Origin: Cyanobium sp. Cruz CV13-4-11
GTDB lineage: Bacteria > Cyanobacteriota > Cyanobacteriia > PCC-6307 > Cyanobiaceae
Direction: 5' to 3'
Length of the DNA: 64,000 nucleotides
Assembly: GCF_024346055.1 (NCBI RefSeq)
Contig: NZ_JAGQCH010000012.1
Location: 1 to 64,000 of the forward strand
A model generated the notes under the pieces. That model had not been told where the DNA came from. It did no database searches and saw nothing but the letters and a program-made list of their open reading frames with translations. Below are positions 1 to 64,000 of this stretch, piece after piece (position 1 is the first letter of the stretch; every line of letters starts with the position of its first letter). Position numbers and translations under genes: made by a program.

Positions 1-120
1 CTGCGGCTCGATGGGTTCTGGTCGATCACCGAAGGCCTGGCCGCACTGGCCCATGACATCAGGGGTCTACTGGCATTGCTGGATTGGCGAGAACTTGCTC
101 AGCCACAGGCTTCTGGGTAA
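1..120 (+). CDS. 3' end of an unidentified gene cut by the window edge
   Basis: An open frame enters at base 1 and ends at a TAA at 118-120. Its 39 codons read as a plausible leucine-rich amphipathic protein tail, including LAALAHDIRGLLALLDW. I do not recognise the family. A second forward frame is also open to 127, so this frame is chosen on composition only. The stop codon lies inside or against the target duplication of the neighbouring insertion sequence, so the element landed right at the end of this gene and may have changed its last residues. Confidence 0.3.
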   Translation: MRLDGFWSITEGLAALAHDIRGLLALLDWRELAQPQASG

Positions 121-127
121 CTTCTAA
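120..127 (+). repeat. Left target-site duplication of the IS
   Basis: ACTTCTAA immediately precedes the left terminal inverted repeat. The identical octamer follows the right end at 1187-1194. An 8-bp duplication is typical of IS1595-family insertions. Confidence 0.85.
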
Positions 128-149
128 CCTGATTAGGTAGCAAGCTCCG
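128..149 (+). repeat. Left terminal inverted repeat of the IS
   Basis: Begins CCTGATTAGGTAGC and matches the reverse complement of 1165-1186 at 21 of 22 positions; the mismatch is at position 15, A against T. Confidence 0.9.
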
Positions 150-201
150 TCCGCAGGCCTTTCCCACCTAAGCTGGTACGCCTGTACCAGAGGTGCCCGC
201 C

Positions 202-1181
202 ATGGCCATGAATCGAATCCAGTTTCAGGCAGGCCTGTCGCTTCCCGAATTCATCCAGCTCTACGGCACCGAGGAGAATTGCGAGGCCGCCCTTGAGCAG
301 GCGCGCTGGCCTGAAAGTTTCCGTTGTCCCCGCTGTGAGTGCAAGGAATACGGGTTGATCCATGGCAGGCGCCACAAGCGCTATCAATGCCGGAGCTGCC
401 GTCATCAGGCCACCCTCACGGCCGGCACCATCCTGGAGGCGACCAAGTTGCCGCTGACCACCTGGTTCCTCGCGTTCTACCTGGTGGGCCAGGCCCTAGC
501 CGCAAGGCTTCCGCGCAGCGGTGGACGGGCATCTCCTCACTCGCTCTGCGGCGCCATCTGGGCGTGAACTACCGCACGGCATGGCTGGTTCACAACAAGA
601 TCATGCAGGCGATGAAGGAGCGGGATGGGGCCTATGTCCTGCGGGGAAAGGTCCAGGTGGATGATGCCTACCTTGGCGGAGAACGCTGTGGTGGAAAGCC
701 TGGTCGTGGATCAGAGAACAAGGTACCGATCGTGGCGGCCATCTCTCTCGATGATGCGGGCCACCCTCGTTACGTGAAGCTTGCCACCGTGGCCACGTTC
801 TCCTTTGCCGCCATCGCTGACTGGGCACAGGATTCACTGGCCATAGGATGTGAAGTGATCTCAGATGGGCTGGCCTGCTTTCGCGCCGTGACAGAAGTCG
901 GTTGCCTGCATCAAGCTGTGGTCGTGAAAGGACGCCATCCCAATGAACTCCCGGTATTCCGCTGGATCAACACGGTGCTGGGCAACTTGAAAACGAGCTT
1001 CAGCGGCACCTTCCATGCCCTGAAATTCGATAAGTACGCTGATCGCTACCTGGGTGCCTTCAATTACCGCTTCAACCGGCGCTACAACTTGGCAACAATG
1101 ACTGAGCGAGTGGTTCATGCCATCTGCAGCTGCGACGCTCGGCCGGAACGCATCTTGAGGCGTGCGGAGCTAGCTACCTAA
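202..1181 (+). pseudogene. IS1595-family transposase, frameshifted
   Basis: The N-terminal part, in the frame of 202, carries the zinc ribbon CPRCECKEYG...CRSC followed by the family signature TAGTILEATKLPLTTWFLAF. The frame then runs into a stop at 567. The rest of the protein lies in the frame that ends at 1181: GISSLALRRHLGVNYRTAWL, then catalytic Asp in VDDAYLGG, second Asp in SDGLACF, and Asn in INTVLGN. In the family, a residue pair such as KT normally joins GQA to GIS. Here 496-524 holds 29 nt where 3 are expected, a net gain of 26 nt that shifts the frame. The start is taken at ATG 202; GTG 193 and ATG 208 are alternatives. Confidence 0.88.
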
Positions 1182-1186
1182 TCAGG
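1165..1186 (-). repeat. Right terminal inverted repeat of the IS
   Basis: Reverse complement of the left end with one mismatch. The transposase frame stops inside it, at 1179-1181. Confidence 0.9.
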
Positions 1187-1483
1187 ACTTCTAATGAGCC
1201 CTGGGTTGCCCACGTCTCCCCCGAGCACCTGCCTGTAGAGAAAGAGCAGGGCGGATAACGCCTGGTTCTGCGTGGAGGCAGTCACCCTCCCCACCGTGGC
1301 CAGATGCGACAGGAAGGCATTGATCTCCCGCTCGCCCATTTCCCTGGGATGCCTCATCCCGTGAAAGCGCAGAAAGCGTCTCACCCACTGGGCATAGGTG
1401 CTGATGGTGCGGCGCGCGTAGTGCCGCACCATCAGTTCCTCCCGGTAACGATCCATCAGCCTCGGGCCGGGAGTCGGAGCCAT
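1178..1483 (-). pseudogene. Integron/phage-type tyrosine recombinase, N-terminal fragment
   Basis: The fragment encodes the SAM-like core-binding domain only: YARRTISTYAQWVRRFLRFH, then REMGEREINAFLSHLA and TASTQNQALSALLFLYRQVL, which closely follow integron-type integrases. The family is about 320 residues and only about 95 recognisable residues are present. The whole catalytic domain (R...HxxR...Y) is missing. The frame runs a few codons into the IS right end. Closing up the IS in silico gives another stop six codons later, so the gene was probably already truncated before the insertion. Confidence 0.75.
1187..1194 (+). repeat. Right target-site duplication of the IS
   Basis: Identical octamer ACTTCTAA to 120-127. 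Confidence 0.85.
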
Positions 1484-1581
1484 GGGAACAAGGCGGAGCC
1501 TGCTTCAGAGTTCCCCGGCCAGTCCACCATCAGTCAGAGGGCCGGGAGGAGCGGCGACGACTCCCCCCTAGCCTGGCGTCG

Positions 1582-2886
1582 ATGGCCCACACCCTGGTGC
1601 TGCTGGCGAGTGAGACGCGCCGCGAGGCGCTGATCGACTGGCTCGACCGACAGGCCCTGGCCGTCGCTGGTTTTCCGCTGCTCGCCACCGCCGAGCTGGC
1701 CGAGCGGCTCCGCAGCGACCCCCGCACCGCCCAGCTGCCGGTGATGGCGCTCGATGCACTCGCGGCAGGGGGAGACATCCAGGTGGCCGCCCGTCTGCTG
1801 GCCGGGGAGGTGGCGGCGGTGATCGCCTTCCTGGATCCAGAGGCAGCGGCGGGAGCGCCGCCCGACAGCCGGCTGCTGATCCGCGCCTGCGATCTGGCCG
1901 CCGTGCCCCTGGCCCTCAATGCCGCCACCGCCGAGCTGGCCCTGCGCGGCCTGGCCCATGGCCGCTCGTCCTACCTGCTGTTCAATCCCGTCGCCGGCCA
2001 GGGGGAGGCCAACGCCGATCTGGCCCTGATCCGCTCGATCCTCGAGCCCCAGCTCCTGGTGACGGTGCTGCTCACCAGTGCCGGGACCGATCCGGGCGAC
2101 CAGTGCCGGGAACTGGTCGAGCTGCTGCAGGCCCGGCCGGCCGGTGAGGTGGGCAACGTGATGATCGTGGCCTGCGGCGGCGACGGCACCGTCTCGGCGG
2201 TGGCGGGGGCGGTGGCCGGCACGGGCATTCCCCTCGGCGTGATCCCCCGGGGCACCGCCAATGCCTTTGCCGCGGCGCTCGACATCCCCACCGACCTGGT
2301 GGCCGCCTGCGAGACGATCCTGGCTGGCCACACCCACGTGGTGGACGCCGCCCGCTGCAACGACGTGCCGATGACCCTGCTGGCCGGGGTCGGCTTTGAG
2401 GCCGGGATGGTGGATCGGGCCACCCGCGAACTGAAAACCATGCTCGGCCCGCTCGCCTACGTGCTCGCCGGCGCCCAGCAGCTGGCCTCCCAGCAGCCGT
2501 TCCGGGCCCGGGTCGAGATCGACGGCACCATCACAGAGGTGCAGGCCGCCGCCATCACCGTGGCCAACGTGGCCCCCGCCACCTCCGTGCTGGCCCAGGG
2601 CTTCGGGCGGGTGATTCCCGACGACGGCCTCCTCGAGGTCACGATCGCCTCACCCAGCACCCGCCTGCAGGGCCTCAATGCCCTCGCCTCCCTGCTCACC
2701 TCCGCCGTGGTGCAGTCGCCCGCCAACCACCCCGATCTGCTGTGTCTGCGGGCCAGCCACATCACCATCACCACCGACCCGCCCCAGCGGCTGGTGATCG
2801 ACGGCGAAATGCTCGAGGCCGATCCGGTCACCTTCACCTGCCTGCCCGGCGCCCTCACCGTGTTCGCCCCCCTGCCGCCACCGTGA
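1582..2886 (+). CDS. Diacylglycerol/sphingosine-kinase-family lipid kinase with N-terminal methylglyoxal-synthase-like domain
   Basis: There are 434 residues in two domains. Residues 1-130 follow the methylglyoxal synthase fold: GGDIQVAA, then VIAFLDPEAA, then PPDSRLLIRACD and VPLALNAATAEL. Two catalytic-type Asp (GGD and FLDP) remain, but the N-terminal His and the His before PD are absent, so synthase activity is doubtful. Residues 130-434 are a DAGK catalytic domain: NPVAGQG, VACGGDGTVSAVAG (ATP-binding) and GVIPRGTANAFAAAL. The likely reaction is ATP-dependent phosphorylation of a lipid at the membrane. The gene starts a same-strand run, and the next gene begins 10 bp downstream. The fusion suggests the MGS-like part acts as a regulatory or sensing domain, which is inference. 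Confidence 0.85.
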   Translation: MAHTLVLLASETRREALIDWLDRQALAVAGFPLLATAELAERLRSDPRTAQLPVMALDALAAGGDIQVAARLLAGEVAAVIAFLDPEAAAGAPPDSRLLIRACDLAAVPLALNAATAELALRGLAHGRSSYLLFNPVAGQGEANADLALIRSILEPQLLVTVLLTSAGTDPGDQCRELVELLQARPAGEVGNVMIVACGGDGTVSAVAGAVAGTGIPLGVIPRGTANAFAAALDIPTDLVAACETILAGHTHVVDAARCNDVPMTLLAGVGFEAGMVDRATRELKTMLGPLAYVLAGAQQLASQQPFRARVEIDGTITEVQAAAITVANVAPATSVLAQGFGRVIPDDGLLEVTIASPSTRLQGLNALASLLTSAVVQSPANHPDLLCLRASHITITTDPPQRLVIDGEMLEADPVTFTCLPGALTVFAPLPPP

Positions 2887-2896
2887 ACTGGCCCCC

Positions 2897-4423
2897 ATGA
2901 ACCTCGCCTCCGAGGCGGGCGTCGCCACCAAGATCCGCCGCATGGCCGACCGGGTGCGCTGGGGCCATCCCGCCTTCGCCCGCCACGGCATCGATCCCTG
3001 CCGCCTGGCCATCGAGGGGGATCCGGAGTCGCCCGAGGCCTTCTCCTTCCTCGTGCTGGGGGACAGCGGCACCGGGCTGCATCGCCGCGACACCCCCCAG
3101 CGACGGGTGGCCGAGCAGCTGCTCGCCCATGGCACAGACGCCCGCTTCCTGCTCCACACCGGTGATGTCGTCTACCAGGTGGGCTCCAGTGAGCAGTACC
3201 CGGACAACTTCATCCGTCCCTACCGGGAGTGGCTCGTGGGCGGCGAGGACTGGCGCCGGCTGCGCTACGACCGCCTCGTCTTCCGGGTGCCGTTCCTGCC
3301 GGTGCTCGGCAACCACGACTACTACGACCTGCCGCTGCCGCTGGGGCTGCTGGCCGGCCTGACCGCGCCACCAAGGCGCCTGCTGCGGGCCTGGCTGGAT
3401 CTGGATGTGGGCTGGCACGGCTCCTACGTGGGTCAGGCCTGGGCCCGCGCCTTCCTTGATGGGATTGGCGCCGTGCCGGAGGCCGACCTGGGCGAGCACC
3501 TTGAGAGCACCCGCACCGCCACGGTCGACGGGGCCCGCTGCCTGCTCTACCGACCCGGCCGCTTCACCCGCCTGCCCCACCGCCACTACACCTTCCGCTG
3601 GGCCGGCGTCGATGTGTTCGCCCTCGACTCCAACACCTTCAACCAACCCCTGCCAGCCGGCAGCGACGACAGGGAGTTGCGCGAGCGTCGTCAACGGCTC
3701 GACGCCGAGCGCGCCGCCATGCTCCTGTCCCTCGGCCCCCTCAGCGGCGACGAGGACGCCCGTGACGATCGGGCCACCAAGGCCGAGCAGCTCGACGAGC
3801 AGATCCGCGACATCGAAAAGCAGCTGAGCGGCGGGCCCATGGCCGTGGATGAGACCCAGCTCGACTGGTTCGCCGACGCCCTGATCGCCTCCTGGCACAA
3901 CCCGGCCGTGCGGGGCCGGCTGCTGGTGCTGCATCATCCCCCCTACGTCACCGAGGTCAGCAAATGGGATCAGGGCCAGACCCTGGCGGTGCGCGCCCAG
4001 CTGCGCCGCGTGCTGGACCGGGTGGCGGCCGCCCTCGGCGATCTGCCGGCCGGCCGGCCCCTGCTCGATCTGGCCTTCAGCGGCCATGCCCACTGCCTGG
4101 AGCTGCTCGACACCGGTGACACCGGCCACGGCGACGCATGCATTCCCTGGGCGATCTGCGGCGGCAGCGGCTACAGCCTGCGCCGCCAGCGGCCGGAGGG
4201 GCCCGAGCTGCTGGAGGGTCCAGCCGGTGCCGAGCGGGTCGTGGCCCGCTCCCGCCTCTTCCTCGGCCGCAGCGGCCGGGGCTCCGCCCTGCGCCGCGCC
4301 TACTCCGCCCTGCGGGTGGAGGTGGCGGCCGGCACCCCCCTGAAACTCACGCTCGTACCGCTGGTGGCGGAGAAGGCCCAAGGGGAATGGCGGCCCTACC
4401 GCGGGGCCGGCATCACGCTTTAG
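2897..4423 (+). CDS. Calcineurin-like metallophosphoesterase
   Basis: This 508-residue protein has the ordered metal-binding motifs of the superfamily: LGDSGTG near residue 52, HTGDVVYQ near 88, GNHDYYD near 137, HHPPYVTE near 347 and FSGHAHCLEL near 396. A charged helix near 255-315 (RERRQRLDAERAA, KAEQLDEQIRDIEKQL) is probably a coiled-coil insertion between the third and fourth motifs. No signal peptide is obvious. The substrate cannot be told from sequence. It lies 10 bp after the lipid-kinase gene and 25 bp before the methyltransferase remnant, so the three are probably cotranscribed. Confidence 0.88.
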   Translation: MNLASEAGVATKIRRMADRVRWGHPAFARHGIDPCRLAIEGDPESPEAFSFLVLGDSGTGLHRRDTPQRRVAEQLLAHGTDARFLLHTGDVVYQVGSSEQYPDNFIRPYREWLVGGEDWRRLRYDRLVFRVPFLPVLGNHDYYDLPLPLGLLAGLTAPPRRLLRAWLDLDVGWHGSYVGQAWARAFLDGIGAVPEADLGEHLESTRTATVDGARCLLYRPGRFTRLPHRHYTFRWAGVDVFALDSNTFNQPLPAGSDDRELRERRQRLDAERAAMLLSLGPLSGDEDARDDRATKAEQLDEQIRDIEKQLSGGPMAVDETQLDWFADALIASWHNPAVRGRLLVLHHPPYVTEVSKWDQGQTLAVRAQLRRVLDRVAAALGDLPAGRPLLDLAFSGHAHCLELLDTGDTGHGDACIPWAICGGSGYSLRRQRPEGPELLEGPAGAERVVARSRLFLGRSGRGSALRRAYSALRVEVAAGTPLKLTLVPLVAEKAQGEWRPYRGAGITL

Positions 4424-4448
4424 AACGGCTGGCGCCTGCCCGACCCCC

Positions 4449-5060
4449 ATGGACCCCAGCGCGGATCTCTCTGGCCACCTCCTGCAGCTCGCCTGCGGCA
4501 ACTGGGTGACCCAGATGCTCAACGTGGCCGCCGAACTGGCGATCGCCGACCATCTGGCCGCCGCCGGCCCCGAAGGCCTGACGGCCGAGGAACTGGCCGG
4601 CCGCTGCGGCGCCGACGGCGAGTCCCTGTTCCGGCTGCTGCGGGGCCTGGCCAGCCTGGGCGTGTTCGCCGAGAGCGAGGGCCAGCCACGAGGCTTCGTG
4701 CTGACTCCCCTGGCCGAACTGCTGCGCAGCGACCACCCCGGCTCCCTGCGCCAGTTCGTGCGCATGCTCGGCGGCGAGCACTACGACGCCTGGGCCGACC
4801 TGCTCCACAGCGTCCGCAGCGGCCAGAGCGCCTTCCGCCACCACTACGGCGAACCCGTCTTTGACTGGTACGGCCACAACCCCGAGCGCGGCGCCATCTT
4901 CGACGGCGCCATGACCGACTTCTCACGCGTCGAGACCGAGGGCGGCCGGGAACGCACCCCCGCGGCCTACGCCGAACTGCTGGAGCGCACCGGCCTGCGG
5001 CTGGCGGGGATCCACCCGACTCCGTCACCGGTGGCGGTGGTGGAAGCGGTGGCGGCCTGA
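4449..5060 (+). CDS. O-methyltransferase-like protein lacking its SAM-binding core (in-frame deletion)
   Basis: Residues 1-155 match the dimerisation and substrate half of class I O-methyltransferases: a winged-helix start with QLACGNWVTQMLNVAAELAI, and EELAGRCGADGESLFRLLRG. The last 40 residues match the extreme C-terminus of the same family, GGRERTPAAYAELLERTGLR then PTPSPVAVVEA. Between them the usual Rossmann SAM-binding region, about 130 residues including the VDVGGG-type motif and the catalytic His region, is absent. The frame stays open across the junction near 4925-4950. Length is 203 against about 335 for the family. It cannot bind SAM in the normal way and is probably a functionless relic or a dimerisation-only protein. 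Confidence 0.8.
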   Translation: MDPSADLSGHLLQLACGNWVTQMLNVAAELAIADHLAAAGPEGLTAEELAGRCGADGESLFRLLRGLASLGVFAESEGQPRGFVLTPLAELLRSDHPGSLRQFVRMLGGEHYDAWADLLHSVRSGQSAFRHHYGEPVFDWYGHNPERGAIFDGAMTDFSRVETEGGRERTPAAYAELLERTGLRLAGIHPTPSPVAVVEAVAA

Positions 5061-5171
5061 GCGGTCGTGGCGGGTGTAGAGCTGCAGCACCAGCACATGG
5101 CTGAGGCCGGTGCTGAGCAGGAAGCCCGCCAGGCCGAACAGCAGCCCCCGCCCCAGCCGTTTCCAGCGCAT
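5025..5171 (-). CDS. Possible small single-pass membrane protein
   Basis: This 48-residue frame is convergent with, and overlaps by 36 bp, the methyltransferase remnant. It starts MRWKRLGRG, followed by one hydrophobic segment (LLFGLAGFLLSTGLSHVLVL) and a His/Arg-rich tail. The positive-inside start and single TM segment are protein-like. There is no family match that I know, and in GC-rich sequence such frames can be chance. Confidence 0.3.
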   Translation of the reverse strand: MRWKRLGRGLLFGLAGFLLSTGLSHVLVLQLYTRHDRSGRHRFHHRHR

Positions 5172-5265
5172 CTCCGGGCTCTCCGCTTGGCCTGCGTTCC
5201 TCGACAGGCCGTTTGCCTGAGGCGCTCCACGCCCTAGCGTCGGGGCCTGCCCAGCCCCAGGATCC

Positions 5266-5766
5266 GTGAGCCTTTCCATCGCCCTGCTCACGGTCTCCGA
5301 CAGCCGCAGCCTCGCTGACGACGCCTCGGGCGACGCCCTGCAGCAGCGGCTGGAGGCGGCCGGCCACCGGCTGCTGGAACGCACCCTGGTGCCCGACGAC
5401 CGCTACCGCATCCGCGCCGAGCTCAGCCGCTGGATCGCCGACCCCGCTGTGCAGGTGGTGATCAGCTGCGGCGGCACCGGCCTCACCGGCCGCGACGGCA
5501 CCCCCGAGGCCGTCGCGCCCCTGTTCGACAAGACGATCGAGGGCTTCGGTGAGCTGTTCCGGGTGCTCTCCTTCGAGACGATCGGCACCAGCACGCTGCA
5601 GAGCCGCGCCCTGGCCGGGGTGGCCAACGGCACGGTGGTGTTCGTGCTGCCCGGCTCCCTCGATGCGGTGTCCACCGCCTGGGACCGGCTGATCCGCGCC
5701 CAGCTCGATGCCACCACCCGCCCCTGCAACCTGGTGCAGCTGCTGCCGCGGCTCACGGAAAGCTGA
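5266..5766 (+). CDS. moaB: Molybdopterin adenylyltransferase / MoaB-Mog family protein
   Basis: The 166-residue protein starts at GTG. MoaB/MogA signatures are [19 protein letters not shown] near the N-terminus, [19 protein letters not shown] near residue 65 (the MPT-binding GGTG loop) and [16 protein letters not shown] near residue 128. It acts in molybdenum-cofactor synthesis, binding or adenylylating molybdopterin. Its stop overlaps the MscS start (TGATG at 5764-5768), so the two are translationally coupled although no functional link is evident. moaA and mobA lie near 47-48 kb. Confidence 0.9.
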
Positions 5767-7520
5767 TGCGGCCCTGTGTCCTGCGGCGGCGGACCCGCCC
5801 CTGGTGGCTGGGGGCCCTCGCCCTGCTGCTCACCATCGGCCTCTGGTGGCTGCCGCCGGCTGGGGCGATTGCCGCCACCACGGCCGATGGCAGCGGGGGC
5901 CGTGGGCCCGGGACCGGCCCGGCCGACCCCGGTGGCGTGGTGGCCGCCGGCAGTTTCGAGTTGGCCAAGGTGAGGATCCTCGGCGTCCCCGCCATCACCG
6001 TGGCCTCTCCGGTGGTGGGCCATCAGGACAATGCTCCCGACGCCCGGCGCCGCGCCGCGGTGATCGAAGGCAACCTGCGCCTGCTCTACGACCCCGAGCA
6101 GCTCTGCAGCGAGAGCGAACAGATCGCCGAGTGGGTCCTGATCCGGGTGCTGGGGGGGAGCGGGGGGGCCTGCGAGCCGTCGCCGCTGCAGGGGGTGAGC
6201 GGCAGCGCCCCCGGGCGACTGGTGGTGGAACGCCGGCAGCTGCCAGGTGGCGATGTGGTGCTGGAGGCGAAGGTGCCAGAACGCTCCGAACCCCTGCCCC
6301 TGCTCACGGTCACCCGGGCCGATGCCAGCCTCAACGGCGTCAGCGCGATGGCCCTGGGGGAACGCTGGCAGCAGCGGCTGCAGAGCCGTCTGCGCCATGC
6401 CCGCAAAGTGATGCAGCCGGCCGATCTGCGCCGCCGCTGGCAGTTCACCCTCACGGTGCAGCTGGCGCTGGCCCTGCTCACCGCCGCCACCCTCTGGCTG
6501 TGGCGCTGGAACCGGGTGCGCTGCGCCGGGCTCATCAGCCGCCGCAGCCCCACCCCGGATCGGGCCCTGGGGCAACGCCTGCAGCTCCACCAGGTCTTCG
6601 GGCTGGTGCTGCTGCTGCTGGTGCTGCTGCAGCTGATGGTCATCCTGGCCCTGGGGGTGATGGCCGTCCCGAGCAAGGTGCCCCTGGGGCTGCAGTTGCT
6701 GCTCCAGCCGGTTCATTCCCTGCTCAAGGTGCTGATGGTGGAGCTGGCCGCCCTGCTGGCGCGCTCCCTGGCCACCTTCCTGCTGCACCAGTGGGCCGAC
6801 GGCGCCAGGGTGCCGGTGGAGGAGCAGGCCCGCCGGGAGCAGCGGCACCGCAGCCTGCTGCGGGTGAGCCACCGGCTGATCGACCTGGCCTGCATCCTGG
6901 TGGCGGCCGGCTGGATCCTGATCGACATTCCCGGCATCCGGGCCGCCTCCTCCTCCCTGCTGCTGGCCGGCGGCGCCCTGCTGGGCGGCCTGGCCCTGGT
7001 GTTCCAGGGGCTGCTGCGGGACTTCGTCGCCGGCCTCGCCGTGCTGATCGAAGACCGCTACGCCATCGGCGACTGGGTGGAAATCGATGGCCTCGAAGGG
7101 GACGTGGTGGATGTCGGTGTGCTGAGCACCCAGCTGCACTGCCTCGACCACCGGGTGGCGGTGGTCCAGAACAGCGCCTTCGACCGGGTGGTCAACCACA
7201 CCAAGCTGCGCTCCGGCGAGGAGGTGAAACTGCTGATCTCCCACCGCTGCGCCGCCATCGGCCAGGCCCTGGCGGTGGTGGCCGAGGAGCTGGCCCTGTT
7301 CCACGCCGACCCCACCTGGGGCCCCCGCCTGCTCGCGCCACCCCTGTTGCGGGGCGTCAGCGCCACCGGCCCGCTGGGCATCACCGTCAGCGTCCTGCTC
7401 ACCACGGTGACCGGCGAGCAGTGGGCCTGCGCCCGGGAGCTGCAGGGGCGCCTGGTGGCCCGCTTCCAGCGGGAGGGGATCCCCCTGGCCGATGGCCTGG
7501 AGCTGGTCGGGCGGGGCTGA
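5766..7520 (+). CDS. MscS-family small-conductance mechanosensitive channel
   Basis: The 584-residue protein begins with an Arg-rich start and hydrophobic signal/TM segment, followed by an extracytoplasmic region of about 190 residues and then several TM helices. The conserved MscS pore/vestibule block is clear at residues 390-470: [21 protein letters not shown], then [19 protein letters not shown] and [13 protein letters not shown]. It belongs to the larger membrane-anchored MscS relatives rather than the 286-residue E. coli type. The expected role is release of solutes on hypo-osmotic shock. Confidence 0.88.
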
Positions 7521-7535
7521 TCAGGGTGGGCCCGA

Positions 7536-7861
7536 TCACCGCGGATCGCGCCACAGCAGCAGGCCCTCCTGGCGCAGCTCATGGAAATCGCCCACCCGGC
7601 CGTCCCCGCGGCCGGTGAGTCCCCCTCCGGGGCACCGATCACGGTGCCCCCGGCATCGAAGAGCGTGCTCATCTGGTCGCAGCACTGGGGCGGCAGGTCG
7701 TACACCACCTGGCCCCGGTAGCGATCACGCCACACCGTCAGGGGTGAGTTGCCCGGCGGCTGGGCCCGCAGCTGGCCGATCAGGCGCTGCAGCCAGGGCG
7801 GGGCGGGAAGCGTCGACGGCGGCGGGGCTGCGGGGGGTGATCTCGTAAGGGAGGCTGCCAC
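7536..7861 (-). pseudogene. Small conserved protein resembling DUF6970, broken by a 1-nt deletion in a G run
   Basis: From a GTG at 7861 the frame reads PPWLQRLIGQLRAQPPGNSP, then RGQVVYDLPPQCCDQMSTLF and DAGGTVIGAPEG. This follows a small family marked by VY..P..CCD...LYD..G..I. The family normally continues GGLTGRGDG. That continuation is present here, reading GLTGRGDGRVGDFHELRQEG and LLLWRDPR up to the stop at 7536, but in the next frame. One extra G in the run at about 7621-7625 (five C on the plus strand) would restore a full protein of about 108 residues. It lies between mscS and the deaminase on the opposite strand. The family assignment is from memory of the motif pattern. Confidence 0.65.
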
Positions 7862-7900
7862 GGCCGGCGCGGGTACGGTGGATCGTGCGCAGGGAGGTTC

Positions 7901-8392
7901 ATGGCTGCAGCGACGCCGGACCACGAAACCTTCATCCGCCAGGCCATCGACCTGTCCCGGAAAGCGGCCCTGGAGTACGGCACCGGCGGGGCCTTCGGGG
8001 CCGTGATCGTCAGGGATGGCGTGGTCATCTCCCAGGGGATGAACCGTGTCGTGGCCAGCCACGATCCCACCTGGCACGGCGAGATGGAGGCGATCCGGCT
8101 GGCCTGCATCACCCTGCAGAGCTTCAAGCTGCCCGGCTGCATCCTCTACACCTCCGCCGAGCCCTGCCCGATGTGCATGGCCACCTGCTACTGGGCGGGC
8201 ATCGAGGCGGTGTACTACGCCGCCACGGTGGAGGACGCCCTGGCCTACGGGGATTTCGATGACCGCCCGATCTACGAGCAGCTGGCCCTGCCCAAGGAGA
8301 AACGCTCGATCCGTCTGCACCAGATCCTGAGGGAGGAGGCGGTGGAGGTCTGGAAGGAGTACCAGGCCAAGCCCGACCGGGTTCGCTACTGA
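7901..8392 (+). CDS. Zinc-dependent nucleoside/guanine deaminase
   Basis: A 163-residue CDA-fold deaminase. Zn ligands and the catalytic Glu are in WHGEMEAI (HxE) near residue 57 and SAEPCPMCMATCYWAGI (PCxxC) near residue 86. The C-terminal half, with VYYAATVEDALAYGDFDD, is closer to guanine deaminases of the GuaD type than to the tRNA adenosine deaminase TadA. It would hydrolyse guanine to xanthine in the cytosol; substrate specificity is inferred. Start ATG at 7901 follows AGGGAGG at a good ribosome-binding distance. Confidence 0.85.
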   Translation: MAAATPDHETFIRQAIDLSRKAALEYGTGGAFGAVIVRDGVVISQGMNRVVASHDPTWHGEMEAIRLACITLQSFKLPGCILYTSAEPCPMCMATCYWAGIEAVYYAATVEDALAYGDFDDRPIYEQLALPKEKRSIRLHQILREEAVEVWKEYQAKPDRVRY

Positions 8393-8417
8393 GGGGCGGC
8401 CCCGCCACGGGCCCTCA
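8390..8417. terminator. Possible bidirectional hairpin between convergent genes
   Basis: TGAGGG (8390-8395) pairs with CCCTCA (8412-8417), and both stop codons of the convergent genes lie in the stem. An inner GGGGCGGCCCC palindrome adds stability. There is no U run, so an intrinsic terminator is only suggested by position. Confidence 0.3.
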
Positions 8418-9959
8418 GGCCGCCCGCAACCAGCGGTGCCGGGCCCGGTCGCTGAGGTCCTCGCCGACCAGGGTGAGCAGGGCGTACACCGCCACCAACG
8501 CCAGCAGCTGGTCCCAGGCGAAGGAGCTGAGGCTCTCCAGCAGCTGGCTGCCCAGCCCGGTCGCCCCCACCAGACCCACCACCACCGATTCCCGCAGGAT
8601 CACATCGGCCCGGTAGGCGCCGTAGGCCAGGTAGGGCCGGGCCAGGGCGCTGAAGCGGCCGTACAGCAGGGCCAGCCGAGGCCCACTGCCGCCGCAGGCC
8701 AGGGCCTCCTCGGCGGCCGGATCGGCGACGTCGGCACTCTCCAGCAGCAGCCGGCCCAGCACTCCCAGGTTGTGAAAGCCCAGGGCCAGGGCGGCGGTGA
8801 TCACCCCCGGCTCCAGCACGAACAGCAGCAGCAGGGCCGTGAGGGGCGGCGGCCACAGCCGGCCCAGGGCCCACAGCAGCCGCAACCCCTGCCGGGCCCA
8901 GCCCACCGGCGCCACCACCACCAGCAGCAACGGCGCCAGCCCCACCGCCAGGCTGGCCGCCAGGGCGGTGAGCAGCAGGGTGCCGCCCACCAGCCGCGGC
9001 CAGGGCAGGGCCGCGGTGGCGGCCCAGTCGCCGCCGCCCAGGCCCGGCAGGGGCTGCCACTGGAGCAGGGCCGCTGGATCCACCCCCAGGCCGCGGCCCA
9101 CCAGGACGCAGAGGGGCAGCAGGGCGGCCAGGGTCAGCAGCATCTCCCGGCTGCGCTCCCCCACCCCCCGCCGGGCCAGCACGAAACGACCGGGCACCAG
9201 CCAGCGCCGGCGCAGCAGGCTGATGCCCCCCTCCAGGGCCAGCATCACCGCCAGCAGCAGCCACAGGCCGCTCCAGAGTTCATGGAATTCCAGCGACTGG
9301 AGGCTGAGCTTGAGGTCGGTGCCCAGGCCCCCGAGGCCGAACACCCCCAGCAGGGTGGCGCTGCGCAGGGCGCACTCCAGCCGGTAGCCGCCGTAGCTGA
9401 GCACCCCCGGCAGCAGGGCCGGCCCCATGGCCGTGAGCAGGGCGGCCGGCGCCGGGGCTCCCGCCGCCCGCAGGGCCTCCAGTCCGGCGGTGGGCAGGGC
9501 ATCGAGCAGATCGCTCAGCACCCGCGCCACCAGGGCGCCGAAGGGCAGGGCAATCGCCAGCACCGCCACCGCCGGCTGCAGCCCCACCAGCTGGAGCAGC
9601 AGCAGGCCCCAGATCAGCTCATGGATCGCCCGGGGGAGGGCCAGCAGCCGGCGGATCAGCTCCGCCGGCAGGGTGCTGCCGGTCAGGGTGCGCCACACGG
9701 TGCGGGAGCTGGCCGCCCCCAGCAGCAGGCCCAGCACCAGGCTGCCGGCCCAGCCCAGCAGGGCCATGCCGGCCGTCACCGCCACCCCCCGCAGCAGCGA
9801 CGCGAGTACCACCGGATCCAGCGAGGGCGTCACCGCCGCCAGCGCGAAGCTGCCGATCAACTCCCAGCCGCCCCCGTGCACCAGCGGCGGCAGCAGGACG
9901 GCCAGGGGCACCAGCACCAGGGCCGGCAGCAGCAGCAGCAACGGCGCCGCCGGTTTCAA
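8415..9959 (-). CDS. ABC transporter permease, fused two-domain PhnE type (candidate selenate/phosphonate importer)
   Basis: This 514-residue, extremely hydrophobic protein holds two tandem permease domains. Domain 1 is about 60-240, with the EAA-like loop GLEALRAAGAPAPAALLTAM. Domain 2 is about 310-505, with EEALACGGSGPRLALLYGRF and RESVVVGLVGATGLGSQLLE. The second motif is typical of PhnE-like permeases. The start is TTG, overlapping the ATPase stop (TTGA), so translation is coupled to the upstream ATPase. No substrate is readable from the permease alone. The selenate reading rests on the binding protein at 13773-14723 and on the nearby selD and mnmH. Confidence 0.8.
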   Translation of the reverse strand: MKPAAPLLLLLPALVLVPLAVLLPPLVHGGGWELIGSFALAAVTPSLDPVVLASLLRGVAVTAGMALLGWAGSLVLGLLLGAASSRTVWRTLTGSTLPAELIRRLLALPRAIHELIWGLLLLQLVGLQPAVAVLAIALPFGALVARVLSDLLDALPTAGLEALRAAGAPAPAALLTAMGPALLPGVLSYGGYRLECALRSATLLGVFGLGGLGTDLKLSLQSLEFHELWSGLWLLLAVMLALEGGISLLRRRWLVPGRFVLARRGVGERSREMLLTLAALLPLCVLVGRGLGVDPAALLQWQPLPGLGGGDWAATAALPWPRLVGGTLLLTALAASLAVGLAPLLLVVVAPVGWARQGLRLLWALGRLWPPPLTALLLLFVLEPGVITAALALGFHNLGVLGRLLLESADVADPAAEEALACGGSGPRLALLYGRFSALARPYLAYGAYRADVILRESVVVGLVGATGLGSQLLESLSSFAWDQLLALVAVYALLTLVGEDLSDRARHRWLRAA

Positions 9960-10738
9960 GGTGTCTCGCCTGGTGGGGTGCCCCCATAGAGGTCCGCCAG
10001 CAGGGCGGCGTTCACCTGCGCCACCGGCCCGTCGAACAGCACCCGTCCGTCCTTGAGGCCGACGGCCCGATCGAAGCCGTCCAGCAGGTCGGGGCGGTGC
10101 AGGCTCAGCAACAGCGCCCGGGGGGCCACCGCCTGGGCCAGCAGCAGGGCCAGCAGCTCGCCGGCCAGGCGCGGATCGAGGCTGGCCAGCGGTTCATCGG
10201 CCAGGAGCAGGGTGGGCTCCTGGCGCAGCAGCCGGGCCATGGCCACCCGCTGGCGCTGGCCGCCGGAGAGGGCCGTGACCGGTTGCTCCAGCAGGGCCGG
10301 ATCCAGATCCATCGCCCGCAGGGCCGCCGCGCAGGCCTCGGTATCCAGCGGCAGCAGCAGGTTGAGCAGGGCCCGGGGCCAGCCCCAGCGGGCCAGGCGG
10401 GCGGCGTTGAGGTTCTGCTGCACGGTCAGCTCCTCAATCAGGCGCAGGTCCTGCCAGAGGGTGCCGATGCGGGCCTGCTGGCGCCGCCGGCCGCGGCGGG
10501 AGCGGGCGGGGGCCTGCCCCTCCCACAGCACCGTGCCCGCCACCGGCGCCAGCAGTCCATTGGCCACCGCCAGCAGGGTGCTCTTGCCGGCGCCGCTGGC
10601 CCCCAGCAACGCCACCCGCTCGCCGGGGGCCAGGCTCAGGTCGACGTCCTCCAGCCGCGGCCGGTCGCGGCCGCTGACGCGAATGCCCCGCAGCGCGAGC
10701 ACGGCGGTGGGGGGACCGGCGGCCATCAAAGACAACAA
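9956..10738 (-). CDS. ABC transporter ATP-binding protein, PhnC-like (candidate selenate/phosphonate importer)
   Basis: A 260-residue ABC ATPase. It has Walker A GASGAGKST near residue 50, Q-loop IGTLWQDLRLIEELTVQQNL (PhnC-like), signature LSGGQRQRVAMARLL near 158, Walker B LLLADEPLASLD near 178 and switch His LSLHRPD near 213. It energises the overlapping permease at 8415-9959. The likely binding protein is 3 kb away on the same strand, separated by two plus-strand genes and a lipoprotein gene. Confidence 0.88.
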   Translation of the reverse strand: MLSLMAAGPPTAVLALRGIRVSGRDRPRLEDVDLSLAPGERVALLGASGAGKSTLLAVANGLLAPVAGTVLWEGQAPARSRRGRRRQQARIGTLWQDLRLIEELTVQQNLNAARLARWGWPRALLNLLLPLDTEACAAALRAMDLDPALLEQPVTALSGGQRQRVAMARLLRQEPTLLLADEPLASLDPRLAGELLALLLAQAVAPRALLLSLHRPDLLDGFDRAVGLKDGRVLFDGPVAQVNAALLADLYGGTPPGETP

Positions 10739-10952
10739 CAGCTCAGGCTCGATCCAGATTGCCAGTCGTCAGGCCACCGCCCCATGGCCCCTCAGCCCAC
10801 GGGGAGTTCCAGCAGAATCACCCGATCCGCACCGGCGCGCTCCTGCTGCTGGTCAGCGAACGCTGCCCCAGCACGGGACGGACCGCGGCGCCGTGACCTG
10901 GCTGGGCGAGCATGGCGGGCGGCGTCCTCCCCCTGCCACCCGGTCGTCCCCC

Positions 10953-11861
10953 ATGGCCTTCGCCTCCCCCCGCTCCTACATCCTTCTCTCGGTGGCGGCG
11001 GCGGTGGCCACCATCGTGCTCAAGACAGCGGCCTGGCGACTCACCGGCTCGGTGGGCCTGCTCTCGGATGCCATGGAATCCGGGGTGAACCTGGCGGCGG
11101 CCCTGGGGGCCTTCTGGGCCCTCAGCCTCGCTGCCAAGCCGGCCGACCGCACCCACCACTACGGCCACTTCAAGGCCGAGTACTTCTCCAGCGGTCTGGA
11201 GAGTGTGCTGATCGTGCTGGCCGCCCTGGCGATCATCTATTCGGCTGTGGGCCGCCTGCAGGCTCCCGAGCCCCTGGAACAACTGGGATTGGGCATGGCC
11301 CTGTCCCTGGTGGCCACGGCGCTCAACGGCCTGGTGGCCTGGGTGCTGCTGCGGGCCTCCCGCCACTTCCACTCCATCACCCTGCGGGCCGACGCCCACC
11401 ACCTGTTCACCGACGTCTGGACCTCCTGCGGGGTGCTGGTGGGCATCGGCCTGGTGAAGCTCACCGGCCTGACGATCCTCGACCCGCTGATCGCCATCGC
11501 AGTGGCGCTCAACATCACCCTCACCGGCTGGAATCTGCTGCGGGAAACCGTCTCCGGCCTGCTCGACCGCTCCCTTCCCAGCGACGAGCAGGACCGGCTG
11601 GAGGCGCTGCTGGCCTCCCATGAAACCGAGGGCATCCGCTTCCACGCCCTGCGCACCCGGGTGGCCGGATCCCGCCGCTTCGTGGCCTTCCACGTGCTGG
11701 TGCCGGGGCAATGGACCGTGCAGGACGGCCATGACCTCTGCGAGCAGCTGGAGCAGGAGATCGCCATCGCCCTGCCCCGCAGCGATGTGCTGACCCACCT
11801 CGAGCCGATCGAGGATCCCAGGGCCTGGGATGACCAGGGATTCCGCTGGGAGGAGGGCTGA
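10953..11861 (+). CDS. Cation diffusion facilitator (CDF) family metal transporter
   Basis: The 302-residue protein starts at ATG 10953. The intramembrane metal site signatures are present: SVGLLSDAMESGVNLAAAL near residue 30, THHYGHFKAEY near 67 and the HxxxD pair ADAHHLFTDVWTS near 145. There are about six TM segments, then a cytoplasmic ferredoxin-like C-terminal domain with IRFHALRTRVAG and VLTHLEP. It would export Zn, Fe, Co or Mn by proton antiport; the metal is not readable. It is divergent from the ABC ATPase across 214 bp in which I see no clear control site. Confidence 0.88.
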   Translation: MAFASPRSYILLSVAAAVATIVLKTAAWRLTGSVGLLSDAMESGVNLAAALGAFWALSLAAKPADRTHHYGHFKAEYFSSGLESVLIVLAALAIIYSAVGRLQAPEPLEQLGLGMALSLVATALNGLVAWVLLRASRHFHSITLRADAHHLFTDVWTSCGVLVGIGLVKLTGLTILDPLIAIAVALNITLTGWNLLRETVSGLLDRSLPSDEQDRLEALLASHETEGIRFHALRTRVAGSRRFVAFHVLVPGQWTVQDGHDLCEQLEQEIAIALPRSDVLTHLEPIEDPRAWDDQGFRWEEG

Positions 11862-11898
11862 GCCCCATACGATCCAGCCAGCAGCAAGCGCGTCCCCG

Positions 11899-12564
11899 AT
11901 GGCCACCGTTCTGATCACCGGCGCCAACCGCGGCATCGGCCTCGAATACTGCCGCCAGCTCCAGGCCAGGGGCGAGACGGTGGTGGCGGTCTGCCGCACG
12001 CCGTCACCGGAACTGGAAGCCCTTGGCGTGCGGATCGAGGCGGGGGTGGACATCACCTCCGATGCGGCCATTGCCGATCTGGTGGCACGGCTGGGTTCCC
12101 TGGCCATCGACGGCCTGATCCTCAACGCCGGCCTGCTCGAGCGCACCAGCCTGGACAACCTCGACCTCGAAAGCCTGCGGCGCCAGTTCGAGGTGAACGC
12201 CATTGCCCCCCTGCGGCTCACAAAGGCCCTGCTGGGCCATCTGCCATCCGGCGCCAAGGTGATCCTGATGACCAGCCGCATGGGCTCGATCGACGACAAC
12301 GGCTCCGGCGGCGCCTACGGCTACCGGATGTCGAAGGTGGCGCTCAACATGGCCGGCAAGTCGCTGGCCATCGACCTGCGGCCCCGGGGCATCGCCGTGG
12401 CTCTGCTGCATCCGGGGATGGTGCGCACCCGCATGACGGGCTTCAGCGCGCAGGGCATCAGCACCGAGGAGTCCGTGCGCGGCCTGCTGGAGCGCATCGA
12501 TGCCCTCAGCCTCGAGACCAGTGGCAGCTTCTGGCATGCCAATGGCCAGGAGCTGCCCTGGTAG
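11899..12564 (+). CDS. Short-chain dehydrogenase/reductase (SDR), C-factor-like
   Basis: The 221-residue Rossmann protein starts at ATG 11899. Nucleotide-binding TGANRGIGLEYC is at the N-terminus, LNAGLLER near 81, a Ser in MTSRMGSI near 130, and the catalytic YxxxK as YRMSKVAL near 148. The short length and the GYRMSKVALNM context resemble C-factor-type SDRs. Substrate unknown. It starts 37 bp after the CDF gene. Confidence 0.85.
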   Translation: MATVLITGANRGIGLEYCRQLQARGETVVAVCRTPSPELEALGVRIEAGVDITSDAAIADLVARLGSLAIDGLILNAGLLERTSLDNLDLESLRRQFEVNAIAPLRLTKALLGHLPSGAKVILMTSRMGSIDDNGSGGAYGYRMSKVALNMAGKSLAIDLRPRGIAVALLHPGMVRTRMTGFSAQGISTEESVRGLLERIDALSLETSGSFWHANGQELPW

Positions 12565-12582
12565 GGCCTGGGGCGCGGAATC

Positions 12583-13776
12583 TCATTGGCCCGGCAGGGC
12601 CAGCTGCAGGGTCAGGGTGCGGCGGCCCCGCTGCACGGTCAGGCCGAGGGGCCGGCCCGCCGGGTGGGCGGCCACCCGCTCGATCACCTCGCGGGCGCTG
12701 CCGGCCGGCTGGCCGTCGATCACCGTGATCACATCGCCGACCCGCAGGCCGGAGCGCTCCGCCAGCGAACCGGGCGCCACCTGATGGATCTCCACCCGGC
12801 CGCCGTGGGTTTCCAGGTACACCCCCAGCTTGAGGCCCGCCGGCGGCGCTGACACCAGCCCGAAGACCGCCGTCGCCTGCCCCGGCTGGAGCATGGCGCA
12901 ATCGAGCCCGTCCTCCCAGGGCAGCAGCCAGGCCGCCTCGCCCAGCCCAAGGGCCCGCAGCTGATGGGGCACGCCGTGGCCACCGGCCAGATGGCCGTTG
13001 CCGATCAGGGCCACCACCGGCGCCCCGGGGCGCCGACGGCGCTGGCCGGCGATGGCCTCGGCCATGGCCCGATCCCACAGCAGCTGGCTCTCCACAAAGC
13101 GGCCGAAGGAGGGATCCCCGAGGCCGGGCACCCCCTGGCCGCCGCTGGGCACGAAGGGATGGTGCTGCCAGAGCCGGTGCAGCTGGGCCCGGTAGGCCGC
13201 GCTGGCCGGCGCCGGTGGCCCCACCCCCTCCCGCTCACGGGCGGGCACCGCCGCGAACCCCTCGGCCCGCACCCGCCGCACCAACATCCGCTCCACGTTC
13301 AGGGCGAGCAGCGGCACGCGCCGGTCGCGGGCGAAACGAAGGATCGGCAGGTAGAGAGCGGCGTCGTAGCCCCAGATGGCCGGCCAGTCGAGGGCGTCCA
13401 GGAAGGCGCGCTCCTCAAGGGCCCCGGCCACCCAGCGGTCGAGCACCGGCTGCAGCCGGCGCGGCACCATCTCCAGGCCAAGGCTGAGGCCGGGGCTGCG
13501 CTCCTGCAGCGCCTGGAGCGTGGCCAGCTGCCAGAGGTGGTGGGCGGCGCTGTCGTGGCGCTCCCCCAGCAGCACCACCGGACGTTTGGCCAGGCGATCC
13601 AGCAGGTCGGCTGCCGCCACGGTCCGGAGGCCGGCGGCGCGGGGCTCCACCCAGGCGCCGGCGGGCACACAGGCGCTGGCGAGGCCCGGTCCCGGCGCCC
13701 CCAGCAGGGCGGCCAGGCCAAGGGCCAGCCCGGCGGAGCGGGTCCCGCGGCGGTGCCAGCGGCCGGGCGGGATCAG
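12583..13776 (-). CDS. ChaN-family lipoprotein with C-terminal PDZ domain; probable CTG start
   Basis: The ChaN/haem-binding-like domain spans about 65-300: VVLLGERHDSAAHHLWQLA, GLEMVPRRLQPVLDRW and LIGNGHLAGGHGVP, with the His/Glu pattern of the family. The last 85 residues are a PDZ domain (GSLAERSGLRVGDVITVIDG). The first ATG/GTG/TTG codon in frame is GTG 13668, but that start would cut off an obvious exported-lipoprotein leader: RRGTRSAGLALGLAALLGAP then LASAC. The only credible initiator for the full leader is CTG at 13776, which overlaps the stop of the upstream binding-protein gene as CTGA. Translation would then be coupled. GTG 13668 remains the alternative. Confidence 0.75.
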   Translation of the reverse strand: MIPPGRWHRRGTRSAGLALGLAALLGAPGPGLASACVPAGAWVEPRAAGLRTVAAADLLDRLAKRPVVLLGERHDSAAHHLWQLATLQALQERSPGLSLGLEMVPRRLQPVLDRWVAGALEERAFLDALDWPAIWGYDAALYLPILRFARDRRVPLLALNVERMLVRRVRAEGFAAVPAREREGVGPPAPASAAYRAQLHRLWQHHPFVPSGGQGVPGLGDPSFGRFVESQLLWDRAMAEAIAGQRRRRPGAPVVALIGNGHLAGGHGVPHQLRALGLGEAAWLLPWEDGLDCAMLQPGQATAVFGLVSAPPAGLKLGVYLETHGGRVEIHQVAPGSLAERSGLRVGDVITVIDGQPAGSAREVIERVAAHPAGRPLGLTVQRGRRTLTLQLALPGQ

Positions 13777-14723
13777 CGGATCTTGCCGATCTGGCGGCCC
13801 ACCTGCTCGATCATGCTGTAGGCCCCGGGGCTGGCCTCAGTGAACCGCTGGGCCCCGAACAGGGCCAGGATCTGCTTCTGGGTGGGGTTGCTGGCGCGCC
13901 AGCTGAGGATCGCCTGCTGCACCTTCGTGGTGAAGCCCTTGCCGAAGCGCTTGTCCAGGTCCGGCTGGGCGATCCAGTGGTAGTCGGGGTAGCCCGTGGT
14001 CCTCCAGAGGACGAACACCTTGGCGGGGTTGGCCTTGCCGTCGCTGAGGTTGGCGTTCCACACCTGCTCGTTCACCGCGCCGGCGTCGTAGGCGCCGCTC
14101 TGCACCAGGGCGATGGTGGCATCGTGGCTGCCGCTGAAGCCGGGCGCACCGCCGGCGAAGTCGGACAGCTTCACCCCCGCCTTGCTGAGGAAGTACTGGG
14201 GCATGAGCCGGCCGGAGGTGGAGCTCTCGGAGCCGAAGGTGAAGCGCTTGCCCTTCAGTTCCGCCAGCCCCCTGGCGCTGGTGACGGGCTTGAGGCCGCT
14301 GCGGCTGTTGGCGATGAAGACGGTGCGGAAGGACACGTCGATGTCGCGCTGGGCGATCACCCGGGCGCCGGGCTTCTGCAGCCGGGCCTGCACGCCGGTG
14401 AGCCCGCCGAACCAGACCAGATCCAGGGCGCCGGTGCGGAAGGCGCTGACGGCGGCGGCGTAATCCACCACCGGCACGTAGACCACCTTCACCCCCAGCT
14501 GCCGACCCAGTTCATCGGCCACCAGCGGATAGAGGCGGTTGAGCTTCTCCGGCTTCTGGTCGGGGATGGCGCCGATGCGCAGCACCTTCTGGCTCTGCTG
14601 GGCCGCCGCCGGAGCCAGCAGGCCGCCCAGGGGCGTGGCGGGGGGCGCCACCAGCGGCAGGAGCGCCAGCGAGGCTCCCATCAGGGCGGCGGTGGCGGTG
14701 GCACGGATCCGGAACATGCTCAT
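13773..14723 (-). CDS. PhnD-like periplasmic binding protein, putative selenate ABC transporter
   Basis: The 316-residue protein has a signal peptide ending near APAAAQ, then a PhnD-type fold: LRIGAIPDQKPEKLNRLYPL, VYVPVVDYAAAVSAFRTGAL, DLVWFGGLTG, TFGSESSTSGRLMPQYFL and VNEQVWN. The subfamily with the IPDQ start and WFGGLTG loop is the one named putative selenate-binding in databases because it travels with selD and mnmH. Here mnmH is divergent 85 bp away and selD lies about 3 kb further on. Binding of selenate, rather than phosphonate, is therefore inferred from context. Its cognate ATPase/permease is probably 8415-10738. Confidence 0.8.
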   Translation of the reverse strand: MSMFRIRATATAALMGASLALLPLVAPPATPLGGLLAPAAAQQSQKVLRIGAIPDQKPEKLNRLYPLVADELGRQLGVKVVYVPVVDYAAAVSAFRTGALDLVWFGGLTGVQARLQKPGARVIAQRDIDVSFRTVFIANSRSGLKPVTSARGLAELKGKRFTFGSESSTSGRLMPQYFLSKAGVKLSDFAGGAPGFSGSHDATIALVQSGAYDAGAVNEQVWNANLSDGKANPAKVFVLWRTTGYPDYHWIAQPDLDKRFGKGFTTKVQQAILSWRASNPTQKQILALFGAQRFTEASPGAYSMIEQVGRQIGKIR

Positions 14724-14808
14724 CGGGGCTGGGTAGCGCAGGTGGTCATTGATCCACTATGGCCATCAGGTGGGCGGCGGACGGCCCTCCCTTCCTTGGG
14801 TCAGCACC

Positions 14809-15858
14809 ATGGCGGACAGCCTCCCCACCGATACCTTTCTGGGGAGCGGCGGCGCCCTGCTCGACGTGCGCACGCCGGCGGAATTCCGCCAGGGCCACAT
14901 CCCCGGGGCCGCCAATCTGCCCCTGTTCAGTGATGGCGAGCGGGCCGAGGTGGGCACCCTCTACAAGCAGCAGGGCCGCCAGGCCGCCGTGCTGAAGGGT
15001 CTGGCCCTGCTGGGGCCGCGGATGGAAGCCCTGGCCGCCGAACTGGTGGCCTGGAGCGAACGCTCGGCCGGGGCGCCCCTGCGGCTGCACTGCTGGCGCG
15101 GCGGCATGCGTTCGGGCAGCGTCGCCTGGCTGGCCGAGCAGCTGGAGCTGCCGCTGCTGCTGCTGCAGGGGGGCTACAAGAGCTACCGGCGCTGGGTGCT
15201 GGAGCTGTTCGAGCGGCCCTGGCCCGTGCGGCTGCTGGGGGGCCGCACCGGCAGCGGCAAGACCGAGCTGCTGCTGGCCCTGCAGGGGCTGGGGGCGGCG
15301 GTAGTGGATCTGGAGGGGCTGGCCCACCACCGCGGCAGCAGCTTTGGGGGGCTGGGCCTGCCGGAGCAGCCGAGCAGCGAGCACTACGAGAACGAGCTGG
15401 CCGCCGCCCTGGCCCTCCTGGCTGGGGCGGAGCAGATCTGGCTGGAAGCCGAGAGCGCCATGGTGGGCCGCTGCCGCATTCCCGCCGGCCTGTGGCGCCA
15501 GATGAAGGCCGCGCCGGTGCTGGCGGTGGAGCGGCCCCTGGAGCAGCGGGTGGCCCACCTGGTGGCGATCTACGGCGCCCAGGATCCCCTGGCCCTGGCG
15601 GAGGCCACCCAACGCATCGCCAAGCGACTGGGGCCCCAGCGCACCGCCCTGGCCCTCGAGGCGATCGAGCAGGGCGACTGGGCCACCGCCTGCCGGCAGA
15701 TGCTCGATTACTACGACCGCTGCTACGACCACGACCTCGACGGCCATGCCTGTTCGGCGGTGGATCTGGGCGATCTGGCGGCGCCGGAGGCCGCCCACCG
15801 GCTGCTGGCGGAGGGACTGGTGCAGCGGGCGGGGCCAGAACCGCAGGAATGGGCGTGA
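14809..15858 (+). CDS. mnmH: tRNA 2-selenouridine synthase
   Basis: The 349-residue protein has an N-terminal rhodanese domain with the catalytic Cys in LHCWRGGMRSGSVAWL near residue 95, and a P-loop domain with GGRTGSGKTELLLAL near residue 146. The order and the GGMRSxS loop are diagnostic for MnmH/SelU (YbbB). It replaces sulfur of 2-thiouridine at wobble U34 by selenium, using selenophosphate from SelD, via a geranylated intermediate. An in-frame TTG 60 nt upstream exists; ATG 14809 is chosen because LPTDTFL...LLDVRTPAEF begins the domain normally. Divergent from the selenate-type binding protein. Confidence 0.93.
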   Translation: MADSLPTDTFLGSGGALLDVRTPAEFRQGHIPGAANLPLFSDGERAEVGTLYKQQGRQAAVLKGLALLGPRMEALAAELVAWSERSAGAPLRLHCWRGGMRSGSVAWLAEQLELPLLLLQGGYKSYRRWVLELFERPWPVRLLGGRTGSGKTELLLALQGLGAAVVDLEGLAHHRGSSFGGLGLPEQPSSEHYENELAAALALLAGAEQIWLEAESAMVGRCRIPAGLWRQMKAAPVLAVERPLEQRVAHLVAIYGAQDPLALAEATQRIAKRLGPQRTALALEAIEQGDWATACRQMLDYYDRCYDHDLDGHACSAVDLGDLAAPEAAHRLLAEGLVQRAGPEPQEWA

Positions 15859-15871
15859 AGTGAACCGGCGT

Positions 15872-16105
15872 TCAGGCGAACCTTGGCCGGGAGAACCACC
15901 CAGTCACCCAGCCGAACAGGCCCCTGGCCACCTCCCCCGCTCCCCGGACCACGGAACGGGACGCCCGGACAGCCGTCGTGGCGATCTCAGCGCAGACAGC
16001 CATCACCTGACGGGAGCCCGCCGCCACGGTGGTGGCGACCCGTTTCACCACCCTGGTCGCGGCTTCCACCACGACATCGGCGACGCGCTCCACGATCCGG
16101 AACAC
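15872..16105 (-). CDS. Small amphipathic Val/Arg-rich protein of unknown function
   Basis: The 77-residue frame alternates hydrophobic and Arg residues (VVVEAATRVVKRVATTVAAG, then GEVARGLFGWVTGWFSR). It could form one long amphipathic helix ending in a Trp/Phe-rich tip. No family recognised. It is divergent from the next gene across about 100 bp and ends 14 bp after mnmH. Coding potential is plausible but unproven. Confidence 0.4.
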   Translation of the reverse strand: MFRIVERVADVVVEAATRVVKRVATTVAAGSRQVMAVCAEIATTAVRASRSVVRGAGEVARGLFGWVTGWFSRPRFA

Positions 16106-16203
16106 CGTCGCCAGGAAGCGGCGGCAGGCCTCCTTCCAGCCCCCTTCCCGCCAACGGGGTGTACGGCCCCGGTTCTTCGAACAGTGCCATCGGCTCCCGG
16201 CCC

Positions 16204-16761
16204 ATGACCCCGGCCGAGGTGGCCGAAGCTGATGCCTATACCCGCTTGGTGTCAGAAGAAGCCACCCCCGGTGTCACCGGAGACCTCGTCGAGGTGGTGG
16301 GAGACACCCTCGAGACCGGGGCCTACGGGGGCGCCATGGGCGGTGGGTTGGCCGTGGTGCATCGCATCGCCCAGGCCCAGGGGTACCGCGATGCGGGCCG
16401 CCACGATCTGGCCGCCGCTGCCGAGGAGATGCTGGCCGAGGATGCGGCCAAGGGGGCCATCAACGGCGTCGTGCGTGGCACTTCGGTCGCCGTGACCCAG
16501 GCCATTCTGAGCGCCAATCCCCTCACCGCCGGCATCGGCCTGGTGGCCCCGGATGTGGTGATGCTGCTCACCCAGCAGGACCAACTCAGCGAGGAGGCGT
16601 TCACCAACAAGGCCCTTGGTGTGGCCGGTAAAGGGGCGGTTGCCACGGCTCTGGCCTGCGCCGGCCCGATTGGCTGGATCGGTCTCGCGGGTTGGTCGAT
16701 CGCCTGTGCCTACGGCAAGGCCAACGAGCAGGCCAGCTCCAGCCGGATGAGGGGGATCTGA
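16204..16761 (+). CDS. Uncharacterised Gly/Ala-rich protein with hydrophobic C-terminus
   Basis: The 185-residue protein starts at ATG 16204; the frame extends upstream, so a longer start is possible. It has an acidic N-terminus, a glycine-rich patch (GAYGGAMGGGLAVVHRIA), a helical middle, and a hydrophobic hairpin-like end (GKGAVATALACAGPIGWIGL then AGWSIACAYG). The pattern suggests membrane insertion or association. I cannot place it in a family. It lies between mnmH and a toxin-antitoxin pair in a stretch of small accessory genes. Confidence 0.6.
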   Translation: MTPAEVAEADAYTRLVSEEATPGVTGDLVEVVGDTLETGAYGGAMGGGLAVVHRIAQAQGYRDAGRHDLAAAAEEMLAEDAAKGAINGVVRGTSVAVTQAILSANPLTAGIGLVAPDVVMLLTQQDQLSEEAFTNKALGVAGKGAVATALACAGPIGWIGLAGWSIACAYGKANEQASSSRMRGI

Positions 16762-16783
16762 GTGGGTGGGAGGCCTCAACGGC

Positions 16784-17215
16784 TCATGCCGCAGGACCCC
16801 TATCCAGATCGCAACCCTCCGCCTGTGCCGCCAGTTGTAAGAACCGGTCGAAGCTGGCCAATCGAGCTCCCTGGCGCAGGGCCAGTTCCAGATAACTGGC
16901 GTCGTAGGCACTGAGATTGTGCTGGCGCGCCAGCGCCAGCAAGCGGGGCTGGGAGAGATCGCCGGCGAAGGGATCCAGCGGGATGCGCAGGGCTGCCAAC
17001 TTTCTCAGAAAGCTGTCGCTCTGCTCCGGCTGAATCACGGCGCGGCGTTCCGCCACCAGCAGGGCGTTGGCCACCTCAAGGGGCCAGAGCGTGGGCACGA
17101 TCCACTGCTCCTGGTCCCGCCTCTGCAACACCCGATCCGCCAACTCCACCTGATCGGCCCGCTGACGTCGAAAAATCCAGGCCAGGCAGAACGAGGCATC
17201 AAGCACCAGGCTCAC
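16784..17215 (-). CDS. vapC: PIN-domain ribonuclease toxin, VapC family
   Basis: The 143-residue PIN protein starts at GTG, overlapping the antitoxin stop as GTGA. The acidic tetrad is visible: LDASFCLAW (first Asp, residue 6), PLEVANALL (Glu near 46), AYDASYLELA (Asp near 104) and LASFDRFL (Asp near 122). VapC toxins cleave specific RNAs, often initiator tRNA or rRNA, when their antitoxin is degraded. Confidence 0.9.
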   Translation of the reverse strand: MSLVLDASFCLAWIFRRQRADQVELADRVLQRRDQEQWIVPTLWPLEVANALLVAERRAVIQPEQSDSFLRKLAALRIPLDPFAGDLSQPRLLALARQHNLSAYDASYLELALRQGARLASFDRFLQLAAQAEGCDLDRGPAA

Positions 17216-17454
17216 TCGCGACCCTCACCGATGAAGCGAGCGACGGCATCGTCAGCAACGCCCAGGACCTTGGGAAAGTGACGCATCTCCTCGACCGCCC
17301 TTTTGATGGCGTCGTTGGCAGAGGCCTCGCAGGGAACAAGGTCGGCCACCGGCCTGCCACGCACGGTGATGGTGAAGCGCTCGCCCCTTTCCACAGCCCT
17401 CAGAAGGCGCGACAACTGGGATTTGGCTTCGAAGGATCCGATCGGCTGGGCCAT
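17212..17454 (-). CDS. vapB: Antitoxin of the Phd/YefM (VapB-type) family
   Basis: The 80-residue protein has an N-terminal Phd/YefM DNA-binding domain (GSFEAKSQLSRLLRAVERGE, then ITVRGRPVADLVP). Its C-terminal tail (RAVEEMRHFPKVLGV) would neutralise the PIN toxin. It overlaps the toxin gene by 4 nt, and a perfect inverted repeat lies just upstream, as expected for an autoregulated module. Confidence 0.88.
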   Translation of the reverse strand: MAQPIGSFEAKSQLSRLLRAVERGERFTITVRGRPVADLVPCEASANDAIKRAVEEMRHFPKVLGVADDAVARFIGEGRE

Positions 17455-17465
17455 CGGCCTGTCAC

Positions 17466-17487
17466 AAACTGGTTAGAAAACCAGTTT
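17466..17487 (-). promoter_or_regulatory. Probable operator of the vapBC operon
   Basis: AAACTGGTT (17466-17474) and AACCAGTTT (17479-17487) form a perfect 9-bp inverted repeat with a 4-nt spacer, ending 12 bp before the antitoxin start. It is AT-rich against very GC-rich surroundings. The position fits a Phd/VapB autorepression site. Confidence 0.65.
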
Positions 17488-17532
17488 ATTGACCCGCGGG
17501 GTCTGCGCACCCCCGCTCCCCCGTTCCTGCCG

Positions 17533-19617
17533 TCAGCCCACCACCCGCCCGATCACCGCCGCCGCCCCGAAGCCGGCGGCACGCAGGGCCGCCAGGGCGG
17601 CGGGTGCCTGCTCCGCCGGCAGCGCCGCCAGCAGCGGTCCGCAGGTCTGGGGATCGATCAGCAGCCCCGCCAGGGCGGCCGGTGCCGCGAGCCGCACCGG
17701 ACCCTCCAGCAGCGCCAGGGCGGCGGCGTTGGCGGGGGCCAGGCTGCTGGCAAAGCCCCGCTCCAGCAGCTCCAGGGCGCCGGGATAGGCGGAAATGGCG
17801 GCGGCGTCGAGCTCCACGGCCAGCCCCGCGCCGCTGGCGGCCAGCATCTCGCCGAGGTGGCCCAGCAGGCCGAAGCCGGTGATGTCGGTGCAGGCGCGGC
17901 AGCCGTGGGCGGCGAGCAACGGCACCAGGGGCGCCTGGCTGCACTGCATCGCCTCCAGCAGCACCTCCATCCAGGCGGGGGCGGCGGCGCCGGCCATGGC
18001 GGCGGCGAACAGCACGCCGCTGCCCAGGGGGCGGGTCAGCAGCAGGGCCTCACCGGGCCGCAGCGGCCCCTTGCGCCAGTGGGCCGCCGGCGCCACCCGG
18101 CCATTCACCGTCAGGGCCAGGGCCAGTCCCGCCCCATCACGGCCCTCCAGGGTGTGGCCACCGACCAGGGCGGCCCCGAGGGGATCGAGCACCGAGCACA
18201 CCCCGGCCAGGGTCTGCAGCAGCAGCTCCTCCTGCACGGACGCCGCCGCCTCCGGCACCGTCACCAGGGCCTGCACGCTGTTCAGGGCGGCGCCACTGGC
18301 CCAGAGGTCGCTGCAGGCATGCAGGGTGGTGAGTCGCCCGTTCAGCCAGGGGTCGTCCACCAGGGCCGGGAACCCATCGACGCTCTGCAGCAGCAGGCTG
18401 CCGTCGGCACAGGTGGCCACGAGGGCCGCGTCTTCCACTGGCCGCGGCGGTCCGCCGAGGTCGAGCCGGGCCAGGGCGGACGCCAGGGGGGCGGCCCCCA
18501 GCTTGGCGGCACAGCCGCGGCAGGCCATGGCGGCGGCGGCCATCGGCTGGAGCGCGGCGAAGCGGGCCATGAAAGCCCGATCAATGCGCTGCTTCCACTG
18601 CCAGATCCACACCGCTGGCCCCAGGGCCACAGGCCCAAGGAAGGCCAGGGCCCGGGGGCCATCGGCCTGCCAGCCGCCGTCGCCCAGCAGCTGCAGGGCC
18701 CGCGCCTGGGGCCGCCAGGGCCGCAGCGGTTCGGGGGGCTCGGCCAGGCTGCGGCGCAGGTTCTCCGCCAGTACCGGCGCCGCCCGCACCGCCCACACCC
18801 CCGAGGGGGGCCGGGGATCGGCGGCGATCAGGCCGCAGTCGCCGCTGGCGAACAGGGCCGGATGGCCGATCACCGCCAGGCTGGATTCGGTCAGCACCCG
18901 GCCGCTCGGCGGGTCCACCGGCAGGCCGGCGGACCCCAGCCAGGCGGGGGCGCGGCTGCCGGTGCAGGCCAGATCGGCCCGGGCTTCGGGCGGCGCCCGC
19001 CGCTGGATCGGGATGGCGGCCTGGGCCAGCAGCCGTTCACCGGCCCGGTTCGCCGCCGCCGAACCCAGGTGCAGGCACTCCCCCTGCAGCAGCAGCTCAC
19101 AGGCCATGCCCCGGGCCCGGAAGGCCAGGGCCAGTTCCACGGCGGCGGCCCCGCCGCCGCGGATCACCAGGGGTTCGCCGTTGACACGCCGCTCCGCCCA
19201 GGCCAGGAAGGGCTCCAGCGGCTTGACGGCCATCGCCTGCCCCGCCGACCATCCCGAGGTGGCGGTCACGGCACCCAGATCGAGGCTGAGCCGGTCGAAG
19301 CGCAGGGGCGGACGGCCCGCCAACCGCAGCTCCCGGGCCGCCGGATCCAGCCCGGTGATCTCCGCCTGCACAAAGGTCACCCCCGCCAGGGTGCAGAGGC
19401 GGCGCAGGTCGATGGCGGCGGCCTCCATTGGTTCCAGCCCCGCCACCACGGCAGGCAGCAGGCCCGAATAGAGGGCGGTGCCGTGGCGACTCACCAGGGT
19501 GAGGCGGGTGCCCGGCGGCCGGGTGACAGGGCGCATCAGCCAGCGCCGCAGCACCAGCACGTGGCTGTGGCCGCCCCCCGCCAGGACCAGCAGATGGCGC
19601 TCGGGAGCGGCGTTCAT
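17533..19617 (-). CDS. selD: Selenophosphate synthase fused to an FAD/NAD(P) oxidoreductase
   Basis: The 694-residue protein has two parts. Residues 1-350 are a pyridine-nucleotide-disulfide/NDH2-like oxidoreductase: LVLAGGGHSHVLVLRR (FAD), VIRGGGAAAVELALAF (NAD(P)) and LFASGDCGLI. Residues 360-694 are SelD: the active-site loop is CRGCAAKLG, with Cys where some SelDs carry Sec, then PVEDAALVATCADG, TLHACSDLWASGA, LVGGHTLEGRDGAGL and TDITGFGLLGHLGEM. It makes selenophosphate from selenide and ATP. The oxidoreductase could supply reduced selenium. The start overlaps the stop of the SulP gene (ATGA at 19614-19617). Confidence 0.92.
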   Translation of the reverse strand: MNAAPERHLLVLAGGGHSHVLVLRRWLMRPVTRPPGTRLTLVSRHGTALYSGLLPAVVAGLEPMEAAAIDLRRLCTLAGVTFVQAEITGLDPAARELRLAGRPPLRFDRLSLDLGAVTATSGWSAGQAMAVKPLEPFLAWAERRVNGEPLVIRGGGAAAVELALAFRARGMACELLLQGECLHLGSAAANRAGERLLAQAAIPIQRRAPPEARADLACTGSRAPAWLGSAGLPVDPPSGRVLTESSLAVIGHPALFASGDCGLIAADPRPPSGVWAVRAAPVLAENLRRSLAEPPEPLRPWRPQARALQLLGDGGWQADGPRALAFLGPVALGPAVWIWQWKQRIDRAFMARFAALQPMAAAAMACRGCAAKLGAAPLASALARLDLGGPPRPVEDAALVATCADGSLLLQSVDGFPALVDDPWLNGRLTTLHACSDLWASGAALNSVQALVTVPEAAASVQEELLLQTLAGVCSVLDPLGAALVGGHTLEGRDGAGLALALTVNGRVAPAAHWRKGPLRPGEALLLTRPLGSGVLFAAAMAGAAAPAWMEVLLEAMQCSQAPLVPLLAAHGCRACTDITGFGLLGHLGEMLAASGAGLAVELDAAAISAYPGALELLERGFASSLAPANAAALALLEGPVRLAAPAALAGLLIDPQTCGPLLAALPAEQAPAALAALRAAGFGAAAVIGRVVG

Positions 19618-21326
19618 GGGCCGGGCAGCGGCGCCCCGGTCGTCCGGGCCTGGAAGGCCGCGATCGCCGTGGGCAGGGTGGGGAAGAACAGGCGCGGCCC
19701 GATCCGCTCCACCAGACCGGCCCGCTCCAGCTGGGCGTAGAGGTCCTGCTTCACCCGCACCAGAGCGAAGGTGATGCCCCGGGCGGTCAGCTCCCGCTGC
19801 AGCTCCTCCAGCACATCGGCCGCGGTGATGTCGATCTCGACGATGGCCTCGGCATTGAGCACGAACCAGGCCACCGGCTGGGACTCGGCGGCGATCGTCT
19901 CCAGCACCCGCTGGCGGAAATGCTCCGCATTGGCGAAACAGAGGGGGGCATCGAAACGGAACAGCACCAGGCCCGGGATGGTGCGCGCCCCCTCCCAGTC
20001 GCGGACATCGTGCAGGCCCGCCAGCCGGGGCACGATCCCCATGACGGCGTCGTGGGGGCGCACCAGCCGGGCAAACAGATCGATCACCGACAGCCCCACC
20101 GCCAGCGCCACGCCAAGGAGCAGGTCGGTGGCCAGGACCCCCACCAGGGTGATCAGGGCCAGCCGGAATTCGCTGGGGCGGAAGCGGTGCAGCCGCAGGA
20201 ACTCCCGGATGTCGATCAGCCGCAGGGCGGCATAGATGACGATCGCCCCCAGGGCCGCCGTGGGGAACAGGGCCAGCACCGGCCGCAGCCACAGCAGCAC
20301 CGCCAGCACCACCGCCAGCGCCACCAGGGAGAACAGCTGGGAGCGGCTGCCGAGGGAATCGCCGATGGCGGTGCGGCTGCCGCTGCTGCTCACCGGAAAG
20401 CCCTGCATCAGCCCATTGCCCAGGTTCAGGGTGCCGAGGGCCAGCAGTTCCTGGTTGGCGTCGATGCGGTAGCCACCCCGGGCAGCGAAGGCCCGGGCCG
20501 TGAGCACGTTGTCGGAATAACCCACCAGGGCGATGCCCACCGCCGCCGTCAGCAGGTAGCGCAGCTGGTCCGGCGAGACCCCGGGCGGCAGCGACGGCCG
20601 GGGCAGGCCGGCCGGAATGGCGCCGATCACGGCCACACCGCGTTGATCGAGGTGTCCCACCGCCACCACCGCCATGGCCAGCAGCACCGCCAGCAGGGGG
20701 GCCGGCGCCCGGGGGAAGCGGCGCTGCACCAGCAGCAGGAACACGAGCACCCCCAAGGCCAGCAGCAGGGTGGGCCGGTGGATCTCCCCCAACCGGCCCA
20801 GCAGCTCCAGCAACTGGGCGGGGCTGGAGTCGGCCTGCAGCGTCAGGCCGCTGACCCGGCCCAGCTGGCCGCCGATCATGATCAGGGCCACACCGCCCAG
20901 GTAGCCCACCAGGATCGGCCGGGAAAGGAGATCGGCCAGGAACCCCAGCCGGGCCCAGGCGCCGGCGCAGCAGACCAGTCCCACCAGCAGGGCCAGCAGG
21001 CTGCAGAACCCGGCGTAGGCGAGCGGGTCCCCCGCCACCAGCGGCCCGACCGCCGCGGCCGTCATCACGGCGGTGGTGGACTCGGGCCCCACCGAGAGCT
21101 GGGGCGAAGAACCCAGCAGGGCATAGAGAAGAAGCGGCGGCAGAATCGCCCACAGGCCCGCCACCGGCGCCAGGCCGGCCACTTCGGCGTAGGCCATGCA
21201 CTGGGGCACCAGGTAGGCGGCCACCGTGACACCCGCCAGCAGGTCCGGTCGCAGCCAGCTGCTCTGGTAGTCGAGCAACCGTGCGAGGCCCGGCAACACC
21301 CTGGCCAGGCGTTCGCGCGGCTCCAT
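19614..21326 (-). CDS. SulP-family anion transporter with STAS domain
   Basis: The 570-residue protein has about 10-12 TM segments in residues 20-420, with the SulP signature region PVAGLWAILPPLLLYALLGS, LSVGPESTTAVMTAAAVGP and LSRPILVGYLGGVALIMIGG. A STAS domain follows at about 440-550 (RTIPGLVLFRFDAPLCFANA). SulP proteins carry sulfate, bicarbonate or related oxyanions. Coupling by a 4-nt overlap to selD makes selenate or selenite a candidate substrate, but bicarbonate or sulfate remains equally possible from sequence. Confidence 0.88.
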   Translation of the reverse strand: MEPRERLARVLPGLARLLDYQSSWLRPDLLAGVTVAAYLVPQCMAYAEVAGLAPVAGLWAILPPLLLYALLGSSPQLSVGPESTTAVMTAAAVGPLVAGDPLAYAGFCSLLALLVGLVCCAGAWARLGFLADLLSRPILVGYLGGVALIMIGGQLGRVSGLTLQADSSPAQLLELLGRLGEIHRPTLLLALGVLVFLLLVQRRFPRAPAPLLAVLLAMAVVAVGHLDQRGVAVIGAIPAGLPRPSLPPGVSPDQLRYLLTAAVGIALVGYSDNVLTARAFAARGGYRIDANQELLALGTLNLGNGLMQGFPVSSSGSRTAIGDSLGSRSQLFSLVALAVVLAVLLWLRPVLALFPTAALGAIVIYAALRLIDIREFLRLHRFRPSEFRLALITLVGVLATDLLLGVALAVGLSVIDLFARLVRPHDAVMGIVPRLAGLHDVRDWEGARTIPGLVLFRFDAPLCFANAEHFRQRVLETIAAESQPVAWFVLNAEAIVEIDITAADVLEELQRELTARGITFALVRVKQDLYAQLERAGLVERIGPRLFFPTLPTAIAAFQARTTGAPLPGP

Positions 21327-21345
21327 CAGCCTCCCCCTTGGCGGC

Positions 21346-21681
21346 TCATTGGCGGCGCAGTGGCAACACCTGGCTGGGGCAGAGGTCCTTGTCCTCCTCC
21401 ATGCCCTTCATGCCGGCGAGCACCCCTTCCAGGTCGTCCTTGGTGGAGGGATCGCCGCTGATGATGTCCAGTTGGGCCTGGGCCAGCTTGGCGCGGGTGG
21501 CGGTGGAGATGAAGCCGTCCTTTTCCAGGTTGCAGAGGGCGCTCATGTACCCGGAGCCCACGCCCACCATCACCATGAACTCCTCTCTGGGGCTGAGTTC
21601 CCCACGTTGAGGTTGCGCCGCAGCCAGTCCCGGTGTGGCGTCCAGAAGCGCCAGGAGCAGCAGGGCGTAGGGGGTGGGCAT
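21346..21681 (-). CDS. Small secreted protein of unknown function
   Basis: The 111-residue protein has a clear signal peptide (LLLLALLDATPGLAAAQ) and a mature domain of about 88 residues with two Cys (SALCNLEK and DLCPSQVL) that could form a disulfide in the periplasm. No family recognised. It ends 20 bp upstream of the SulP start on the same strand, so it may lead the SulP-selD transcript. Confidence 0.65.
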   Translation of the reverse strand: MPTPYALLLLALLDATPGLAAAQPQRGELSPREEFMVMVGVGSGYMSALCNLEKDGFISTATRAKLAQAQLDIISGDPSTKDDLEGVLAGMKGMEEDKDLCPSQVLPLRRQ

Positions 21682-21734
21682 GCCGAGGCCGGGGCGCTGA
21701 GATCAGGCTAGATGTGGACTGCGGCGAGGCCGGC

Positions 21735-23600
21735 TCAACGAGGAAACGAGGCTTCCAGAGCGTCCCCGGGGATGACCGTGGTGCTGAACAGGAAACCCTC
21801 GTTGGCCTTGTAGCGGGGGTCCTGCTTGACGAGGCGCATGAATTCACGATGGCCCTCCCGTGAGCGCCCCACCAGACAGCCTGCGCTGGCGCGGCCGATG
21901 TCGTTGCGGGGCAGGTCATAGCCCCAGTGCTGGTTGATGCCGAAGAGCCCGGTGTCTTCACTGTCGCCGGGCCGCTGGAAGTCCCGGTTGGCATCCCGGA
22001 AAACCGTCACCGGGGCCGCCTGCACCAGGGCCTCATGGGGATCATTCTCGCCATGCTGGCCGACCTGCCAGGCGCGGTACTGGCCGAACCTGATGCGGGC
22101 GGCGCCGCGCGCATTCATCGGAGTGTTCGTGTAGTGGCTCCCCGGCTCGGTGGTGGCCTCCCATTTGCCGATGATCTTCGGCCGGGCCTCGGCACAATCG
22201 ATCACCAGCCGCAGGTCGTTGAACTGGTTGGGGGGGTCGTCGTTGAGGCTGCCATCGGGATTCATCCCCTCGACGTAGACGATGTTCCTCTCTCCTGGGC
22301 CCGCGAACACCTGGACCCCTTTCTGGCGCATGTATTGAATGATCCGCGCGGCCAGGTCGCCGCCGCTGAGGTCCAGAGTCGGCTGGGGCAACTCCTCGAG
22401 GGACGTTTCAATCAGCAGCTTCGCGGTGGCCGAGCCCAGCACATTCTCCTCACCGCTCTTCATCAAGGTCTGGAACCGCTTGAGGGCAGCGGTGGAAATC
22501 GGCCCGAAGACTCCGGTGGGGGGCTCCAGCAATTGGAGCGCGATCAGGCGTCGCTGAATCTGGTTAGCCAGGGCGGGATACCCTGGGATCTCCCCGTGGC
22601 CGATGACCAGATCCCGTTCCAGCAGGTCCTGAAGCTTCAGCTCGCTGGTGGAAGCAGACCCAGGGATGGACCTGGGCCTGGAGTCGGCCAGGGCCAAGGC
22701 CTGGGGACTGTTGCGCAGCGTCTGCTCCCAACGCCTGGCGTCCTCGGCGCTGTTGATCTCGCGCTCGGCCTGCCGGATGGCCTCCGCTGGGTCAGCGCCC
22801 ATCCACACCAGACCCTCAGCACGCCGGCGCCGTCCCAGGCCGACAACGACCTGGTGGTTTCTGGGTTCGCGATACAGCATCAACGTGCCCGGAACCGCCG
22901 CCCAGTCACGCTCGCGCAGGTTGGCCGTGATCGTATCGAAGTCTTCACCTGCATAGAAGTCAGCACCGAGGTTGTAAGCGAAGCTGCAGAGAGCGGATCG
23001 CTGTCTGTCGTTCATCTCCTGCCAGAAGGGAATGCGCGCTTCCTGCTTCTTCCAGAACCGCTGATAGCAGATGAAGTCGTAGAGCTCATCGGCCTCCGCC
23101 TGGGAGAGGCGATCCCCCAGGCGGATCGGGGAACCATCCTTGTGAAAGGTGCTCCCCCAGCCGATCGTGATCGGTTCGGCCTTGGTCTTCGGATCGGGAT
23201 AGGCCTCCAGCCGGCAGCCCTCGTAATGGTGCGTCAGTGCCGCCACCTCCGGTGGCAGCGGTCCCCTGGGTGGCCCGGAGGCGGAAGCGACGCTGCCCAC
23301 AGAGCGCTCCGCCCCCCCCTGGCGTGGTTCCAAAGGCTGGGGCAGGGGCCGCTGCCAGGCTTCCGCGGGGATCTGAAACCGTGCCGGGTTCAGGTAGCGG
23401 ACCGCCCCCTTCGCGAGGGGGGCGCTTGCACCCGGGCAGGTGTAGGGCCCGGCCAGGCACACCAGCGCCAGCGCGCCGTCATCACTGGGGCGAATCCAGT
23501 CGATGCCGAGCTGCTGGCCCACCGGAACATAGGAGTCAGCCGCGGCGGCGGTGGGGTCAGGGCTCAGGCCTGCATCTTCCAGGGCAGTGATGAACGGCAT
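21735..23600 (-). CDS. Multidomain cell-wall protein: GH24 lysozyme, peptidoglycan-binding domain and SxGC-type C-terminal domain
   Basis: A 621-residue protein. A phage-type lysozyme (GH24) spans about 115-290, with catalytic Glu in HHYEGCRLEAYPD near 128, then ITIGWGSTFHKDG and RQRSALCSFAYNLG. A peptidoglycan-binding domain lies at about 345-415 (RRLIALQLLEPPTGVFGPIS). The C-terminal domain, about 430-620, includes NQHWGYDLPRNDIGRASAGC, with a His and an SAGC motif recalling L,D-transpeptidase active sites. That last assignment is inference. There is no signal peptide, so export would need a lysis or dedicated route. Its start overlaps the stop of the upstream membrane-protein gene. Confidence 0.8.
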   Translation of the reverse strand: MPFITALEDAGLSPDPTAAAADSYVPVGQQLGIDWIRPSDDGALALVCLAGPYTCPGASAPLAKGAVRYLNPARFQIPAEAWQRPLPQPLEPRQGGAERSVGSVASASGPPRGPLPPEVAALTHHYEGCRLEAYPDPKTKAEPITIGWGSTFHKDGSPIRLGDRLSQAEADELYDFICYQRFWKKQEARIPFWQEMNDRQRSALCSFAYNLGADFYAGEDFDTITANLRERDWAAVPGTLMLYREPRNHQVVVGLGRRRRAEGLVWMGADPAEAIRQAEREINSAEDARRWEQTLRNSPQALALADSRPRSIPGSASTSELKLQDLLERDLVIGHGEIPGYPALANQIQRRLIALQLLEPPTGVFGPISTAALKRFQTLMKSGEENVLGSATAKLLIETSLEELPQPTLDLSGGDLAARIIQYMRQKGVQVFAGPGERNIVYVEGMNPDGSLNDDPPNQFNDLRLVIDCAEARPKIIGKWEATTEPGSHYTNTPMNARGAARIRFGQYRAWQVGQHGENDPHEALVQAAPVTVFRDANRDFQRPGDSEDTGLFGINQHWGYDLPRNDIGRASAGCLVGRSREGHREFMRLVKQDPRYKANEGFLFSTTVIPGDALEASFPR

Positions 23601-25021
23601 CAGAGAACTCCTGCGCGTTGGATCTTTAGCAATGGCGTCGGTTCTTCGCCCTCAAACAAGGCGGGCAGAAGGTCCCGCAGAAAGGCGACGAAATCCTCAG
23701 GCATTGACTTGAGGACGGCGTGCACGATCCCACGGCTCTTGTTGAGCCATTGCATCACGTCCGGCTGATTGATCTCGGCCTTGATCGGGTCGGTGTTGCC
23801 GAGCTTGAAGCGGGCGACCATGCGCTGCAGGCTGTAATGCCAGTACATCTGCCTGTCGGCGGCCCTGAGGTCGCGCAGATCGATCGCCTGCGTGAGGCTC
23901 TCTTCGGCCTCGCGCCAGTGCCGACTGGGATGGCCCCCCGGCCCACCCAGCCGTTCGCCGCCGGCGCCGAGTTGAAGGTGAACGAAGCCCCGGTGGGCAA
24001 GATAACGGTGCAGGAACGCATCGTCCCCAGCTCCAGTGCGCTTCTGCTCCTTGGCGGCGGCGATCAGGGCATCGAATCCTGCCAGCAGCCCCTGCTGCAG
24101 GGTCAGGCGGGTCTCGATTTCGGAACCACTCAGGCTGCCGGCATCACTGCCGGTGAGCAGATGGCTGTCATGGGCCTTCTGGAGCCGTTCGAACACCTTG
24201 TTGCGGATGTTCAGAGGCGCCTGCAGCACATGGGCATGGAGGGCTTCATTCTGGGAGTCACTGAGCGGTTGAAGGGAGGGATCAACCAGTGGGCTAAGCA
24301 GAAATTGAATGTCAGATTCCTGCTGGTCGTTCTTCTGCAGCTCCTGGATCTTGCCGTGATTGACGAGCACTTGCGTCTGGGTATCCTCCAACTGCCGACT
24401 GACGCGCTTGGCCGCTTCATCGAAGAGGCTGATGCCAGCGAATCCACCGATCAGCGACAGGGCAAGGATCTTCATGACCGTGCTCACCGCCGTCCCAAGG
24501 CTGACCGGCTGGTTCAGCAGGCTTTCGAACAGATCAGAGTCCCCACCCTGGGGAACCAGGTTGAAGATGATGATGCCACCACCGATTCCCACAACGATAT
24601 CGGCAACCGTTCCGAGATCATATTTGGTGTAAGTTGATTTCTCAGAGGCCTTACTGCGTGGGGCTGGCCGCACCAATCCGTCGCCACTTTGAAGCTCCAG
24701 GTCTGCCTGGCCCTCCGCCTGCTGGGTCACCCAGTGGGGAATGATGAAGCCACGATGCCTGCTGACGCTATAGATGAACCCTCCCAGGGCACCACCGATC
24801 AGCACGGAGAGATAAATGACGTACCGCAAGATGTATTGGTCTCGCCCATCCAGAGTGATGGCCCTTGGAAGATCACCGGCAGGAACAGCCGCATCGACGG
24901 AGGCAACGCTCACCACCAAGGCCAAGGCGAAAACCAGCAGCAAGCCAGCCTTCAACCATCTCGAGCGGCGGGCAAGCATGTCCATGAATCGCCGACGGCT
25001 ATCCGACAATCGATGGGTCAT
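23600..25021 (-). CDS. Uncharacterised membrane protein with cytoplasmic helical domain
   Basis: The 473-residue protein has an N-terminal hydrophobic segment (LLLVFALALVVSVASVDA), a second at about 63-80 (YVIYLSVLIGGALGGFIYS), and further hydrophobic stretches near 140-155 (TVADIVVGIGGGIIIFNLV) and 175-195. A largely helical, charged domain follows (SRQLEDTQTQVLVNHGKIQE onward). No enzyme motif seen. Stop and start overlap with the lysozyme gene (TGATG), so the two form a coupled pair; it could anchor or export the wall hydrolase. Confidence 0.6.
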   Translation of the reverse strand: MTHRLSDSRRRFMDMLARRSRWLKAGLLLVFALALVVSVASVDAAVPAGDLPRAITLDGRDQYILRYVIYLSVLIGGALGGFIYSVSRHRGFIIPHWVTQQAEGQADLELQSGDGLVRPAPRSKASEKSTYTKYDLGTVADIVVGIGGGIIIFNLVPQGGDSDLFESLLNQPVSLGTAVSTVMKILALSLIGGFAGISLFDEAAKRVSRQLEDTQTQVLVNHGKIQELQKNDQQESDIQFLLSPLVDPSLQPLSDSQNEALHAHVLQAPLNIRNKVFERLQKAHDSHLLTGSDAGSLSGSEIETRLTLQQGLLAGFDALIAAAKEQKRTGAGDDAFLHRYLAHRGFVHLQLGAGGERLGGPGGHPSRHWREAEESLTQAIDLRDLRAADRQMYWHYSLQRMVARFKLGNTDPIKAEINQPDVMQWLNKSRGIVHAVLKSMPEDFVAFLRDLLPALFEGEEPTPLLKIQRAGVL

Positions 25022-27564
<2,543 letters not shown>

Positions 27565-27571
27565 ACGACGC

Positions 27572-27752
27572 TCCGCCCGGTGGAACTCGACGTAAAACCG
27601 CAGCCCGGTGCAACTGGGTGGGCGCCACGATGCCGGGCCCATACACCGGCTTTGGTGCTGTGCTGCGCCCGCAGACCCGCCGGCACACTGTCGGCGTCGA
27701 AGGTGGGCGTGCGTTGGTGGGGCGTCAGGCCGCCGGGCAGATCAGCGTGCAT
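27572..27752 (-). pseudogene. DUF1971 (TehB/YeaR-like) gene remnant with internal deletion
   Basis: From ATG 27752 the minus strand reads LPGGLTPHQRTPTFDADSVP then AGLRAQHSTKAGVWAR, the N-terminus of the DUF1971 beta-sandwich family. The family ends in a segment like RFYVEFHR, and that segment (GLRFYVEFHRAE) is present at about 27575-27603, but in another frame and directly after the N-terminal part. The middle of the domain is missing. The gene is a relic in the katG-grxC spacer; nothing else was seen there. Confidence 0.6.
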
Positions 27753-27827
27753 GGGGTGGAATCTCTATCGGGCGAGAGGGCATGGGGGTCGTCAGAATCG
27801 AAGGCAACTGTCATCGCCCTCCCCTCC

Positions 27828-28094
27828 ATGCCCAAGGTTGAGATCTACACCTGGCGCTTCTGCCCGTTCTGCATCCGGGCCAAGCAACTGCTCGACCGCA
27901 AGGGCGTAACCTACGAGGAATACGTCATCGATGGCGACGAGGACGCCCGCGACGCCATGGTGGCCCGGGGCAGCGATGGCCGCCGCTCGGTGCCCCAGGT
28001 CTTCATTGACGACGCCCATGTGGGGGGGTGCGACGACCTCCACACCCTGGAGCGCCAGGGACGGCTGGAGGCGCTGCTGGCCGGCGCCAGCTAG
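27828..28094 (+). CDS. grxC: Glutaredoxin 3
   Basis: The 88-residue thioredoxin-fold protein has the dithiol active site CPFC (in TWRFCPFCIRAKQLL), the cis-Pro loop SVPQVFID and the GSH-binding GGCDDL near the C-terminus. It reduces disulfides with glutathione. Start ATG 27828 gives the standard MPKVEIYTW opening. Downstream of katG on the same strand, which suits an oxidative-stress role. Confidence 0.92.
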   Translation: MPKVEIYTWRFCPFCIRAKQLLDRKGVTYEEYVIDGDEDARDAMVARGSDGRRSVPQVFIDDAHVGGCDDLHTLERQGRLEALLAGAS

Positions 28095-28408
28095 GAGGCG
28101 GCGCCGCCCTTCCATTCCGCCAGCTCCACGGTGATGCCCTCCGGACCGCGGAGAAACACCAGCTTGCGGTGATGAAAGTCCATGACCGCGTTGCGGAGCG
28201 CGCCACCCCCGGCCTGCAGCCGGGCAACTGTGGCCTCCAGGTCGTCAACGGCAAAGCAGATGTGGTTGAACCCCACCCGGGCCAGGTTCTCTATGGCCGG
28301 ATCAGGGAGAGGTTCCGGGTGGCGGTAGTGCAGCAGCTGCACCTCCAGCCACGGACTGGCCACGGCCAGCACAAGCGTCAGGTGGTCCGCCACGTGGTCC
28401 CTCACCAC
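28091..28408 (-). CDS. VOC (glyoxalase/dioxygenase) family protein with shortened N-terminus
   Basis: The second half is a good VOC module: LARVGFNHICFAVDDLEATV, ARLQAGGGAL and RGPEGITVELAEW with the terminal metal-ligand Glu. In the first module the frame reads (upstream of the GTG start) HVTIVVRD and then jumps to WLEVQLLHYRHPEPLP. About 30 residues of the usual beta-alpha-beta linker, normally containing AFYRDVLG, appear missing. Length is 105 against about 130-140. The metal site is probably incomplete, so activity is doubtful. The 3' end overlaps grxC by 4 bp, convergent. Confidence 0.65.
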   Translation of the reverse strand: MVRDHVADHLTLVLAVASPWLEVQLLHYRHPEPLPDPAIENLARVGFNHICFAVDDLEATVARLQAGGGALRNAVMDFHHRKLVFLRGPEGITVELAEWKGGAAS

Positions 28409-28567
28409 GATTGTGACGTGGTCAGAAGCCGGATCATGGGCGCTGCTGGGATTCGATACAGAGAGAAGATCTATACAGCCACAGAAGCAGCCAAGATAGA
28501 GCAGAGTTTACTGGACTAAACTTGTCAAACTCAGAGGCATAGGCATGGGAGTGCGGAGACGCAGGAT

Positions 28568-31561
28568 CTATTCATAAGTGAGACCAAAGACCGTATCCGC
28601 CATCCAGCGGCGGAACGACTCGTTGTCCATGAACTGCTTGAAGAGCTCCATGTCATCCTTGAGCACATCCGTCATCACGCGCATCAATGCCATGTCGTGT
28701 TCGATCCTTGCATTCTGTTTGTCGGAGTATTGGCGGGCATTCTGGTAGGCGGGGTCCGCGGAAACGCGCCTGGGGATGTCTTCGGTGATCAGGCGGTTGA
28801 CTCGATCCTCGTCGGTCCACTCGATGTTGCCGAACTGATCATTGAACACCTTGAGGATGTTCGAGAGGCGATCCAACTCCGGCCCATGGTTACCGCCACC
28901 ACCGCCAGGTGGCACTGGCTGAATTTCCGCGTCCTCATCGGCAAGCTGAATCCTGACGGCCGCCTGCTTCTCCACGCGGTAACTGTCCATATCGATCGCT
29001 TCCAGGATTCCTGCTGAGAGGTCTTCCTCAATCGGAGCCGGCAGCTTGGAGATGAGGAAGTTCAACAGGATCGAGAGCTTCTCCCAATCGGCGTTGGTGT
29101 AGGGGAGAATCGATGAGAGGAAGCCGTAGGTGCGAGTGAAGGCCTTGGCCTTGCCCTTGAAGGCCACCTGGCCATCTTCGTCAAGCTGCTCCCGGTAGAC
29201 CGCCACGCAGGCATCGAGGATGGAATCGAGAGAATCGCGATCAGCGCCGCCCAGATACAGCTCCACCAGGTCGTCGACCTGCTGCAGATCGTAGACCTGA
29301 TAACCATCGAGGGTGCCCTTAAGGTTGTGAAGCTTGTCGGGGTCAGTTTCGTCGGCGAGGATGGTGGTGCGATGGTAATCCGCGAAAGCCTGCTGAATGG
29401 TGTCGACGTCGTTCATGAAGTCGAGCACGAAGACGTCATGCTTTTTGGGGTGGGCGCGGTTCAGCCTTGACAGGGTTTGCACCGCCTTGATGCCCGACAG
29501 CACTTTGTCGACATACATCGTGTGCAGCAGGGGTTCGTCGTAGCCGGTCTGGAATTTGTCGGCACAGATCAGAAAGCGATAGGGATCTTCCTGGATCTTG
29601 TCGGCAATCTGGCTCGATGGAAACCCGTTGAGGGAGGCTTCGGTAACTTTGCTACCACCGTACTCGTGCTCCCCGGAGAAGGCGACGATGGGCAGGTATT
29701 GACTCTTGCGTTCGGACAGGTAGGAGCGGAAAGCATGGAAATACTGGATCGCCCGTTCGATGCCGCTGGTCACCAGCATGGATCGGGCCTCGCCGCCAAT
29801 CTTTCTTAGGGAAAGCACCTGCTCGTGGAAGTGATCCACCATGATTTCCGCCTTGAGCTGGATCGCATGCTCATGGCTCTCCACGTAGCGGCGGAGCTTC
29901 TTCTTGGCGCGCTTGCTGTCGAACTCGGGATCACTCTCCACCTTTTTGATGAGCTTGTAGTAGCTCTCCACCGGTGTGTAGTGGCGCAGCACATCGAGGA
30001 TGAAGCCCTCCTGAATGGCCTGCTTCATCGTGTAGCTGTGGAACGGAAGGTGCCGCACGGTTCCATCGGCCTGGGGGTCGGGAAGCCCGAAGATCTCCAG
30101 GGTCTTGTTCTTGGGTGTGGCCGTGAAGGCGAAGTAGCTGGCATTGGGCAGCAGCTGCTTGGCCTCCATCAGCCGGTTGATCTTGTCTTCCGTGGTTTCC
30201 TCCTCTTCTTCCACCCCTGTACTGGAGAGGGCCAGGGAGAGGGCCGCCGAAGTACGCCCGCCCTGGCTGGAATGGGCTTCGTCGATCACGATGGCAAAGC
30301 GGCGGCCGCGCTGCTCATTGCCGATTTCGTCAAGAATGAACGGAAACTTCTGAACCGTGGTGATGATGATTTTCTTGCCTTCGGCGATGAACTTGCGTAG
30401 GTCTTCTGAGCGTTCGGCATGGCCTACCGTGGCGCCCACCTGGGCGAACTGTTTGATGGTGCCCTTGATCTGCTGATCAAGGATGCGGCGGTCGGTGACC
30501 ACCAGGATCGAATCGAACACGGCGGTGTTGTTGCGCTCAAGGCCGATCAGCTGGTGGGCCAACCAGGCGATCGAGTTGCTCTTGCCGCTACCGGCGGAGT
30601 GCTGGATCAGATAGCGGCGGCCGGCGCCGTTCTCAGCGGCATCAGCGAGCAGTCGACGCACCACCTCGAGCTGGTGGAAGCGGGGCCAGATCTGCACCGC
30701 CTTCTTCCTGCCGGTCTTCTCGTCGTTGGTCTCCACCACCTGGGCGTAGTTCTCAAGGATGTCGGTGAGCCCCTCGCGGGTGAGGATCTGCTTCCAGAGG
30801 TAGGCCGTCTTGAGGCCCTCCGGGTTCGGGGGGTTGCCGGCGCCGTCGTTCCAACCCTTGTTGAAGGGCAGGAACCAGGAGGCTTTGCCTTTGAGCTGGG
30901 TGCAGAAGCGCACCTCATGGTCGTCCACGGCGAAATGGGCCACGCAGCGGCCGAATTCGAACAGCTTCTCGCGCGGGTCGCGGTCGAGCTGATATTGCTT
31001 CACGGCGTCAGCAACCGTCTGCTTGGTGAGGCTGTTCTTGAGTTCAAAGGTGGCCACCGGTAAGCCATTGATGAACAGGCCCAGATCCAGAGCTCGCTGG
31101 GTTTCATCGCGGCTGTAGCGGAGCTGGCGGGACACGCTGAAGCGGTTGGCGGCGAAGCGCTCGATCGCTTTGGGGTTCCCTGGTGAAGGCGTGCCGCAGA
31201 AGAGATCGAGGTGATGGGGCCCGTGCTTGAGGCCGTGGCGGAGCACGTCGATGCTGCCGCGCCGGGAGATCTCCCCCTGCAGTCGCGCCAGGAACTTGCG
31301 GCGGGTGGGACCATCGACCTCCAGCGCCAGGGAATCGAGGGCATCGGGCTGGGTGGCCATCAGGAAGCCGCGCAGCTGAACGAGATCGATGCAGTAGTCG
31401 CGGTCGTAATGGGTGGGATCTCCCAGCAGCCAACCGGTGCCACCAGCCACCGGCACGCTGGTTTCGGTGGCCACGTGGGCGGGCACGAGCACATCGGTGC
31501 GTCCGGTCATCGCCCGCAGGATCAGGGCCTCCAGGCCCTTTTCGCTGGTGTCGGTGCTCAT
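28568..31561 (-). CDS. hsdR: Type I restriction enzyme, R (restriction/translocase) subunit
   Basis: The 997-residue protein has an N-terminal PD-(D/E)xK nuclease, with DLGLFINGLPVATFELKNS giving the Asp and ExK near residues 155-172. The SF2 translocase has Walker A HSAGSGKSNS near 324, DEAH box VIDEAHSSQGG near 427 and motif III AFTATPKNKT. A helicase C domain follows (LICADKFQTGYDEPLLHTMY, LSRLNRAHPKKHDVFVLDF). It translocates and cleaves unmodified DNA with HsdM and HsdS. It is last in the island and is separated from darG by 114 bp carrying a duplicated motif. Confidence 0.95.
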   Translation of the reverse strand: MSTDTSEKGLEALILRAMTGRTDVLVPAHVATETSVPVAGGTGWLLGDPTHYDRDYCIDLVQLRGFLMATQPDALDSLALEVDGPTRRKFLARLQGEISRRGSIDVLRHGLKHGPHHLDLFCGTPSPGNPKAIERFAANRFSVSRQLRYSRDETQRALDLGLFINGLPVATFELKNSLTKQTVADAVKQYQLDRDPREKLFEFGRCVAHFAVDDHEVRFCTQLKGKASWFLPFNKGWNDGAGNPPNPEGLKTAYLWKQILTREGLTDILENYAQVVETNDEKTGRKKAVQIWPRFHQLEVVRRLLADAAENGAGRRYLIQHSAGSGKSNSIAWLAHQLIGLERNNTAVFDSILVVTDRRILDQQIKGTIKQFAQVGATVGHAERSEDLRKFIAEGKKIIITTVQKFPFILDEIGNEQRGRRFAIVIDEAHSSQGGRTSAALSLALSSTGVEEEEETTEDKINRLMEAKQLLPNASYFAFTATPKNKTLEIFGLPDPQADGTVRHLPFHSYTMKQAIQEGFILDVLRHYTPVESYYKLIKKVESDPEFDSKRAKKKLRRYVESHEHAIQLKAEIMVDHFHEQVLSLRKIGGEARSMLVTSGIERAIQYFHAFRSYLSERKSQYLPIVAFSGEHEYGGSKVTEASLNGFPSSQIADKIQEDPYRFLICADKFQTGYDEPLLHTMYVDKVLSGIKAVQTLSRLNRAHPKKHDVFVLDFMNDVDTIQQAFADYHRTTILADETDPDKLHNLKGTLDGYQVYDLQQVDDLVELYLGGADRDSLDSILDACVAVYREQLDEDGQVAFKGKAKAFTRTYGFLSSILPYTNADWEKLSILLNFLISKLPAPIEEDLSAGILEAIDMDSYRVEKQAAVRIQLADEDAEIQPVPPGGGGGNHGPELDRLSNILKVFNDQFGNIEWTDEDRVNRLITEDIPRRVSADPAYQNARQYSDKQNARIEHDMALMRVMTDVLKDDMELFKQFMDNESFRRWMADTVFGLTYE

Positions 31562-31572
31562 GAGGGCGCCTC

Positions 31573-31593
31573 GATCACGTACCCGTCACGTAG
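31573..31593. repeat. 21-bp motif, copy 1 (upstream of hsdR)
   Basis: Contains TCACGTACCCGTCACGT: the half-site TCACGT occurs twice exactly 11 bp apart, one helical turn. It starts 12 bp upstream of the hsdR start codon on the minus strand, in a good operator position. A related copy lies 90 bp away. Confidence 0.55.
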
Positions 31594-31662
31594 AGATGAT
31601 GCGGCAAAAGGCTTGCAGCGCCGGGGATTCCGGACTGCGGAGGGGACCCGGGCACCTCTCCT

Positions 31663-31683
31663 GATCAAGTACCCATCAAGTGG
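31663..31683. repeat. 21-bp motif, copy 2 (overlapping darG 3' end)
   Basis: Contains TCAAGTACCCATCAAGT: the half-site TCAAGT occurs twice, 11 bp apart, with the same ACCC core as copy 1. It overlaps the last codons and stop of darG. Confidence 0.55.
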
Positions 31684-32791
31684 CAGGGTCATGGCTGCCT
31701 GTTGGGGCAACACTCAGGCTTAACTGCCCATCAGGTGTAGCTGGCTCCTCCAGCGCTTGCACCCAGCCTGCCTGCGCCAGGACGCTGCTGGCGAGCTCAA
31801 TCTGTCGTGGTGAAAACTGACGTTTGCGAGCATTCCAGGCATGGGTTTGATGCACGAGATCAGCCATCGTCTGAGGATTCTCACGGGTATGCAGCCAATG
31901 AACTGTGGCCAGAAGTTCTAGGCCAAAGGAGCTTTCGAAGCCCGCCACGAGATCAGCAACTCGTTGGAAGCGAGCCTGGGTGGCGGGATGATCCGCGAGG
32001 TAGTGCATCGCCTTCTCGCCAGCATCATCGAGGATGGTGAGAGGCTTCTCGGGAGTATCGCCCCCATCGCCATAGCCCTTGATGAAGTAGCCCTCGATGG
32101 CATTCAGGACATGCCGGAGGTTCTCGGCATAGGGGCCGTAAGGCGCTGCCTTGTAAATGAGCTTTAGTGGTTCTTCGGCTTCCTGGAGGAAATACATGAG
32201 CTTGTGCACTTCCAGCAAGGACACGAAAGGATCCAGCAGTCCGCAGAGATAACGGTGCATCAGGCCAACCAAAGCTGCACGGCCTGGCGTCATCTGAGGA
32301 GCCTTGTGGGCCTTCACGCTTGGCTGGCTGCTTGGTTCTGAAATCGGCTCGAAGAGATAGACCTTCACATGCCCTAGGCCCTGAAAAGCGTCCTGGATGC
32401 GAGCCTTGACCAACGACCAAGGGAGGCCGCCAAGACCACAGCCAAGCGGAGGAACGGCAATACTGGTGATCTTCAGATCCGCCACGACTCGAACCAGATC
32501 AACAAGGCCCGCATCGATGTCTTCCAACCGGCTTTTTCCTTTCCAGTGGCGTTTTGTTGGGAAGTTAATGATATATAGAGGGCCCTGAAGTTGATTAGTA
32601 TTGGTGATGAACATTCTGCCAGGCCTGACTTCGTAGCGCTTGCAAGCCTTGGCATATTCCTTGTAGTTCTCCGGGTACCGATTCTTGAACTGCAGGGCAA
32701 TGCCGCGGCCCATGACGCCGACGCAGTTCACCGTATTGACGAGGGCTTCAGCCGTCGACTCAAGAATGTCGCCACGGGCGGGCTGGATCAT
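31676..32791 (-). CDS. darG: DarG antitoxin: macrodomain DNA ADP-ribosyl glycohydrolase
   Basis: The 371-residue protein has an N-terminal macrodomain (1-155): GDILESTAEALVNTVNCVGV, MGRGIALQFKNRYPENY and SIAVPPLGCGLGGLPW. This matches DarG, including the NTVNCVG loop and GCGLGGL. The C-terminal half, about 180-355, is the DarT-binding DUF4065-like region seen in long DarGs (LLEVHKLMYFLQEAEEPLKL, YGPYAENLRHVLNAIEGYF). It removes ADP-ribose from DNA and neutralises DarT. ATG 32791 is preferred over an earlier start at 32821, because MIQPARGDIL is the normal DarG opening and lies 17 bp after darT. Confidence 0.93.
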   Translation of the reverse strand: MIQPARGDILESTAEALVNTVNCVGVMGRGIALQFKNRYPENYKEYAKACKRYEVRPGRMFITNTNQLQGPLYIINFPTKRHWKGKSRLEDIDAGLVDLVRVVADLKITSIAVPPLGCGLGGLPWSLVKARIQDAFQGLGHVKVYLFEPISEPSSQPSVKAHKAPQMTPGRAALVGLMHRYLCGLLDPFVSLLEVHKLMYFLQEAEEPLKLIYKAAPYGPYAENLRHVLNAIEGYFIKGYGDGGDTPEKPLTILDDAGEKAMHYLADHPATQARFQRVADLVAGFESSFGLELLATVHWLHTRENPQTMADLVHQTHAWNARKRQFSPRQIELASSVLAQAGWVQALEEPATPDGQLSLSVAPTGSHDPAT

Positions 32792-32808
32792 GGCTCGTGA
32801 CCTCCCAC

Positions 32809-33456
32809 TCAATAGTACCAAGAAGATTGTATTTCAACAGGGGGCCGATGTCCACTGGTGGAAAGGAAAGTCTCAACATGCTCTCGAGTGCGTTGATTCT
32901 GAACACCGATCCGTTCAACCAAGTGCCAGGCCACTTGCTCTTCCACAAGAAATTCAGATTGCTTGTGTTCTCTGATCGCAGGCTGGTTCCATTGCCTTGC
33001 CTGAATGGCTTGCCAATTCAACTCTCTCAGGTAATCCAGTGAACCAGAATCTTCGAAATAGCGCGAGCCGGCATTGCCGTTCGTGATGGCCCAACGCCTG
33101 TTCCGCCCATCTGCCCAGTTGGCGACCGTCTGCAGATCGAACTCGAGGTGAACGACGGGACCTTGCCCGCCGGCGTAAGAAAGATTGGGATGATTGCGCT
33201 TGTAAATCAGGAACAGCATGATGGAGCGCGAACAGTAATAGAAGGGAACACACTCTCCGACATGAAGACCTGGATGACTGGCGAGGGTGAGATCCTCTAG
33301 GCGCCGACGTTTGATATCGTCCATTCCGATCACCGTGCCGCCTGGATCGCGCCGGCTGATGATGGCATCCGAATACAGGAAGCCATCGATAATCACCGAG
33401 GGCAACCGATCCACGTGGAGGATGTGATAGATCTTGGGATCGGCTGGAGGGGGCAT
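32809..33456 (-). CDS. darT: DarT toxin: DNA (thymidine) ADP-ribosyltransferase
   Basis: The 215-residue protein has the DarT (DUF4433) pattern: IYHILHVDRLPSVIIDGFLY at the N-terminus, HVGECVPFYYCSRSIMLFLI (NAD-binding Arg region) near residue 75, and the catalytic Glu region REHKQSEFLVEEQVAWHLVE near 165-180. DarT uses NAD+ to ADP-ribosylate thymidine or guanosine in single-stranded DNA, blocking replication; in some bacteria it acts against phage. It starts 6 bp after hsdS and is followed by darG, so the pair sits inside the type I R-M transcription unit. It is noticeably less GC-rich than the flanks. Confidence 0.93.
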   Translation of the reverse strand: MPPPADPKIYHILHVDRLPSVIIDGFLYSDAIISRRDPGGTVIGMDDIKRRRLEDLTLASHPGLHVGECVPFYYCSRSIMLFLIYKRNHPNLSYAGGQGPVVHLEFDLQTVANWADGRNRRWAITNGNAGSRYFEDSGSLDYLRELNWQAIQARQWNQPAIREHKQSEFLVEEQVAWHLVERIGVQNQRTREHVETFLSTSGHRPPVEIQSSWYY

Positions 33457-33462
33457 GGATGA

Positions 33463-34896
33463 TCACACATCTGCATCATCGTTCAGATCGATCTCATCTT
33501 CTCCATTTTCCAGCTCTTCATTGGCATCATCAACTACAGGGTCTTCCACCATCACTTCCTCTGGTAACTGTGCTGCCGCCTCGCGGACATCAAGCTTGCC
33601 GGTAACCACATCGGCGATCAGGCGGGTTCGATATTCGCCCAGGAGGACGATTTCCCTATAGGTAACCTCTAGTGACATTGATACAGCATTGGTCTGCCGT
33701 GCAATGGCATCAATGATTGCCTGCTGTTCATTAAGTGGCGGCAGGAGAATCGGGAAGGTGCGCAACGTTGTGCTGTTTGTCGCCGCAAGGTTCGTAGTTT
33801 GCTTTGCAGTCAACTGGAAAAAAGTACGACCATGCTCTGATGCCATCAGGCCTTCGAGAAACTCAGGAAGCAGTAGAGACCTATTGCAGCGGACAGCAAA
33901 CACATGGTTCTGGTGCAGGCAAACAGGAATCTCGGCGTGCCAAACGCAGCCTCGACCAAGTTTGTCGATATCCCCTCCCTCAGTCATAAGGACATCACCT
34001 GGACGAAGCATTGCCCCTGCGGCCTCGCGTTCCGGCACATCAATGTGCTTAACGTGCCTCAAGTCAACTCGTCCGACTTGGACGTTTGCGACTCGAAGGT
34101 AAGGATAGGAAATAGTTAGCGATCCAAGGTATACCTTGCCCAGGGTCAAGCCAGTCTGGACGCCGGCTACATCCTTAAGCTTCCTCACATCCCAATGCTC
34201 CGGCACATCCCCTAACCACTCAACGCCGGAGGGCTTTAGGCGCACGTTGGGATCAAGGCCGCGGGTGACGGTGCGATGAATGATGGCCTGCTTCTGCTCC
34301 TCCAGCAGATTGATCAGCTTCTGCTTGGCGCGTATGTAGCGGCGGATTTTGCGGTCGGCGTGGTCGAGGAACCGGACGATGGCGGCTTGTTCGGGGAGAG
34401 GGGGGCAGATGATTGGAATCCGAAGGAACTCGTCTGGTTACAATCGCAATCGGGAAGAGTTGATGCCTGTCGAGCGACACATGTACTCCGACTTGTAGAC
34501 GTCAATTCGAAGAAGTCTGTCAAGATATTCGGGATTCAGCTCATCGGATCGTTGAGGCCGATAGATGCCGTAGGCAGGGCTGACGAGACCCACTTGTCGA
34601 GCTATGCCAAGAGCCCCCATGAATGCCCACATTGTATTGATGGCGATATCGCCTGGTCGGCAGATTTTGTAGCCAATGGTTGATTCCGCGAGGAACATCG
34701 TGACGTTCTGTTTGCGAGGCGTTACTCCAGTCTTGTGAGAGACAGAAAGCAGCTCCTCCTTGCCTGTTTCGGAACGATCATCCGCTTCACGATAGAAGTA
34801 CTTGGCTCGCCTCTCAGTCCAATGCTCCGGCACCTCCCCCAAGCAAGGCACGCCAGTGTCCTTCATCGCGGGATAGGGCTTGAGACCGTCAATCAC
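33463..34896 (-). pseudogene. hsdS: Type I restriction specificity subunit interrupted by one in-frame TAA
   Basis: One continuous frame from GTG 34896 to 33463 encodes a normal two-domain HsdS of about 477 codons. TRD1 opens with MKDTGVPCLGEVPEHWTERR. The first conserved region is PPLPEQAAIVRFLDHADRKI and a coiled coil. TRD2 opens with LKPSGVEWLGDVPEHW, followed by PPLNEQQAIIDAI and RTRLIADVVTGKLDVREAA. A single TAA at 34438-34440 falls where homologues read LRL-Y-PDEFLRIP, so one base change from a Tyr codon explains it. As written, a 152-residue first half ends there and an internal GTG at 34245 could start the second half. It overlaps the upstream gene as GTGA. Confidence 0.88.
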
Positions 34897-35276
34897 GGGC
34901 TCACCTCTACCGGTCCAAACTGCCAGCCACGGCGCAGGGCATGGTCCCGCAGCCGCTTGGCGATGGATTTACGCACCCCGTTGCTCTTGCCCGTGAAATC
35001 GATGGACACATGCTCAGGGTCTGGCACTCCATCAGGAATGACCCCGAGGCCTTCACCTTCACATTCACCGACCAGAACTCCAAGGACACCCACCGACTGC
35101 CGGACGCGTTCCACGGTGTAACGATGCCAGGCCAGTTCTGCGGCAATCCGGCTGCCATCATCGAAGGAAAGGAGGCCCTGATCCTTCGGCGTGGGTCGAA
35201 ACGCTTGGCTACCTGGGTGGCCCCCCTCAACAAACGAGGGGTGGATCTGACGCCACAAGGGTGATTCTGGATTCAC
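34893..35276 (-). CDS. Uncharacterised protein Y of the R-M island
   Basis: The 127-residue soluble protein opens SPLWRQIHPSFVEGGHPGSQ then AFRPTPKDQGLLSFDDG, and carries VGVLGVLVGECEGEGLGVIP and EHVSIDFTG. I believe this is a conserved family of unknown function, but I cannot name it. It overlaps both neighbours by 4 nt (ATGA with the 388-residue gene, GTGA with hsdS). It is therefore translated as part of the hsd operon and is probably functionally tied to it. Confidence 0.75.
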   Translation of the reverse strand: MNPESPLWRQIHPSFVEGGHPGSQAFRPTPKDQGLLSFDDGSRIAAELAWHRYTVERVRQSVGVLGVLVGECEGEGLGVIPDGVPDPEHVSIDFTGKSNGVRKSIAKRLRDHALRRGWQFGPVEVSP

Positions 35277-36439
35277 GGAGTCGGCTCTCCATCGCCATCC
35301 TCGGGTCTCGTACTTGTCTTGGAGATCACCCGCGCCATCATGCGCCCGAGAGCTTCGAGGGCCTCCGTGTCATCGAAATCGATGGTCTTCTCCTCAGTCT
35401 CCCCGGTATCCAGATCCATCGCGTGCCACTCGACATGCCCGGTGACTTCATCGAACTCGATTGACACATCAAGCCGCCCGATGAGCCATTCCGCTTCCAC
35501 GCCACCCTCAGGTGTTGGATAAAGACGGGGAAGCTGTGCTTCGTCCTTCAGATGTTCGTTGAACCAGGTGCCTACCCGCGCGAGCAGATCCTGACTCAAA
35601 ACAACCCCCTGACCATCAAGCCAGCCATCACGGAGTTTCTTAAAGTTCTCCAGCTGAACACTTGGGTCTAAGGGATCCAGCAGCTCAATGGCTGTGACCT
35701 CATCGACGCGCTGTAGTTGCTGAGAACGGTCGAAACTACCCACACCGCTTACGCGGAGCCAACTCACCCCGAACTCACCAACGCGCACTTCGCTCAGCTC
35801 TTCAAGCTGTTGATCCGTCACCGTTGCGGCAACCGACCGGCCGTCCACAAACTCGATCGTGATGCTGTGCTCCTTGGGGCGCACATCCCCGAGCTTCACA
35901 ACAAGCTCTACTTCATCGGTAAGTATCTGAACACCCGGCCGAGTGAGCAACAGACGCCGCCGCAGCTCTTTTGTGAATTGGACGGTGGTGCCTTCGCGGC
36001 GAACGAGATCAATGGCTTCCCCATCGTGCAGACCACGACCAAACTTCTCAACGTATGGCCAGACTCCAGCCGGTAAAGGGGTCGATGATCCCTGAGAGGA
36101 ATCCTGTGCATGGGCGATTGCATCGACGAATCGATCGCGTGCTGAACGAGCTGCTTGAGCACGAGAATTCAATCCAGGCAGAAGATCTTCCTCGATGACC
36201 ATGCCGATCTGAGCAACGTAACTGCCCTCGCGCGAACCCAAAAGGTGCATTGTTAGGCCCTCGCTGAACCCGCGCGGTGTGCGCCTACGATTCGGATTGG
36301 ACTGCCGAAACTCGTCCTTGGCAATCTCCAAGATGATTCCCTGAAGCGCCTCCAAGTCCTTCAACAGCGAGAGCGGCAGCGTGTTCGCACGGAAACGCTC
36401 CCCTGTGAAGCGAGGTTCGAGCAGGATCTCAGTGTTCAT
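35273..36439 (-). CDS. Uncharacterised protein X of the R-M island
   Basis: The 388-residue acidic protein has no TM segment or enzyme motif that I recognise. The N-terminal part (LPLSLLKDLEALQGIILEIA then KDEFRQSNPNRRRTPRGFSE) looks helical, and the rest appears beta-rich. There are paired 4-nt overlaps with hsdM upstream and with the 127-residue gene downstream. The placement between hsdM and hsdS is where accessory or regulatory genes of defence islands often sit; the function is unknown. Confidence 0.8.
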   Translation of the reverse strand: MNTEILLEPRFTGERFRANTLPLSLLKDLEALQGIILEIAKDEFRQSNPNRRRTPRGFSEGLTMHLLGSREGSYVAQIGMVIEEDLLPGLNSRAQAARSARDRFVDAIAHAQDSSQGSSTPLPAGVWPYVEKFGRGLHDGEAIDLVRREGTTVQFTKELRRRLLLTRPGVQILTDEVELVVKLGDVRPKEHSITIEFVDGRSVAATVTDQQLEELSEVRVGEFGVSWLRVSGVGSFDRSQQLQRVDEVTAIELLDPLDPSVQLENFKKLRDGWLDGQGVVLSQDLLARVGTWFNEHLKDEAQLPRLYPTPEGGVEAEWLIGRLDVSIEFDEVTGHVEWHAMDLDTGETEEKTIDFDDTEALEALGRMMARVISKTSTRPEDGDGEPTP

Positions 36440-38541
36440 GCGGCCCCTCCGACAATCTCGCCCAGCAGCCCCTCCGTCTCCTTCTCCAGCGCCAGGATGT
36501 CTGCCCGTATCTCCTGCAGCGTCCTCAGCGGCTTGGGCTTGTAGAAGTAACGCGTGAAGCTCACCTCATAGCCTGTCTTCACGCTGCCAGGGTCATACCA
36601 GGCCTCGGGGGAATAGGGCAACACCTCGCGGGCAAGGAAGGCATCGATGCCGCCCTCCTCCAGCAGTGGCACCTGTTCGGTGTCCCGCAGTTCGGGGTCC
36701 GGCTCGTACTGCACCACCCGTTGGCCCTCCTCCAGCTCCACCGAGAAGAACCCCCTCTGGGGATCGGCCGCCTGCTTTCCCGGCTTGAACACCTTGGTGA
36801 TCACAGGTGCCGCCGACTCCTCACGTTCCCCCAGATGGGACAGCAGCAGCTTGGCTTTCTTAGCCGTCCAGCGCAGACCCTGGCCTTTGGCCACCCGTTC
36901 CGTCAACTCCAGCCACTGGTTGGCATCCATGTGGGGGCCATCCCCCATCACCTCATCCACGGCCTCCACCACGTTCTCCAGACCACCCTCACCCGCTATC
37001 ACGGCTTCCTCAGCCAGCGTCGCCAGATGCTCGGCATCGCTGTGGATGGCCAGCCGCAACGGCCGCTCCACCGTGACCTTCCAATAGCCGAAGGCTTGGT
37101 TTGGAAAGATCTTGCTCTCTTCCGTTTCCTCGAACGCCAGAAAGGTGTCAACGATGCGCTGGATGTCGGCTTCGGAGAGTTCGCAGTTCTTCTTGCCGAG
37201 ATTTTTGCGCAGGGGCTTGAACCAGGCTGTGGCGTCAATCAACTGCACACGCCCCTGACGATGGGCGGGCTTACGGTTGCTGAGCACCCAGATGTAGGTG
37301 GCGATTCCTGTGTTGTAGAACATATTCAGCGGCAGGGCCACAATCGCCTCCAGCCAGTCGTTCTCGATGATCCAGCGACGGATGTTGCTCTCACCCTGCC
37401 CTGCATCCCCGGTGAACAGCGAGCTGCCGTTGTGAACCTCGGCGATGCGGCTGCCCAGAGCCGTGCCGCTCTTCATCTTGCTGATCAGGTTGGCGAGGAA
37501 CAGCATCTGTCCGTCGCTGGAGCGCGTGATCAGCGAAAACTCCGGATCGCCGCCGTGCTCAATCAGAAAGCGGGCATCCTTGATGCCGCCCTTGCCGCCC
37601 ATCCGCTCCAGATCCCCCTTCCAGCTCTTGCCGTAGGGCGGGTTGGAAAGCATGAAATCGAACTCCCGAGCTGGGAAGGCGTCGTTGGCGAGGGTCGAGT
37701 GCTCAGGCCCGCCCACGATGTTGTCGGCGCCGTCGCCCTCGCCCTTCAGCAGCAGATCGGCCTTGCAGATGGCGTAGGTTTCGGCGTTGATCTCCTGTCC
37801 GTAGAGGTGGCTGGCCACCTCCTTGCCCTGGTCGGCGGCCAGCTCCTTGAGTTCCTCTTCCGCCACGGTGAGCATGCCGCCGGTGCCGCAGGCGCCGTCG
37901 TAGAGCAGGTAGGTGCCGGATTCGATCTCAGAAGCGATCGGCACGAAGATCAGCTTGGCCATCAGCTTCACGGCATCACGCGGGGTCCAGTGCTCGCCGG
38001 CCTCCTCGTTGTTCTCCTCGTTGAAGCGGCGCACCAGCTCCTCAAACACCGTGCCCATGCCGTGGTTGTCGAGGCCGGTGGGGCTGAGGTTGATATCCGG
38101 CGAGAGGAACTTGCCGATCAGGGTGCCGAGGGCATCGGCCTTCGACAAGCGCGGGATCTGGTTGCGGAACTCGAAATTCTCCAGGATGTCCTGCACGTTG
38201 GGCGAGAAACCATCCAGATAGGCCTCAAAGTCGGCCTTGAGCTTCTGCTGGCCGGCGCGGGAAGTGAGATCGCGCAGGGTGAATTTGGAGGTGTTGTAGA
38301 AGGCCTGGCCGGCTGCCTGCCTCAGGGCCGGGTCCTGATGGACGATCTCGGCGGCATCGAGGGAAGCCTTCAGATCCAGCACCGCCTGCTTGGTGGGCTC
38401 CAGCACCGCATCCAACCGACGCAGCACCGTCATCGGCAGGATCACGTCGCGGTACTTGCCGCGCACGTACAGATCCCGGAGCACGTCGTCGGCAATGCCC
38501 CAGATGAAGTTGGCGATCCAGTTGAGCTGGCCCTGTTCCAT
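36436..38541 (-). CDS. hsdM: Type I restriction-modification DNA methyltransferase subunit
   Basis: The 701-residue protein starts at ATG 38541. HsdM_N helical domain (NWIANFIWGIADDVLRDLYV) is followed by the N6-adenine methylase domain with SAM motif YDGACGTGGML near 215 and catalytic NPPYGKSW near 300. A long C-terminal extension past residue 500 (DILALEKETEGLLGEIVGG at the end) makes it larger than the usual 500-residue HsdM. It methylates host sites as HsdM2S. It is the first gene of the island and is divergent from the molybdoenzyme gene across 188 bp. Confidence 0.95.
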   Translation of the reverse strand: MEQGQLNWIANFIWGIADDVLRDLYVRGKYRDVILPMTVLRRLDAVLEPTKQAVLDLKASLDAAEIVHQDPALRQAAGQAFYNTSKFTLRDLTSRAGQQKLKADFEAYLDGFSPNVQDILENFEFRNQIPRLSKADALGTLIGKFLSPDINLSPTGLDNHGMGTVFEELVRRFNEENNEEAGEHWTPRDAVKLMAKLIFVPIASEIESGTYLLYDGACGTGGMLTVAEEELKELAADQGKEVASHLYGQEINAETYAICKADLLLKGEGDGADNIVGGPEHSTLANDAFPAREFDFMLSNPPYGKSWKGDLERMGGKGGIKDARFLIEHGGDPEFSLITRSSDGQMLFLANLISKMKSGTALGSRIAEVHNGSSLFTGDAGQGESNIRRWIIENDWLEAIVALPLNMFYNTGIATYIWVLSNRKPAHRQGRVQLIDATAWFKPLRKNLGKKNCELSEADIQRIVDTFLAFEETEESKIFPNQAFGYWKVTVERPLRLAIHSDAEHLATLAEEAVIAGEGGLENVVEAVDEVMGDGPHMDANQWLELTERVAKGQGLRWTAKKAKLLLSHLGEREESAAPVITKVFKPGKQAADPQRGFFSVELEEGQRVVQYEPDPELRDTEQVPLLEEGGIDAFLAREVLPYSPEAWYDPGSVKTGYEVSFTRYFYKPKPLRTLQEIRADILALEKETEGLLGEIVGGAA

Positions 38542-38658
38542 GGCAGACCGTTGGAGCCAGTGGGCCGACGCGCTCGCCCAAGGATGCCTCAACGGCAGTG
38601 GGGTTAGGTGGCCTGGATGGCAAAAGTGCGCCCGAAGCCAGGGAAGCTGGCGCATTGG

Positions 38659-38672
38659 GTAAACCCCGCTAC
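38659..38672. promoter_or_regulatory. Possible NtcA-type site GTA-N8-TAC
   Basis: GTAAACCCCGCTAC matches the cyanobacterial nitrogen regulator NtcA consensus at all six fixed positions and lies 57 bp upstream of the YdeP/FdhF-like gene. I see no clear TAN3T box about 22 bp downstream, and roughly ten or more chance matches are expected in 64 kb. Confidence 0.3.
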
Positions 38673-38729
38673 CTGCCCCCCACCCAGGGAGCCCAGCGGC
38701 CAGAGTGAGGGGCAACTCCGGCCGGCCCC

Positions 38730-41000
38730 ATGAGCGACGACGCCAGCCCCGCCGATGCCGCCACACCCGGCCAGGGCGGCGGCTGGCCCCTGATCGACGG
38801 CTGGGCCAAGGCCACCCTCAGTCCCCGGGGCCCGAAGCTCTGGCAGACCCTCAACCACAAGAGCGCCTGCCTCTCCTGCGCCTGGGGCACCGGCGGCCAG
38901 CACGGCGGCTTCGTCGACGAGCTGGGGGAGCCGCTGCAGCGCTGCCTCAAGAGCGTCGAGGCGATCATGGCCGAGCTGCAGCCGGCGGTGAGCGAGGGGG
39001 TGTTCGGCACCCGCAGCCTGGCTGAACTCCAGCAGCTCTCCTCGATGGAGGCCGACCGCCTCGGCCGCCTCAGCCACCCCATGCTGCTGCGTGACGGCCG
39101 CAGCCACTACGAGCGCATCGGCTGGGACGACGTGTTCGCGATCGCCGAGGCCGCCTTCCGGCGCCCGCCGGAGCGGGTGGCCTCCTACAGCTCGGGCCGC
39201 TCCTCCAACGAGGCCGCCTACCTGCTGCAGCTGCTGCTGCGGGCCATGGGCTCCAACAACCTGGCCGACTGCTCCGACCTCTGCCATGCCCCCTCCACCG
39301 TGGGGCTCAATGCCGTCTTCGGCTCTGGCACCTCGATGGTGAGCCTGGAGAGCCTGCAGCAGGCCGACTGCGTGGTGCTGGTGGGCTCCAACGCCCCGGC
39401 CAACCATCCGCGGCTGATGAACGAGCTGATCAAGCTGCGCCAGCGGGGCGGCACGGTGCTCGTGATCAACCCGGTGATCGAGGTGGGGCTGCTGAAGTTC
39501 GGCTCGCCGGCCTTCCCGATCCGATCGATGCTGCAGGGTTCGGCGATCGCCTCCCTGTTCCTGCAGCCCATTCCGGGCAGCGACACGGCCGTGTTCCTGG
39601 GGCTGCAGAAAGCCCTGCTGGAGGCCGGCGCCGTGAAGCGCGACTTCCTGGCCGCCCATGCCGAAGGCTGGCAGGCGCTGCTGGAGCAGCTGCAGGCCAC
39701 CGCCTGGGAGGCGATCACCGCCAGCTGCGGCCTGAGCCGCCAGGAGCTGGAGCACGCGGCCGCCGTGATCGCCGCGGCCCGCGGCGTGGTGTTCGCCTGG
39801 GCGATGGGGATCACCCACCATGCCAACGGCATCGACAACGTGCAGGCGATCGCCAACACCGCCCTGCTCAGCGGCAACGTCGGCCGCCCGGGGGCGGGAA
39901 CCATGCCGATCCGGGGCCACTCCAACGTGCAGGGCTTCGGCTCGATGGGGGTCACCGTCAAGCTGCAGGCGGAGATGCAGGAGGCCCTGGAGCAGCTGCT
40001 GGGCCGGCCCCTGAGCCGGGTGCCCGGCTACGACACCCGCGCCCTGATCGCGGCCGCCGATGCCGGCCACGTCGACAGCCTGCTGTGCCTGGGGGGCAAC
40101 CTCTGGGGCGCCAACCCCGACAGCGGCGAGGCGAAGCGGGCCTTGGGCCGCATCGACACGATCCTGTACCTGGCCACCAAGCCCAACCAGGGCCATTTCC
40201 ACGGCCTGGCGGCCCGCCAGACCCTGGTGCTGCCGGTGTTCAACCGCTTCGAGACCCCCCACCGCACCACCACCGAATCGGGCAACAACTACGTGCGCCT
40301 CAACGAACCGGGCTCCACCCACCTGCGCCACGCCGACCTGATCAGTGAGGTGACGTTCCTGGCCGAACTGGCCCGGCGGCTGATGGGCACGGATCCGATC
40401 GACTGGGGGCAGCTGCAGGATCCGTCCTACGTGCGGGACCTGATCGGCCGCACCGTGCCCGGCTACGGCCCGATCGCCCGCATCGATGCCACCCGGCAGG
40501 AGTTCAACGTCGAAGGGCGTCTGTTCGACACCCCGCGTTTTCCCACCCCCAGCGGCCGGGCCCGGATGGCGCCCACCCCCCTGCCGGAGCTGTCGCTGCC
40601 GGAGGCGGAGCACTTCGGCGGCCTCGAGCCCGGGGAAACCGGCCTGGTGCTGGCCCTGATCACGGCCCGCAGCTACGGCCAGCACAACACCGTCGTCTAC
40701 AAGGCCGGCGACAGCTACCGGGGCATGCCCCACCGCCACACGATCCTGATGAACCGGGCCGACCTGCGCCGCTGCGGCCTGGCGGCCCACCAGCGGGTGA
40801 CGGTGCAGGGGGAGGCGGGCGCGCTGGACGGCGTCGAGATCATCCCCGGCGAGATCCGCGAGGGGGCGGCGCTGATGTTCTACCCGGAGGTGAACGTGAT
40901 CATGAAGGCCGTCATCGATCCCGGCTGCGGCACGCCGGCCTTCAAGCGGGTGCCGGTGCTGGTGCGGGGGCCAATGCCGGTGGTCAGGGAGACGGGCTAA
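38730..41000 (+). CDS. Molybdopterin oxidoreductase, YdeP/FdhF family
   Basis: The 756-residue protein has N-terminal SACLSCAWGTGG (the two-Cys start of YdeP-type enzymes, not the four-Cys 4Fe-4S site of true formate dehydrogenases). Then come YSSGRSSNEAAYLLQLLLRA, DCSDLCHAPSTVGL near 181, VVLVGSNAPANHPRLMNELI, GNVGRPGAGTMPIRGHSNVQ and a C-terminal molydop_binding domain (NRADLRRCGLAAHQRVTVQG). It binds bis-MGD. Substrate unknown; YdeP relatives are linked to acid resistance rather than formate. It depends on moaA, mobA and moaB of this window. It ends convergent with, and overlapping by 17 bp, the GGDEF-EAL gene. Confidence 0.85.
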   Translation: MSDDASPADAATPGQGGGWPLIDGWAKATLSPRGPKLWQTLNHKSACLSCAWGTGGQHGGFVDELGEPLQRCLKSVEAIMAELQPAVSEGVFGTRSLAELQQLSSMEADRLGRLSHPMLLRDGRSHYERIGWDDVFAIAEAAFRRPPERVASYSSGRSSNEAAYLLQLLLRAMGSNNLADCSDLCHAPSTVGLNAVFGSGTSMVSLESLQQADCVVLVGSNAPANHPRLMNELIKLRQRGGTVLVINPVIEVGLLKFGSPAFPIRSMLQGSAIASLFLQPIPGSDTAVFLGLQKALLEAGAVKRDFLAAHAEGWQALLEQLQATAWEAITASCGLSRQELEHAAAVIAAARGVVFAWAMGITHHANGIDNVQAIANTALLSGNVGRPGAGTMPIRGHSNVQGFGSMGVTVKLQAEMQEALEQLLGRPLSRVPGYDTRALIAAADAGHVDSLLCLGGNLWGANPDSGEAKRALGRIDTILYLATKPNQGHFHGLAARQTLVLPVFNRFETPHRTTTESGNNYVRLNEPGSTHLRHADLISEVTFLAELARRLMGTDPIDWGQLQDPSYVRDLIGRTVPGYGPIARIDATRQEFNVEGRLFDTPRFPTPSGRARMAPTPLPELSLPEAEHFGGLEPGETGLVLALITARSYGQHNTVVYKAGDSYRGMPHRHTILMNRADLRRCGLAAHQRVTVQGEAGALDGVEIIPGEIREGAALMFYPEVNVIMKAVIDPGCGTPAFKRVPVLVRGPMPVVRETG

Positions 41001-42762
41001 GGGCGGGGAACTCGCCGCCGGCCCTCAGCAGGACGTCGATTTCCTCACTGGGAACGGCGCGGGAGAACAGGAAGCCCTGGCCGTACTCGCAGCCCAGGCC
41101 GTTGAGAACTGCCAGCTCCCGCTCGGAACTGATGCCCTCGGCGATCACGGTCAGGCCCAGCCCCTTGCTGAGGCTAATGATCGTTTCAACAATTCTCAGA
41201 TTGCGACTGGATTCCTCGAGCTGGCTCACGAAGGATCGATCGGTCTTGAGGTTGTCGAGCTCAAAACGGTGCAGGTAATAGAGGGAGGAGTACCCCGTAC
41301 CGAAGTCGTCGATGCTGATCTGAACCTTCCGCTGACGAATCTGCTGCAACAACAGCGTGGCCGCCTCGGAATCATCCATCACGGTCGTTTCGGTGATTTC
41401 CAGCTTCAGAGTGGCGGGATCCACCCCCGTGTCCGCCAGCACAGCATCGATGTCATCGAGGAGCGTGGCGCTAGCGAACTGGCGAGACGAAAGATTCACA
41501 CTCATCGTGAGCCCAGGCCAGCCGCGCTCTTGCCAGCGGCTCAGCTGCAGGCACGCCTGATGAAGAATCGCGCGTCCAACAGGCACCACCAGGCTGGAAT
41601 CCTCCAGGCCAGGGAGGAAGGCATCGGGCATCACCAGGCCGCGCGAGGGATGCCGCCAGCGAACCAGCGCTTCGAATCCCACGATCCGCCGGGAGCACAG
41701 CTGCACAATCGGCTGGTAGTAATTGATGAATTCCCCACAATCCAGAGCCTTCTGCAGGTCATTCTCGAGGATCAGTCGATCACGGGTGGCGAAGTGGAGA
41801 GCACGGTCGAACGTCTCAGCGCCATTCTTACCTCGCCGTTTCGCCAGATACATGGCCGCGTCAGCCGCCTGGAGAATCGTTTCCGGCGACGAGATGGTCT
41901 GCATGCCCAGGGCGATGCCGATGGACATCGTCACAGGGATCTTGATCGTGCCGATACAGAAAGGAGCAAGGAGAGCTTCGCGGATCGATTCCACCCAGCT
42001 GGCGATTGCCGTCGCATCGGGGGCCTCGAAGAGCAGAAAACAGAATTCATCCTCTCCCATGCGGGCCAGCAGATCGCCGGGGCGGAGCTGGTCCTGAAGT
42101 CGCTGGGCGATCGCCTTGAGCAACTGGTCGCCGACGGCATGACCGAAGGCCCCATTCACCCGCTTGAAGTCGTCGCAGTCGAGGTAAGCGACGGTCAACT
42201 GGGGGTTGGCAGTCCGGCAGGCCGTCGCGAGCGACGCCGACAGAGAGGCTCTGCTGGGAAGGCCGGTGAGCTGGTCTTCGTACAGCAGGCGCTTCAGTTG
42301 CGCGGTGCGTTCGTCCACCAGAGCCTCAAGCCGGGTGTTGAACGCCTCAAGTTCCAGGTACTGCTGGCGGATGCGCAGCATCGACCGGGTGCGTGCCACC
42401 AGCTCCACCCGGTTGATCGGCTTGCTGATGAAGTCGTCGGCGCCGGCATCCAGACAACGGGCCAGATCCTGCTTCGTGGCCAGGGCGGTGACCATGATGA
42501 TCGGCACGGCGGACCATTCCGGCATGGCCCTGAGACGGCGGCAGAGCTCCAGGCCATCGATGCCAGGCATCATGACGTCGAGAAAAATCAGATCAGGCCG
42601 GGTGAAGGCGAGACCGTCGATGGCGGTCTGGCCTCCATTGGCATAATGAAACTCGAAGGTATGACCAGATGCCAGTTCGCTGTGGGGGGAACTCAGCAAG
42701 GCTTCAATCACATCAAAATTAGAGGGCTGGTCGTCAACGACCAGAAGTGATTTGACGTTCAT
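40984..42762 (-). CDS. Response regulator with GGDEF and EAL domains (c-di-GMP turnover)
   Basis: A 592-residue protein. The receiver domain (1-125) has LLVVDDQPSNF, the phosphoacceptor in LIFLDVMMPGIDG and Lys in ADDFISKPI. The GGDEF domain (about 170-330) has the signature altered to RMGEDEF. The EAL domain (about 345-590) has FEALVRWRHP, ITETTVMDD and IDDFGTGYSSL, so the phosphodiesterase residues look complete. It probably degrades c-di-GMP under control of phosphorylation. The upstream hybrid kinase stops in the overlap (TGATG), making it the obvious partner. An ATG at 42768 is an alternative start. Confidence 0.92.
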   Translation of the reverse strand: MNVKSLLVVDDQPSNFDVIEALLSSPHSELASGHTFEFHYANGGQTAIDGLAFTRPDLIFLDVMMPGIDGLELCRRLRAMPEWSAVPIIMVTALATKQDLARCLDAGADDFISKPINRVELVARTRSMLRIRQQYLELEAFNTRLEALVDERTAQLKRLLYEDQLTGLPSRASLSASLATACRTANPQLTVAYLDCDDFKRVNGAFGHAVGDQLLKAIAQRLQDQLRPGDLLARMGEDEFCFLLFEAPDATAIASWVESIREALLAPFCIGTIKIPVTMSIGIALGMQTISSPETILQAADAAMYLAKRRGKNGAETFDRALHFATRDRLILENDLQKALDCGEFINYYQPIVQLCSRRIVGFEALVRWRHPSRGLVMPDAFLPGLEDSSLVVPVGRAILHQACLQLSRWQERGWPGLTMSVNLSSRQFASATLLDDIDAVLADTGVDPATLKLEITETTVMDDSEAATLLLQQIRQRKVQISIDDFGTGYSSLYYLHRFELDNLKTDRSFVSQLEESSRNLRIVETIISLSKGLGLTVIAEGISSERELAVLNGLGCEYGQGFLFSRAVPSEEIDVLLRAGGEFPALSPSP

Positions 42763-45700
42763 CAACATGCCGACTCGGATGACAGAAGTTCTTCGATCAT
42801 CAGCACAAGCTTCCGTAGGACAACCGGCTTGCTGACATAGCGATCGGCCCCTGCCTCCAGGCAACGCTCGCAATCGTCATCCATGGCCAGGGCCGTAAGG
42901 GCGATGATCGGCAGGGAGGCCAGAATGGATGTGGCGCGGATGTTCCGCATGGCTTCCAATCCATCCATCACTGGCATCTGGATGTCCATGAGGATCATGT
43001 CAGGGGCCGCGCTCGTCGCCATGTCAACGGCCTCCACGCCGTTTCTGGCGATCACCACCCGATACCCCTTGGCCACCAGATAACTGGACACCGTTGTGAT
43101 GTTCGCCTCATTGTCTTCCGCCAGCAGAATCAGGGGGGCGGAGCCCCTGGGGGGGCTCAGACCATCGCCCTCGCTCGACTCCGGGGTGTCGATGCTGCCG
43201 TTGGCGCTGGTGGTGACCAAGTGCGGCAAAGGCAGTTCGACATCGAACGTGCTGCCGGCTCCAAGGGCACTGGACATGGCGACGTGCCCCCCATGCAGCT
43301 CGACGATGCGCTTCACCAGCGCCAGTCCGAGACCTGTACCGACGCATTGACGGTTGTGGGCGCTGTCGATCTGAACGAAAGGCTGAAACAACTTGGGTTG
43401 GTCTTCAGGAGCGATGCCGATACCCGTGTCGACGACGGAAAGACGCAAAGTCCCATCAAGGGAGGAACGACCGGAAGCCCGTTGAGCGCCGCGCAGAAGG
43501 GAAGCCTCAAGACTCACCGTGCCACCGGAATGCGTGAACTTGACAGCATTGCTGAGCAAGTTGATCAGGACCTGGCGCATACGCCGCTCGTCGATCATGA
43601 GCTCGGGCAGCGCCTCTTCCATGCTGATCGACACCTGGATCCCCTTCTCGGAGGCTTGCTGCCTGATGAACGCCAAGCTCGACTGGCATAGTTGAGCAAT
43701 ACTGGTTGGAGCGTAGCTGAGCTCCAGACGACCAGCCTCATACTTGGAAAGGTCAAGGATATCGTTGATCAGCTCGAGCAGGTAGGTGGCACTGATATGT
43801 ACATTTGAAAGGGCTTTGGCCTGGGGCTGATTGATCACACCAAACACGTCATCCTGCAATCCCTCCACCATCCCTAGGATCACGTTGAGAGGGGTTCGCA
43901 GCTCATGGCTCATATTGGCGAGAAACTCGTCCTTAAGCAACGTGGCCCGCTGCAACTCAGCATTGGTCAATGCCAGTTCGCTATTGCTCTCCGTCAGCTG
44001 TGCCTGGGCGATCTGCCTTTCCGTGAGCTCCTGCTGGAGTTGCGTGAACAGGTCGCTCTGGTTGATGGCCAGGGTGAGTTGATTGGCAATCTGTTGCAGC
44101 ATCTGAGCCTCCGCTGGCTTCCAGGACCTCACGGATTTGCAGGCATGGGCAACGAGCACACCCCAAAGCTTCCGTTTACGATTCGGCGCAATCCAACGGC
44201 TATCAGCAGTGGAGCAAGTGTCAGCCAGAATGGGCGCCACGATCTTTGATTTGATCTGACCGGCAACGGAGTACTCCATCAGACACTCCGTCCAGCGATC
44301 ATTCATCACATCGCCAACGATCCGAGGATCCCCTTTCAAGTAGTTGTCGAGAATCTCCTGATCCCATATCTCATCTTCCCAGCTCATGCCGATGAGGCTT
44401 GGAAGATCTTGATCCACTGATTCGCTGATAATCTGGCTGGAGCCATCGGGATGCAGCCGGAAGACGATGACACGTTCACACTGAAGAATCGCTCTTGCCT
44501 GGGAGGAAACGATGCCAAGGATGTCGTCGAGATTCAGGGTTTCGCGGATGCGGTTGGCGATCATGCCGAGCGCTTCCTGCTGGCGGAGCTGCTGGGCAAA
44601 GCGCTGCTCTGTCTGCTGCCGCACTTCCAACTCCTTCTGCACCTGCTCGTAGAGCAGGACCTGCTGGGTGGCGATGGCGAGTTGGCTGGCCATCTGCTGG
44701 GCCAGATCAATGTCACTGGGCAACCATTCACGGGCATGGCTGCACTGGTGGATGCAGAGCAATCCCCACAGCAGGTCGCCCGGCACCAACGGAATCACCA
44801 GATTGGCACGCACAAGAAACTGCGAAAGAATATCTCGGTGACAGTCTTCCAGGCGATCTTTCTGAATATCTGAAGAGACAAAGAAGCGGCCCTTGGCATA
44901 GAGGCTCGCAAAGTTTTCCCCAAAGCAATGGTCGTGAACGTTCGCCTTAAGTGCTGCCGGATAAGCCGGCAGGACAGACTCCGCAACGAAGCTCCCATCG
45001 TTGAAGCCTGAGCCGTCATGGAACTGGAAGACGCCCACACGATCGGCGCCCAGCATGCCTCTGATCTCATCGCAGGCGGTGTCGAAAATCGTCTGCAGGT
45101 CGAGGGACTGGCGGATTCGCTGGGTCCCCTCACGCAGCAGGCCGTCGCGCTGAGCCTGTTGCCGAACGATCGGCTCGGATTTGCGTCGTTCGCCGATATC
45201 CCTGAACAGGGCCTGGTTGATCACATGGTTACCCACCTGAAGCTGCGAACAGGTGATGTCAACCGGAATGATCTGGCCGCTGCTGTTCTGGATAGATGTA
45301 TCGAGCAACTGGTAGGTTTGCCTATCGGCCAGGCTACTGAAGGCGGCTCTGGTCCGCTCCTGCTCTTCGCTGGGATGGAGTTGCGAGACATCCATCTGGA
45401 TGAGCTGCTCCTTGCTGAGGCCCATCAGTTCCTCGGCGCGGCGGTTCACCTCCACCAGGTGGCCTTCGGTATCGGCCAGGAAAATCGCATCACTGGCCCC
45501 TTCCATCAGAGCGCGGTAGCGCGCCTCCCGCTCCAGAAGCATCCGTTCTGATCGTTTTCGATCCGTGATATCCCGGAAAATGCCCCAAGAGGCGACCGCC
45601 ACGCCCCCTTCCTGCCGGCAGTTAACGCTGCCCTCCACGATCACCTCCTGCCTGTCCTTGGTAAGGAAGGTCAGCTCGATAGGGGCAAGATCGAGCACGG

Positions 45701-46688
45701 AGCCCGCTCGCATCGCTTCGATCAGCTGACGACAGTGAGGAACATTGTCGGGGTGAATCACGTCATAGAGCGTGAGGGCGCCCAGCTCCGCCTGTTCGTA
45801 GCCAAGCAACCGCAGCCAGGCCCGGTTCACAAACTCATAGTGCGCATCCTCGAGCCGCACACTCTGGATCAGATCATTGGTGTTGTTGAACAGATCCTGG
45901 AACCTGGCCTCCTCATTTTGTAACTGGAGCGTCCTTTCCCTTAGCAAATCCTCCAGTTCAGCGTTGAGATGCAGGGTTCTTTCGAGAATGTCATGGATGC
46001 CGATCGAGCCCCGGATCTGGCTGCTCAGCTCGACGAGAGCCCGGTGGGCCTGGAGCGCGCGAGGGGGCAGCGAGGCACCGTCCTGCTCGCCATCCCCAAC
46101 CCCTGGCCCGGTTCCTGCCACGGTTGCTTCCAGGCTCCCGGCCCTGTCCGCCAGCGCCGTGGCGGGCGGCTGGCTGGCCCGCAACATCTTGTCGAGGTGA
46201 AGGAGGCCGAGCAACGCGCCCTCGTCATCCACCACGGGCAGATAGCGGGGCCCCCAGCGCCGCAGGTCCCGCAGGCGCTCCACCAGTCCAGGGCGTTCCC
46301 GCTCCGAGAGGCACAGCACCGGCTGGATCATCACCTCGGCCATGGTCTGGGCGTGCAGGGACGGGGCTGTGGCCGCCAGCGCCACCAGATCGATGCTGCT
46401 GAAACTGCCCAGCACCCGCTGCTTCTGGTCCATCACCACCACGCAGCTGGCCCGGGCGTGCTGATGCAGGCTGTCCTGGTCGGGGAAGTCGCTGGGCTGA
46501 CCCCGAGGAGCGAGGGCTTCGGCCATCAGGCCCGCGGCCTCTGCCACCGAGGTGGTCGGCGCGACCACCAAGGGATTGACGACGATCGACGCCTTCAGAA
46601 AGAAGACAAATTGATCGGTTCCACCATCAGGGAACGGCGGGGTCAACTTCGTCACTTCTGAACAACGAACCTGCCAAGACAACCGCAT
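42762..46688 (-). CDS. Hybrid sensor histidine kinase (CBS-CBS-PAS-PAS-GAF-GAF-HisKA-HATPase-REC)
   Basis: A protein of about 1308 residues. CBS pair at about 30-175; PAS at about 260-375 (FQDLFNNTNDLIQSV) and 395-510 (YRALMEGASDAIFLADTEG); GAF domains at about 525-680 and 705-870. The H box is LANMSHELRTPLNVILGMVE near 926. The N box is QVLINLLSNAVKFTHSGG near 1049 and the G box VVDTGIGIAPEDQPKLF. The receiver has LILLAEDNEANI and LMDIQMPVMDG near 1234. The GAFs lack an obvious phytochrome-type PCY motif. It is cytoplasmic, with no TM segment. The start is taken at ATG 46688, 2 bp after moaA ends. It probably phosphorylates the downstream GGDEF-EAL regulator. Confidence 0.92.
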   Translation of the reverse strand: MRLSWQVRCSEVTKLTPPFPDGGTDQFVFFLKASIVVNPLVVAPTTSVAEAAGLMAEALAPRGQPSDFPDQDSLHQHARASCVVVMDQKQRVLGSFSSIDLVALAATAPSLHAQTMAEVMIQPVLCLSERERPGLVERLRDLRRWGPRYLPVVDDEGALLGLLHLDKMLRASQPPATALADRAGSLEATVAGTGPGVGDGEQDGASLPPRALQAHRALVELSSQIRGSIGIHDILERTLHLNAELEDLLRERTLQLQNEEARFQDLFNNTNDLIQSVRLEDAHYEFVNRAWLRLLGYEQAELGALTLYDVIHPDNVPHCRQLIEAMRAGSVLDLAPIELTFLTKDRQEVIVEGSVNCRQEGGVAVASWGIFRDITDRKRSERMLLEREARYRALMEGASDAIFLADTEGHLVEVNRRAEELMGLSKEQLIQMDVSQLHPSEEQERTRAAFSSLADRQTYQLLDTSIQNSSGQIIPVDITCSQLQVGNHVINQALFRDIGERRKSEPIVRQQAQRDGLLREGTQRIRQSLDLQTIFDTACDEIRGMLGADRVGVFQFHDGSGFNDGSFVAESVLPAYPAALKANVHDHCFGENFASLYAKGRFFVSSDIQKDRLEDCHRDILSQFLVRANLVIPLVPGDLLWGLLCIHQCSHAREWLPSDIDLAQQMASQLAIATQQVLLYEQVQKELEVRQQTEQRFAQQLRQQEALGMIANRIRETLNLDDILGIVSSQARAILQCERVIVFRLHPDGSSQIISESVDQDLPSLIGMSWEDEIWDQEILDNYLKGDPRIVGDVMNDRWTECLMEYSVAGQIKSKIVAPILADTCSTADSRWIAPNRKRKLWGVLVAHACKSVRSWKPAEAQMLQQIANQLTLAINQSDLFTQLQQELTERQIAQAQLTESNSELALTNAELQRATLLKDEFLANMSHELRTPLNVILGMVEGLQDDVFGVINQPQAKALSNVHISATYLLELINDILDLSKYEAGRLELSYAPTSIAQLCQSSLAFIRQQASEKGIQVSISMEEALPELMIDERRMRQVLINLLSNAVKFTHSGGTVSLEASLLRGAQRASGRSSLDGTLRLSVVDTGIGIAPEDQPKLFQPFVQIDSAHNRQCVGTGLGLALVKRIVELHGGHVAMSSALGAGSTFDVELPLPHLVTTSANGSIDTPESSEGDGLSPPRGSAPLILLAEDNEANITTVSSYLVAKGYRVVIARNGVEAVDMATSAAPDMILMDIQMPVMDGLEAMRNIRATSILASLPIIALTALAMDDDCERCLEAGADRYVSKPVVLRKLVLMIEELLSSESAC

Positions 46689-46689
46689 G

Positions 46690-47757
<1,068 letters not shown>

Positions 47758-47767
47758 GGCAGGCAAG

Positions 47768-48376
47768 CTAGGGCCACAGACCGGTGGCGTCGTCGGGCCG
47801 GTTGGCGTTGCGCAGGCCCGCGGCCGGCAAGGCCGCCGGCACCACCTCCTCTCCCGCCAGCCAGTCCTGCAGCCGCCGGCCACCACCCGCCGTGAAGGCG
47901 CGCAGCCGGCGGCGAAGGCCGGGATGGGCCGGATAGACCCCCAGCAGCGGCTGCAGCCGCCGGCCGTCGTAGGCCAGATGGATGGCGGCGGGACCAGTGG
48001 CGACCGGAGCGGCGGCGGCCCCCACCAGGGCCTCGAGGGTGGCGACCTCCAGCCAGGGCATGTCCACCGGGCAGAGCAGCAGATCCTCATCGGGGTAGCG
48101 ATGCATCAACCGGTCGAGGGCCAGCAGCGGCCCCTCCCGGGGCGGCTGCTCCTCCAGGACCGTGATCGGCTGGCCCAGCCCGTCCCGCAGGGGCCGCGCC
48201 AGGGCGTGGTGGCTCCGGTGGTGGCTGAGCAGGGTGATCGGCAGCGGCAGCGCCGCCAGCTGGGCCAGGCTGAACTCCAGCCAGGTGCCCCCGGCGGGAT
48301 GGGGCAGCAGGGCCTTGTCCGTGCCCATGCGGCGGCTGGCGCCGCCGCTGAGCAGGCAGGCCCGCAGGCCGTTCAT
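47768..48376 (-). CDS. mobA: Molybdenum cofactor guanylyltransferase
   Basis: The 202-residue nucleotidyltransferase has GTP-binding LLSGGASRRMGTDKALL at the N-terminus and metal-binding LLLCPVDMPWLE near 99-110. It converts Mo-molybdopterin to the MGD cofactor used by DMSO-reductase-family enzymes such as the YdeP-like protein and nitrate reductase. Its start overlaps the narM stop by 4 nt. Confidence 0.92.
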   Translation of the reverse strand: MNGLRACLLSGGASRRMGTDKALLPHPAGGTWLEFSLAQLAALPLPITLLSHHRSHHALARPLRDGLGQPITVLEEQPPREGPLLALDRLMHRYPDEDLLLCPVDMPWLEVATLEALVGAAAAPVATGPAAIHLAYDGRRLQPLLGVYPAHPGLRRRLRAFTAGGGRRLQDWLAGEEVVPAALPAAGLRNANRPDDATGLWP

Positions 48377-48834
48377 GTCAGCAGGCCGAATTCCGCCAGG
48401 GCCCGCGGCAGGTTGCGGTGCTCGTGGCCAGAATGGCTGAGCTTCACCAGGGCAAAGCGCTGCAGCTCGTCAAGCTCCCCCCAGGCGTGGGGGGGCAGGG
48501 TCAGCCCCAGCTGGCGGCAGGAGGCGAGCAGCACCTGGGGGGGGGCGTCGTCCCGCTGCCAGGGCGCTCCGCAGGCAGGCTCCAGCCGACCGGCGACACC
48601 GGCGGCCATGGCGGCGGTGCGCTGGCCGAGCCAGTGGTCCAGTTCCGCCAGGGCAGCGGGGTCGTCCGGCCAGGCCAGCAGCTGCTGCCGTTCCGGATCA
48701 CTGAGGTCGCTCCAGTGGCTCAGCTTCAACTTGACGCCCATCAGATCCAGCTTGCGCCGCACCGCCATCGGGATGCAGCGCAGGTCGCCGACGAAGTCGG
48801 CTTCGAAGCCGAAACAATGGTCGTGGCGGCCCAT
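48373..48834 (-). CDS. narM: NarM-type nitrate reductase associated protein
   Basis: The 153-residue protein has the cyanobacterial NarM pattern: FGFEADFVGDLRCIPMAVRR, KLDLMGVKLKLSHW and LQRFALVKLSHSGHEHRNLP. It is needed for active assimilatory nitrate reductase in cyanobacteria. It heads a coupled narM-mobA-moaA unit that joins nitrate reductase maturation to Moco synthesis. A GTG at 48876 would add 14 non-conserved residues, so ATG 48834 is preferred. Confidence 0.88.
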   Translation of the reverse strand: MGRHDHCFGFEADFVGDLRCIPMAVRRKLDLMGVKLKLSHWSDLSDPERQQLLAWPDDPAALAELDHWLGQRTAAMAAGVAGRLEPACGAPWQRDDAPPQVLLASCRQLGLTLPPHAWGELDELQRFALVKLSHSGHEHRNLPRALAEFGLLT

Positions 48835-48941
48835 GGGCCCGGGGCGCAGGAGGCTCACCCTAGGCAGCACCACCACTGGAACTGGCCCAACGCCCGCGGG
48901 CTTTCGTAGCCGATCTCACCGTGGGACCCCACCAGGATTAG

Positions 48942-48952
48942 GTTCACTGAAC
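48942..48952. promoter_or_regulatory. Short palindrome in the narM-cupin divergent spacer
   Basis: GTTCACTGAAC is a perfect 5-1-5 palindrome, 33 bp upstream of the cupin-like start and 108 bp upstream of narM. Function unknown; it could be chance. Confidence 0.25.
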
Positions 48953-48984
48953 AGACCGCAGAGGCTTCTGACGAAGTCGCTCCC

Positions 48985-49542
48985 ATGACCGCCACCGTCC
49001 CGTCGAGAGACGAGCTGCAGGATCACCGGCCCTCGGGGGCCGGCCAGGGTCCCCGGCCCGCTCCGATGTTCGAGTTGATCCCCTACGAGAAGTTCCGCGA
49101 CACCCCCTCGGTGCGGTTCTTCGACATCACCGTGCCCACCTCGAACAAGCGGGATCTGGTGGTCCACTCGGGCCCGGCGGTCAGTCCGCCGGATTGTCAG
49201 GAGTCCGGCAGCTGGCAGTTCTATCTCCATCCCCACCAGGAGGACAATCTGCTCGCCATGCATGGCGGCCGCACCTTCTTCCTGGTCAACCTGGGCTGGA
49301 ACTATCCGTATCACATCGTCCGCCTCGACTGCGGCGGCGACATCCTGCGCATTCCCCCCGGCACGTTCCACCGCTCCGTCTCCGATCCCGACGGCTCCCT
49401 GGTGCTCAACCAGGCCGTGCGCGAGGAGGGCGCCAGCGTGGTGCGCGAGTTCCGGGTCTACAACAGCCACCGTATCCCCCGGCTGTTCGCCGTGACCTCC
49501 AAGACTGCCCCCCTGCCCAAGCTCCACGGGGTGAGCTGGTAG
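48985..49542 (+). CDS. Cupin-fold protein of unknown function
   Basis: In this 185-residue protein the core from about 70 reads FYLHPHQEDNLLAMHGGRTF, GGDILRIPPGTFHRSVSDPD and LVLNQAVREEG, a cupin beta-barrel with His/Glu metal-ligand candidates (HPHQED and TFHRS). No signal peptide. Probably a small-molecule sensor, isomerase or dioxygenase relative; I cannot name the substrate. Divergent from narM. Confidence 0.7.
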   Translation: MTATVPSRDELQDHRPSGAGQGPRPAPMFELIPYEKFRDTPSVRFFDITVPTSNKRDLVVHSGPAVSPPDCQESGSWQFYLHPHQEDNLLAMHGGRTFFLVNLGWNYPYHIVRLDCGGDILRIPPGTFHRSVSDPDGSLVLNQAVREEGASVVREFRVYNSHRIPRLFAVTSKTAPLPKLHGVSW

Positions 49543-49562
49543 GGGAAGGACTTCAGAAGGCC

Positions 49563-51730
49563 TCAGGCCGCCGTGCTGGACAGCAGGCCTCCGAAGGCCT
49601 CGGCGGACATCGGCCGTCCCAGCAAGAACCCCTGGAACTGGTCGCAGCCGAGGTTCTGCAGCATGCGCAGCTGCTCGGGGGTCTCCACCCCTTCGGCCAG
49701 GGTCATCAGGCCCAGTTCCTTGGCCATCACGATCGTGGCCTTGACGATGGCCAGGTCGGCATCGGTCATTGCCGAGGCGATCGACGAAGAAGCGATCGAT
49801 CTTGAGCTTGTCGAGGGGCAGCGAGTGGAGCATGGTCAGGGAGGAGTAGCCCGTGCCGAAGTCATCGATCGCCAGGCTGAAGCCGCTCTCGGCGAGCTGC
49901 CGCAGCTGCTCGCCGGCACGGCCCGGATCGTTCAGCAGGGCTGTTTCGGTGATCTCCAGCTCGAGGTTCTCCGGCACCAGGTCGTAGGTGTTCAGCGCCC
50001 CGGCCAGCAGCTCGGAAAGGGAGGGGTTCTCGGCCCCCAGTTGCAGGGCCGAGATGTTGCTCGCCACTTTCCCCGGCCGCAGCCCCTTGCTGTGCCAGAC
50101 ATGCAGTTGCCGGCAGGCCTCCTCGATCACCCAGAGGCCGATGCTGTGGATCTGGCCGGTCTTCTCCGCCAGCGGAATGAACACATTCGGGGAAACCATC
50201 CGGCCGCTCTGGTCACGCCAGCGCAACAGGGCCTCGGCCCCGGCGATCCGGCTGCCGCCCCGATCGATCTGCGGTTGGTAGAACAACCGCAACTGCTCCC
50301 GATCAATGGCCCGGGCCAGGCTCAGCTCCAGCTCCAGGCGCTCGCGCAACTGCTGGCTGATCTCCGGGCTGTAGAAGCGCAGCTGGTTCTTGCCGTGCTG
50401 CTTGGCCTCCATCAGGGCCGTGTTGGCACAGCGCAGCAGGGTGTCGGGTCCAGGCCGTGGTCCGGGGCCAGGGCCACCCCCAGCGACGCACTGGGCTGGA
50501 CCGCAAAGCCGGTGCCCATCCCGGGGGTGTTGCCAAGGGTGCGACGGATCTCCTCCGCCCACGGCAGAACCTGGTCCCGGTCGGCCATGGCCAGGGGCCG
50601 CAGCAGGATGAATTCATCACTGCCCACCCGGGCCAGCCAGTCGTCCGGCCGCATCAGGTGGCGCAGGCAGGTGCCACTGGCCCTGAGCACCTGGTTGCCG
50701 ATCTCGTGGCCCAGGCTGTTGTTGATCGACTGGAAGTTGTCGAGAGTGAGGTTGATCAGGGCGATGCACTGGTCCGTGCCGGCGGTGCGCAGCAGGCGGG
50801 CCAGCTGGCGGACGGCGGCGGCCTTGTTGGGCAGCCGGGTGAGGGGATCGACGAAGGCGATGCGTTCCAGCCGCTGCTGGATCTCGTGCTGTTCGCTGAT
50901 GTCCTGAACCGTTCCCACCGTGGAGAGCGGCTGTCCGTCGTCGCCGAGGCTGGTGCGACCCCGCTCCAACACCACCTTGAGGTGGCCGTCGCCGAGCTCC
51001 AGCCGATGCTCGATCCGGTAGGGCCGGCCCGTGCGGAAGGACTCCTGGAAGGTGGCATCCACCAGGGCGCGGTCGTCCGGATGCACCGTGCTCAGAAAGG
51101 ACGCATAGGAGGGGGCCGTCTGCTCCGGGGTGGTGTTAAAAAGGCTGTAGGCCTCGTTCGACCAGAGCAGTTCTCCGGTGCGATGGTTCAGCTCCCAGCT
51201 GCCCACGCGGGTGAGTCGCTCGGCCTCCTGCAGCAGTGTGCCCAGCCGGGAGCTTTCCCGCAGGGCCGTGTCCAGGTCGGTGCGGTCGCGGTGGCTCACC
51301 AGGGCCACCAGCCGGCCGCAGAGGTCGAGCGCCTGATAGCTCACGGACACATCCCGGCAGGCACCGGAGCAGGGCCGGTGGCGTGTGGCGAAGCTGCCCC
51401 TGGGCTGTTGCCGCATCGCATCGTCCGCAGCTGGTCGCGCATCAGGTCGTCGGCCAGCTCCCCATCCGCCTGAATCGCCGCCGGATTCAGGGTGAGGAAG
51501 TGCTCGCGGGCGTAGCCGAGCCGCTCATGGGCCGAACGGTTGCAGTCGATGAAATGGCCACTGGCCAGATCAAGCACAACCAGATCATCGCTGCCCAGGT
51601 CGGTAGCAAAACGCAGGGCATCGCCGACGCTCTCGACGCAAGGAATCAGACCCCTGTTCTTCCGGGATGCTGAACCAGAAAGACTGCACTGACGGTTCCA
51701 TTCACGAAGGATCTTAGGCAGCGTTTTCAT
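49563..51730 (-). pseudogene. PAS-PAS-GGDEF-EAL gene with three frameshifts
   Basis: Read across frames this is one protein of about 720 residues. PAS (LVVLDLASGHFIDCNRSAHE) is followed by a second PAS (VGSWELNHRTGELLWSNEAY), GGDEF (RVGSDEFILLRPL, a GSDEF variant) and EAL (AEALLRWRDQ, IDDFGTGYSSLTMLH, EGVETPEQLRML). Three breaks are seen. At 51414-51423 the pentamer CATCG is duplicated in tandem, and removing one copy restores RTMRQQPRG. Near 50446 one base is missing within LDPDTLLRCANTALME. Near 49769 one base is extra, between FFVDRLG and MTDADLAIV. Pieces cannot make a full enzyme, so it should be inactive. Start ATG 51730 assumed. Confidence 0.85.
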
Positions 51731-51916
51731 TGCTGACCAGGATGTGGAAGAAATCCCCCTGCCGGACTGAAGGGAGGCGGGATGACGGCCTTGCTCCTGA
51801 AGACTTCTCTGGAGGCCTGGGAAACCAGGGGCCTCAGAAGTGAGGGAAAGAGAAGAATTCAAAGCAGCTGATCCCGCGTCCGGACTGGGTTTTCGATGCT
51901 TGCTCGCCCCGGCGGG

Positions 51917-54010
51917 TCAGTCGATCCTTAGGTCGATGGTGAGATCCGTCGGGCGCTGGCGTCCCTGCCAGGGGGGAGCGCCAGGCACCGGCCCGGTCAG
52001 CGGCTCCGGAATGGGATCGAAGCGGTGCCCGTCCGGGTGCAGCTGGAAGGTGCGATCGCCGCCGAGGGTGCGCAGCAGGAGCTCCAGGGGCATGTGGGGG
52101 GCGATCGCCGGATGCAGGCACGGATAGAGCCGCTGGAAGCGGAAGCGCACCGCCAGCGCCGGGGCGGCCCCGTCAGCGGCGGGCTCCAGCGGCAGGGGCC
52201 GGCCGTTGATGAACAGACCGCAATCGCGGCGAAAGGCCGCATTCGCCACCACTTCGAAGCGGCGCAGGGAGCCGTCGATGAAGCGGCTGGTGAACCCGCC
52301 CTGCACCGGGGTGTCGCAGATCAGGGGCCAGGGCTCGGGGGCCGGCCGCAGCTCCAGGGCGGGCTCCGTGCCGGCGGCGCCGCCTTCCGCCTGCCAGCGC
52401 AGCAGGGGCGGGAAGCGCCACTCCCAGATGGCCCGGAAGGGCGCCGGATCCAGGGCCAGGTCGTCGGCCGCCAGGTCGGCCAGGATGGCCTCCAGGTCAG
52501 CCCACAGCTGGCCGGGCAGCAGCTGGCGGTCGTGCAGGGCCGATCCCCAGTCGTGCAATCGCTCGGGCCGGTGGCGGGGCTCCAGCAGGTGGGCGGCCAG
52601 GGCGCTCCACAGCAGAGCGATGGTGCTGCTCCACTCCATGCGGGGCAGGCTCTCCAGCGCCCGGAACTCCACCAGGCCCAGGCAGCCGGCCGGGGCTCCG
52701 GGGTTCCAGAACTTGTCGAAGCTGATCTCGCTGCGGTGGTTGTTGCCGCTGCGGTCGGCATGGAGATGGCGCAACGTTTCGCCGATCAGGCCCCGGACAT
52801 CGCCAAAGGGTTCGGCCGAGGGCTGGCCCTCCGCCTGCTCGATGGCGCGGTAGGCCAGCTCCAGATCGAAGCACTCGCCGATCGCCTCGTCCGGCCGTGG
52901 CGACTGGGAGGCCGGGCCCACCCCGGGGCCGCAGAAGAGATACGCCAGCGACGGGTGCCGTTGCCAGTAACGCAGGATCCCCGTGAGCCAGGCCGGCCGG
53001 GAGAAGAAGGGATGGTGGGCCAGGTCAGGCCCGCCCCAGAGCAGGTGATTCCCGCCGCCGGTGCCCTCCTGGCGGCCGTCGCCCAGGTCCTTCCAGCTGC
53101 GCAGCCCCACCCGCTCGCCGACCTCCTCCAGCCGCTGCAGCCACTGGTGGTACTCCAGCCAGCTGTGGCAGACGGGCAGGTTGATCTCCAGCACGCCCGG
53201 ATCGGCCGTCAGGCCCAGCACCTGCCAGCGCTCGCCGGCATCGAAGGGCAGCACGCCGCTGAGCCTGGGTGCGGCCAGGTCGCCGAGGCTGTCGGCCACC
53301 GCCTGCAGCAGCAGGCGCAGGGGTTCCCGCTCCAGGGGGGGCAGGAACAGCTCCCAGCCGTCGGGATCGACCTCCAGGGTGAGCACCTGGCGGGGAAGGC
53401 CCTCCGGCAGGTGCTCCAGGGGCAGGCGCAGGCCGGCCGGGCCGGGGGCACCGGTGAGCTCCCGCAGGCTGTCCGCCAGGGGCCAGGGCGCCACCGCCCA
53501 GGCCACCGCCGCCGCCGGGTCGTCCGCCTCGGGCGGCGCCACGCTCAGGGGGGCAGCCCAGACCCGGCGCTGGGGTTCGAAGGGGTCCCGCAGCAGCACA
53601 GGCTGCAGGCGGATGCCGAGCCGGGCGCCCAGCTGTTCCAGCCAGGCGGGGGAAGCCTCGGCCGTCAGCGATGCTCCCTCCAGGCCGGGCTGGCAGAGAC
53701 CGGGCCAGCGCACCGGCACCGTGCCGTCGTCGCCCAGGAACAGGCGCAGGGCCCAGCGGGGATTGACCTCACCGTCGTAGCGCTTGCCGGGGCAGTAGAG
53801 GAGGGTGCTGCCGGGCCAGACCCGCTGCTGCAGGTCCCGGGCCATGGCCCGGGCGATGGGGAGTTTGGTGGGGCCATCGGCGATGACGCTCCACTCCGGC
53901 CCCTCCGGTACGAGGGGCACCAGGGTGGGCTCACCGCCGAGGGTGAGCTGGATGCCGGCGGCCCTCAGGCGGGACTCGGCCGCCTCGGCCACCCTGTCCA
54001 TCCAGCTCAT
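51917..54010 (-). CDS. DUF2126 (transglutaminase-associated C-terminal) protein
   Basis: The 697-residue protein matches the second half of large transglutaminase-DUF2126 proteins, here as a separate gene: QLTLGGEPTLVPL at the start, LLYCPGKRYDGEVNPRWALR, LGDGRQEGTGGGNHLLWGG, NNHRSEISFDKFWNPGAPAG and GLVEFRALESLPRMEW. The GGNH and conserved charged motifs suggest a glutamine-synthetase-like (amidoligase) fold. It belongs to the ATP-grasp/alpha-E/transglutaminase group thought to build and process peptide amide bonds. It starts 30 bp after glgP. Confidence 0.85.
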   Translation of the reverse strand: MSWMDRVAEAAESRLRAAGIQLTLGGEPTLVPLVPEGPEWSVIADGPTKLPIARAMARDLQQRVWPGSTLLYCPGKRYDGEVNPRWALRLFLGDDGTVPVRWPGLCQPGLEGASLTAEASPAWLEQLGARLGIRLQPVLLRDPFEPQRRVWAAPLSVAPPEADDPAAAVAWAVAPWPLADSLRELTGAPGPAGLRLPLEHLPEGLPRQVLTLEVDPDGWELFLPPLEREPLRLLLQAVADSLGDLAAPRLSGVLPFDAGERWQVLGLTADPGVLEINLPVCHSWLEYHQWLQRLEEVGERVGLRSWKDLGDGRQEGTGGGNHLLWGGPDLAHHPFFSRPAWLTGILRYWQRHPSLAYLFCGPGVGPASQSPRPDEAIGECFDLELAYRAIEQAEGQPSAEPFGDVRGLIGETLRHLHADRSGNNHRSEISFDKFWNPGAPAGCLGLVEFRALESLPRMEWSSTIALLWSALAAHLLEPRHRPERLHDWGSALHDRQLLPGQLWADLEAILADLAADDLALDPAPFRAIWEWRFPPLLRWQAEGGAAGTEPALELRPAPEPWPLICDTPVQGGFTSRFIDGSLRRFEVVANAAFRRDCGLFINGRPLPLEPAADGAAPALAVRFRFQRLYPCLHPAIAPHMPLELLLRTLGGDRTFQLHPDGHRFDPIPEPLTGPVPGAPPWQGRQRPTDLTIDLRID

Positions 54011-54040
54011 GCGGGCCAGCTCATGCGGGTTGCGGGAGGC

Positions 54041-56467
54041 TCATGGGGACGGCTGGGGAATCACGCTGCAGGAGTTGACGGGGACCGGGACCACCTTCCA
54101 GATGCGTTCGGCGTACTCCTGGATCGACCGGTCGCTGCTGAAGAAGCCGCAGCGGGCTGTATTCAGCACAGACATCATGCTCCACCGTCCTGCGTCGCAC
54201 CAGGCGCCGTCGACCTCGTTCTGGGCGCGGCGGTAGTCGCCCAGGTCGGCCATCACCCGGAAGGGGTCGCTGCTGCAGAGGTTGGCCAGCAGCGGATGGA
54301 ACAGGTCGCGGTCGCCTTCGCTGAAGTGGCCCGAACCGATCAGGTCGATGGCCTCCTTGGCCAGGGCGTCATTCTCCAGCCAGGGCATCGGGTGGTACCC
54401 GTTGCGGTTGATGGCGGCCAGCTGCTCGGCGGTATGGCCGAACAGGAAGAAGTTGTCATCGCCGACCCGGTCCCGGATTTCGATGTTGGCCCCATCCAGG
54501 GTGCCGATCGTGAGGGCGCCATTGAGGGACATCTTCATGTTGCCCGTGCCGGAGGCCTCCATGCCAGCGGTGGAGATCTGCTCGGAGAGATCCACCGCCG
54601 GATAGATCTTCTGGCCCAGCTTGACGCTGAAGTTGGGCAGGAAGACCACCCGCAGACGGCCGTCCATCGCCGGGTCGATGTTGATGATCTCCGCCATGCC
54701 CACGATCAGGCGGATGATCAGCTTGGCCATGGCATAGCCGGGGGCGGCTTTGCCACCGAAGATCACCGTGCGCGGCGGCAGATCCTCCCCGGCCCGCAGC
54801 CGCAGGTAGCGCTCCACCACCTGCAGCGCCGCCATGTGCTGGCGCTTGTACTCGTGGATGCGCTTCACCTGGACGTCGAACAGGGAGGCGGGATCCACCA
54901 GAACGCCGGTGTCCTGGCGGATCGTGGCAGCCAGGCGCTCCTTGGCCTGCTGGCGCACCCCCTGCCAGCGCTCCAGGAAGCCGGCATCGGTGGCCAGGGG
55001 CTCCAACTGCCGGAGCTGGTCGAGGTGCCGGCACCAGTCGGTGCCGATGGCGTCGTTGAGCAGGTCGGCCAGGGGCGGGTTGGCCACCGCCAGCCAGCGC
55101 CGCGGCGTGACGCCGTTGGTGATGTTGGTGAAGCGCTCCGGCCAGACCTGGGCGAATTCGGCGAACAGGTTCTCCTTGAGCAGGCGGCTGTGCAGCTCCG
55201 CCACGCCGTTGACCGTATGGCTGCCCACCACCGCCAGGTGGGCCATGCGCACCTTGCGGTGCGGCCCCTCTTCGATCAGCGACAGCCGCTCCAGCAGATC
55301 GGGCTGGCCGGGGAAGCGGATGCGCAGGGTGCGCAGGAAGCGGGCATTGATCTCGAAGATGATCTGCAGCTGGCGGGGCAGCAGCTGCTGGAACAGTTCC
55401 AGCCCCCAGGCCTCCAGGGCCTCGGGCAGCAGGGTGTGGTTCGTGTAGCTGATCGTGGCGGTGGTGATGCTCCAGGCGGTGTCCCAGTCGACCCCGTGGT
55501 CATCGATCAGCAGCCGCATCAGCTCGGCCACGGCGATCGCCGGGTGGGTGTCGTTGAGCTGCACCGCGAACTTGCGGTGGAACTCCGTGACCGGAATCCC
55601 CTGGCTGCCGAGGATGCGGAACATGTCCTGCAGGGAGCAGGAGACGAAGAAGATCTGCTGGCTGAGCCGCAGGCGCTTGCCCTGCTCCAGCTCATCGTTG
55701 GGATAGAGCACCTTGGAGAGGGTTTCCGACTGCACCTTGTGCAGCACGGCCCGGGTGTAATCGCCGGCATTGAAGGAGGCGAAATCGAAGGCGTCCGGCG
55801 CCTGGGCCGACCACAGCCGCAGGGTGTTGGCGGTGTGGACGCCGTAGCCCAGGATCGGGGTGTCATAGGCGACGCCGATCACGGTCTGGCCGCCGATCAG
55901 CACCGGGTAGCTCCATTCCGGCCGGATCACCTCCCAGGGGTTGCCGCGGGCCAGCCAGGGATCGGTGCTCTCCATCTGGCCGTTGGGGCCGATCTGCTGA
56001 CGGAAGATGCCGAACTCGTAGCGGATGCCATAGCCGATGGCGGGCAGCTCGAGGGTGGCCATTGACTCCTGGAAGCAGGCCGCCAGCCGGCCCAGGCCAC
56101 CGTTACCCAGGCCCGGCTCCGGCTCCTCCGCCAGCATCTCGTCAAGGGTGAGGCCGAGGGCCTCGCAGGCGGCCGCGGCTTCCTCCCGCAGCCCGAGGCT
56201 GACCAGGTTGTTCTCCAGGTGGGGCCCCAGCAGGAACTCCGCCGACATGTAGGTGGCGGTGCGGACGTGCTGGCTGGTGTAGGTGTCGGCGGTGTCGACC
56301 CAGCTGGTCAGCAGGATGTCCCGCACCGCCAGCGACAGGCAGACGTAGTGGTCGTGGGTGGTGGCGAGGGAGGCGGACTTGGCCTGGCTGGAGAACAGAT
56401 GGCGCCGCATCGCCTCCAGGAGGGCCTGGCCCTTGGGCGGGCACGGGGCGGGTGTGGAGCTTGCCAT
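54041..56467 (-). CDS. glgP: Glycogen/starch/alpha-glucan phosphorylase
   Basis: The 808-residue protein starts at ATG 56467. Family landmarks are TATYMSAEFLLGPHLENN, GNGGLGRLAACFQESMATL, IGYGIRYEFGIFRQ and NTLRLWSAQ. The PLP-binding region is GGKAAPGYAMAKLIIRLI, followed by EASGTGNMKMSLNGALTIGT near 640-660. It releases glucose-1-phosphate from glycogen. It is embedded, same strand, between the transglutaminase-like gene (106 bp) and the DUF2126 gene (30 bp), an unusual place for a glycogen enzyme. Confidence 0.95.
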   Translation of the reverse strand: MASSTPAPCPPKGQALLEAMRRHLFSSQAKSASLATTHDHYVCLSLAVRDILLTSWVDTADTYTSQHVRTATYMSAEFLLGPHLENNLVSLGLREEAAAACEALGLTLDEMLAEEPEPGLGNGGLGRLAACFQESMATLELPAIGYGIRYEFGIFRQQIGPNGQMESTDPWLARGNPWEVIRPEWSYPVLIGGQTVIGVAYDTPILGYGVHTANTLRLWSAQAPDAFDFASFNAGDYTRAVLHKVQSETLSKVLYPNDELEQGKRLRLSQQIFFVSCSLQDMFRILGSQGIPVTEFHRKFAVQLNDTHPAIAVAELMRLLIDDHGVDWDTAWSITTATISYTNHTLLPEALEAWGLELFQQLLPRQLQIIFEINARFLRTLRIRFPGQPDLLERLSLIEEGPHRKVRMAHLAVVGSHTVNGVAELHSRLLKENLFAEFAQVWPERFTNITNGVTPRRWLAVANPPLADLLNDAIGTDWCRHLDQLRQLEPLATDAGFLERWQGVRQQAKERLAATIRQDTGVLVDPASLFDVQVKRIHEYKRQHMAALQVVERYLRLRAGEDLPPRTVIFGGKAAPGYAMAKLIIRLIVGMAEIINIDPAMDGRLRVVFLPNFSVKLGQKIYPAVDLSEQISTAGMEASGTGNMKMSLNGALTIGTLDGANIEIRDRVGDDNFFLFGHTAEQLAAINRNGYHPMPWLENDALAKEAIDLIGSGHFSEGDRDLFHPLLANLCSSDPFRVMADLGDYRRAQNEVDGAWCDAGRWSMMSVLNTARCGFFSSDRSIQEYAERIWKVVPVPVNSCSVIPQPSP

Positions 56468-56573
56468 GGGGGAAATGCCGTGGTTGGCGACGTGGGACCA
56501 GTCCTGGCCTGGGCAGTGCCGCAGCCGCTGCACCATCGGATACAGGTGGGCGCTCCTTAAGAGTGGCTTCCTT

Positions 56574-57473
56574 TCAGCGCTGCAGCGTCCCGTGCCAGGA
56601 AGCGCCCATGGGAGCGGGCTCCAGCAGTTCCGCCTCGATGGTCCAGTCCAGCTCGCTCTCCACCCCGGTTGGGCCCGAAAAACTGCCGTTCACCGCCGCG
56701 GTGAGGGTGGGTTTGGAGGAGGTGGCCAGGGTGATGTAGCGGTCGTCGATGCTGCCCTTGCCACTGGGGTCGAAGCCCCGCCAGCCCGCCCCCGGCAGGT
56801 AGACCTCGGCCCAGGCATGCAGGTCGTACTGCCTCGGCGCCGGCTCCACCAGGTGGTAGCCGCTCACGAACCGGGACGGCAGGCCGGCGCAGCGGCAGGT
56901 CTCGATCATCAGCATCGCCAGGTCGCGGCAGGAGCCGACCCGTTCCTTGAGGGTGCGGCCCGCCGGCCAGGCCGGCCCCGCGTGCCGCTGGGTGTACTTG
57001 ACCCGATCCTTGATGATCTCCACGAGCTGTTCGAGAAACATCAGCCCGCGCTGGTCGCTGCCCATCAGCGCTTCCTGGGCCAGATCCACCGCGGCCGGGT
57101 CGTGCTGGCCGTTGGGCAGCCAGCCCTCGAGAGAGCCCAGCAGATCGCCATTGAGGTGGCCCACCGGGTAGGGCAGCAGCGGCTCCTGGTCCTCCAGGCA
57201 GCTGGCCAGGGCCGGGGGCTGCTGGGTCTCGACATCGCTGATCGCCTGCACCCGGAAGTGATCGGTACTTCCCTCGAAGCGGGCCCGCAGGATCTCATCG
57301 CCACTGGCCGCCACCAGCGGATAGAGCAGGGACGGTTCCGGGCTGATGGCCAGGTGGAAATGGAGCAGGCGCTGGAAGCCGTGGCCCCGGGGTTTCAGGC
57401 AGAAACGGTGCGGACCCAGGAACACCGGCGCGCTGTAGCGGTAGTTGAAGGTGTGGGTCAGGCGGGCGCGCAT
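56574..57473 (-). CDS. Transglutaminase-like family protein
   Basis: The 299-residue protein has an N-terminal beta domain (LTHTFNYRYSAPVFLGPHRF) and a papain-like core. The catalytic Cys is in RVGSCRDLAMLMIETCR near 181, His in DLHAWAEVYLPGAGW near 218 and Asp in GFDPSGKG. Probably a cytosolic amide-bond protease or crosslinker rather than a true transglutaminase. It overlaps the alpha-E gene by 16 nt, so it is coupled to it. Confidence 0.9.
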   Translation of the reverse strand: MRARLTHTFNYRYSAPVFLGPHRFCLKPRGHGFQRLLHFHLAISPEPSLLYPLVAASGDEILRARFEGSTDHFRVQAISDVETQQPPALASCLEDQEPLLPYPVGHLNGDLLGSLEGWLPNGQHDPAAVDLAQEALMGSDQRGLMFLEQLVEIIKDRVKYTQRHAGPAWPAGRTLKERVGSCRDLAMLMIETCRCAGLPSRFVSGYHLVEPAPRQYDLHAWAEVYLPGAGWRGFDPSGKGSIDDRYITLATSSKPTLTAAVNGSFSGPTGVESELDWTIEAELLEPAPMGASWHGTLQR

Positions 57474-58438
57474 GCCGCCTCTTCACTGGAGGTGCTGCTC
57501 GGTGGAGCGATGAAATAGCGCGCTTCGATCAGCTCGTGCAGGCGATTGAGATCCGACTGGAAGTTGTCGATGGCTTCGTGCAGCCCGGTGGCAACGAGCT
57601 CATCGATCCTGGTGAAACTCCAGTGGGCCAGGGTGAGCCCGATCAGGCATTCCAGGTCGTCGGCGGGCAGCGGCACCGAGCTGCCGCGGATGATCCGCAG
57701 CGTGTCGCTGATCCGCTCCAGGCAGTAACGCACCGAGCGGGGGAAGATCGGATCCAGCAGCAGGAAGGCGGCCACGGCCTTGGGCTCGATCGCCTGCTGG
57801 CTCGACTGCCGGAACATCTGGTAGGCCCCCGCCGAACGCAGCAGGGAGATCCACTGCAGCTCATCGAGAACCCCACCCACGTCCTCGGGCGAAGGCAGCA
57901 GCAGGAAGTATTTGACGTCCAGGATCCGGGTGGTCTTGTCGGCCCGCTCAAGCAGCCTCCCAAGGCGGCTGAACTGCCAGGAGAGGTCGCGGCTGAGGGT
58001 GGCGTCGGTGATCCCGTAGAAGAGCTGGCAGGCGCGGCGGATCTCCCGCAGCTGTTCCTGGGGCGGCTGCAACCAGAAACTCTCTTCCTGCAACGTCCAG
58101 TAGATGTCGTTGATCTGCTCCCACATCTCCGTGGTGATCACTTCACGGATCTGTCGGGCGTTCTCCCGGGCACTGCCGATGCAGTTGAGAACGCTGCTGG
58201 GGTTGTCCGTCTCCCGGACCAGGAAATGGATCACGGCCTCGGGGGTGACCACCGGGCAGAGCTCATCGAACAGCTTGCGGTCGCCGCTGGCCTCGATCAG
58301 GGGGAGCCAGGGTTCGGCGCTGCCGGGGGGGCAGTCGAGGGCCATGGCCTCGCTCACCTCCACGAAACGGCAGATGTTCTCGGCCCGTTCGACGTTGCGA
58401 TTGATCCAGTAGAGGGAATCGGCGACGCGGCTCAGCAT
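57458..58438 (-). CDS. Alpha-E domain protein (DUF403)
   Basis: The 326-residue all-helical protein begins MLSRVADSLYWINRNVERAE, the signature of alpha-E proteins, with internal Glu-rich helices (FSRLGRLLERADKTTRILDV). These proteins accompany circularly permuted ATP-grasp ligases and transglutaminase-like peptidases. Here it sits between them, with overlaps of 7 and 16 nt. No catalytic role is established. Confidence 0.9.
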   Translation of the reverse strand: MLSRVADSLYWINRNVERAENICRFVEVSEAMALDCPPGSAEPWLPLIEASGDRKLFDELCPVVTPEAVIHFLVRETDNPSSVLNCIGSARENARQIREVITTEMWEQINDIYWTLQEESFWLQPPQEQLREIRRACQLFYGITDATLSRDLSWQFSRLGRLLERADKTTRILDVKYFLLLPSPEDVGGVLDELQWISLLRSAGAYQMFRQSSQQAIEPKAVAAFLLLDPIFPRSVRYCLERISDTLRIIRGSSVPLPADDLECLIGLTLAHWSFTRIDELVATGLHEAIDNFQSDLNRLHELIEARYFIAPPSSTSSEEAACAPA

Positions 58439-59871
58439 GGGGCTTCATCCACGATCCAGGTGTCCTTGCAGCCTCCTCCCTGGGAGGAGTTGACCACCAG
58501 GGAACCGCGCCGCAGGGCCACGCGGGTGAGGCCGCCGGGGCTCACCCAGGCCTCCTTGCCGCGCAGCACGTAGGGACGCAGATCGACGTGACAGGGGTAG
58601 AGCTCGCCTTCGCTCAGGGAAGGCACGGTGGAGAGTTCCAGGGTGGGCTGGGCGATGTAGTTGCGGGGATCGGCCTGGATCTTGATGGCGAACTCGGCGA
58701 TCTGCTCCTGGCTGGCATGGGGACCGATGAGCATGCCGTAGCCCCCGGCTTCCGCCACCGCCTTCACCACCAGCTCCCCGAGGTGCTCCAGCACGTAGGC
58801 CTGGTCGTCGGGCCTGGAGCAGATGTAGGTGGGAACGTTCTCGATGATGGGCTCCTCATCCAGGTAGTAGCGGATCATCTTGCCCACATAGGCGTAGATG
58901 AGCTTGTCGTCGGCGACGCCGGTGCCCGGGGCATTGGCGATGGCCACCCGCCCCGCCCCGTAGGCCCCCATCAGACCCCGCACCCCCAGCAGGGAATCGC
59001 TGCGGAACACGGCCGGGTCGAGGAAATCGTCGTCGATGCGGCGGTAGATCACATCGACCGCCTCGAGGCCGGCGGTGCTGCGCATCCACACCCGATCCCC
59101 TTCGCAGACCAGGTCGCGCCCCTCCACCAGCTGGATACCCATCTGCTGGGCGAGGTAGCTGTGCTCGAAATAGGCGCTGTTGAACACCCCGGGGGTGAGC
59201 AGCACCACCTTGGGGGTGTCGGTCCAGGGGGCCAGCTCCCGCAGGGTCTGCAGCAGGTGGGAGGGGTAGTCATCGATCGGCTGCACCGTGCGCCCGGCGA
59301 ACAGGCTCGGGAACATGCGCTTCATCACGCGCCGGTTCTCAAGGAAGTAGGCCACCCCCGAGGGGCAGCGCAGGTTGTCCTCCAGCACCCGCCAGGTGCC
59401 GTCACCGTCGCGCACCAGATCCAGGCCCGAGATGTGGCACCAGCGGCCGAGGGGCGGCTGGAAGCCCTGCATCTGGGGCCGCCAACCCTGGGAGCTCTCC
59501 ACGTCAGCCCTGGCCACCACGCCGTCGGCCAGGATTTTCTGGTCGCCATAGACGTCGGCCAGGAAGCGGTCGATCGCCTCCAGCCGCTGGATCAGGCCCT
59601 GCTCCAGGCGCTCCCAGTCCTGGGCCCCGATCAACCGGGGCAGCGGATCGAAGGGCAGGATCCGTTCCACGCCCTTGCTGCCGGAATCGTTAAGGCGGAA
59701 GGTGGCTCCGAGGCGCTTGAGCAGCATGCCGGCGGCCTCATGGTTCCGGTTCAACTGGTCGAGGCCCATCTGGCCGAGGGACGAAAGCAGCGGCCTGAGG
59801 GTGGCCCGGGGCTGGTCGGTGGAGGTGAAGTACTCGTCGTATCCCTGGTTCGGTTTGTACTCGCTAAACAT
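58432..59871 (-). CDS. Circularly permuted type 2 ATP-grasp protein (DUF404/DUF407)
   Basis: The 479-residue protein opens YKPNQGYDEYFTSTDQPRA. Characteristic stretches are ERILPFDPLPRLIGAQDWE, SGLDLVRDGDGTWRVLEDNL and CPSGVAYFLENR, then VDVIYRRIDDDFLDPAVFRS, AIANAPGTGVADDK and LRRGSLVVNSSQGGGCKDTW. This is a predicted carboxylate-amine ligase forming peptide-like bonds using ATP. It is the first gene of the run, overlapping the alpha-E gene by 7 nt. ATG 59871 is chosen; GTG 59886 is possible. Confidence 0.9.
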   Translation of the reverse strand: MFSEYKPNQGYDEYFTSTDQPRATLRPLLSSLGQMGLDQLNRNHEAAGMLLKRLGATFRLNDSGSKGVERILPFDPLPRLIGAQDWERLEQGLIQRLEAIDRFLADVYGDQKILADGVVARADVESSQGWRPQMQGFQPPLGRWCHISGLDLVRDGDGTWRVLEDNLRCPSGVAYFLENRRVMKRMFPSLFAGRTVQPIDDYPSHLLQTLRELAPWTDTPKVVLLTPGVFNSAYFEHSYLAQQMGIQLVEGRDLVCEGDRVWMRSTAGLEAVDVIYRRIDDDFLDPAVFRSDSLLGVRGLMGAYGAGRVAIANAPGTGVADDKLIYAYVGKMIRYYLDEEPIIENVPTYICSRPDDQAYVLEHLGELVVKAVAEAGGYGMLIGPHASQEQIAEFAIKIQADPRNYIAQPTLELSTVPSLSEGELYPCHVDLRPYVLRGKEAWVSPGGLTRVALRRGSLVVNSSQGGGCKDTWIVDEAPC

Positions 59872-60017
59872 TCCAGACCCTTCCACGCGATTGGATCCTG
59901 CAGTGCCGCCGGGGTGGTCACCCGTTGCCGTTGTTACGGAAACAAGGGGCGCTGTCCGCTGAGGGTCTCCTCAAACCACCGCTGTAAAGCCATTCTTACC
60001 ATCCTGGCGCTTCCTAG

Positions 60018-60026
60018 TGCTATAAA
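60018..60026 (+). promoter_or_regulatory. Putative extended -10 element upstream of the PilZ gene
   Basis: TGC-TATAAA lies 78 bp upstream of the PilZ-protein start in the only AT-rich part of this spacer. No good -35 was found, which is compatible with an extended -10 promoter. Confidence 0.35.
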
Positions 60027-60087
60027 AGCATGGGTTTTTCTAAGCATAGTTCTCTAGGCGACCCGGAAAGTTGAGGATCAAAACAGA

Positions 60088-60095
60088 GGGAGGAG
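60088..60095 (+). promoter_or_regulatory. Ribosome-binding site deciding the PilZ start
   Basis: GGGAGGAG ends 8 nt before ATG 60104. The upstream TTG at 60071 has no such sequence, so 60104 is the likely start. Confidence 0.6.
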
Positions 60096-60103
60096 CTCTG
60101 CCG

Positions 60104-60595
60104 ATGCTGCCCAACAAGACCGGATCCCAGCCTTCGAGGAGCTCGGGCGCATCAGGGGACCTCCTGCGCGACCAGGCAAGGGCTGGCGCCCGCCAAGACA
60201 ATCGGGGCAACCCCCGTCATCCGATCGAGAGCTGCCGCTCCATCTCCCTGCGGCGCCTGGATGACGCTCGCCAGCCCATGGGCCGCTGGTTCCTCGCCGA
60301 CATCATCAACGTGGGCGAAGGCGGCATGTGCCTGATCGCCGACGAAGAGCAGTCCCTTGCGCCGGGGCAGTGGCTCCTGATGGATCTGCGCGCCCATCCC
60401 GGCTTCGGGCAGTTGCGGATGCAGGCCCAGCTGCGCTGGCTCACCCGAGCCCGCTTTGCCCTCACCTTTGGTGTGGCCTTCGAAACGCCCCTGAAAGCGG
60501 TGCCGGTGCTGTCGGTGGAGCGGCGGAACGAGCGCCGGGATCCCAACCTGGAGGACTGGGCCCTGGAGGAGGAGCAGACCATGGCCGCCACCTGA
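60104..60595 (+). CDS. PilZ-domain protein, probable c-di-GMP receptor
   Basis: In this 163-residue protein, after a polar, probably disordered N-terminus of about 40 residues, the PilZ barrel reads RHPIESCRSISLRRLDD (first Arg cluster), FLADIINVGEGGMCLIADEE (D/NxSxxG-like, here NVGEGG) and MQAQLRWLTRARFALTFGVAF. The RxxxR loop is imperfect, so c-di-GMP affinity is uncertain. A solo PilZ in a window with two c-di-GMP enzyme genes is a natural effector candidate. Confidence 0.8.
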   Translation: MLPNKTGSQPSRSSGASGDLLRDQARAGARQDNRGNPRHPIESCRSISLRRLDDARQPMGRWFLADIINVGEGGMCLIADEEQSLAPGQWLLMDLRAHPGFGQLRMQAQLRWLTRARFALTFGVAFETPLKAVPVLSVERRNERRDPNLEDWALEEEQTMAAT

Positions 60596-60659
60596 GTGGG
60601 ATGGGTTCCACCCTGCTGACGCACCTGTTCAGGTTCTGCAGGTCGGTCCGCCGGCGCCG

Positions 60660-62384
<1,725 letters not shown>

Positions 62385-62391
62385 GGGGGGG

Positions 62392-62709
62392 TCAGTCGAG
62401 GGGGCCGTTCACCAGACCGTTGAAGCCGAACACGCGGCGGTCGCCGACGTAGGGCACCAGATGCACGTCCCGCTGGTCGCCGGGCTCGAAGCGGATGGCG
62501 GTGCCGGCGGGGATGTCGAGCCGCAGGCCGCGGGCCGCCTCCCTGTCGAACGCGAGGGCGCCGTTGGCTTCATAGAAGTGGAAGTGGGAACCCACCTGCA
62601 CGGGCCGTTCGCCGCGGTTCGCCACCGACAGGGTGGTGACGGGGCGGCCGGCATTGAGATCGATCGTGCCGGGCTCGGGGATCAGTTCGCCGGGGATCAG
62701 GGGGGGCAT
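62392..62709 (-). CDS. ureB: Urease beta subunit
   Basis: In this 105-residue subunit, [19 protein letters not shown] and [18 protein letters not shown] then [20 protein letters not shown] are typical UreB. It is a separate gene, as in most bacteria. ATG 62709 gives the standard short start, 14 bp after ureA. Confidence 0.95.
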
Positions 62710-62723
62710 GGCGGGGTGGGGGG

Positions 62724-63026
62724 TCAGCGGATCGGTTCGTGGAGGGTGACGAGCTTGGTGCCATCGGGGAACATCGCCTCGATCTGCACCTCGGGGATCA
62801 GCTCGGGCACCCCCTCCATCACCTGATCCCGGCTCAGCCAGGTGGTGCCCTCCCGCATCAGCTCCGCCACGCTGCGGCCGTCGCGGGCCCCTTCGATCAC
62901 CTGGAAGCTGAGCCAGGCCACCGCCTCGGGATGGTTGAGCTTCAGGCCCCGGCCGAGTCGCCGCTCCGCCAGCAGGGCGGCGGTGACGATCAACAGCTTG
63001 TCTTTCTCCTGGGGGGTGAGGTTCAT
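62724..63026 (-). CDS. ureA: Urease gamma subunit
   Basis: In this 100-residue subunit, [40 protein letters not shown] and [20 protein letters not shown] match UreA. It is first of ureABC. The upstream 78 bp show no GTA-N8-TAC NtcA site, so the operon promoter may lie further upstream. Confidence 0.95.
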
Positions 63027-63104
63027 GCAGGCGGCGCTGGCCGGCCCCACTCTCGCAGCGCTCCGGCACCGGGTCAGGTTCAGAAGGAACGTTCGGCGCT
63101 CCGA

Positions 63105-63470
63105 TCAGCGCCGCTGGAGCACCCCCTGGCCCTCCAGGTTGAGGTTGTCGATCCGCACCGCCGTGGTCCGGCCATCGGCACCCACCGTGAAGCTGACGGC
63201 GCTGGGGCCGTCGGCGTTCTCGCCGCCGGGCTGGTAGCGGAAGGTGTCGCCGCTCACCGAGGTGAGGGGGAAGGCGGTGAGGCGGGGCAAGGCGGCGGCC
63301 AGGCTTTCCGCCGTCACCTGGGGCGGCGGGGGCGGGGGCCCCGAGGGGGCTTCGGCGCTGCGGGCGGCACCCGGGGGCTGGAGCGCCAGGGCCAGGCCCA
63401 GAACCAGGGCGGCTGCCCCCGGACGGCCCCGTGGCCGCTCAGGGAGGGTTGGTCCCATAGGGCTCCCCAT
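63105..63470 (-). CDS. Small exported protein of unknown function
   Basis: The 121-residue protein has an Arg-rich start and hydrophobic signal ([20 protein letters not shown]), a proline-rich linker ([10 protein letters not shown]), then about 70 residues of probable beta structure ([30 protein letters not shown]). No family recognised. It overlaps the Coq4-family gene by 32 bp and precedes ureA by 78 bp on the same strand. Confidence 0.6.
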
Positions 63471-63996
63471 CCGCCGGCAGGGTCACCCCCAGCCGCTGCC
63501 GCCACTCCGCCACCGGCAGCTCCCAGCCCTCCTCCCAGCGGACCGTGGCGAAGGGATGGGCGGTGAAGCCGATCGTGGTGCCGTGGCTGATGGAGCGGCT
63601 GAGGATTTCGTAGCTGTCGAGCTTGAAGCGGAAGCCGGCGATCTGGGCCGCGTGGATGAGGCTCACGTAGGCGGGGAAGCCGATCTGGGTGGCGGTGATG
63701 GCCAGCACGCCGTTCTCCCCCGCCGGCATCGTGCCGAAGCCGCTGACCACATGGTGGATGTCGTGGGTGGTGGCGATCCGCTGGGTGAGCCAGCGGCCCT
63801 CCGTGTCGATCGGGCGGGGGCGGAAGAACTCGGGGTCGTAGTTGAAGCGGCGGATCAGGGCGGCGTAGGTGCGGCCGAGGCTCCCCTCCGGCAGCGCTTC
63901 GAGCCGCTCCAGATCCGGCTGCAGGGGCGGATAGCGCTCGTCCATCATCGCTGCCCCGCCCGGCAGGGCCCGGAAGCGGGCGATGCAGGCTTCCAT
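63439..63996 (-). CDS. Coq4-family protein, possibly 5'-truncated by the window edge
   Basis: The 185 visible residues contain the Coq4 metal motif HDxxH...E as THDIHHVVSGFGTMPAGENG near 80-100, preceded by LGRTYAALIRRFNYDPEFFR and followed by FPAYVSLIHAAQIAGFRF. Coq4 acts in ubiquinone biosynthesis in other organisms. Cyanobacteria make plastoquinone, so the role here is open. ATG 63996 may be the true start, but only 4 bases remain to the edge, so a longer N-terminus cannot be excluded. Confidence 0.8.
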   Translation of the reverse strand: MEACIARFRALPGGAAMMDERYPPLQPDLERLEALPEGSLGRTYAALIRRFNYDPEFFRPRPIDTEGRWLTQRIATTHDIHHVVSGFGTMPAGENGVLAITATQIGFPAYVSLIHAAQIAGFRFKLDSYEILSRSISHGTTIGFTAHPFATVRWEEGWELPVAEWRQRLGVTLPADGEPYGTNPP

Positions 63997-64000
63997 CTGG

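Follow-up and report, generated by a model that had tools for sequence, protein, structure and literature searches.

hsdS of the type I restriction operon hsdM-M32A-M32B-hsdS-darT-darG-hsdR in Cyanobium sp. Cruz CV13-4-11 is probably a recent loss-of-specificity allele that arose by an ordinary nonsense mutation. A lone in-frame TAA at codon 153 splits a reading frame that otherwise aligns from end to end with intact HsdS proteins, and the other six genes of the operon are uninterrupted ORFs. The window, by which we mean the whole 64,000-nucleotide stretch of DNA analysed here, lies in contig C4 of a genome of 3.41 Mb (52 contigs, 100% complete, 0.84% contaminated).

Stop codon, reading frame and predicted fold of HsdS

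hsdS occupies positions 33463..34896 of the minus strand and starts at a GTG preceded by a good ribosome-binding site, GAGGTGA. Translation from 34896 to 33463 gave 477 codons, of which codon 153 was the sole stop: the triplet at 34438-34440 reads TTA on the plus strand, which is TAA on the minus strand, in the context SRLRL-stop-PDEFLRIP. The TAA lies outside any homopolymer, at the end of TRD1, with the first coiled-coil helix 14 residues further on, and no second stop follows in the frame. The parts of the protein on both sides of the TAA aligned end to end with full-length, stop-free HsdS proteins of three other loci, L035 (70.5% identity overall, the nearest full-length relative without a stop), L036 (63%) and L037 (62%), and the read-through frame matched PADLOC Specificity_I (PDLC03072, E 5e-103). 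The preliminary description had reported a single in-frame TAA splitting what is otherwise one intact two-TRD HsdS frame; the strand reading and translation bear out the first part, and the alignments upstream and downstream, with no other stop, bear out the second. As it stands, then, hsdS is not one uninterrupted reading frame. Since 133 of its 476 codons are one substitution away from a stop, such a lesion calls for no particular explanation.

The genome carries one copy of this hsdS. An intact second copy was sought and rejected, as there was one full match and the hsdS on contig C34 is a different gene. The parental allele was not found either in the genome, where the gene is single, or in a search of 400 genomes of the family, which gave a partial match at best (72% DNA identity, confined to the first 707 of 1434 bases).

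TRDs are swapped in the HsdS family, so relatives of TRD1 are the right comparison at codon 153, and we restricted the comparison to them. After removal of duplicate records and of the window's own three records, 38 distinct hits were left, one of them without coverage of the column. Tyr stood at this column in 18 of the 37 covering hits, in 13 of the 18 with at least 40% identity (the other five having Thr in three cases and Arg in two), and in all four with more than 50% identity (L118/L041, L060, L047 and L092). Judged from these alignments, Tyr is typical of close TRD1 relatives but not invariant. The earlier statement that homologues have Tyr is accordingly right for the nearest TRD1 relatives and not for all, and the related claim that the lesion is a single substitution is consistent with Tyr in those nearest relatives.

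hsdS is a mosaic. Its TRD1 is closest to L041/L118 (77% amino acid identity in TRD1; L041 is from Synechococcus sp. CS-1329), and for TRD2 with its flanks the nearest sequence is L035 (84.6% DNA identity across 836 bases), which belongs to a MAG that carries the label Gammaproteobacteria. The window shares the central and outer parts of the gene with the same-genus genome G029. The TRD1 type of the window occupies the second position in L060 (66%), L092, L034 and L016, and its TRD2 type the first position in L080 (44%). The two halves of hsdS are themselves related (26% identity, E 5e-8).

The read-through frame was modelled with AlphaFold2 from 20 aligned HsdS proteins (mean pLDDT 83.8, pTM 0.74). 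The model has long helices at residues 167-212 and 388-431, the first and second coiled-coil helices, and its best PDB matches were S subunits of type I or related enzymes (7vs4_C, 1yf2_A, 3okg_A, 5ybb_D and 2y7c_A). By the model, the PDB matches and PADLOC, the read-through frame has the build of an HsdS, with two TRDs, a central conserved helix between them and a second helix at the C terminus.

The stop leaves two fragments. The N-terminal one (34438..34896, minus strand, 152 residues) has most of TRD1 and, in the model, no coiled-coil helix; searched alone, it had no match in Pfam. A functional N-terminal half would consist of a complete N-terminal TRD followed by the central helix, and as this fragment ends at residue 152 and the helix starts at 167, we rejected that candidate. 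The C-terminal ORF (33463..34245, minus strand, 260 residues; Pfam Methylase_S, E 3e-6) starts at the first in-frame ATG, GTG or TTG beyond the stop, a GTG at 34245 (residue 218) about 190 nt from the stop and just past the end of the first helix at residue 212. Repeat 2 begins at this GTG and carries the LGDVPEHW motif that is also found at the normal N-terminus; a complete TRD2 and the second coiled-coil helix follow in the same ORF. On the model, the C-terminal ORF is the only fragment with a half-HsdS layout. No clear ribosome-binding site precedes the GTG, the best match being the triplet TGA, compared to GAGGTGA at the hsdS start; cyanobacterial genes often lack a ribosome-binding site. 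A scan of 33400-39000 for sigma-70-like promoters returned no sites, although cyanobacterial promoters may be missed by it. Helix 167-212 is absent from both fragments, the N-terminal one ending at residue 152 and the C-terminal one starting at 218.

The operon, its same-genus orthologue and broken hsdS genes

The operon runs on the minus strand from 38541 to 28568 with tight spacing. hsdM (36436..38541, 701 aa) is followed by two genes that match PADLOC candidate defence proteins, PDC-M32A (35273..36439, 388 aa, E 1e-91) and PDC-M32B (34893..35276, 127 aa, E 2e-40), and hsdM/M32A, M32A/M32B and M32B/hsdS overlap by four bases each. Downstream of hsdS come darT (32809..33456, 215 aa; NF048013, 217.8 bits against a cut-off of 150), darG (31676..32821; NF048014, 444.7 bits against a cut-off of 250) and hsdR (28568..31561, 997 aa), so that darT and darG lie between hsdS and hsdR on one strand. 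darT begins 6 nt past the hsdS stop codon, and its own ribosome-binding site (GTGA) is weak; darG probably starts at an internal ATG at about 32791 and not at the TTG at 32821. All six genes other than hsdS are intact, and the lengths of hsdM and hsdR are close to those in G029. The order hsdS-darT-darG-hsdR was also found in L129, L038 and L064. DarTG inside a type I operon is a known arrangement; the window departs from it in the PDC-M32 pair and the broken hsdS.

PDC-M32A and PDC-M32B had no match in Pfam or NCBIfam. A search with PDC-M32A in 386 genomes of the phylum gave five matches including the window's own, the other four being weak, and G029 was not among the matches listed. The pair also occurs in L129, L052, L121 and L146, and it stays with HsdM of the same type. 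A different arrangement was seen in L143 (10447-12555) of another genome of the genus, G203, where darG and part of darT near the contig end are followed by a 139-aa 3' remnant of hsdS, a gene that we take to be ATPase-like, and hsdR; darTG there is upstream of the hsdS tail.

At locus L129, G029 has all seven genes of the operon in unchanged order. Identity to the window was 92% for HsdM and for HsdR, 83% for PDC-M32A, 82% for PDC-M32B and 79% for DarG. hsdS of G029 is intact and has other TRDs. Its darT has a frame change near residue 117 (L129 8023-8666), the opposite of the situation in the window, with its broken hsdS and intact darT.

dN/dS between the window and G029 was 0.079 for HsdM, 0.083 for HsdR, 0.214 for M32A, 0.180 for M32B and 0.098 for DarG. 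For the 73 hsdS codons 164-236, downstream of the stop, it was 0.086, and for codons 164-477 compared with L035 it was 0.171. The hsdS flanks, at 0.60 for the N flank (26 codons) and 0.57 for the C-terminal flank against G029, do not fit a uniform picture; these high values are probably due to the adjoining swapped TRDs and the acidic tail, and we put no weight on them. On these substitution patterns, relaxed selection is not visible in central hsdS, which would mean that the stop is recent, or an error, or that the downstream part is still used; the low central value should be read as showing only that decay has not begun. A long-decayed hsdS pseudogene was rejected on the low central dN/dS and the lack of a second stop in frame.

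Broken hsdS genes were present at four of 80 named loci (L054, L057, L090 and L105), a set found via conserved peptides that may favour intact genes. An hsdS ORF of at least 360 aa was present at 77 of the 80, the exceptions being L057, L090 and L105; L054 has a frame change. Among 26 distinct genes, representing 30 loci picked from 142 and mostly of the same genus or family, six including the window's were broken or short (L001, L011, L012 with L126, L021, L122 and L127). Premature stops and nonsense mutations in hsdS have many precedents in the literature, S. aureus accounting for 31 nonsense mutations (PMC6918075). A broken hsdS is an ordinary event.

We also considered whether short hsdS ORFs in relatives could be natural half-size genes that support a half-HsdS, and rejected this: in those looked at more closely, an insertion, frame change or stop accompanied the short ORF, or the contig ended there. 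Because they are tied to breaks, they are evidence for frequent breakage and not for a half-HsdS design. In G002 (L145 and L140, on contigs C110 and C42) an insertion, transposase-like by our reading of the reverse frame, apparently breaks hsdS within TRD2, and the N-terminal half keeps the central helix region, the layout of EcoDXXI::Tn5; this N-half with the helix region (L012/L145) is an interrupted gene. In L138 (4228-9404) of G020, two near-identical copies of what is presumably a transposase-like gene disrupt an hsdS-like gene that belongs to a different type I system.

Probable loss of specificity and its alternatives

We suggest that a recent nonsense mutation ends translation of hsdS inside TRD1, before the first coiled-coil helix. 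The 152-residue product would then be unable to dimerise or to hold HsdM, no M2S or R2M2S complex of the locus's specificity would form, and HsdM and HsdR of the locus would neither methylate nor cut unless served by another HsdS. The host should not suffer from such a loss, since without S both modification and restriction disappear at once. The stop would also be expected to lower translation of darT more than that of darG, because the genes overlap or nearly abut, darT beginning just downstream of hsdS with a weak ribosome-binding site of its own. The view that darTG simply stays active may therefore be wrong.

One argument against loss of specificity is that the C-terminal fragment, which in the model is complete in TRD2 and the second helix, could act if translated. 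Started at the GTG at 34245, it would form a homodimeric half-HsdS with TRD2 and the second helix present twice, recognising an interrupted palindrome of TRD2 specificity. The GTG is well placed for this, just past helix 1 and at the LGDVPEHW of repeat 2; the two halves are related, TRDs change places within the family, and EcoDXXI with an engineered N-terminal deletion behaved in just this way (PMC3874165). Against it stand the distance of the GTG from the stop, the want of a clear ribosome-binding site and the empty promoter scan, with its caveat for cyanobacterial promoters, and all natural or laboratory homodimers in the review section are type IC (PMC3874165). We hold such a homodimer to be very unlikely because no clear start signal was seen. 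If formed, it would be a natural C-half homodimer arising from one point mutation, a one-base route to a new restriction specificity, and the operon would methylate and cut an interrupted palindrome of TRD2 specificity. It is more improbable still, to the point of being negligible, that both fragments are made and join into one split HsdS. Co-expressed N- and C-truncated EcoDXXI S genes did regain wild-type activity (PMC3874165), but in the model helix 167-212 is in neither piece of the window's HsdS, and we rejected complementation on that ground.

The stop might instead be a sequencing or assembly error, with hsdS intact in the organism. An error would show up as just such a lone stop in a frame that is otherwise flawless and under purifying selection, the assembly is a draft of 52 contigs, and the sense codon of the closest relatives is one substitution away. 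The completeness and low contamination of the genome and the single copy of the gene, however, give no sign of a mixed assembly here, and the TAA is outside a homopolymer; in assemblies, a substitution error is less usual than a homopolymer indel. Natural hsdS nonsense alleles are, moreover, common (PMC6918075). We consider an error unlikely. A second argument against loss of specificity is that, to judge from sequence similarity, HsdM and HsdR might continue to function with a related HsdS encoded at another site in the genome. The genome has a second type I operon on contig C34 of the same assembly (L115 5333-15200), with an intact HsdM, a 466-aa HsdS and an HsdR; a gene that we take to be Fic-like lies between its hsdM and hsdS, and a 567-aa ORF between its hsdS and hsdR. 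Over their lengths, HsdM of the two operons is 66.9% identical and HsdR 59.8%, and across the central region of HsdS 47 of 73 residues are identical, as are 32 of 58 in the second helix region. Supply in trans from this intact HsdS also assumes a dead hsdS in the window and so overlaps with loss of specificity. The HsdM identity is below the 70-90% similarity range given for members of one family (PMC10030836), and S. epidermidis HsdS variants are described as active only as part of their specific complex (PMC6918075). We regard trans supply as conceivable but unlikely, a rival and not the leading explanation.

The preliminary description had offered two outcomes, lost specificity or a half-HsdS acting as a dimer. 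Lost specificity is the better supported of these; a functional N-half is not expected, as the stop precedes helix 167-212, and the only piece with a half-HsdS build is the C-terminal one, which needs the internal GTG and its doubtful start. The accompanying picture, with hsdR and hsdM idle and darTG the only active part, went too far: the genome has an intact second type I system with a related HsdM (67%), two further genes of the operon match PADLOC candidate defence proteins, and expression of darT may fall. Should loss of specificity be correct, hsdS is an ordinary inactivated specificity gene, and annotation should not count the operon as active restriction. The window and G029 would then form a small natural pair of operons that are damaged in different arms, hsdS in one and darT in the other, and that could help to test whether an embedded toxin-antitoxin pair retains a broken restriction operon in the genome.

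Comparison with known systems

The closest likeness for the stop itself is hsdS of NgoAV in Neisseria gonorrhoeae, a natural type I hsdS split by premature stops; depending on where the stop falls, the system is inactivated or gains a new palindromic motif (PMC6789123, PMC3874165). Truncation at residue 62 abolishes the activity of NgoAV, whereas a stop at residue 201 yields a system with altered specificity (PMC6789123). The functional N-terminal halves described in the review, EcoR124I delta-50, EcoDXXI::Tn5 and NgoAV, all keep the central helix (PMC3874165). Because these halves keep the helix, and by the rule of 62 versus 201, the TAA of the window groups with the inactivating stops: its position ahead of the central helix matches the stop at residue 62 and not the one at 201. 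By this analogy, the locus would make no working specificity subunit. The two cases differ in origin, as frameshifts gave rise to the NgoAV stops, in one case within a phase-variable homopolymer, whereas the TAA of the window is a lone stop outside any repeat.

S. aureus and S. epidermidis provide hsdS nonsense mutations in natural strains (PMC6918075), where the truncated HsdS is predicted, with support from transformation, to leave no restriction barrier (PMC6918075). The host and the HsdS family are different there, and as far as they are described, their operons are without darTG. If the C-terminal half were made in the window, the model for it would be EcoDXXI delta-N, with TRD2 and the second helix as a homodimer (PMC3874165); that construct was made on purpose and expressed, whereas the window has no sign of a start signal. 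The review section names one natural half-HsdS homodimer, which is an N-half, and only type IC enzymes (PMC3874165). For the operon as a whole, the counterpart is the RptR-RMS-DarTG2-M48 island of enteropathogenic E. coli, which has DarTG between hsdS and hsdR in the same gene order and protects against several phages (PMC12255303). The island has rptR and an M48 peptidase, whereas the window has PDC-M32A and PDC-M32B between hsdM and hsdS, and a broken hsdS.
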